Origin: a virus
DNA: 30,160 bases
Virus record (IMG/VR): IMGVR_UViG_3300031974_003726
Coordinates: 1-30,160 of that record
Strand: one strand, 5' to 3'
The notes under the pieces: generated by a model
The model's input: only the letters and a program-made list of their open reading frames with translations
Database searches by the model: none
What the model was told of the DNA's origin: nothing
Shown: positions 1 through 30,160 of the stretch, piece after piece
How positions within the stretch are numbered: position 1 is the first letter of the stretch
Layout of the letters: each line of letters begins with the position of its first letter
Made by a program: the position numbers and the translations under genes

Positions 1-26
1 TCTCTATTACATACTCTATCCCAATC

Positions 27-57
27 AAAAAGAACCCCCTATCCGCTAGGAGGTTCT
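27..57 (-). terminator. Rho-independent terminator ending the left-end minus-strand operon
   Basis: Read on the minus strand, an 11-bp stem (positions 47-57 with 31-41, all paired with one G-U wobble) closes a 5-nt loop and is followed at once by five U residues (31-27). It lies 26 bases past the stop of the gene ending at 83, as expected for the end of the 1551-to-83 operon. On the plus strand the same stem has a C-A mismatch and no U-run, so it is directional. Confidence 0.85.
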
Positions 58-82
58 CTCTCATTCGGCTCTATGTTTTGTC

Positions 83-643
83 TTACTTCTTGACGATCTT
101 CATGTCTTTTAGAATGGTTGCCATATCACTTTGAGCAAGGCGAATTGTACCATCTCGATCAAATAGTTTATATTTCATGCCACGTGGATTCTTTTCATCT
201 ACGAGAATAATACGTCCTACTTTTGACTTACCTACAATACGATGACCACTGGTGACTACAAGGCGAATTGGCTTTAATTGGCTTGCAATCGCATTACCGA
301 TCTTGACTTCTACGATACTTCCTTTTCGAAGTTTGTCATAGATGTCTTTTGCTTTGTCATTGTCCATGCTTTGTAGATTCTCACGAATGGCTTCTTCGCC
401 AATCTGTGTTGAAAGGTAATCTGCCATGCCATCAAGTTTGTCAATAGCGATTGCGACTTTGTTCGTCCACCATGAAGGTAGTGAGTCTTCATCGTCAAGC
501 CCTGACAGTCCTCTTTCCATCTTGTTCAATGCATCACGAGCAATTTTAATTTGATTTTTGGCAGATATAACGTCGTGATGACCACCTTCTGTGATGGTCT
601 CTTCATTGATCAAGCCACGAATTGATGATTCTAGATTTTTCAT
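83..643 (-). CDS. Conserved phage protein with WWTNK motif and capsid-targeting-like N-terminus
   Basis: A 186-residue protein of unknown function. Residues about 56-81 hold the stretch LPSWWTNKVAIAIDKLDGMA, which I recall as recurrent in hypothetical proteins of marine T4-like phages; that is recollection, not a search. The C-terminal 80 residues look like a small beta-rich domain. The N-terminus contains LINE-E (residues 11-15) and TITE-G (16-20), both matching the (L/I)-x-E consensus cut by T4 prohead protease gp21, so it may be a head-packaged protein. The ATG start is supported by AAGGA about 7 bases upstream. It is last in a three-gene operon, 9 bases after its neighbour, and a terminator follows. 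Coding is clear; function is unknown. Confidence 0.85.
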   Translation of the reverse strand: MKNLESSIRGLINEETITEGGHHDVISAKNQIKIARDALNKMERGLSGLDDEDSLPSWWTNKVAIAIDKLDGMADYLSTQIGEEAIRENLQSMDNDKAKDIYDKLRKGSIVEVKIGNAIASQLKPIRLVVTSGHRIVGKSKVGRIILVDEKNPRGMKYKLFDRDGTIRLAQSDMATILKDMKIVKK

Positions 644-652
644 TTTTGATCC

Positions 653-976
653 TTACTTATATCTTTTCTTATTAAACTCGTTCATGGCTTGAATGATGTC
701 ACGAGTTAAAACTTCTGCCTTAAATTCGAAATAATCCCGAATCTTTCTTTTTTCAGAAGAACTGAGTTCAGTTTTTGCCGAAGATTTTTTATCTTTTACT
801 GGTGGCAATTTCTCGTATTCATACTCAAGACGCATCTCGATGGATTGATACAAGTCTTTAATTTTAGAATCAAAAAGTCTTTTGAGTGAATCAAATGTAA
901 CCTCATGCTTTGATTCACTGAGAGCCTGGTGATAGCCTGCTTCGTATGCTTCTTGTAGTTTGTCTTCAAAGTTCAC
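653..976 (-). CDS. Small charged protein with EAYxxGYxxAL N-terminal motif, GTG start
   Basis: A 107-residue hydrophilic, mostly helical protein with no recognised domain. The first 22 residues (LQE-AYEAGYHQALSE-S) closely resemble the start of the plus-strand protein at 6789 (INE-AYAKGYAAGLEE-T). Both carry two (L/I)-x-E sites, at residues 7-9 and 19-21 here. The shared leader on otherwise unrelated proteins suggests a targeting peptide rather than a functional domain. The start is GTG at 976-974. It overlaps the TGA stop of the upstream gene in a 4-base GTGA junction, implying translational coupling. A central Lys/Ser-rich linker (about residues 60-75) separates two helical parts. Confidence 0.75.
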   Translation of the reverse strand: MNFEDKLQEAYEAGYHQALSESKHEVTFDSLKRLFDSKIKDLYQSIEMRLEYEYEKLPPVKDKKSSAKTELSSSEKRKIRDYFEFKAEVLTRDIIQAMNEFNKKRYK

Positions 977-1551
977 GGTCTGTCATCCTCTGTTGATCTG
1001 TTTGGCCCTCTCATGCCACCAAATTGATACGGGTCAATTGGGTAGCCAGCATAAGGGTAGGGTGTGTCGAGTGTAGGGCGCCTCTTGTTGATTGCTCGTC
1101 TTACGTCTTTTTCATACTTGAGTTTTCTTGAGAGTTTGTTGATTTCGTCGCCAACACCAGAGAAACCACCAAGTGATTCGTTCATGCCAGAGTTGAGGTC
1201 TTCGAATCTCTCTGTGATGTAATCAAGAAGATCTTCTGTGTTGGTTTCAAAGTAGTCAGAGACTTGACGTTCGGCTTTGAGATCATAATTCACAGGACCT
1301 CGACCCTCGTATGGTTGAACAAGTTCATTGACAACTTTTCTTTCCATTTCGCGCCAGTGCTTCTCGAACACTTTTCTTGCTCTTGCAAAGTTAAACTTTT
1401 GACCTTTTTGCTCATCAAGTTCTACAGATTCAGTCTTGCAATGACCAGCATTCAGTTTAGTCTTTTTCTTTCCTTCAGTCTTGCAATGACCAGCGTTTAG
1501 TTTGGCTTTTTTCTTCTCTTCTTCAAGAAGTTGTTTCTGTAGATAATGCAT
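973..1551 (-). CDS. Unknown protein with duplicated LNAGHCKTE peptide and LDE site
   Basis: A 192-residue protein of unknown function. After a basic, Lys-rich N-terminus, the peptide LNAGHCKTE occurs twice (residues 18-26 and 33-41) because of a 45-bp tandem duplication. It is followed by ESVELDE-Q (41-48), the same kind of peptide that separates the modules of the 894-residue protein encoded divergently at 1697. The middle (about 55-155) is charged and helical; the C-terminus is Pro/Gly/Tyr-rich. The ATG start is supported by CGGAG 7 bases upstream. It is the first gene of the left-end operon and is preceded by both a sigma70-like and a late-type promoter. I infer a virion-associated protein with a removable leader ending near residue 47. 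Confidence 0.75.
   Translation of the reverse strand: MHYLQKQLLEEEKKKAKLNAGHCKTEGKKKTKLNAGHCKTESVELDEQKGQKFNFARARKVFEKHWREMERKVVNELVQPYEGRGPVNYDLKAERQVSDYFETNTEDLLDYITERFEDLNSGMNESLGGFSGVGDEINKLSRKLKYEKDVRRAINKRRPTLDTPYPYAGYPIDPYQFGGMRGPNRSTEDDRP
1429..1518. repeat. Two-copy 45-bp in-frame tandem repeat
   Basis: Positions 1429-1473 and 1474-1518 are directly adjacent 45-bp copies, 38 of 45 bases identical by hand count; the first 21 bases of each copy are exact. The length is a multiple of three, so the reading frame is kept and LNAGHCKTE plus a Lys-rich linker appears twice near the N-terminus of the 973-1551 protein. Most of the differences are synonymous or in the linker, which suggests the peptide is retained by selection. 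Confidence 0.85.
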
Positions 1552-1571
1552 TTTAGATCTCCGTTAGACTC

Positions 1572-1599
1572 AATCTACTATCTGAGTGATGTGTGTCAA
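1572..1599 (-). promoter_or_regulatory. Sigma70-like (early) promoter for the left-end minus operon
   Basis: On the minus strand, TTGACA (1599-1594) is followed after 16 bp by TAGATT (1577-1572). The -35 is perfect and the -10 matches four of six consensus bases. It lies 21 bases upstream of the ATG at 1551, whose CGGAG ribosome site falls between. The 16-bp spacing matches three other promoters in this window. Confidence 0.6.
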
Positions 1600-1635
1600 G
1601 TAATTGTTGAGCAATTTTACGATTGTGATTACTAG

Positions 1636-1642
1636 TATTTAT
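1636..1642 (-). promoter_or_regulatory. T4-type late promoter, leftward
   Basis: The minus strand reads GAATAAATA, containing the ATAAATA core recognised by T4 gp55-type sigma factors. Transcription would start near 1630 and read into the gene at 1551, giving that operon both early and late expression. It is one arm of a perfect 9-bp inverted repeat whose other arm is the rightward late promoter. Confidence 0.5.
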
Positions 1643-1658
1643 TCGATTTTGGCGTTTG

Positions 1659-1666
1659 AATAAATA
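1659..1666 (+). promoter_or_regulatory. T4-type late promoter, rightward
   Basis: AATAAATA, one base from the T4 late consensus TATAAATA. Expected start is near 1672, leaving a leader of about 25 bases with AAGGA before the ATG at 1697. This would drive the block of genes beginning with the 894-residue protein. Confidence 0.65.
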
Positions 1667-1696
1667 GTTCTAAGTGCTTACAACAAGGAAACAACA

Positions 1697-4381
1697 ATGC
1701 ATTGGAAGATGAAGCAAACACTCAATGAGAACAAAAATCACCACATCGACGAAACCGTGAAAACCGCGTTCAAAGATTTCGACATGGACTCAAGAGTCTT
1801 TTTAGCAAAACTCAAAAAGTTTGGCTTTGAAAAACAATACAAAAAAATGTTAAAAAACTTCGATAAGCACGCCAAACCAGGTGATGGTTTTTACTTTATT
1901 GATGGTGGTAGAGAACTTGGTTTTCAAGTTCACCCCGTGGCTGATATGATGATGGGGCCAAAGATCAAGAAACTTGGTGACACACAAGACTTAGGTGGTG
2001 GCAAAACTGCTAGACTCATCGCAATCAAAGAAGGTGTTCAGATTGACGAAAATAATGTGACTGTCAAGTTCGTTGTAGACGCTGATCAAAACTCATATGA
2101 GAGTATTACTCGTGATCCCAAACTTAAGAAACTACCAGGTTTTCTTGGCCTTCATAACATAGTATTTCAATCTCGCAAGAAAAAGGCTGTGTTCACATTT
2201 CGTAAGGAAAGGGGAAATTGGCCGAGGTTCGAGAAGTTGCTCAAGAAGCACGGCTTGAAATTGGTCGATACCATCTATGAAGGTTCTAAGAAACTTGATG
2301 AATCCAATGTTTACAACCCACCAAAAAATAGTTCTGCCTACTATGGAAAGAAAAGTTTTGCAATCGTGGATAGATACGGCAGCATCATTCGTGTTGGTTT
2401 GTCAGAAAAACAAGCCCGTAAATTAGTGCAGCCTGGTCAGATGGTTGATAATCTTCCTGGTGCAAAAGTTGGTCAGGTTCTCAAAAAAAATAATGTTCCT
2501 GATTTTTATCGAGAATCTGTGCATGTTGATGAGCAAGGACCTCTTGGTGGAGGTCTTACAAATCCAACTCTTCCATTTTTACCTCAAGTTGCTCAGAAAC
2601 AAAAAACAGGAAAATATCGTCCTGGCCGTCGAGAAATTGGTCGTCGAAGACCAGCACCTGGACTTGTTAATCCTGGTGGTCCCCCAATTCAATTTGAAGG
2701 ACTAGCAGCCCGTGACATACAAGGCATGATCAAGGGGTTAAACAAGAAAGCCAAGCAAGAGATTGCAGGTGTTCTGAATGACATGAACCTCAGTGGCTAT
2801 GGTGACTACGAAGCAAGAGCAGACAACGTTCATAAATTCAAACCTAAAGATTTGCTTAAGGCGATGAATAAGGTAATGAAACTTGAGCAGGCTAATATTG
2901 TTGAGTTCAATGATAAGTTTATGAAGACAGGCAAGTATGCCAGTAAACAAGACAAAGCACATTATGCCAAAAAACGAAAAGAGTTCGAACGAGAACTTAA
3001 AAAAGCAGGCATAAAATTCCACTTTGTTGCTGGAAATCAAAAAGGACCTGTCGAAGATACCTATTATGTTTCCTTTAAGAATAATCAAAAAGCACATCAA
3101 ATAGCAAACAAGTTGTTTGCTGGTGCAGTGTTTAGTTCAGAGATACGACGATTCGGCATCTCGGCTGTGAGCGAGGTTTCATTTTCTGAATTCAGTGAGT
3201 CTGTGCAACTTGATGAAGGCAGCACAATAGAATTTAAATTTAAAAACCCAATGAAAGCCGGTGCCTTCATGCGACGAATCATGCGAGATAAACTCGCAAG
3301 TGAAGTAGACCGATATGACGGGGATAGAAGTCCTGAAGAAATTGTTCAAGTCATCATGCACCCAAACGACTACGAGAGAAACGATATTGAAAGGTTGGCA
3401 AAGCAATACAAAGGTGAACTGCGTGAGGATCTACAAATTGATGAGATGTCTGCAAGAGATCACTATAGAAGATACAAGAACAAGAATCGTGTAACATCTA
3501 TCGACCGCGAGCGTTTCCCAAATCGTGAAAGAGAAGGTCTTGAAGGACCGTATCGCACCAAGAAAACGGGTCTGATTTATTACTATGATAGAAAGGCTGG
3601 TAAGTATTACGATCCACAAACCGACATGTACCTTAGCGTTGATGATATCATGGAAAGCATGGGCATCAATGAGCAAAAAGTAAGCACCTTTGTAGTTGAG
3701 TTAGATACTTGGCATAACCCAAAAAGATATGCTAATTTTCTTAAAGATTATGGTATTGTAAGGTCAGAAAAAGACTACACAATACAACGAAGAAAAGTGT
3801 CCTTTAAATACAAGCCTGTTCGTGGAGTTTCACTCAAACATATTGAACTATTAGGAACTGTGTTGAAAAATGTTGGTGGTAAATTTCGTAGAATCGAGGC
3901 AACTCCAGAAATTGAAAAAACGGCCAGACAAGCACACAAAAAAGCAAAGTTTATACGAGATATTGCTGATGAAGACCGTAAACCAATTAAAATTCCAAAG
4001 AATTTCTTTGATGTAGATTACGAAAAAATTCGCCGGGATCATGAGGATGCTGTAAGACGTGCGCAGGATGAAAGCATCAATGAAAGTGATCACTACAGCA
4101 AAAAAGATTTGTACACCGACAAAGACATTAAGAAACTAAGTAAAGCGTATGGCAATGAAAGTTACAAGGGTGGCTTTAGAGGTGACAAAGAAGATTTGCC
4201 TGGTGCAGTAAAGCAAATGCTTCGCTATATCAGTAACTACTCTAACAACGACTTGATAGTTATTGCTTTGGCTGACATTCCACATGCTTCAACACAAGCA
4301 AAAATAGAGTTAAAATTGCTCAGAGGCTATGAGATCAAAGGTCGACCACCAAAGAAAAGATCAGACTTCGTAAAAAAATAA
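1697..4381 (+). CDS. Multi-module virion polyprotein candidate with repeated (L/I)DE sites
   Basis: An 894-residue protein of unknown function built from small modules separated by near-identical acidic peptides. The peptides end in I-D-E19, I-D-E118, L-D-E202, V-D-E279, L-D-E507, I-D-E583, I-N-E659 and I-N-E796, several of them in the form ES-V-x-(L/V)-DE. Module lengths between them are about 99, 84, 77, 228, 76, 76, 137 and 98 residues. Several modules look like small alpha/beta folds with a beta strand straight after the site. T4 prohead protease gp21 cleaves after (L/I)-x-E, so I infer a head-packaged precursor cut into about eight peptides. Residues 280-335 are a Pro/Gly-rich linker. 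The N-terminus MHWK is shared with the proteins at 10243 and 11262. The ATG has AAGGA upstream and a late promoter at 1659. Alternatives are a baseplate or tail protein with repeated linkers. Confidence 0.85.
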   Translation: MHWKMKQTLNENKNHHIDETVKTAFKDFDMDSRVFLAKLKKFGFEKQYKKMLKNFDKHAKPGDGFYFIDGGRELGFQVHPVADMMMGPKIKKLGDTQDLGGGKTARLIAIKEGVQIDENNVTVKFVVDADQNSYESITRDPKLKKLPGFLGLHNIVFQSRKKKAVFTFRKERGNWPRFEKLLKKHGLKLVDTIYEGSKKLDESNVYNPPKNSSAYYGKKSFAIVDRYGSIIRVGLSEKQARKLVQPGQMVDNLPGAKVGQVLKKNNVPDFYRESVHVDEQGPLGGGLTNPTLPFLPQVAQKQKTGKYRPGRREIGRRRPAPGLVNPGGPPIQFEGLAARDIQGMIKGLNKKAKQEIAGVLNDMNLSGYGDYEARADNVHKFKPKDLLKAMNKVMKLEQANIVEFNDKFMKTGKYASKQDKAHYAKKRKEFERELKKAGIKFHFVAGNQKGPVEDTYYVSFKNNQKAHQIANKLFAGAVFSSEIRRFGISAVSEVSFSEFSESVQLDEGSTIEFKFKNPMKAGAFMRRIMRDKLASEVDRYDGDRSPEEIVQVIMHPNDYERNDIERLAKQYKGELREDLQIDEMSARDHYRRYKNKNRVTSIDRERFPNREREGLEGPYRTKKTGLIYYYDRKAGKYYDPQTDMYLSVDDIMESMGINEQKVSTFVVELDTWHNPKRYANFLKDYGIVRSEKDYTIQRRKVSFKYKPVRGVSLKHIELLGTVLKNVGGKFRRIEATPEIEKTARQAHKKAKFIRDIADEDRKPIKIPKNFFDVDYEKIRRDHEDAVRRAQDESINESDHYSKKDLYTDKDIKKLSKAYGNESYKGGFRGDKEDLPGAVKQMLRYISNYSNNDLIVIALADIPHASTQAKIELKLLRGYEIKGRPPKKRSDFVKK

Positions 4382-4391
4382 AGACACACGC

Positions 4392-4712
4392 ATGAAATCA
4401 TTTCTAGAATATTTTGATGAAGGCAAGCGTATACCCAAGACTCGTAAGAATCAAGACCCTGATACTCACAGCGATCTTTACACTGACGAAAATCCAAAAG
4501 GAACAATTCACGGTCTTGGGTTTAAAGATGTAAAAACCGCCGAAGCATCAGTCAAAAAAATTGAGTCATCAAATCGAACACATGCTCATAAAATTCAAGC
4601 AGCAATCGCCATGGAACAAAGAGCAAAGGTGATGGGCAAGAAAGAAGAAGCCGCTGTGTATCGAAAGTACATTGAAAAGATGAAAAAGATAACGAAAGAA
4701 AAGAACAAATGA
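4392..4712 (+). CDS. Conserved small phage protein (HSDLYTDENPKGT family)
   Basis: A 106-residue basic protein. The segment HSDLYTDENPKGTIHGLGF (about residues 27-45) followed by a helical AHKIQAAIAMEQRA region (about 65-78) is a combination I recall from many marine T4-like phages, always unnamed. The first ten residues, MKSFLEYFDE-G, resemble the T4 internal-protein leader MKTYQEFIAE-A in spacing and in the acidic residue at position 10, although Phe replaces Leu/Ile two before the Glu. The gene starts 10 bases after the 894-residue protein and overlaps the next gene by 4 bases (ATGA), so it belongs to the same late transcript. Function is unknown. Confidence 0.8.
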   Translation: MKSFLEYFDEGKRIPKTRKNQDPDTHSDLYTDENPKGTIHGLGFKDVKTAEASVKKIESSNRTHAHKIQAAIAMEQRAKVMGKKEEAAVYRKYIEKMKKITKEKNK

Positions 4713-5038
4713 AAGACTTCTACAATTACCTCTACGAACAAAGTCAACCAGCAGGAAGAATAGACTTCAGCAACATTGGTGACGTAGACAATCCTAACAT
4801 TCTTGTTCGTGGCTATGGTTCAATGACACTCAAAACATTGAACAGTCAGGTCGCAAAAAGACTTCGCAATCTTGCTGATCGGCTTGAAAAGAAAGGTGAT
4901 ACAGATTACCTTGCACGAGAAATGAGCGACGATGGTATCGTTCGTTTGTTCGTCGATGCAATCACAGCCGTTGAAAAAGAAATGAAGACACCATCAGTCA
5001 AAAGAAAGTTCACAAATCTCAAAAAGAAAATGCGATGA
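4709..5038 (+). CDS. Conserved small phage protein with T4-like capsid-targeting leader
   Basis: A 109-residue basic, mainly helical protein of unknown function. The motif GYGSMTLKTL (about residues 35-44) leads into an amphipathic helix AKRLRNLADRLEKKGD and an acidic helix ending in a Lys-rich tail. The leader MKDFYNYLYE-Q has L8-Y9-E10, exactly the (L/I)-x-E pattern and position seen in the T4 internal-protein leader. It overlaps both neighbours by 4 bases (ATGA at each end), indicating coupled translation in the late block. I infer a head-internal protein that would lose its first ten residues. Confidence 0.78.
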   Translation: MKDFYNYLYEQSQPAGRIDFSNIGDVDNPNILVRGYGSMTLKTLNSQVAKRLRNLADRLEKKGDTDYLAREMSDDGIVRLFVDAITAVEKEMKTPSVKRKFTNLKKKMR

Positions 5039-6141
5039 AAAAATTCTTCAATTATCTAACTGATGATTATGATCCTGAAGCCGACTATGCAAGTCCATTA
5101 ACAAAGATTCGGGATAGTAAAGCCGCAAAAGAAGTTTTATCTCTGATCAAAACGGAGAAAGATTTTCGTGAAGCATTTGGTAAAATCTTTTTTGGTGAAC
5201 TCAAAAGAGACAAAGAAAGAAACACACCCATTGAAGACTACTTCGAGTATGTTATGAACATATGGGTTCGTCACAACGATTTGAAATTTCCATCTTCATT
5301 CTTCAACATATTTCAAAAGTTTAGAAATGTTTTTCCTCAAGACTTGATTCCAGAATCAAAAGTTTTGTATCGTGGTATCAATATGGAAAATATTGTGATG
5401 TCAGAATATGGCGTCGATGAAAAAATGAGAAAAAATGTAATGAAACTTTTTCGTGATCCATCAAAGTTCAAAATCGAAGGCAACACCGCAGTCAAAAAAT
5501 TTAGATACACACCGAAACGAGAACTTGAAAGTTGGACTATATCAGAGGAAATTGCTCTAGAGTTTTCTGGTGCAATCGCAGGTGCCTCTGTAAACATCGA
5601 TAACGCTTTTCGTGTTCACAACGAAAACACCATAGCAAAATTCAACACTAATAAGGCACACTTACCAAATGCAGGAGAGCGTTTGTGGAAAATGTTTCAT
5701 CAATCTTATGGGCGGTGGGATGAGTTGCAGCAATTGAAGAAAGAATATCCAATTTTGACACCAACAGGAAAAGCATCGATGCCTTTGTTCAAGAAATACT
5801 TCAAGGCTTTGATCAATCGTGACAAAAAATCATATCAGTCTGCGATGGTTGATCTTTTTCTAAAAAGAGGAATACCAATCATCATAGAGATTGATTACAC
5901 ACCAGATGACTTTGTGTTTAGTTCAGAATTGCTTAATCGTTATTCACTCGAATCTGTTGGCAAAGAAGAGTACGAATCTCTTCGTGTTGGCAAAAGGCCA
6001 TTTGACTGTAAACTTAGAGTTCCTTCTGTGTTAATTGATGTTTTGAAGGGTAAACTGCCAAAAGAATTCTTTGAGGTGCAAACAATGATCAACTTTAACA
6101 GATCTGGTGATGCTGTTGCAAAAGGTGATCGCCAAACATAA
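5035..6141 (+). CDS. Probable Alt-like mono-ADP-ribosyltransferase, head-packaged candidate
   Basis: A 368-residue protein. The three parts of an R-S-E class ADP-ribosyltransferase can be read in order: LYRG with R113, SWTISEEIALEF with S166-W-T, and an E-x-E candidate at E312-Y-E314 followed by a beta-rich C-terminus. The family transfers ADP-ribose from NAD to protein side chains; T4 Alt, ModA and ModB modify host RNA polymerase and other proteins, and Alt is carried in the head. The leader MKKFFNYLTDD resembles the leaders of the two preceding proteins, but has Asp at the position of the expected Glu. It overlaps the upstream gene by 4 bases. The spacing between motifs 2 and 3 is long (about 145 residues), so the E-x-E assignment is the weakest part. 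A Pro-rich or coiled region is absent. Confidence 0.6.
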   Translation: MKKFFNYLTDDYDPEADYASPLTKIRDSKAAKEVLSLIKTEKDFREAFGKIFFGELKRDKERNTPIEDYFEYVMNIWVRHNDLKFPSSFFNIFQKFRNVFPQDLIPESKVLYRGINMENIVMSEYGVDEKMRKNVMKLFRDPSKFKIEGNTAVKKFRYTPKRELESWTISEEIALEFSGAIAGASVNIDNAFRVHNENTIAKFNTNKAHLPNAGERLWKMFHQSYGRWDELQQLKKEYPILTPTGKASMPLFKKYFKALINRDKKSYQSAMVDLFLKRGIPIIIEIDYTPDDFVFSSELLNRYSLESVGKEEYESLRVGKRPFDCKLRVPSVLIDVLKGKLPKEFFEVQTMINFNRSGDAVAKGDRQT

Positions 6142-6144
6142 ATA
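6137..6144 (+). promoter_or_regulatory. T4-type late promoter giving a leaderless transcript
   Basis: CATAAATA, seven of eight bases of the T4 late consensus. Using T4 spacing (last A of the octamer at about -6), +1 falls at 6150, the A of the next gene's ATG. There is no Shine-Dalgarno sequence before that ATG. The octamer overlaps the stop codon of the ADP-ribosyltransferase gene (6139-6141). Confidence 0.5.
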
Positions 6145-6149
6145 ATTGT

Positions 6150-6755
6150 ATGCTCTCAGAAGAGAAAAAACTCATCGATCATGTACGAAGCGAATGCAAA
6201 GAACACGGCATTCGCTTTGTTCTTTCTAATCATCAGGCAGTAAATACAGGTGAGCGTTGCAGAGCATCAGGCTATTTCGATGAGACATCTCTCGTAGTGG
6301 CAAAAAAATCAAGCAAGTGGGTGCAAACACTTGCACATGAATACTGCCACATGTGTCAGTGGCTTGAAGGTGAGCCAAAATACACAGCAAAAACAGAAGA
6401 CGGTCGATGTCCATGTATGGTATTTCTCGAATGGGTGAATGGTATACATGATGATAAAGATCTTGCTTTTGATGCAATGAAAAAAGTAATCGAAATGGAA
6501 CGAGACTGCGAAATTCGAACAGAAAAATTGCTACAAGAGTATGGCCTTCTTCAGTGTCAGAATGAGATAAATACCTTTCGTGTTCGTGCAAATGCATATT
6601 TGTACTCACATTGGGTTTCGTTTCAAGAAAAAAGATGGCCAAAAGCAAGGTGGTCTACTTTGATTGATCCAGAAATGATGCCTAAAACATTTCGATGTAA
6701 ACCGCATGAAAAATGCTCTGCTCGAATCTATCAGCATGTGTCAAAAATCATGTAA
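6150..6755 (+). CDS. Zinc metallopeptidase-like protein (HEYCH)
   Basis: A 201-residue protein with LAHEYCHMCQW, giving an H63-E64-x-x-H67 zincin zinc site in a predicted helix. A downstream acidic helix (EMERDCEIRTEKLL, about residues 114-127) could supply the third ligand. It has many Cys residues, including CPC near residue 88. No signal peptide is seen, so it should be cytoplasmic or virion-associated. Small HExxH proteins are common in T4-like marine phages, but their substrates are unknown to me. It lies in the late block between two late promoters and has no ribosome site before its ATG. An inactive structural homologue is possible. Confidence 0.72.
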   Translation: MLSEEKKLIDHVRSECKEHGIRFVLSNHQAVNTGERCRASGYFDETSLVVAKKSSKWVQTLAHEYCHMCQWLEGEPKYTAKTEDGRCPCMVFLEWVNGIHDDKDLAFDAMKKVIEMERDCEIRTEKLLQEYGLLQCQNEINTFRVRANAYLYSHWVSFQEKRWPKARWSTLIDPEMMPKTFRCKPHEKCSARIYQHVSKIM

Positions 6756-6756
6756 A

Positions 6757-6764
6757 AATAAATA
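6757..6764 (+). promoter_or_regulatory. T4-type late promoter
   Basis: AATAAATA directly after the stop of the metallopeptidase-like gene. Expected start is near 6770, leaving a short leader with AGGAG at 6778-6782, 6 bases before the ATG at 6789. Confidence 0.6.
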
Positions 6765-6788
6765 AGTTTATCTTCCTAGGAGTTAAAA

Positions 6789-7322
6789 ATGAGCAGAGAT
6801 AATCGATTACAAAAAAGAATTAATGAAGCGTATGCAAAAGGATACGCTGCCGGTCTTGAAGAGACAACACATCTTTCAGAACAATTCGGTGGTGGTGCAC
6901 CTGGTGGCACAACAACAACAATTGGTGGAAACGGAACACTCGACTTCAACGACTATACGTTTATTCTGAGCCTTCTTGGTGAAAACAACACATATGGTGC
7001 CTTAATAAATTATACAATAAGACAGGGTTCTCCTGGTCTTCTTCAATTGCCAAGTGGCGTTTTCATTAATATCATGGATGGCTCACCATTCCTTGTTGTA
7101 GCAAGAACAAACCCCCCAACAGTTGAATTTGACTTTGATGCTCTTGGTCAATTCTTTGGAGTGCCGAATCCTGGTGGTCAACCAGCAGGACCTCGACCAC
7201 CTCAACGTTCAACGATTAGACCAGGAACAAACTTTGCTCGTCCTTCGCGTCAAGCAAACAGACCTGGCATTCAACAAGGACCAGGCGGCGGTTTTGGTGG
7301 CGGAATGCAACCACCTATGTAA
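6789..7322 (+). CDS. Gly/Pro-rich late protein with capsid-targeting-like leader
   Basis: A 177-residue protein of unknown function in three parts. The leader (residues 1-32) has three (L/I)-x-E sites, INE-A (11-14), LEE-T (23-26) and LSE-Q (29-32), and the EAYxxGYxxGL motif shared with the protein at 653-976. A compact middle (about 50-125) alternates hydrophobic and Asn/Gly residues. The tail (about 125-177) is Gly/Pro/Arg/Gln-rich and ends in GGGFGGGMQPPM, probably disordered. It has its own late promoter, a strong AGGAG ribosome site and a terminator 24 bases downstream, so it is a single-gene transcription unit, which suggests high late expression. I infer a virion component. Confidence 0.8.
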   Translation: MSRDNRLQKRINEAYAKGYAAGLEETTHLSEQFGGGAPGGTTTTIGGNGTLDFNDYTFILSLLGENNTYGALINYTIRQGSPGLLQLPSGVFINIMDGSPFLVVARTNPPTVEFDFDALGQFFGVPNPGGQPAGPRPPQRSTIRPGTNFARPSRQANRPGIQQGPGGGFGGGMQPPM

Positions 7323-7345
7323 ATTCGCTAAAAATTTAAGCATGA

Positions 7346-7376
7346 AAAGAGTCGCCAATCGGGCGGCTCTTTTTTT
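7346..7376 (+). terminator. Rho-independent terminator
   Basis: An 8-bp GC-rich stem (7350-7357 with 7363-7370, one G-U) with a 5-base loop is flanked by A-run and T-run (7371-7376) that extend the pairing. It closes the 6789-7322 gene and directly abuts the next late promoter. The A-run on the other side means it could also stop leftward transcription. Confidence 0.88.
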
Positions 7377-7383
7377 ATAAATA
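7376..7383 (+). promoter_or_regulatory. Perfect T4 late promoter TATAAATA
   Basis: TATAAATA is an exact match to the T4 late consensus and shares its first T with the terminator's U-run. Expected start is near 7389; AGGAGG at 7391-7396 then precedes the ATG at 7404. It would drive the 7404-12305 genes. Confidence 0.8.
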
Positions 7384-7403
7384 CAAGAACAGGAGGCGAC
7401 TAG

Positions 7404-7676
7404 ATGCCCACAGCAAAAACTAAGATTCAAGAACACAAACCACTAATTATTGGCCTATCTACAACATGGGTGCTTACGATTCTTGGTTTTGTATGGACAG
7501 CAAGTTCACTCAACACATCATATGACAATCGCATCACGAATCTCGAAGAAGATTTGAATGACGCGGTTCAAAGAATTCAAGAAACAGAAACAGCACAGAC
7601 TCGTATTCTTACTGATCTGGCTGAAATTAAAACAGACATCGCATGGATCCGTAGACAATTGGAGAGATCAGAATGA
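7404..7676 (+). CDS. Small membrane protein, one TM helix plus coiled coil
   Basis: A 90-residue protein. A short basic N-terminus (about residues 1-12) is followed by one hydrophobic helix (about 14-34, IIGLSTTWVLTILGFVW) and then a long acidic coiled-coil-like helix (about 42-88). This suggests a single-pass inner-membrane protein; orientation cannot be fixed, although the basic residues before the helix would favour N-in. It has a perfect late promoter and a strong AGGAGG ribosome site, and overlaps the next gene by 4 bases. Its size and topology would suit a lysis accessory protein or a small membrane adaptor, but no holin or spanin signature is present and I do not assign one. Confidence 0.8.
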   Translation: MPTAKTKIQEHKPLIIGLSTTWVLTILGFVWTASSLNTSYDNRITNLEEDLNDAVQRIQETETAQTRILTDLAEIKTDIAWIRRQLERSE

Positions 7677-8761
7677 GACCTGAAGACGTATCAAAAGAAC
7701 AATACACAAACTGGCTCTTTGAGCAAGCAAGAATGGATCTAGGCCGAAGACCTGCTGAGATCGGTATGACTAAACCTCGCATGGGTAAAGGTATGAAAGG
7801 TATGGGAGAGCCAGGTGAAATGGAATTTCTTATGCCACTTCCAGGTGGAAACCTTCCTGCAATAATGATTCCCCCACCAAGAAGGGCTCTTGATGATTTG
7901 CTCGAAATCTTAGGCGACGGTCCCTTTTTTCCACCAAGAGAGTGGTCAAAAAATATTCAAAGATGGGTTCAAAAGTATGCTGGAAATACACAATTAGGTA
8001 ATAGAATTTTAGACCTTTTTACAAGTAAAACAGGTCAACGACAAATTCCAAGTTGGTATCTAATAATTGAAACAATACTGAAGTTTCAAAGAGGTATGCT
8101 TAGCCCATCAGATATGCTTGCTAGAGGTAGATTTTTGCCAGTTTCAACACTTTTTGATGAGTTAAGAGGCTCTCAAGGTGAGTGGATTAACAGACTTAGA
8201 GGTATATTTTCAGAAGACAACTCTTTTGAAGATATACTGGAATTGTTTGGCCTTCAAGGCTCAAAACTGTATGGTGGATCTAGTTTTGGTTTAATGGATT
8301 GGGAACTCGACATTGTGAATTCAATGGTAGCGGCAATTCAAGAAATAAATCCGTACATAACCTTTGATGTGACTCGCAGAAGACTAAGAGAAATAGTGAG
8401 ATCAGGAGGACTTAACAGATTTTTTGGTGGAGACCAAGAACTTTTAACAAAACTTCGAACAGTGATTGAAGAAATTAAACTTGGGTTTGCTAATGGGGAA
8501 GACTTTGAGTTAACTGCATTGATGGCAAAAATGGCAGAACTTCAAGCCATATTTGCTCAATATGAACAGCATGTGAGTACCCAACTTAAAACGTATCTTG
8601 AATCTTTAGATCTTCCAAGTGAAGAAATTGATAGAATCGTGGCAAACGTAATGCCCGAATTTTTCGTGAATGATAGAAGACCTACCGAAACAATCAATGG
8701 ACAACTAACACTAATTCTAAAGTTTTATCTTAGACACTACAAAAAAGTTCGAGAATTTTGA
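7673..8761 (+). CDS. Large helical late protein A of a four-gene related set
   Basis: A 362-residue protein of unknown function. Its leader contains NWLFE-Q (L15-F16-E17), a capsid-protease-like site, followed by a Met/Gly/Pro-rich linker (about residues 25-70) and a long helical domain. Parts of the helical domain resemble the proteins at 10243 and 11262: a YITFDV strand near the middle, then an RTVIEEIKLGF helix, then QLKTYLESLDLPSEEIDRIV near the C-terminus (compare DLLDTVDLPADVREEVI). I infer an ancient paralogue with the same order of leader, Pro-rich linker and helical body. It overlaps the membrane protein gene by 4 bases. A virion or head-internal role is an inference from the late context. 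Confidence 0.72.
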   Translation: MRPEDVSKEQYTNWLFEQARMDLGRRPAEIGMTKPRMGKGMKGMGEPGEMEFLMPLPGGNLPAIMIPPPRRALDDLLEILGDGPFFPPREWSKNIQRWVQKYAGNTQLGNRILDLFTSKTGQRQIPSWYLIIETILKFQRGMLSPSDMLARGRFLPVSTLFDELRGSQGEWINRLRGIFSEDNSFEDILELFGLQGSKLYGGSSFGLMDWELDIVNSMVAAIQEINPYITFDVTRRRLREIVRSGGLNRFFGGDQELLTKLRTVIEEIKLGFANGEDFELTALMAKMAELQAIFAQYEQHVSTQLKTYLESLDLPSEEIDRIVANVMPEFFVNDRRPTETINGQLTLILKFYLRHYKKVREF

Positions 8762-8804
8762 TAATAACTAAGATACAAAAAAATAAAAAAATAGGACTTG
8801 TGTT

Positions 8805-9869
8805 TTGAAAAAAGCAAAAAAACTATTAGAGCAAATAATTAAAAATCAGATCGCAAAAGATACTGGAATTGGTTTAACCAAAACACAAGCAACTAAAAAA
8901 TTTGCGACTGATTCACCAGTCATTGCTCCTCCAGAAAGAATGTCAATGCCAGATGGTTCAGGTGGTTCAAATTCTCCTTATTGGGTTATTCTTGGATACA
9001 GTATTAATGGTACAACATTTTTAGAAAGACTAGTGGCGCTTGGTGTAGGTGAACCAGAAATTACTGTTCGTCTTGGACAACTTTTTACACCAGAGCAGTT
9101 GCGGGCGATTGCATTAGCACTTTCTTTTGATGCCGGTAGAGCCGATGCAGTTGCAGAGATACTTATAGAACTTATTGTGAAACAGCCAACAAGGGCGGCA
9201 ACCGACAAGCCATCTCCGTATGCTGTTGCTGGTATGAATATGACAAAGGCACAGGTAGCAGAGTTTGATTTGCTATTAAAACGTCTTTTGTTTTTGATTA
9301 ATCCTTCTTCTAATCTAGACTTTATTTCACAACTTCTTTCTTACCTAGAATTGTATTCAGGAGGTTTAGGTTTTATTAATGAAGATGGTGAGTTTGGTTT
9401 TATTTTAAACCTTTTCTTCGGAACGATAAGACGAGATATAAACTTTGATATTCTAGGTGATTTTACAATGCAAGAGTTAATAGAAGCCTTATTACGAGGA
9501 TCATTCACTGGCTCAGATAGATATCCACAAGAACTTTTAGATTTAGGATTTACCGAAGAAGATATTGACAATTTAAGACGAAGATTTTTCAATTATGATT
9601 CAGCATTGACAATCATCAGAAGAAATGACATGTTTAGTAATTTTCTTGAAGCAGGTCTGGGCAATCAATATGCAGAGTGGGTTAACAGCGGAGGTGATGT
9701 TGATGATTTGATTAAAATACTAGAAGACCGGGGGCATTTTCGTATATCTCTTAAAACTGGTCAATTGATTCCCGCAAAAGATAGTAATTTAGATTCATTT
9801 ACTCTAAATGCACTAATGCAAATAATTACACTGTTGAAGTTTATTCGAAATTTAGAATATATCATATAA
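8805..9869 (+). CDS. Large helical late protein B, TTG start
   Basis: A 354-residue protein of unknown function. It starts with TTG at 8805; AGGA at 8793-8796 is well placed, no in-frame ATG lies nearby upstream, and the predicted N-terminus MKKAKKLLE-Q has a leader-like L-L-E site. A Pro/Ser/Gly-rich stretch (about residues 40-60) precedes a helical body rich in Leu/Ile with INFDILGDF near residue 220, which may correspond to the ITFDV strand of its neighbours. Its relationship to proteins A, C and D is weaker than theirs to each other. A 43-base A-rich gap separates it from the preceding gene, and its stop overlaps the next ATG by one base (TAATG). Confidence 0.72.
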   Translation: MKKAKKLLEQIIKNQIAKDTGIGLTKTQATKKFATDSPVIAPPERMSMPDGSGGSNSPYWVILGYSINGTTFLERLVALGVGEPEITVRLGQLFTPEQLRAIALALSFDAGRADAVAEILIELIVKQPTRAATDKPSPYAVAGMNMTKAQVAEFDLLLKRLLFLINPSSNLDFISQLLSYLELYSGGLGFINEDGEFGFILNLFFGTIRRDINFDILGDFTMQELIEALLRGSFTGSDRYPQELLDLGFTEEDIDNLRRRFFNYDSALTIIRRNDMFSNFLEAGLGNQYAEWVNSGGDVDDLIKILEDRGHFRISLKTGQLIPAKDSNLDSFTLNALMQIITLLKFIRNLEYII

Positions 9870-10240
9870 TGAAATCTTACTTTAAACCACTTAAAAAAGT
9901 TTTGATGAAGATTAAGAATTATGACTTTATTCTTGATCTTGCACTTACAGATACGTCGCAAAGACTCGGTTTAATGTTTAGAAAAAGTATGCCAAAGAAT
10001 CGAGGTATGCTTTTTGTTTTTCCTGAAGAGCAACCAAGAAGTTTCACGATGAAAAACTGCAAAATGGATTTAGATATTCTTGGCCTTGACTCAAACGGCT
10101 ACGTCGTTGACAAACAAACCATGTATCATCGAACACAATCAGACTACCCAATTGACAGACCAATCATGTACGCAATAGAACTAAACTCAGGAGTTGCTGA
10201 CACAATTGGAATAAATATTGGTGATCAAATAGGATTATAA
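9869..10240 (+). CDS. DUF192 (UPF0127) family protein
   Basis: A 123-residue protein covering one DUF192 domain. The family signature is clear: GLMFRKSMPKNRGMLFVF (about residues 34-51), then FTMKNCKMDLDILGLD (59-74), GYVVDK, and the C-terminal MYAIELNSGVAD...GINIGDQI. The family is widespread in bacteria and archaea, often exported, and has no settled biochemical role. This copy lacks a signal peptide and begins with a basic segment. It starts inside the stop of the preceding gene (TAATG), so it is translated as part of the late transcript. A late promoter for the next gene lies within its 3' end. Why a DUF192 protein sits among late genes is unclear. Confidence 0.85.
   Translation: MKSYFKPLKKVLMKIKNYDFILDLALTDTSQRLGLMFRKSMPKNRGMLFVFPEEQPRSFTMKNCKMDLDILGLDSNGYVVDKQTMYHRTQSDYPIDRPIMYAIELNSGVADTIGINIGDQIGL
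10210..10217 (+). promoter_or_regulatory. T4-type late promoter inside the DUF192 gene
   Basis: AATAAATA near the 3' end of the DUF192 gene. Expected start is near 10223, followed by AGGA at 10231-10234 and the ATG at 10243. It would give the 10243-12305 paralogue pair an internal late start. Confidence 0.5.
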
Positions 10241-10242
10241 CT

Positions 10243-11235
10243 ATGCATTGGAAACAAAGACTACTACTACTACAAGAAGTAACGATACCACCACCAAGAA
10301 ATTTTGGTGGAAGACCGACACCGATTCGTCCTGGTCCTCGACCAAAACCACCAAAATTGGGAAGAACCCCAACTGGCCAGTTTGTTCCTATTCCAGATAT
10401 TGACACTACAATTCCTCAAAGTGGTTTCTTTGGGGACATGATTCGTTTGATTGCTCAAATTTATAGAGATCAACCAAACAGTCCAATAAAAACGGCGTTC
10501 TTCCGTCAGTTTTCTGAATTTATAAAATCCACTGGCTCTTCATCAGAAATTACCAGTCAACAATTAAATGACCTTCTAAGACACCTAAGACTTTTAGGAG
10601 ATTTTGGCACAGATGTCCAAGTAAATCTAGGAAACCCAACAAGACTTCTTGAATTAATAACCAGTTACAGCGATATGAATCCAGCAGAACTACTACAGTT
10701 TCTTGCCTTGCGTTACGGACTCACCGTCGAAAGACTCGATATCAAAATTAATGCTCAAATAACATTTGATGTGTACAGAGATTGGATGGGTTGGATCGGA
10801 GAAAATGGTCCATTTAACAAAATTATGGAGGATCTTGCAGGCATTGAACCAGAACCACCAAGATACATTTTTGACGAACTTGGCAATCTTCAAAGCATAC
10901 TACTTGGTCTTGGAGGTGAAGGAGCAAATGCAGATGCGATGAGAGTGATACGAGATCAACTTCTTGAATCTATCAACTCAGGTAATGTAGTTGGCATTCT
11001 AGAAAATATGATTAGGTATCACGCACAACTTACAGACATGATGAGTGATATGGTTGATCTACTTGACACCGTAGATTTACCCGCCGACGTTAGAGAAGAA
11101 GTAATTCGTAATTTAGAAACTTTCTATGAAAACTTTACGGCGCCACAATTTGGGGATCCTGACACACCATTCGGTGCTCTAATTAGATATCTAATGGGTG
11201 AAGACTTGCCACCTGAGTTTGAGATTATCAGATAA
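10243..11235 (+). CDS. Helical late protein C, MHWKQRLLLLQE leader
   Basis: A 330-residue protein of unknown function. The leader MHWKQRLLLLQE-V gives L10-Q11-E12, a gp21-like cleavage site. Residues about 15-50 form a Pro/Arg/Gly linker, followed by GQFVPIPDIDTTIPQ and a long helical domain ending in a FYENFTAPQF motif and an acidic tail. It is a clear tandem duplicate of the next gene: the first 12 residues are identical and similarity runs over the whole length, including PNSPIKTAFFRQFSEF, LLQFLALRYG and ENMIRY. AGGA 8 bases before the ATG and a late promoter at 10210 support expression. Probably a structural or head-internal component; no catalytic motif is visible. Confidence 0.8.
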   Translation: MHWKQRLLLLQEVTIPPPRNFGGRPTPIRPGPRPKPPKLGRTPTGQFVPIPDIDTTIPQSGFFGDMIRLIAQIYRDQPNSPIKTAFFRQFSEFIKSTGSSSEITSQQLNDLLRHLRLLGDFGTDVQVNLGNPTRLLELITSYSDMNPAELLQFLALRYGLTVERLDIKINAQITFDVYRDWMGWIGENGPFNKIMEDLAGIEPEPPRYIFDELGNLQSILLGLGGEGANADAMRVIRDQLLESINSGNVVGILENMIRYHAQLTDMMSDMVDLLDTVDLPADVREEVIRNLETFYENFTAPQFGDPDTPFGALIRYLMGEDLPPEFEIIR

Positions 11236-11261
11236 TATTACCATTTATTAGGAACATAACT

Positions 11262-12305
11262 ATGCATTGGAAACAAAGACTATTGCTTTTACAAGAAAAG
11301 ATGATACCACCACCGAGAAGATTTTTTGGTGATAAACCAACACCAATTCGTCCTCGTCCTGGAGCAAAACCATCAAAAATAGGAAGAACCCCAGCCGGAC
11401 AGTTTGTTCCTATTCCAGAAATTGACATAACAATTCCACAAAGCGATTTCTTTCGTGACATGGTAGAACTGATTGCTACTATTCTACAAGATCAACCAGA
11501 TAGTGCGATCAAGACGGCATTCTTTCGGCAGTTTTCTAAATTTTTAAATCCAAATCAAATGGATTCCCCATCAGTTAGCAGTCAACTACTCAATGATCTT
11601 CTTCGTTTCATAAGAGCCTTAGATTTTGCTTCACCTGATGTTCCTGCAAATGTGGGTGATGGACAAAGTATTTTTAGAATACTGTTGCAATATAGTGATA
11701 TGGGCGAAGAAAATCTATTACAATATCTTGCTTTGAGATATGGTATTGGTGTACGTTATGACGAACTTAATCTTAAAGTAAATTGGGAAATAAGTTTTGA
11801 TGTCGATCAAAGGTGGAATAGTTTTATTATGAACAATGCTGCTTTGGATGATTTTTTAGATTCCTTTATGAATCTTCAACCTCGACCAGACAATTACGAT
11901 GAGATTTTAAGTTACATCTCTAACATTCAAACTATACTCTCTGGTTTACCAGGCGATGCTTCCCAAATGTCACAGGCCATTGAAGGCATTCGTGAAAGTC
12001 TTATCTTGTCTATAAGACAAGGCGACATTCTCGGTGTTCTTGAAAACATGATTAGATATCAAACACAACTTACAGATATGTTTAGCAATTTAGTTGAATT
12101 GCTAGACAATGTAGATATGCCTAGCGACGTTCGAGATGAGTTGTATCGTGACCTTACACGTTTCTATGAAAACTTCACAGCGCCACAATTCGAAAACGAT
12201 GACGGTCCATTTGGTGTTCTAATCAGATATCTATTGGGTGAAGATCCACCACCTGATGATCTGAGCGACTATATGTACCCTTACGATCCAGATGAGTTGG
12301 GTTAA
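11262..12305 (+). CDS. Helical late protein D, tandem paralogue of C
   Basis: A 347-residue protein, tandem paralogue of the gene at 10243. The leader MHWKQRLLLLQE-K is identical up to the putative cleavage site, after which the linker and helical body diverge moderately. It has a 26-base gap from its paralogue with AGGA before the ATG, and no late promoter of its own that I can see. The C-terminal tail (PPPDDLSDYMYPYDPDELG) is longer and more acidic than in the partner. It is the last gene of the plus-strand block; its TAA shares bases with the TAA of the convergent methyltransferase gene, and there is no terminator between them. Confidence 0.8.
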   Translation: MHWKQRLLLLQEKMIPPPRRFFGDKPTPIRPRPGAKPSKIGRTPAGQFVPIPEIDITIPQSDFFRDMVELIATILQDQPDSAIKTAFFRQFSKFLNPNQMDSPSVSSQLLNDLLRFIRALDFASPDVPANVGDGQSIFRILLQYSDMGEENLLQYLALRYGIGVRYDELNLKVNWEISFDVDQRWNSFIMNNAALDDFLDSFMNLQPRPDNYDEILSYISNIQTILSGLPGDASQMSQAIEGIRESLILSIRQGDILGVLENMIRYQTQLTDMFSNLVELLDNVDMPSDVRDELYRDLTRFYENFTAPQFENDDGPFGVLIRYLLGEDPPPDDLSDYMYPYDPDELG

Positions 12306-13906
12306 GGTTTCCAGAAAACAAACACTGGCTCGTACTTAAGGTACTGCCCCTTCACTTGACAATAATTCTTGCACTTGGGAATACCGTTTTCATCTAATCG
12401 GTTTTGACCAGGCATTGATGCCATTGCCATCTTAAGAAAACCTTTGTACTCCATACCGAGAGATTCAAGAATCTTCTTCGAGTCTTCTTCGAGTGGCATG
12501 TACTCTTTACCCATCAGAATGTCAGCAATGTTCCAGAGAAGATATCTTTGCGGACGCAGATACTCAACCGCCGTCTCAAGCGTTGGTCGCAAGAACCCGT
12601 CTACCCACCCTTGATAGCCTGGATAACGCTGATACGACTGTTTAGCGTCATCTGCGTAGCCCTCACGGTTGAAGTATGGGGGCGATGTGAATACAAGATC
12701 AAGTTTACCCTTGTGCTTCTGAAAGTCTGGATTGTTCTTGATGTCTTCGGCACACTCATCGAATGTCTCAAATGTATTCGAGTGACTGAATACACCATTG
12801 CCACGATATGTATTTTCGTTGAAGAAGTTGGCAAGATAGTCGTAGCGACTTATGCCTTCTTTCGGGATCTGATTTTCTGGATTAGGATCTGTGCCAATAT
12901 AGTGAATCCGACGATCATCCCGTACGGACATAGCACCAAGAATACGACCGCCCCAGCCCGATGACGGATCATAAATTCGAATAGTTTCTTGATCTTTGAC
13001 ATGTTCCGTGAACCTTTCATAGAGATACTTTGCAGTCATAGGCGGAAAGTTTACTGCGACTTGAATGTAACCAATCTTGAATGCAGTAAACGCTTTCGGA
13101 AACACCTTGTGACCAAGTTTGAATAAACGAAGAATGTAAACGTGATCGGCTTTCAAATCATTCACATCAATATTAGAAATGTTTCGTTCTGTAAAGCAAC
13201 CTCGATCATACAATACTTTGACTTGTTCAGCACTCAGAGAGAGTTGCTTTGATTGATCGATTTGATAATAGCCTGTAGACAATCCTTCAGACTCTTCTTT
13301 TTCACTAATCCAATAATCGTAACCCATTGACTCCATGAGTTTTTTGTTTTGACAACACTTCTCACAGAAATCAAAACCACTATCTGCACTAATAATGTTT
13401 GATGGATCACCAAGTTTCATTGTGTGGCTGTAGTGATAGAAACTATCTCGTTTGAAATGTCGTTGACTACCCTTGACCATTCTCTCAAGAAACTTATCAT
13501 CGTTGAACATGTCATATACAGAATGACCATCGCTTTTGATGTTGTAGTTGATTCTTGCTTTCATCATAGTCGGAAAGAATTGATCAACTTCTGTGCCTGC
13601 TCTCGCTGTGTTGAGAATAACATCGTTCTTTTTACCGAACGAACAGCCAAGTTTGTCTGTGTATTCAAACTTGTGAACAGGGTGCGATGACAATGAGTTG
13701 AAAGACTTTACAATTTTCTTTTCGTCTGCACCAGATCGAGGCGGGCAACCGTATCTATCCCAAGACTCAAGCATAGTTTTACGATAGTCAATCACCCACT
13801 GCCGAAATTCATCTTGAGACATATCAAGAAGTTCTTCAAAAAAAACATTGATGCTTGATTGAAGAACGTGTTCATTTTTTTCAAAGAAATATTTTTCCAC
13901 TGTCAC
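12302..13906 (-). CDS. Putative DNA N6-adenine/N4-cytosine methyltransferase (TSPPY type)
   Basis: About 534 residues. The C-terminal half is a SAM-dependent methyltransferase. Motif I is DPSSGWGGRILG (about residues 313-324), followed by the acidic GTDPNPE strand. The catalytic motif IV is TSPPYF (about 407-412). TSPPY indicates amino-methylation of adenine or N4-cytosine; the target site cannot be read. The N-terminal 300 residues are unfamiliar and contain FCEKCC near 180, possibly a metal site or target-recognition part. I chose GTG at 13906, which makes a 4-base GTGA overlap with the upstream stop and has AAAGG just before it. TTG at 13918, four codons earlier, is the alternative. It may protect phage DNA against restriction or mark it; no cognate nuclease gene is seen. 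Confidence 0.82.
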   Translation of the reverse strand: MTVEKYFFEKNEHVLQSSINVFFEELLDMSQDEFRQWVIDYRKTMLESWDRYGCPPRSGADEKKIVKSFNSLSSHPVHKFEYTDKLGCSFGKKNDVILNTARAGTEVDQFFPTMMKARINYNIKSDGHSVYDMFNDDKFLERMVKGSQRHFKRDSFYHYSHTMKLGDPSNIISADSGFDFCEKCCQNKKLMESMGYDYWISEKEESEGLSTGYYQIDQSKQLSLSAEQVKVLYDRGCFTERNISNIDVNDLKADHVYILRLFKLGHKVFPKAFTAFKIGYIQVAVNFPPMTAKYLYERFTEHVKDQETIRIYDPSSGWGGRILGAMSVRDDRRIHYIGTDPNPENQIPKEGISRYDYLANFFNENTYRGNGVFSHSNTFETFDECAEDIKNNPDFQKHKGKLDLVFTSPPYFNREGYADDAKQSYQRYPGYQGWVDGFLRPTLETAVEYLRPQRYLLWNIADILMGKEYMPLEEDSKKILESLGMEYKGFLKMAMASMPGQNRLDENGIPKCKNYCQVKGQYLKYEPVFVFWKP

Positions 13907-14232
13907 TTGCCTTTCCAATACCTATCAGCCAATTGATACTGACGTTTCTCTGCTTCTTTTTCACCATCACCTTGCCACTTGTCTGTATACCATTGTTGCA
14001 CATGAACCATTTCGTGCATTACTGTAGCAACGGTGTCACGAAGAGATTGCTCTGTGCATACTTTGATTCGATACTCTTTGTCACCTATCTTTTCTGTCTC
14101 GCCCCAACAGTTCAAATCTTTGACGGGGTGAAGATAGATTGTTACATCATCAAGGCTATGCTCTCGAACAAACCATTCAACTATATTTAGGAATAATTTC
14201 TTGAGGGGCTGAGCCTCGAATACCTTTATCAT
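13903..14232 (-). CDS. Small HExxH metallopeptidase-like protein
   Basis: About 109 residues. VMHEMVHVQQW gives H73-E74-x-x-H77, a zincin-type zinc site in a helix, preceded by a beta-rich half containing YRIKVCTEQ. It looks like the core of a SprT/zincin-like minimal peptidase, with a Lys-rich C-terminal helix. I place the start at ATG 14232 because it forms the 4-base ATGA overlap used throughout this operon; a GTG three codons upstream (14241) is also open. It lies between gene 41 and the methyltransferase on the same transcript. The substrate is unknown. It is not obviously related to the other HExxH protein at 6150 beyond the motif. Confidence 0.72.
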   Translation of the reverse strand: MIKVFEAQPLKKLFLNIVEWFVREHSLDDVTIYLHPVKDLNCWGETEKIGDKEYRIKVCTEQSLRDTVATVMHEMVHVQQWYTDKWQGDGEKEAEKRQYQLADRYWKGK

Positions 14233-15599
14233 ATATTCCACCCTTCGAAGTTTGTCTTCTCAAACTTGCTATCAAGACCAAGATCTTCTGATTGTGGTGA
14301 TTGAATCAAAGTTTGTGCCGAGTCTTCAAGGTCATAGAATTTCATCTTTGGCTTATCAAGACCGACCACAAACTTTTTGTTCATGTTAGGATCACCATAG
14401 CGATTCTTCAACTGCTTGATCATAATCTGACCAAGTTTTTCAAGTTCTTCTGTTGTGATCAAAGCAAACATAAAGTCAGCCGTCGCAGGCAGACCGAATG
14501 ACTCAGAGGTATCTTCAAGACTCACATCAGAGTTTGAATAGCCTGAGCGATTCGTTTGTGTCGCTGTAATAATAGGTACGTTCATCTCTACAGCAAGCCC
14601 CCTCAGTTCTTCTGCAATCGCTTTGATAAACGTGTAAGAGTTCACAGACGAACCTGCTTTGAATCTTGCAGATGCACAGATGTTGAGATAGTCAATAAAG
14701 ATGATGTCTGGTATAAAGTTTCTCTTGATCTTTAGTTCTTCAAGCAAGGATCGAAAGTGCATCACATTGGCTACAGCAGTAGGATACTCTTTGACAATCA
14801 AACGACCAGTCACGTTCTTGGTCGCTCTCTGAAGTTTACGATCATACATTTCTTTAGGCAAAGTCTTGAGTGTGTCAAGCGTGATGTCCATCATGTTCGC
14901 ATCAATACGTTCTGCGATTCGTTCCTCTGCCATCTCACAAGTGATATACAAGACTCGCTTGTTTTGTTTTAAACAGGCACTTGCATGATGACAGAGGAAC
15001 ATTGACTTGCCGACACCTGTACCAGCCATAACAACGTTAAGTGTTTTGTTCGGAATACCGCCACCAGTAATCTTGTTCAACAGATCAATGTCAAACTCAG
15101 TTCTGGTTTCGACACGATGATAAAAATCAAATCGCTCATCAGAGTCTTCAATATAATCGTGACCAATATGAGAATCAAAAGAGATTGCTAGTGCATCAGA
15201 AAGAATTTGAGGAATCGCATTTTCACTCTGCTTGTCATCTTTACCATCAATGATGGTGATAGAGTTCATAATGGCATTGTACACAGCCTTATCTTTGCAA
15301 AAGGCTTCAGACTCTTTCAACAACCACTCATCATTTGGCTCAACATCACTAAACTCATCAATGAGTGTGACACATTCTTGATGAATGTTCTCGTTAATGT
15401 TTTTGTTTTTGTCAAGAGCGATCTTCAACGCATCAGATGTTGGTAAAGAATTAAACTCTTCAACAAAAGATTTGATGGCTTGAAACACAATCTTCTCAGT
15501 CTCATTGAGAAAGTATTCGTCTTTTAGAAATGGCAATGTCTTGCGGCAATACTCGTCTTTCTGAACAAGATTGCTTAGAATGATTCTTTCAATACTCAT
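14229..15599 (-). CDS. 41: Replicative DNA helicase, T4 gp41-like (DnaB family)
   Basis: A 456-residue hexameric 5'-3' helicase of the phage replisome; T4 gp41 (475 residues) unwinds DNA ahead of the polymerase and partners with primase gp61. The N-terminus MSIERIILSNLVQKDEYC aligns with what I recall of the T4 protein (MVEIILSHL), which fixes the start. Walker A is GTGVGKS (residues 193-199). Walker B is IIFIDYLN (299-306, D303), followed by a helix and the ATQTNRSGYS segment typical of DnaB motif 4. The gene has its own near-consensus promoter whose predicted start coincides with the ATG, and no Shine-Dalgarno sequence. Its stop overlaps the next gene by 4 bases. In T4, 41 lies close to uvsX; here ten glycan genes separate them. 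Confidence 0.95.
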   Translation of the reverse strand: MSIERIILSNLVQKDEYCRKTLPFLKDEYFLNETEKIVFQAIKSFVEEFNSLPTSDALKIALDKNKNINENIHQECVTLIDEFSDVEPNDEWLLKESEAFCKDKAVYNAIMNSITIIDGKDDKQSENAIPQILSDALAISFDSHIGHDYIEDSDERFDFYHRVETRTEFDIDLLNKITGGGIPNKTLNVVMAGTGVGKSMFLCHHASACLKQNKRVLYITCEMAEERIAERIDANMMDITLDTLKTLPKEMYDRKLQRATKNVTGRLIVKEYPTAVANVMHFRSLLEELKIKRNFIPDIIFIDYLNICASARFKAGSSVNSYTFIKAIAEELRGLAVEMNVPIITATQTNRSGYSNSDVSLEDTSESFGLPATADFMFALITTEELEKLGQIMIKQLKNRYGDPNMNKKFVVGLDKPKMKFYDLEDSAQTLIQSPQSEDLGLDSKFEKTNFEGWNI

Positions 15600-15606
15600 G
15601 TAAAAG

Positions 15607-15634
15607 AGTATACCTCATTTACTACATTAGTCAA
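15607..15634 (-). promoter_or_regulatory. Near-consensus sigma70-type promoter of gene 41, leaderless
   Basis: On the minus strand TTGACT (15634-15629), a 16-bp spacer, and TATACT (15612-15607). The transcription start, about 7 bases past the -10, falls on 15600-15599, which is the base before or the A of the ATG. No ribosome binding site is present, so the helicase message should be leaderless or nearly so. Confidence 0.75.
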
Positions 15635-15636
15635 GT

Positions 15637-16707
15637 TCATTCTTGTATTAAACCATACTCGGTTTCTATTTGTTTCTTCCAGAAAGGCATAAACAACTTG
15701 TCAAAGTTCCAAGTCTTGTTGCTAATCTCTTCGTATTTTTCAAGCAAATACTCTTCTGTTATTTCACTAAAATCTTTTGAGTAAAGTATTGGCAAGTCTT
15801 CGAAGTGGCGAAGAGCAGTGCAGTCAGTGACAATCGGTATCGTCTTCATATAGAGTGCCTCCCACAAACGCATGGTGTCGTAACCCATGCCAGATGGTGC
15901 AAGAGTAAACTTATACTGCGATAATGTTTTGTGATAGTTTTTAGTGTTGTCTGTCACAGAAGATTCGCCATCTTCAACTCGTCTTACACCACGCTCTGAA
16001 ATACCTTGTGCGATCTGCCATTTTGCGTTGTCATCTGTATTAGAAAGATCATACTCAGCCAAGACATCTTTACCGCCATTGTAACCATAGAAAGGACACT
16101 CACCCTCTGTGATGTCTTCGATCTTGAACCAGTCACCGCTTTCGTTTTTAAATCTATCGTAAATAGATCTTCGAACGCCAGCACGATCAGTTCGTTCATC
16201 AGTTCGAACATTGTGATTGATGTATAAAAGTTTTTGTTTGTCGGTTGTGCAGTTCTCGACTAAGGAACTTATCTGCCCATTATCCCAAATAGGCTTTGCA
16301 ATACCCAAAGGTATACCTGTGACTTTAGAATGTTCATGTTCAGAATTTACAGCATACCACTTGTGTACATTCTCAGGAATATTATCAATGTATTCTTTTG
16401 GTGGTGAGATGTATGACCCGTAGGTGATAAGAATAAACTTAGTCTTATCAGCATGATTCATAATGAATCTAAAAGTATCATTTAGATTGCCGAGATTTGT
16501 TTCCCAATCAAGTCGTGTGCAGATAATTGCTTTTCTTTTACCATTTTTTAAATATGGTAGTTTGTCATGGTCACCATAGGTCTGAAATCCAAGAGGCAGC
16601 CTGTTATCAACATCAATGTGCGACAAAGTACGAAAAGATGATCCATGAATGTAGTTTGTTTTTATTTGTTCAAGATCATAATTTAAAAAATCACTTTGCA
16701 TTATCAT
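15637..16707 (-). CDS. Exostosin-like glycosyltransferase
   Basis: A 356-residue protein with the C-terminal signature of exostosin-like (GT47-type) enzymes: YKFTLAPSGMGYDTMRLWEAL, then KTIPIV about residues 267-295, where the acidic and aromatic residues typically bind the sugar nucleotide. The N-terminal half shows a Rossmann-like ICTRLDW...FILITYGS pattern. The donor and acceptor are unknown. It is the last gene of the glycan cassette and ends only 3 bases before the gene 41 promoter's -35. Its start overlaps the ColD-like gene by 17 bases; ATG codons at 16707 and 16701 are both possible. No membrane segment is seen, so it should act in the cytoplasm. Confidence 0.78.
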   Translation of the reverse strand: MIMQSDFLNYDLEQIKTNYIHGSSFRTLSHIDVDNRLPLGFQTYGDHDKLPYLKNGKRKAIICTRLDWETNLGNLNDTFRFIMNHADKTKFILITYGSYISPPKEYIDNIPENVHKWYAVNSEHEHSKVTGIPLGIAKPIWDNGQISSLVENCTTDKQKLLYINHNVRTDERTDRAGVRRSIYDRFKNESGDWFKIEDITEGECPFYGYNGGKDVLAEYDLSNTDDNAKWQIAQGISERGVRRVEDGESSVTDNTKNYHKTLSQYKFTLAPSGMGYDTMRLWEALYMKTIPIVTDCTALRHFEDLPILYSKDFSEITEEYLLEKYEEISNKTWNFDKLFMPFWKKQIETEYGLIQE

Positions 16708-17848
16708 TTTCTCCTACCGAGTTTAGTATTTCACATAGATTTTTTACCATCTCACTTGTAACATCCTTGTGATTACCGACGTAGATACAATTCTCGTGAA
16801 TCTGCCTAGCGTTACTATCAAATCTCTCTTGTTTGATTTGTTTCATAAAGGGATGCTCGTAAAGATTACCAGCAATACAAGGCCTGTATTCAATATTGTT
16901 TTCTCTGAGAACAGACTTAATTTTTTCTACATTGTTTTTCTTTGTAAAAATTGGAAAAGCAAAGTTGCTACAACCTTCAGAGTTAAAATCAATCTTGTAG
17001 TAGTTTGAATTTAGATTGTTAATAAATGTTTTGTAGTTTTCGTTTCGATGCTGAATCGAACGATCAAGCAAAGGCAACTGTATGGTTCCTAAAAACGCAT
17101 GAATGTCTGTTCCTCTCAGGTTATAACCATCACGAACAAACGTAAACAATGGATCTACCGACTCACTCTTTCTTTTCTCTTGTTCAGACTCAGGTAGTTC
17201 TCGAAGAAGACCATGAGATCGCAAAAGAAGAAGTTCGTGATACAAAGACTCATCGTTTGTGCAAATCATACCACCTTCGATTGTTGTCATGTGATGCCCA
17301 TAGTAAAATGAAAAAGATGAAGCGATACCATTCGTACCAACTTTCTTATCACCAAACTTTGCGCCGTGTGACTCGCAGCAATCTTCAACAATTGTCACAT
17401 CATACTTCTCGCAGAGATCTAAAAGTTCTTGTGTTAGAGAACAGAAGCCTAGAAGGTGTGTGAGAAACAAAAATTTTGGCTGTTGTGTTTTGAATATATG
17501 CTCTAGATTTTCAAGATCAGGACCAAAGTTTCTCAAGTCAACATCACACAGTTGTAAGTCGCCGTGTTGCATGATTGGTGATACGGCAGTAGACCAAGTG
17601 CAAGCCTGAGATACCCACTTTTGTTTTTCTTGTATGCCACCAGACAAGGCTCGAACAATCATTAAGTTCGCTGATGAACCAGAGTTTACGAAGACCGAAT
17701 ATTTACAGCCCAACCATTCTGACCATTCTTTTTCAAATTGTTTTACAACTTTACCTTGCGTGAGTTTTGGTGAATCGGTTACAAACTGTGAAATTCTTGA
17801 TCTTTCATAATCTGTAATGGCATCGTCAGTCATTAATTTCCATTGCAT
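16691..17848 (-). CDS. ColD-like PLP/PMP-dependent 3-dehydratase (DegT fold, His for Lys)
   Basis: A 385-residue member of the DegT/DnrJ/EryC1 fold. In aminotransferases of this family a Lys six residues before EGG binds PLP. Here the segment reads FYYGHHMTTIEGG, with H185 at that position. This His substitution defines the sugar 3-dehydratases ColD and the RfbH/E1 type. ColD removes the C3 hydroxyl of GDP-4-keto-6-deoxy-D-mannose on the way to colitose, and its length (about 388) matches. Other PLP contacts look intact: NSGSSAN (55-61), VEDCCESHGA (154-163) and GYNLRGTDIHA. RfbH-type enzymes also carry an iron-sulfur cluster; I see no obvious cluster motif, so ColD is the better match. It overlaps both neighbours by 16-17 bases. 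Confidence 0.82.
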   Translation of the reverse strand: MQWKLMTDDAITDYERSRISQFVTDSPKLTQGKVVKQFEKEWSEWLGCKYSVFVNSGSSANLMIVRALSGGIQEKQKWVSQACTWSTAVSPIMQHGDLQLCDVDLRNFGPDLENLEHIFKTQQPKFLFLTHLLGFCSLTQELLDLCEKYDVTIVEDCCESHGAKFGDKKVGTNGIASSFSFYYGHHMTTIEGGMICTNDESLYHELLLLRSHGLLRELPESEQEKRKSESVDPLFTFVRDGYNLRGTDIHAFLGTIQLPLLDRSIQHRNENYKTFINNLNSNYYKIDFNSEGCSNFAFPIFTKKNNVEKIKSVLRENNIEYRPCIAGNLYEHPFMKQIKQERFDSNARQIHENCIYVGNHKDVTSEMVKNLCEILNSVGENDNAK

Positions 17849-18957
17849 AGAGAATCTTTCATTGATATAAACTGTTCAATTTTATTTATGACATACATCT
17901 GATCTTTCTTAGTGAGACTGTAAGAAGATGGTAAAGAAATACCTTTTTCATACGCATTTTCGCTTACACGATATTTACCACGCATAAATTTTACTTCACC
18001 ATTGTAACATGGTTGCATATGTAATGGATAGAAAAACTCTCTTGTTTGAATTTTGTTTTCTGTCATGTAGTTCATAAATTCTTTTTTGTGAGATGTTAAG
18101 AAAGAAGTAAACCAGTGAACAGGTGTGCATTTTGGTGAGATGTAAGCAGACTCAAAACAATCAGAGATACCATGTAAATGTTCTTGATAAAGATCATAGA
18201 TACTTTTTTTCTTCTCAAGAATAAAAGGTAGTTTCTTCATTTGTGAAACACCAATGGCTGCTTGCATTTCAGTAAAACAAAAGTTGAATCCGATGTAAGG
18301 GTGCAAGAAACCTTTTTTGTCACGACCATGATTCTTTAGACGATAGCACTCATTTCTTAGTTCTTCATCATCTGTAATAATCACACCACCCTCACCGCAT
18401 GTAATGGTTTTGTTGCCATAAAAAGAAAGAACACCAAGATCACCAAATGTACCAACATGTTTGTCTTTGTAAAGAACACCAACGCCTTGTGCGGCGTCTT
18501 CAATCATATGAATCTTATGCTTCTTTACAAATTTTTTGAGGGCTGTCATGTCACAACTTTGCCCATACAAATGCACAGGCATAATTGCTTTTGTTTTTTT
18601 GTTGATACACTTTTCTGCTTTTTTGAGATCAATGCAGAATGTCTTATCATCTACTTCACATATGACAGGCTTGGCCCCCGCCATTAAAACGGCGTTAGCA
18701 GAAGCAATAAAAGTTATGTTCGGAACAATAACTTCGTCACCAGGACCAATACCTAACGCCTTGATACAACAATACAAAGCAGCCGTGCCATTTGTAATTG
18801 CAACAGCATACTTTGAGCCTGTAAGGTCACATATTCGTTGTTCAAACTCTTTTGTTAGGTCATGCTCAACTACAAATGTTGAGTCAACAACCTTTTTGAG
18901 TTCATCAAGTTCAGCACTATCAATCCATGGTTCAATCTGAAGTATAAAGTCTGTCAT
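17833..18957 (-). CDS. DegT-family sugar 4-aminotransferase, perosamine-synthase-like
   Basis: A 374-residue PLP enzyme with the canonical Lys: SFYGNKTITCGEGG, K183. Other family motifs are TNGTAAL (55-61), IEDAAQGVG (152-160, Asp to the pyridine nitrogen) and GFNFCFTEMQAAIG. Length and the SFYGNKTIT signature resemble GDP-perosamine synthase (RfbE/Per), which transaminates C4 of GDP-4-keto-6-deoxymannose, but other sugar 4-aminotransferases look similar, so the substrate is an inference. It sits directly upstream of the ColD-like gene, which in known pathways uses the same keto-sugar. That raises either a branch point or sequential action giving a 4-amino-3,4,6-trideoxy sugar. Start ATG 18957 lies within the preceding gene (26-base overlap). 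Confidence 0.8.
   Translation of the reverse strand: MTDFILQIEPWIDSAELDELKKVVDSTFVVEHDLTKEFEQRICDLTGSKYAVAITNGTAALYCCIKALGIGPGDEVIVPNITFIASANAVLMAGAKPVICEVDDKTFCIDLKKAEKCINKKTKAIMPVHLYGQSCDMTALKKFVKKHKIHMIEDAAQGVGVLYKDKHVGTFGDLGVLSFYGNKTITCGEGGVIITDDEELRNECYRLKNHGRDKKGFLHPYIGFNFCFTEMQAAIGVSQMKKLPFILEKKKSIYDLYQEHLHGISDCFESAYISPKCTPVHWFTSFLTSHKKEFMNYMTENKIQTREFFYPLHMQPCYNGEVKFMRGKYRVSENAYEKGISLPSSYSLTKKDQMYVINKIEQFISMKDSLCNGN
17883..17890 (-). promoter_or_regulatory. Possible late promoter inside the aminotransferase gene
   Basis: The minus strand reads CATAAATA, one base from the T4 late octamer. The expected start near 17877 is 29 bases before the ColD-like ATG. It may be chance in AT-rich coding sequence; the position just before a gene start is the only extra support. 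Confidence 0.25.
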
Positions 18958-19318
18958 ATGATTTTTGTTCTCTTATTTCACACTCATAGTATTCGTTGAT
19001 TCTTTTCTTAATTAAAAATCTTTCGTCATTGTATTTGGCATTGAGTCTTGCAAACTCAACAAACTCATCATCAAATTCTTGCTTTGCCTCTTTCTCACGA
19101 AAGCCTGCCTCTGTGTCCCAAATTTTCATGTTGACATCACGCAGTTCAGAATACAAAAAAGGATTCATTCTTAGAGACTCTTCTTCTAACGCCTTCTCTA
19201 AAGTCTCTTTCTCTTTCTTTACGAAAGACAATCTATCTTCATCTTCGATTCTTTCTAACTTAATGTCAAGAATAGTAATTTTGTCGAACACCTCACCAAT
19301 TGCAACTTCAACCTTCAT
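18932..19318 (-). CDS. DUF6165-like helical protein of the glycan cassette
   Basis: A 128-residue, highly charged, all-helical protein. The start VAIGEVFDKITILDIKLERIED (residues 5-26, of which GEVFDKITILDIK is the key part) resembles the DUF6165 family as I recall it; members often neighbour glycosyltransferase genes and have no known activity. The remainder is coiled-coil-like, ending REQKSYDRLYTSD. It overlaps the upstream gene by 4 bases and the downstream aminotransferase by 26 bases, so it belongs to the cassette transcript. It has no membrane segment or catalytic motif; a scaffold or regulatory role is possible but not shown. Confidence 0.65.
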   Translation of the reverse strand: MKVEVAIGEVFDKITILDIKLERIEDEDRLSFVKKEKETLEKALEEESLRMNPFLYSELRDVNMKIWDTEAGFREKEAKQEFDDEFVEFARLNAKYNDERFLIKKRINEYYECEIREQKSYDRLYTSD

Positions 19319-19608
19319 TCACTTTTCCTTTCATTCATATGATAACCATGTTTCATAAAAAAGTCAAATTCTTTTTCAGCACCCTCTCTTACTTTGTCAC
19401 TAAATTTTGCATCAGGATCAACCCAACAAGAGTAGTGGCAAAAAGTTTCATTTGGTTCTTCGGCACGACAAACTTCAGTACCGTTTACATTTTTTAGTGT
19501 CCAACAACTAGAACCATCGGGTTGAGTGACGTTTAGAAGTGTGTTTGCGTTGACTTTTTCGACAATGTATCCATCGGTATCACAAACGTAATATTCATTT
19601 AGTTTCAT
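19315..19608 (-). CDS. Small unknown protein in the glycan cassette
   Basis: A 97-residue acidic protein that I do not recognise. It begins with a beta-rich half (EYYVCDTDGYIVEKVN...) and contains four Cys residues (positions about 9, 35, 47 and 57) and the segment ETFCHYSCWVDPDAKFSD, then a C-terminal helix. No signal peptide or membrane segment is present. It overlaps the GT9-like gene by 14 bases and the DUF6165-like gene by 4, and its codon pattern fits its neighbours, so it is very likely expressed as part of the cassette. The function cannot be inferred beyond the context. Confidence 0.65.
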   Translation of the reverse strand: MKLNEYYVCDTDGYIVEKVNANTLLNVTQPDGSSCWTLKNVNGTEVCRAEEPNETFCHYSCWVDPDAKFSDKVREGAEKEFDFFMKHGYHMNERKSE

Positions 19609-20518
19609 TGATTGATTCCTTTATAAACTCAAACACATCTTTTTCGCCATATTTCATCCAATATGTTTTCATTTTGCATTCTTCATATGTGCTTGCCATG
19701 TAATCAGATTCATTTTTATGATCACATATTGTAATGTTCTTTTTATCGGGACACAAGAAATTTTCTATGACATACGCAAAGGTTTGTGGCCCTGAGTTGC
19801 GACCAATCAAAACATCACAGAAGGTACTTAGGTATGAAAGTTCATTTAAATCCATAGAATCTTTTTTAATTATCTCGCTTGCAGAAAAAATGTTGTTGAT
19901 TGATTTATCTTTGGTCAGTTCAGTGTCGTTGCTCAAGATAAACTTATGCTCAGAAAACTCTTTGCAGAGTTTTTCAACAATGGGATCAAAATCAAAATTT
20001 TCACACTGACCTGATTTTACCTCGTTGTTAAACAATAAAACAAATGGCCCGAATGTCTTGCTTAAGAACGAATCAACATTTTCAATTTCATATTTTTCAT
20101 AATTGATACTAGGAAAAACATCAACATCATCATCTCGTATTTCTTCAACACCAAGTTCTCTTAGTATCAGATTATAGTTTTCGTTGTTTCTTCTAAACGT
20201 ACAAACACCATCATCTCTAGGCATTTTATTGAGAGGTTGATTTTGACCAACCCATGTATTTACAAACAATGTTCTAAGATCACCATTCATGCTCACAGCA
20301 AAAGGAACATCATAACGAACACCGCAAAAGTTTGTAAAAGAGTGCCATCTTAAATACTGTAAATTGTCAATGTCTTTTAGAACGTCTTCACCATACTGAT
20401 TAGTTTCGAAGTAATTGTTTGCTGGAATTCTAGACATTATTTTTTTGATATAGTTTCGAGAGATATGTAAATCGCCCAAATGAAAATAGTTAAAGAAAAT
20501 TACATTATCGTATTTCAA
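19595..20518 (-). CDS. GT9-like (GT-B) glycosyltransferase, TTG start
   Basis: A 307-residue protein. The N-terminus NVIFFNYFHLGDLHISRNYI resembles the start of ADP-heptose/GT9-type enzymes. The C-terminal half has the GT-B donor-binding pattern LSYLSTFCDVLIGRNSGPQTFAY (about residues 232-254), where the N-S-G segment normally contacts the nucleotide sugar. The donor is unknown and divergence from true heptosyltransferases is large. The start codon is TTG at 20518, supported by GGGAG 8 bases upstream and a 4-base TTGA overlap with the GT10 stop. Without this start the conserved HLGD segment would lack its first strand. Confidence 0.68.
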   Translation of the reverse strand: MKYDNVIFFNYFHLGDLHISRNYIKKIMSRIPANNYFETNQYGEDVLKDIDNLQYLRWHSFTNFCGVRYDVPFAVSMNGDLRTLFVNTWVGQNQPLNKMPRDDGVCTFRRNNENYNLILRELGVEEIRDDDVDVFPSINYEKYEIENVDSFLSKTFGPFVLLFNNEVKSGQCENFDFDPIVEKLCKEFSEHKFILSNDTELTKDKSINNIFSASEIIKKDSMDLNELSYLSTFCDVLIGRNSGPQTFAYVIENFLCPDKKNITICDHKNESDYMASTYEECKMKTYWMKYGEKDVFEFIKESINETK

Positions 20519-21342
20519 AGTTTATCTCCCGTAATTTTTTCATAAATGATATTGTCAGCCGGCACAAGTTTTTTGACTCGTTCGTAATTATCATTTATTG
20601 CATCAAGTTTACTATGATATAACTCTGGTGATATTTTTGTATCGTTCAGGTCATCAACAAACATAATACCATCAGGATTAAAATCTTCACATACAAGTTT
20701 TGTTCCCCAGTAAATTGGTATTGTTTTACTTGCAAAACAGTCTGTTATTTTTTCAGTGTAGTATTTGTCATAGCAATGATTCTCATACACCAACGAAAAC
20801 ATGTAAGGCAGCATGGCTTCTTCTTTTCTGTCAATTGGATTGAAAGACCTACCATACACATCAAAACCAGGATTGTTCAAACAATGTTGCACACAAGCGT
20901 TTCTTTTTTTATGACCATCTGTTGTATTTTTTCCTGAGGCTATAATTGAAACCAAGTTAGTTTTATCTTTTGGTTCATCTACGACCCAAGGCATGTTACT
21001 ACCTGACGGGCAAAATTCAATTCTGTCATGCATAGAAACTAAAGAATGATCACAAGAAAAAACTTTTTTATAACAACTCATCACATCATCTAAATTTTCC
21101 TTTACAAATTTTATCGTGTCTTCAATAATGGCACTTGATTCACACAACCAAGCGTATACCGAATCGTGCTTTTCATGCAAAGGCATAAACTTCATCAATA
21201 ATGAATCGATTACAACAACAGGTTTACTTTTGTCTGTTGGTAATTGATTGTGCAACCATGTAAATTTTGGTTTTACAATGTGATTAGACCCGTGTGAGTG
21301 ATCGAAGGATGCATTAATGCAGTGTAGTTGCTTATCTTTCAT
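20515..21342 (-). CDS. GT10 family fucosyltransferase
   Basis: About 275 residues. The C-terminal half carries the GT10 (alpha-1,3/4-fucosyltransferase) signature YMFSLVYENH (180-189) followed by YYTEKI (194-199) and ASKTIPIYWG. In the family these residues bind GDP-fucose; the Glu-Asn and the Tyr-x-Thr-Glu-Lys are retained. I start it at ATG 21342, which gives an ATGA overlap with the upstream GT11 stop. Reading from 21405 would add 21 residues encoded inside GT11 with an Arg-rich, unconvincing sequence. Such enzymes build Lewis-type structures on bacterial surface glycans. The acceptor here is unknown, and a 6-deoxyhexose donor other than fucose is possible given the neighbouring enzymes. 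Confidence 0.82.
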   Translation of the reverse strand: MKDKQLHCINASFDHSHGSNHIVKPKFTWLHNQLPTDKSKPVVVIDSLLMKFMPLHEKHDSVYAWLCESSAIIEDTIKFVKENLDDVMSCYKKVFSCDHSLVSMHDRIEFCPSGSNMPWVVDEPKDKTNLVSIIASGKNTTDGHKKRNACVQHCLNNPGFDVYGRSFNPIDRKEEAMLPYMFSLVYENHCYDKYYTEKITDCFASKTIPIYWGTKLVCEDFNPDGIMFVDDLNDTKISPELYHSKLDAINDNYERVKKLVPADNIIYEKITGDKL

Positions 21343-22136
21343 ATAACTAACCATCCTTCGCAGTAAATATCTTGCCAATCTTGCTGACCTTTGGGCCCAA
21401 ACCATTTTGCTGGTGCTACAGTCTTACCATTCTCACCTCTGAGCCACGCTGCCCACCAACTGAAACTACTGTTTGCAATGATGTGTCCTCGGCAACAACT
21501 CATAGACTGAAGTGCTAGGTATGGATTCTTTTGATCCATATAATCGTGACCAGGAAACTCTTCGCGGCACCAATCTAAGTCATCTGAGTAAAAAACAAAA
21601 CGACCATCAGGAAATTGTTTCATCGCTTCATGGTAATAATCCTTGCCAGGAAAGTCATGTATTCCTTCATACTGAACATAGTCTCCTCTGCGAACATGGA
21701 CACACACTGGATAGTCGTAAGTACCTTTGTTAACGTGATGCCAAGAGATCATATGCTCTCTCGTATCAAAAGCAAACTGCTCACGAATATTTTGTTTACA
21801 ATGTGAAAAATACTTTTCGCTTTGAAAGTAACCGAGAATATCCATGTCATCTTCTATGAGTTCAACATACATTGGCTCATGCTTGCAGGCAACATCATAG
21901 TAAACAGTTTTCGGTTTTTCGACTGTAACATCTTTTGCTTTTAAATTTTTAAATACAGACGTAAGTTCAAGTTTTTCTGGACCTGTTCTGACGTTCATTG
22001 TTTTTTCTATATCGGCATTTTTGTATGGTATACCATAATCAAAGTTTCTGTGTGTTGCAATACCTACAAGTGAAGCGTATTGAAACATTTGATTGCCAAG
22101 TCTACCAAAATAACCGATGTTAGAATATGTGATCAT
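21339..22136 (-). CDS. GT11 family alpha-1,2-fucosyltransferase
   Basis: A 265-residue protein with all the hallmarks of GT11: GRLGNQMFQYA (11-21), the donor-binding HVRRGDYV (147-154, including the key Arg-Arg-Gly-Asp), and NSSFSWWAAWL (222-232). The family transfers L-fucose from GDP-fucose in an alpha-1,2 linkage; bacterial members act on O-antigens. No gene for making GDP-fucose (gmd, wcaG) is in this window, so the donor would come from the host or from elsewhere in the phage genome. The length is slightly short of the usual 280-300. It overlaps the GT25-like gene by one base and GT10 by four, so the two fucosyltransferases are likely made together. Confidence 0.9.
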   Translation of the reverse strand: MITYSNIGYFGRLGNQMFQYASLVGIATHRNFDYGIPYKNADIEKTMNVRTGPEKLELTSVFKNLKAKDVTVEKPKTVYYDVACKHEPMYVELIEDDMDILGYFQSEKYFSHCKQNIREQFAFDTREHMISWHHVNKGTYDYPVCVHVRRGDYVQYEGIHDFPGKDYYHEAMKQFPDGRFVFYSDDLDWCREEFPGHDYMDQKNPYLALQSMSCCRGHIIANSSFSWWAAWLRGENGKTVAPAKWFGPKGQQDWQDIYCEGWLVI

Positions 22137-22792
22137 CAGGCACCCATCACCGTATTAAATACTTTTTTAGGAAACAAAGGTGTTCTTGTGATATTTTCAT
22201 ACATGTTTGTAGTGTTCTTTGCATCTGCTTGAAAGAAGAACGGATCACGAACAGCGTAAACATTGTATTTTGGTTGAACGTTGTATGCTAGTGTTACATC
22301 AAAAGGCCCATTTAAATTATAGATTGTGTTTCTACCATCTTCGACCACTGCTTTCGCATACGCAGGGTTTAAAAACAAAATGGCATGACACGCAAAAACT
22401 CTTTTAATCTTATACAAATATTCATTTACTGCCAGTGCTTCATACTTACCATCACCATGTGATGTGCCTAGGTAAAGTGCGTCAGCATCATTTGGTATAT
22501 TAAGAACCGGTTTAAAGTTTTTTTGTTCAACTTCAATATCATCTTCGAAAATTAAAACAGGCTTACCGTCTTTAATAATAGTGTCTTCGAGCGTGTGAAA
22601 GTGTGATTCACCACAACAATGAGTGACATAGAAATCATTTTTTTCTTTTACGTTGACTGATGTAATTGCGTTAAATCGCTCTGCATTTTTAAACTCAAGT
22701 CGATCCAAGAGTTCAACCATTTGCTCTGCTTTGATCTTGTCAGATTCGACATTGATCCATCGAACCCTCTCATTCAACAAATCAATTTTCAT
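22136..22792 (-). CDS. GT25-like glycosyltransferase
   Basis: A 218-residue protein resembling GT25 (LPS beta-galactosyltransferase type) enzymes. LNERVRWINVE near the start matches the family's nucleotide-binding N-terminal strand pattern, and VLIFEDDIEV (79-88) holds the E-D-D triad expected at the donor metal site. The later YLGTSHGDG and CHAILFLNPAYAKAV segments fit the same fold. The specificity is not readable. It overlaps the epimerase gene by 11 bases upstream and GT11 by one base downstream. It would add a residue to a surface glycan together with the fucosyltransferases. Confidence 0.78.
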   Translation of the reverse strand: MKIDLLNERVRWINVESDKIKAEQMVELLDRLEFKNAERFNAITSVNVKEKNDFYVTHCCGESHFHTLEDTIIKDGKPVLIFEDDIEVEQKNFKPVLNIPNDADALYLGTSHGDGKYEALAVNEYLYKIKRVFACHAILFLNPAYAKAVVEDGRNTIYNLNGPFDVTLAYNVQPKYNVYAVRDPFFFQADAKNTTNMYENITRTPLFPKKVFNTVMGA

Positions 22793-23693
22793 TTTGTTTC
22801 TCCAGTTCTTCTTTCAACCATTCACGAAGATCAACATACTTGTCTTTACCGATCACAGTTCGTGCTTTTGCGTTTAGTGCTTGTGTGTCTTGAACCTCAC
22901 CTGGTCGCTTCCGCAGGTGCACCTGATCACCTGATATGATGTCAGCAAGTTCTTTGATGCTGATTGGTTTACCAGTACCGATGTTAAAGACACGCTGCTT
23001 TGCAATCGGAAGAACACAAACTGAAGCAAGAATATTTGCATCAACTACATCAGAAATATGCGTGAAGTCTCTTGTTTGAGAACCATCACCAATGATTGTG
23101 AGGGGCATGTTGTTCTTCTTCTGCATCAAGAATTTACCAATCACAGGTGCATAGTGACCTCTAAGGGGTGAACGATCACCATACACATTGAAGTAACGCA
23201 AGACAACTGTTTCAAGATTGTAGAGATCACTGTAAACACGACATAGTTTTTCGCCTGTGACTTTTGATACCGAATATGGTGTCAAACAGTCTTCTGGTAA
23301 ACTTTCGTGATTTGGCACATGACCATGGCCGTAAGACGATGATGTAGAAGAATAAATTACACGCCTAACATCAGCCCGCTTCGATGCTTCAAGAACACTC
23401 AGCGTACCATTTACGTTTGTGTTTGTTGTAAGAAATGGGTTTTCAATCGACGGTTGTATTCTTGCTTCGGCGGCACAATGATAAACAAAATCAACACCAT
23501 CAAACAAATTTTTTATTTTGTCGAAGTCGCAAATGTCGTACTTGTAGTATTCTGCTTTGTCATTGTGGTAGAAGTGATCGTGACAGTCAGCAGATTCATT
23601 GTCGATGACCACAACATGTTGACCTTTGGACACAAGACAGTCAACAATGTGTGATCCAATAAATCCGGAGCCACCTGTCACAAGACACTTCAT
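22782..23693 (-). CDS. NAD-dependent sugar-nucleotide epimerase/dehydratase (GalE-like SDR)
   Basis: A 303-residue extended short-chain dehydrogenase/reductase. The Rossmann motif TGGSGFIGSH spans residues 6-15, the catalytic pair is Y140-x-x-x-K144 (TPYSVSK), and YFNVYGDRS plus FTHISDV mark the substrate half. It is closest in pattern to UDP-glucose/UDP-GlcNAc 4-epimerases (GalE/WbpP group). The Gmd signature is absent, so it probably does not make GDP-4-keto-6-deoxymannose. It is the first gene of the cassette, coupled to uvsX by an ATGA overlap, so it would be transcribed from the uvsX promoter. Confidence 0.88.
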   Translation of the reverse strand: MKCLVTGGSGFIGSHIVDCLVSKGQHVVVIDNESADCHDHFYHNDKAEYYKYDICDFDKIKNLFDGVDFVYHCAAEARIQPSIENPFLTTNTNVNGTLSVLEASKRADVRRVIYSSTSSSYGHGHVPNHESLPEDCLTPYSVSKVTGEKLCRVYSDLYNLETVVLRYFNVYGDRSPLRGHYAPVIGKFLMQKKNNMPLTIIGDGSQTRDFTHISDVVDANILASVCVLPIAKQRVFNIGTGKPISIKELADIISGDQVHLRKRPGEVQDTQALNAKARTVIGKDKYVDLREWLKEELEKQNEN

Positions 23694-24748
23694 TCGCTTT
23701 CTAACTCCAATGTCGCAGTTGTATCATCCTCTACTGAAGTGCCATAAAGAAACTCTTTCTTACATGCTTCATCAATCTGATTCATAATATCTTCTGTGAA
23801 GTATTTGTCAGGATCTTTGTAGATTGCTTTTTCAAACGCTTTTGATCCATCAGGAAACTCGTATCGTGTCGTAGACTTCTTCACAATACCATGCTTCAAT
23901 GCAATGTCTAGCAAACCGTAGTATGGATTCACACCAGACTCATAGTTCAGCAAAACATCAACGACAGAGTTTTCTTTCGTCAAACGACCTTTGTAAAGTT
24001 TACAGTGAATGATATTACCAACAACGTCGGTGCCTTCTTTCACTTTCTTCTTTGTGAGATACACGATAGTAGAAGCAGCATACTTCAATCCAGTACCACC
24101 ACCCATCTCAGACATAGGCACATAAGCACCGACAACCTTGTATGTGTGATTTGTCATAATCAAAGGAATGCCTGCTTCACCAAGTTTGAGTGTAAGTGTT
24201 CTGAAGGTAGACTTCACAACTTGGGCTCGTGTCATATCACGAACGTCTTTACCTTCTGCGGTGTCTTTCATTTCTTTTGTAGTTGAAAGCATACCGAGAG
24301 AGTCAAGAACAATAAGCATGGGCTTCTGATCTTCTCTAGGTAGTTCACGATAGTTATCTACAATTTGGATGCACTGATGTCTAAAATCTTCGACAGTTGC
24401 TACAGGAAAAACTGCAATGCGTTCTGCATCGACACCTCTTGATGTAAGCATTTCTGAGGTAACAGCCTGCTCTGAATCAAAGTAAAGAACAACGGCATCT
24501 GGATTGTCAATCAAAAACTTCTGCACAATACTAATTGTGAAAAAAGTTTTACCTGTTGCAGACTCACCAGCAATCGCAAGAATCTTGTTGTCTGGAATGC
24601 CACCGTAGATAGAACCAGACAATAGGGCATTGAACGTGTACGAACCAGTATCAACAAAGCCATTGATGTCTGATTCAATACCTTCATTCACGACATTTGC
24701 GTAGGTGTTACCCGACACCTTCACCATAGATTTTAGTAAATCACTCAT
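23690..24748 (-). CDS. uvsX: UvsX-like RecA recombinase
   Basis: A 352-residue strand-exchange protein. T4 UvsX (391 residues) coats ssDNA, drives recombination-dependent replication and repair, and works with UvsY and the gp46/47 nuclease. Walker A is GESATGKT (61-68), the Walker B-like strand is MLIVLDSLG, and the RecA-type L1/L2 regions lie around MSEMGGGTGLKYAAS. The acidic C-terminus (VEDDTTATLELESE) resembles the regulatory tails of RecA proteins. It has a strong AAGGAG ribosome site and a near-consensus promoter in the 3' end of the GNAT gene. Its stop overlaps the epimerase start (ATGA), tying the glycan cassette to recombination-gene expression. Confidence 0.96.
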   Translation of the reverse strand: MSDLLKSMVKVSGNTYANVVNEGIESDINGFVDTGSYTFNALLSGSIYGGIPDNKILAIAGESATGKTFFTISIVQKFLIDNPDAVVLYFDSEQAVTSEMLTSRGVDAERIAVFPVATVEDFRHQCIQIVDNYRELPREDQKPMLIVLDSLGMLSTTKEMKDTAEGKDVRDMTRAQVVKSTFRTLTLKLGEAGIPLIMTNHTYKVVGAYVPMSEMGGGTGLKYAASTIVYLTKKKVKEGTDVVGNIIHCKLYKGRLTKENSVVDVLLNYESGVNPYYGLLDIALKHGIVKKSTTRYEFPDGSKAFEKAIYKDPDKYFTEDIMNQIDEACKKEFLYGTSVEDDTTATLELESE

Positions 24749-24765
24749 AATATCTCCTTGATCAA

Positions 24766-24793
24766 ATTATACGGTATTATCTGAAAAAGTCAA
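24766..24793 (-). promoter_or_regulatory. Near-consensus sigma70-type promoter of uvsX
   Basis: On the minus strand TTGACT (24793-24788), a 16-bp spacer, then a perfect TATAAT (24771-24766). It starts inside the last codons of the GNAT gene and leads to AAGGAG and the uvsX ATG at 24748. It should drive uvsX and, by coupling, the glycan cassette. Confidence 0.85.
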
Positions 24794-25217
24794 ACTTTCT
24801 TTTGCAAAAAACCGTACCTGGCAGTTCACCTGATTTCCAATAAATCTTACCTTCTTTTTCAAAACCAACTTTTTCGTAAAATCTTATGGCTCTTTCGTTC
24901 TCATCACGAACACACAACCATAAGTTACCATCAATGTACTCAAAGAATCTTTCGAACACATCGCCTGCTTTACCATTACCCTTTTCAGTGTTGAGTATCT
25001 GGTGTATTATGTAGTCGCCTTTCTGTGCTTGTACTTCACCTAGACGCTGCTTTCTTTGATAATGTCCATAAACAACGATTACACCATCTTCATAGATCAC
25101 GTTGCCTTTGGTTAGATTTCTTTCGAGATAGTCTTTTCGTATGTGTGGAAAGATATCACGATTCTTTAAAAAGAAATCATATATCTCTTTGCTTTGTTCG
25201 ATTGTGGCATGATTCAT
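24777..25217 (-). CDS. GNAT family N-acetyltransferase
   Basis: A 146-residue GNAT domain. Motif A, the acetyl-CoA loop, is in IIHQILNTEKGNGKAGDVFERFF (split at about 70-80 and 81-92). Motif B is LCVRDENERAIRFYEKVGFEKEG (about 101-123), the standard end of the fold. The substrate is unknown. It overlaps the upstream GNAT-oxygenase gene by 4 bases (ATGA), suggesting that the two act together. The uvsX promoter occupies its 3' end. Neighbouring enzymes use amino sugars, so acetylation of a 4-amino sugar is one possibility, and protein acetylation is another. Confidence 0.85.
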   Translation of the reverse strand: MNHATIEQSKEIYDFFLKNRDIFPHIRKDYLERNLTKGNVIYEDGVIVVYGHYQRKQRLGEVQAQKGDYIIHQILNTEKGNGKAGDVFERFFEYIDGNLWLCVRDENERAIRFYEKVGFEKEGKIYWKSGELPGTVFCKRKFDFFR

Positions 25218-26383
25218 GCTTCAACACCACTGCGTAATAATGTTCTAAGTTTTTCGTTTGATTCAACATCAATCACAAGATGAATTCTTTCATCGTCACC
25301 ATGATTGATTGCGGTGTGTGGTTTTCGAATATCGAGATACCATGTTGAGCCTTGAACCATATTTGTCGAACGCTTTTCACCGTCACAGTTCCAAGCACTA
25401 AACTCAACTCGTGGATTGGTCTTGATCGGCACATGCAAACGAATGAGTCTTTCATCACGAACACCTGCATCTGGCTCAACTTGATCGGTGTGACGCTGAA
25501 GTTCACCACCGCCAGGCTTCAGACGCATGAAACGAATGCGATGATACACACCAGGAATGTGTTCAAGAATTTTCTCAACTTCAGGAAACAACGCTCGCAT
25601 CTCTGTGTCTTGCAATTCAAAGTTTTCACCTTCATGCTCTTTGTGCCATTTGTCATTCATGCATTTTGGATTCTCAATGAATGATGGATCTTGCGAGTAA
25701 CCACGAAGTGAGATCGCACCCCAAGACTTGCTCTTGTTGTACTTCGAATAGTGATTTTGATACTCAACACCCTCACTCAAGAGTTTATCTGAAATGCTCT
25801 GACACAGTTCAGTAAAGTCGGGTAGATTGAGTTTCAACAGAGTAGATTCTTCAGCAGCATCAATAAAAAGTTCTGGGGAAGGCATCAGTGATGTTTTTGC
25901 ATCTCTACGATAGATACCTGTCATCTCAGAGAATGTGTTGATCTTTGTACCGAGTCTCTTGAACCCACACTTTTCAGCGATAGACTTTAGCCATTCATCT
26001 TCTTGCCAAATGTGAAGATAGCAACACTCTTCGTAACTGTTGATCTTTTCGAGTAAAAGATGCTCATATTCTTTCGGGCAAGCAATTCGTGTAATCACAC
26101 GATCACCCTTTGCTCTCTTTGTGATCGCTACGTCGTAAAACATTGTGACTGTCGTGGATGTTTTTGCGATTGATGTTTCAATCCATCCGACAGGTTCAGA
26201 TTCATCAAACGGTTTAATCTCTTCAAGTTTACCTTCATCAATCGCTCTAGCAATTGCAGGCCCATTCATTTCACTAAACGGTGAACGAGAGTAATGATTC
26301 CACTCTGAGTAGTTTTCTTTGATGGCATTAATAATGTCAATATGCACACCTTTTTGCCATGGCTTTTGTTCGATTGTATCCAT
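25214..26383 (-). CDS. GNAT-like domain fused to 2OG-Fe(II) oxygenase (Asp/Asn hydroxylase type)
   Basis: A 389-residue two-domain protein. Residues about 60-160 look like a GNAT fold, with VTMFYDVAITKR strands and SIAEKCGFKRLG near the end. Residues about 190-375 form a double-stranded beta helix of the aspartyl/asparaginyl hydroxylase type. It has the iron triad H298-x-D300 with distal H361 (INHGDDERIHLVIDV) and R366 as the 2-oxoglutarate ligand; RLHVPIKTNPRVEF is the central strand pair. Such oxygenases hydroxylate protein side chains or small molecules using O2 and 2-oxoglutarate. The substrate is unknown. It lies 2 bases after gene 46 and is coupled to a free-standing GNAT. The GNAT part lacks a clear acetyl-CoA loop and could be inactive. 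Confidence 0.75.
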   Translation of the reverse strand: MDTIEQKPWQKGVHIDIINAIKENYSEWNHYSRSPFSEMNGPAIARAIDEGKLEEIKPFDESEPVGWIETSIAKTSTTVTMFYDVAITKRAKGDRVITRIACPKEYEHLLLEKINSYEECCYLHIWQEDEWLKSIAEKCGFKRLGTKINTFSEMTGIYRRDAKTSLMPSPELFIDAAEESTLLKLNLPDFTELCQSISDKLLSEGVEYQNHYSKYNKSKSWGAISLRGYSQDPSFIENPKCMNDKWHKEHEGENFELQDTEMRALFPEVEKILEHIPGVYHRIRFMRLKPGGGELQRHTDQVEPDAGVRDERLIRLHVPIKTNPRVEFSAWNCDGEKRSTNMVQGSTWYLDIRKPHTAINHGDDERIHLVIDVESNEKLRTLLRSGVEA

Positions 26384-26385
26384 AA

Positions 26386-28104
26386 TTAATCCTTTGCTAT
26401 CTGACTAAAGTTATTCTTCTTCTCAAACTTCAAGACATTCGAGAATTTGTCAACGATGGTGTCGGTGCGATGCGAAATCACAAACACGTTTGACTTACCA
26501 CCAAGCGACTGAAGAAGTTTCATAAAGTCATCTGCGCCAGAATTATCGAGGCTACCATCAAAGACTTCATCAAGAATCAAAAGGTTCGTGCTTGCACTGT
26601 TCTTTTGCTTTGCGATTTCTCGCCATGTCAAAAGCAAGGCAACATCAATACGAAACTTTTCTCCCTCTGAAAAATTATCATAGTTAAACTCGTCACGATG
26701 GCGACTCTTGATTACTTCATTGAAATTTTCATCAATCGTGAAGTTCACGAAGAAATCCATATCGGACAGGTATTTATTGATCAACCTGTTCATGGTTGGC
26801 AAATAATGTCGAATAATTTTAGTTTTTATACCAGAGTCTTTAAGTAGATCATTAAGTGTGGATAGAATATTTGCACGCTCAAGAATTTCTTCTCGGTCTG
26901 TATTGATCTTTTCTAACTCGCCACGCAACGTGTCAAGTTTTTCTTTTTCATCTGAAATTTCGCTTGATTGATTTTCAATCTGCTGAATCAACTCTTCCAT
27001 CTTTTCAATGTAACGGGCATTTGATTCTACCAACTTTTCTTTTTCAATCAAAAGTTTCTCATATTCATCAGCGGCCTCAACTGTTTTTTGTGCAGAACGT
27101 TTTGCATCACGAATTACAATCTTTTCTTCGTCGAGTTTATCTACTGCTTCTTGTAACTCTGTAATCTTACTTTCTGTTTTACTAATTTTTTCAGACTTAA
27201 AATCATGGTCGATGTTCTGACCACATGTGGGGCAACTATCTTCTTCACAGAAAAACTTGTGTGTTGATTTTTCAGTCAACAACTTTTGTGAAAGTCTTGA
27301 GTGAAGGTTGTTGATTCGTGTTTCATCAGGGGCAGTTTTCAAAATTCTATCTGCCTCTTTTCTTGTTTTTTGCTCTAAAACTTTTAGATTAGCAATCTCA
27401 ACGTTATTCTTTTCAACGGCAGATCTTGTTATTTCAATTTCACCGCGATGTGATTCGATGTTTGATAAACTTTTCTTTTCAAGACCATCAACATAATCTT
27501 TTTGAATGCGAATCTTTTCTTTTGCTAACTTTTGATCTACGGTGTTGTCTTCAAGATCACGACGCAAGCGAGAGTTTCTTGACTTCATTTTCTCGTTCAT
27601 CTGACTAAAAACTTTAATGTCAAGAAGGTCTTCAACGACATCTCTACGATCAGCCGCAGACAACTGCATAAAAGGAACAAAAGAGGAACTACCAAGAATC
27701 ACAACCTGAGTGAATGATTTGAGATTCATACCAAGAATGTTTTTCTCAAGATAAGATTGATCGTCTTTTGACTTTGACTCTTGATTTACAAGAACATCAT
27801 TCTTATAGATTTCAAAAATGGCTGGCTTTTGACCACGAACAACACGATAACGATTCTTACCTTTCTTGAAAACAACCTCTACAACAGAATCTTTTTCATT
27901 AACGCTGTTGATCAAACGAGGCTTTGTGATTCTACGAAATGGTTTACCAAACAACGCAAACGTCAAGGCATCAAGTATCGTGCTTTTGCCTGCACCGTTG
28001 TCACCAACAATCAAAGTTGTTCGACCTTTTTTTAGTTGTACGGTAGTTGGATAATTACCTGTTGAAAGAAAATTCTTCCAAGTCACGCTTTCAAATATAA
28101 TCAT
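26386..28104 (-). CDS. 46: Recombination nuclease subunit gp46 (SbcC/Rad50-like ATPase)
   Basis: A 572-residue SMC-like ATPase, partner of gp47 in end resection and host DNA breakdown. Walker A is GDNGAGKST (34-42). Two coiled-coil arms flank a zinc hook CPTCG (C291, C294). The ABC signature FSEGEKFRIDVALLL begins near residue 478, Walker B is LLILDEVFD (508-516, D512 E513), and a terminal switch His lies in VISHR. This is the full-length order for T4 gp46 (560 residues). The start overlaps the gp47 stop by 4 bases (ATGA), giving matched amounts of the two subunits. Confidence 0.96.
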   Translation of the reverse strand: MIIFESVTWKNFLSTGNYPTTVQLKKGRTTLIVGDNGAGKSTILDALTFALFGKPFRRITKPRLINSVNEKDSVVEVVFKKGKNRYRVVRGQKPAIFEIYKNDVLVNQESKSKDDQSYLEKNILGMNLKSFTQVVILGSSSFVPFMQLSAADRRDVVEDLLDIKVFSQMNEKMKSRNSRLRRDLEDNTVDQKLAKEKIRIQKDYVDGLEKKSLSNIESHRGEIEITRSAVEKNNVEIANLKVLEQKTRKEADRILKTAPDETRINNLHSRLSQKLLTEKSTHKFFCEEDSCPTCGQNIDHDFKSEKISKTESKITELQEAVDKLDEEKIVIRDAKRSAQKTVEAADEYEKLLIEKEKLVESNARYIEKMEELIQQIENQSSEISDEKEKLDTLRGELEKINTDREEILERANILSTLNDLLKDSGIKTKIIRHYLPTMNRLINKYLSDMDFFVNFTIDENFNEVIKSRHRDEFNYDNFSEGEKFRIDVALLLTWREIAKQKNSASTNLLILDEVFDGSLDNSGADDFMKLLQSLGGKSNVFVISHRTDTIVDKFSNVLKFEKKNNFSQIAKD

Positions 28105-29135
28105 TCATCAATACTTTCTAGATAAATTTCCCTTGCTAGTTTTTTAACATCATCTTTGTTAGAAACTTCTTGATTATCTATCTCGTTTTCAATCAATGTG
28201 ATTGTGTCAATTGAGATATCTACATCTTCTTCTGTAGGTTCATACTCATCTTCTTTTTCTACGATGGTTACATCTTCAACACCAGATGCGTAAAGTCTAT
28301 CAAGAAAGTTTTCAAAGTCTGTTGGCTTTTCTTTTGCTGTGACAATAACTTTCACAAAACATTTTTCAAGAGCAGTAAAGTCTACATCTCTTGTCGGCCC
28401 ATTGTTATAAACAATCTTATGAAAAATTTCATGTGGGTTTGGTATAAACTCTAGTTCGTGTGTGTCGGTGTCAAAGATCCAGAAACCTTTTTCTTCGCCC
28501 CAATCACCGAACGTAATTTGATACGCTGTGCCAAGATAGTGAATATTCTTACTCTTACTCTGTGTGTGAAAGTGTCCTGTAAAAACTTTTGAGTATCGCT
28601 CAAACTCTTTTGGATCAAGACCAGCCTCACACTTCATACCTGGATGCATGTAGTAACCATACAGTTCTAGGTGACCGAAACAAATATTCGACTTTGAAGT
28701 GTTGATGAAATCACGAACACGATCACGATTCTCACGATTGATCCAAGGTATCAAGTCAATCGAAGTACCGTCGATTTCAATCTGACTAGGATCTGTGTAA
28801 ATGTAAAAATTTTCACGACCTTCAAAGAGTTCGCTCACAGCATTTACTTTACTTGTATTCTTGTAGTAAATATCATGGTTGCCAATAATGACATGTGTTT
28901 CTACACCAAGTTCTTCAAGTGGTTTCAAAAATCTTTCTTTGACATTTTGTAGCGTCTGAAAATTAATAAACTTTCTACGATCCATAAAGTCACCCATATG
29001 AATAACTTTACTAATGCCTCTTTCACGAATGCAAGGAAAGAAAACATTGTCGAAAAAGTTTAAGTAGTGATTCAGAAATATAGGAGAATCACCTCTCGCA
29101 CCAAAATGCGTATCAGTAATAATCGCTATCTTCAA
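28101..29135 (-). CDS. 47: Recombination nuclease subunit gp47 (SbcD/Mre11-like), TTG start
   Basis: A 344-residue metallophosphoesterase, nuclease partner of gp46. The metal-binding motifs are in order: D8-T-H10, GDF (48-50), GNHD (85-88), and GHFH (187-190). The length matches T4 gp47 (339). The start is TTG at 29135: the MKIAIITDTHF strand must be included for the first metal ligands, GAGG lies about 10 bases upstream, and it forms a TTGA overlap with the gp55 stop. The C-terminal 90 residues are acidic, likely contacting gp46. Confidence 0.95.
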   Translation of the reverse strand: MKIAIITDTHFGARGDSPIFLNHYLNFFDNVFFPCIRERGISKVIHMGDFMDRRKFINFQTLQNVKERFLKPLEELGVETHVIIGNHDIYYKNTSKVNAVSELFEGRENFYIYTDPSQIEIDGTSIDLIPWINRENRDRVRDFINTSKSNICFGHLELYGYYMHPGMKCEAGLDPKEFERYSKVFTGHFHTQSKSKNIHYLGTAYQITFGDWGEEKGFWIFDTDTHELEFIPNPHEIFHKIVYNNGPTRDVDFTALEKCFVKVIVTAKEKPTDFENFLDRLYASGVEDVTIVEKEDEYEPTEEDVDISIDTITLIENEIDNQEVSNKDDVKKLAREIYLESIDE

Positions 29136-29650
29136 GGCTTGTTGTCCTCAAACTTAGATAGATCTGTAGATGTGAGTTTCAAGTAATCAGCGTATGCGTT
29201 TGTGCTTTCTGCACCAACTAAATTTTGATTCTTTGCCCACTCTTCAAAACTACCTCTTGCATCAGCAGCCTGGATCGCTCTGTACTTAATATACATTTGC
29301 TTTTTCTCCTTTGCAATTCTTCGCAGAAAAGCATAATAGCATATTTGTGTGAAGTAAGCAAATGGATTAGGTTTATTTTTTGTTTTGCTAGGATCAAAAT
29401 TGGTTGCGTATGACAAGCAGTTCTCAACTGCATCTGAAATCATATCGTCACGGAAAGTATAATTCGCAAAATTTGGCTTCGTTGATAAGTGCGAAGCAAT
29501 TTTAAGAAATGATTCTCCCAAATAATGTCCAACACCTGGTTTTGTTTCACCATTTTCTTCGGCCTCTTTTACCTGTTCTTTGTATTTCATTATCTCTTCT
29601 AAGAGTTTTTCATTATCTACATAATGTTCTTTGATTTTTTTGGCCATCAT
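29132..29650 (-). CDS. 55: Late-transcription sigma factor gp55
   Basis: A 172-residue sigma70-family protein of the T4 gp55 type. The core sequence KIASHLSTKPNFANYTFRDD (about 50-69), DAVENCLSYATNFDP and FAYFTQICYYAFLRRIAKEKK (about 98-118) correspond to sigma region 2 as in T4 gp55 (185 residues). It binds host RNA polymerase core and recognises the TATAAATA late promoters found in this window. The C-terminus, where T4 gp55 contacts the sliding clamp, is short and acidic here. Two ATG codons are adjacent at 29650 and 29647; the AGGAG at 29657-29653 is better spaced for the second. A near-consensus promoter precedes it. Confidence 0.94.
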   Translation of the reverse strand: MMAKKIKEHYVDNEKLLEEIMKYKEQVKEAEENGETKPGVGHYLGESFLKIASHLSTKPNFANYTFRDDMISDAVENCLSYATNFDPSKTKNKPNPFAYFTQICYYAFLRRIAKEKKQMYIKYRAIQAADARGSFEEWAKNQNLVGAESTNAYADYLKLTSTDLSKFEDNKP

Positions 29651-29667
29651 TTCTCCTAACGAATTGA

Positions 29668-29695
29668 AGTATACACGCTAATTTTTTTATGTCAA
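29668..29695 (-). promoter_or_regulatory. Near-consensus sigma70-type promoter of the 55-47-46 operon
   Basis: On the minus strand a perfect TTGACA (29695-29690), 16-bp spacer and TATACT (29673-29668). Expected start near 29661, then AGGAG (29657-29653) before the ATG pair. An A-rich stretch and a 14-bp inverted repeat lie just upstream of the -35. Confidence 0.88.
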
Positions 29696-29709
29696 GAGGA
29701 GTTATCCTC
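29696..29709. repeat. 14-bp inverted repeat abutting the -35 of the gene 55 promoter
   Basis: GAGGA, 4-base centre, TCCTC: a 5-bp inverted repeat ending exactly where the TTGACA begins. On the plus strand it is followed by two G and six T and so also resembles a weak terminator for rightward transcription, although no rightward gene lies near. It could be an operator, a block on antisense readthrough, or chance. Confidence 0.5.
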
Positions 29710-29810
29710 GGTTTTTTATATTTTTTTTACGATGGCAGCAAAAACCAATTCTAAATATCAGGTGCCTCCCTTGATAAGAAACACTCTAGGGCCTAAGACC
29801 AAGAAAGAGT

Positions 29811-30160
29811 TTATAAGTATTCATTCGGGTCATTGCTCCAGTTTCTCCAATCATTCACATCAAAAGGATCAATCTCAGACTGATCATCAATTGATTCATG
29901 TTTTGGGTTGAAGTCGGCATCTTGTGTTTGTTCGAGAGCATCAAAATATTCAAAGATCTTATCTACCTCGTCTTCTGTAAGTTTTGACAGAATGGCTGTA
30001 ACTTCCTCTGATTCTTCTAAAAGCACTTCTTTTGAAGTCTTTTTGTTCATCATTCTGTCGATAGAAACTTTTGCATTCTTGTAGTCTGTTAGAATGCTTT
30101 TAGTTGGCTCTACCTCTGTAACAATATGATTTTTTGGTAGACGAACATCTGGTGTTTTTG
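29811..30160 (-). CDS. 3' part of an unidentified gene running off the window
   Basis: The frame is open from the TAA at 29811 to the right-hand edge without interruption, so at least 116 residues are present and the true start lies beyond 30160. The ATG at 30053 is internal: upstream codons read KTPDVRLPKNHIVTEVE and continue in good coding style. The visible part is acidic and helical (LLEESEEVTAILSKLTEDEVDKIF), then disordered and Asp/Asn-rich, ending DPFDVNDWRNWSNDPNEYL. I do not recognise it. It is separated from gene 55 by about 160 bases holding the gene 55 promoter, with no clear terminator after it. Confidence 0.7.
   Translation of the reverse strand, partial: KTPDVRLPKNHIVTEVEPTKSILTDYKNAKVSIDRMMNKKTSKEVLLEESEEVTAILSKLTEDEVDKIFEYFDALEQTQDADFNPKHESIDDQSEIDPFDVNDWRNWSNDPNEYL

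Follow-up and report, generated by a model that had tools for sequence, protein, structure and literature searches.

In phage T4, the prohead protease gp21 cuts after L/I-x-E, and the core proteins gp22, gp67 and gp68 are cut into fragments (PMC9026906). The internal proteins of T4 have sizes of 8-20 kDa, are basic and carry a 10-aa capsid-targeting sequence (CTS); these targeting peptides of about 10 residues are processed at residues 8 and 10 (PMC9026906). In T4 IPIII, replacement of the P1 Glu by Asp prevents processing and leaves targeting intact (PMC9026906). In SPN3US and phiKZ, long propeptides of head proteins are cleaved several times (PMC10052503), and the polyvalent proteins of phages and plasmids deliver many domains in one polypeptide to the host, for which the authors drew a polyprotein analogy (PMC5512222). 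Thus, gp21 processing, core-protein fragmentation, targeting peptides, multiply cut propeptides and injected polyvalent proteins are already known. Nothing equivalent to a cargo polyprotein in which head-protease sites separate the parts, or to its motif, was found in the open-access literature searched.

The stretch of DNA analysed here (the window) is a 30,160-bp IMG/VR fragment, and one of its late genes codes for an 894-residue protein that can be compared with each of these systems. Like T4 IPI, IPII, IPIII and Alt (PMC9026906), it has a short N-terminal peptide ending in L/I-x-E and small basic bodies that vary between phages, but T4 uses one gene per protein with one site (two in Alt), whereas about nine bodies and many sites are predicted in this chain. 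T4 gp22, gp67 and gp68 also contain several gp21-type sites per protein, and relatives of the window modules lie at the gp67/gp68 position; however, the T4 fragments are small peptides that are mostly lost, whereas the predicted fragments here look like folded cassette modules. The SPN3US and phiKZ proteins are likewise cut several times by a Glu-specific prohead protease, but what is cut there is a propeptide, most of which is removed, and no cassette cargo is involved. Polyvalent proteins differ in having an embedded peptidase and large enzymatic domains, whereas the sites in the window protein fit a separate head protease and its modules have about 50-130 aa.

Modules and sites of the 894-residue protein

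The ORF at 1697-4381 is real, and its product carries (L/I/V)(D/N)E motifs whose last residues are E11, E19, E118, E202, E279, E507, E583, E659 and E796. These nine copies compare with 1.30 +/- 1.12 in shuffled sequences (0 of 5000 reached nine), and there are five copies of the 7-mer E[SDG]-phi-x-[LIV]-[DN]-E, against 0.00 in shuffles. Per 1000 aa, this protein has 10 motifs and the other window proteins have 3. Most of the sites fall between domain-sized modules, as listed here (a slash inside a sequence marks a presumed cut).

1697-4381, plus strand: gene for the 894-aa punctuated polyprotein, with an ATG start
1697-1753, plus strand: residues 1-19, MHWKMKQTLNE/NKNHHIDE/, a predicted capsid-targeting propeptide (an inference) with L/I-x-E sites E11 and E19
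1754-2050, plus strand: module 20-118, ending in IKE112 and QIDE118
2051-2302, plus strand: module 119-202, ending in IYE195 and KLDE202, with a homologue in L279
2303-2533, plus strand: module 203-279, ending in ESVHVDE279, exactly missing from the L279 homologue
2534-2905, plus strand: segment 280-403, a Pro-rich part and the helical module 337-401, with the likely site IVE403
2906-3217, plus strand: module 404-507, ending in ESVQLDE507
3218-3445, plus strand: module 508-583, ending in LRE577 and QIDE583, the sole acidic piece
3446-3673, plus strand: module 584-659, OCRE-like (phrog_13298), ending in IME653 and GINE659
3674-4084, plus strand: module 660-796, ending in ESINE796
4085-4378, plus strand: C-terminal module 797-894

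The initial annotation had named eight of these sites, all of which held, and E11 is added. It overlooked one likely site, ANIVE403/FND, within the long 280-507 stretch. The predicted cargo pieces have 76-137 aa. No clean site was seen at the junction between 280-336 and 337-403. The protein contains 14 L/I-x-E in total, and E237 sits within a module. The presumed scissile positions meet the L/I-x-E criterion for a gp21 substrate except at E279, one of the nine (L/I/V)(D/N)E sites, which has V at P3. The DNA and codons of the motifs differ among the copies, with P1 and P3 kept, from which we infer that the constraint in the window acts on the protein. The chain is very basic (net charge +53), and eight of the nine predicted cargo pieces have a pI of 9.2-10.1, the exception being 508-583 (pI 5.2).

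A Pfam and PHROG search of the polyprotein gave the OCRE-like module as the sole match, with none of the known effectors and peptidases of polyvalent proteins, such as ParB, primase, MPTase or ART. Module 119-202 shows a beta-alpha-beta-beta-alpha-beta pattern at low confidence. Structure prediction had been proposed in the initial annotation as a check on the modules. Single-sequence AlphaFold of the full 894-aa protein was uninformative (pLDDT 39.8), but the model of module 584-659 (pLDDT 75.7) was confident in its core (86-90), with the terminal GINE site in a disordered tail. This fold had no significant match in the PDB and matched only OCRE-like phage proteins in BFVD, so no function follows from it.

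The N-terminus MHWKMKQTLNE meets the criterion of T4-type CTS proteins, a peptide of about 10 residues ending in L/I-x-E. In addition, [LIF]xE occurs within residues 6-18 in 12 of 15 late genes and in 5 of 19 other window genes (p=0.0024). CTS-like starts and a further motif were located in the following neighbours.

4392-4421, plus strand: CTS-like N-terminus MKSFLEYFDE of the next gene (4392-4712), whose L279 homologue starts MKSFLEYLTE
4709-4738, plus strand: CTS-like N-terminus MKDFYNYLYE of gene 4709-5038
10243-10278, plus strand: CTS-like N-terminus MHWKQRLLLLQE of gene 10243-11235
11262-11297, plus strand: CTS-like N-terminus MHWKQRLLLLQE of gene 11262-12305
1411-1431, minus strand: ESVELDE motif, residues 41-47 of the neighbouring gene 973-1551, preceded by a tandem KLNAGHCKTE repeat

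Cassette exchange and site conservation among relatives

The whole 894-aa protein found no relatives when used as the query against viral contigs, and tblastn against 50,697 phage records matched only the 600-651 module; no cultured relative was found for two other polyproteins. Relatives were reached through single genes and modules. G001, found via UvsX (87% identical), has a 91% identical copy of window module 334-401 at its end, between flanks that differ. L279, found via module 337-401 on a 50.9-kb contig, has a homologue of 415 aa in which ..YEGSKKLDE directly joins QGPLGGGL.., and window module 203-279 is exactly absent between E202 and E279. At the DNA level, positions 532-605 and 830-1020 of the window gene match 319-392 and 386-576 of the L279 gene with 97% identity, and the overlap of the two matches, which is the indel junction, falls in the L-D-E/V-D-E codons. 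Similarly, P0001 and P0002 (from G036 and G034) are 99% identical where aligned and differ, motif to motif, by a 103-aa module lost and a module of about 92 aa gained. Both start with a cytidylyltransferase-like domain that has cyanophage homologues, one of which was found in virions of S-SM1 (PMC3037559) and one in S-CREM2 virions, where the authors did not exclude carry-over (PMC10665884). Cytidylyltransferase-headed polyproteins at L102:3687-6365 and L111:16429-19077 contain a module duplicated in tandem, with modules exchanged between genomes that are nearly identical.

Conservation of the sites was examined at loci selected by module rather than by motif. Searching viral contigs with a profile of module 584-659 returned 314 relatives, of which 80 were kept, and the window-like type, defined by MSA[KR]xHY..GLEGPY, occurred behind 16 distinct upstream contexts belonging to 11 unrelated groups. 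P1 was E in 16 of 16 contexts and P3 was L in eight, I in six, V in one and M in one, while P2 and P4-P12 were variable and no 7-mer was common to all. These two fixed positions equal the published gp21 specificity, L/I-x-E (PMC9026906). The initial annotation had proposed aligning homologues to see whether the sites are kept; they keep the P3 aliphatic and the P1 Glu, and the surrounding sequence and neighbouring modules change. A second, more distant OCRE-like group (L229-L278) begins with 'xxEGYxV', often after V/A/M-x-E; it could possibly represent a lineage with a different head-protease preference. One polyprotein (L140:1207-2793, minus strand) contains both a core-like domain and an OCRE-like module.

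A DNA pattern of two motifs 62-72 codons apart gave viral matches at 32 and 10 loci. Punctuated proteins of this class are present in dozens of contigs, with about thirty distinct proteins carrying 2-8 motifs, mostly ESVELDE. As a negative control, the two-motif pattern gave 12 loci in 257 Gb of bacterial genomes, and the inspected ones were mainly low-complexity acidic or leucine-rich repeats. Motif conservation among the pattern-selected loci was set aside as biased, and we relied instead on the module-found loci, the P9 and depletion tests described below, and the cassette junctions. The thirty proteins were divided into 142 modules in 74 families, and 27 of the 30 multi-member families occurred in more than one context. 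Homology ended no more than 6 aa from a motif at 91 of 284 ends, against a null mean of 37 and a maximum of 59 in 2000, although the ends are not fully independent. The inner modules had a median of 76 aa, and without the motif 84 of 84 were net positive, compared with 41% of control windows. Some modules are also free-standing with CTS-like starts, as in KVP40.0154 and the 65-aa MKSF/MKTF proteins of G001 and L279. The free-standing 65-aa proteins at L085:16200-16397 and L279:4992-5189 consist of MKSFIEYLDE or MKTFLEYLNE and a RYGxxxGKGVMYAVAT module; they resemble a polyprotein-embedded module, and a similar module occurs in cyanophage S-B05 and near syn9 gp114, itself a module-bearing protein.

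If gp21 acts on such chains, the modules are expected to avoid internal L/I-x-E. Inside 58 non-redundant modules, [LI]xE occurred 7 times against 21.9 expected, a three-fold depletion (P~2e-4). The control patterns [LI]xD, Ex[LI], [LI]E and [LI]xxE were not depleted, and the [LI]xE ratio in control proteins was 1.21. Furthermore, P9 was aliphatic in 69 of 97 contexts of relatives (background 0.21, p=3e-26), and P10-P15 were near background. In the window protein, doublets occur at IKE112/IDE118, IYE195/LDE202, LRE577/IDE583 and IME653/INE659. Judging from the sequence alone, the long motif resembles two sites in a row, [LIV]xE/SVxLDE/, with L/I-x-E cuts six residues apart, and the second cutting site would account for the invariant Glu at P7 of ESVELDE. 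Within ESVELDE-rich relatives, the motif DNA had an identity of 0.953, against 0.772 expected from random synonymous codons. Because this DNA is unusually conserved, the linkers probably double as recombination points, and we infer that part of the motif invariance in these relatives reflects recombination.

Prohead core genes, head protease and rival readings

The initial annotation had made a gp21-type protease in the genome a test of its reading. No S77 protease is present on the 30-kb window fragment. Among related contigs longer than 79 kb, a gp21-type S77 protease was found in nine of ten, the exception being G036, in which none was found on the 92-kb fragment. It is present in G022, G042, G045, G047 and G066, in the contig of L282 and in every one of the six records of the last set that reach 79 kb. 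The gp23 proteins of relatives have L-x-E at the T4 cleavage position (LNE, LVE, LME, LQE, LRE).

Punctuated genes lie in the gp20-gp21 region of G047, G051, G064 and G066, which in T4 codes for core proteins that gp21 cleaves. At this place G022 has a plain gene for 144 aa whose ends match. L281-L283 have a 498-aa gene between gp20 and gp21, in which a 59-63% homologue of window module 337-401 comes right after ESVELDE; the window module is the helical part of segment 280-403 and is 91-100% identical in G001 and L279. This 498-aa gene is followed by the gp67-position, gp21, gp22 and gp23 genes. The C-terminal domain of several large polyproteins matched the core gene alone among 5770 ORFs (E=0.01; reverse 1.6e-4; hhalign 94.6%). 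The window protein has no core-type C-terminal domain, and its gene is not itself between gp20 and gp21. T4 gp67 is annotated as a precursor to internal peptides, but a profile of the core N-terminus of relatives ranked T4 gp67 only among noise, so homology to T4 gp67/gp68 was not supported by this search. A gp22-like scaffold of G022 (L083:2148-3104) carries MESVDVDE.

The reading of the protein as a protease-processed polyprotein, already made in the initial annotation, is supported by the sequence, and cassette exchange at motif codons, depletion of internal L/I-x-E and modules in the gp20-gp21 gene are evidence beyond it. We regard a cargo polyprotein processed by the prohead protease as likely, with cleavage, packaging and module functions inferred; there are no proteomics on any phage with these proteins. 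In the proposed mechanism, the short N-terminal targeting peptide would bring the 100-kDa chain into a T4-type prohead core, and the gp21-type (S77) protease of the phage would cleave the linkers behind L/I/V-x-E, in many cases at two points separated by six residues. About nine independently folded, small, mostly basic proteins (20-118, 119-202, 203-279, 280-403, 404-507, 508-583, 584-659, 660-796 and 797-894) would be freed inside the head. By analogy to the T4 internal proteins, they would probably be retained with the DNA and pass into the host; presence in virions, retention, ejection and function all remain inferred. The module with its site would be an evolutionary cassette, which the polyprotein would acquire, lose or shuffle internally, and would trade with free-standing internal proteins and the gp20-gp21 core gene. 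A bolder reading is that T4-like phages have a class of cassette cargo polyproteins that has not been described before, made up of dozens of small, basic, interchangeable modules with double sites between them, which are loaded behind a targeting peptide or inside the core gene and cut during head maturation. We consider this joint claim fairly likely.

It remains possible that the protein belongs to the prohead core and is cut up by gp21, as T4 gp22, gp67 and gp68 are, with pieces that mostly leave the head and modules that serve assembly rather than delivery. Such proteins lie at the gp67/gp68 position in relatives, a C-terminal domain is common to polyproteins and the core gene, and T4 core fragments are mostly removed (PMC9026906). 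However, dozens of unrelated folded basic modules, freely exchanged and also found free-standing with CTS-like starts, fit cargo better, and one polyprotein is headed by a virion-detected enzyme domain. That the chain works whole, uncleaved, with the linkers as flexible spacers, seems unlikely to us. No cleavage data were found in the literature searched, and module 584-659 has a linker tail that is predicted to be disordered, as in a plain spacer, but a spacer needs neither the fixation of only the gp21 positions P1 and P3 across unrelated contexts nor the selective loss of L/I-x-E within modules.

The motif might instead be a short recombination site for cassettes, with the protein sequence incidental. 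The 95% identity of ESVELDE DNA within proteins, compared with 77% expected from random synonymous codons, and the indel junctions in motif codons favour this, but the window motifs vary in DNA and codons yet keep P1 and P3, the 16 contexts have no common 7-mer, and the [LI]xE depletion and the gp20-gp21 location are left unexplained. We doubt this explanation as a replacement for processing, though it probably holds in addition to it. Least plausible is docking, in which the repeated acidic peptide would bind the basic core or capsid and target the chain. The motif is acidic on basic modules and MESVDVDE occurs in the gp22-like scaffold of G022, but in window-type contexts the residues other than P1 and P3 are free, and docking is very unlikely.

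If the cargo polyprotein reading is true, tailed phages would have a true polyprotein strategy, with many injected proteins obtained from one gene in equal copy number and without an N-terminal targeting signal on each. As the linker would also be an exchange point, cargo sets could evolve by cassette swapping. The sequence rule, an aliphatic P3, Glu at P1 and a double site spaced by six residues, could reveal hundreds of unannotated virion-cargo domains in environmental phages, and these would be candidates for roles in early takeover of the host or in counter-defence. The arrangement would also offer a way to load T4-type capsids with several proteins.

Other genes of the window

On the minus strand, the window carries what we take to be T4-like replication genes, UvsX, gp46/47-like, a gp41-like helicase and a gp55-like sigma factor, read from the translations and unconfirmed by profile search. 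Rfam and tRNA searches of the window gave no features. The plus-strand genes 10243-11235 and 11262-12305 are tandem paralogous late genes that have the MHWK start in common with the polyprotein and are otherwise unrelated to it. Also in the late cluster, 9869-10240 (plus strand) codes for a DUF192-family protein (Pfam E=1.7e-25), with similar genes in G001 and L279. The product of 6150-6755 (plus strand) has weak similarity to SprT-like metalloproteases, with an HEYCH motif and a homologue in L279. The N-terminal 'HDVxSAK..SLPSWWTNK' module of the gene at 83-643 (minus strand) also begins a punctuated protein in L168.
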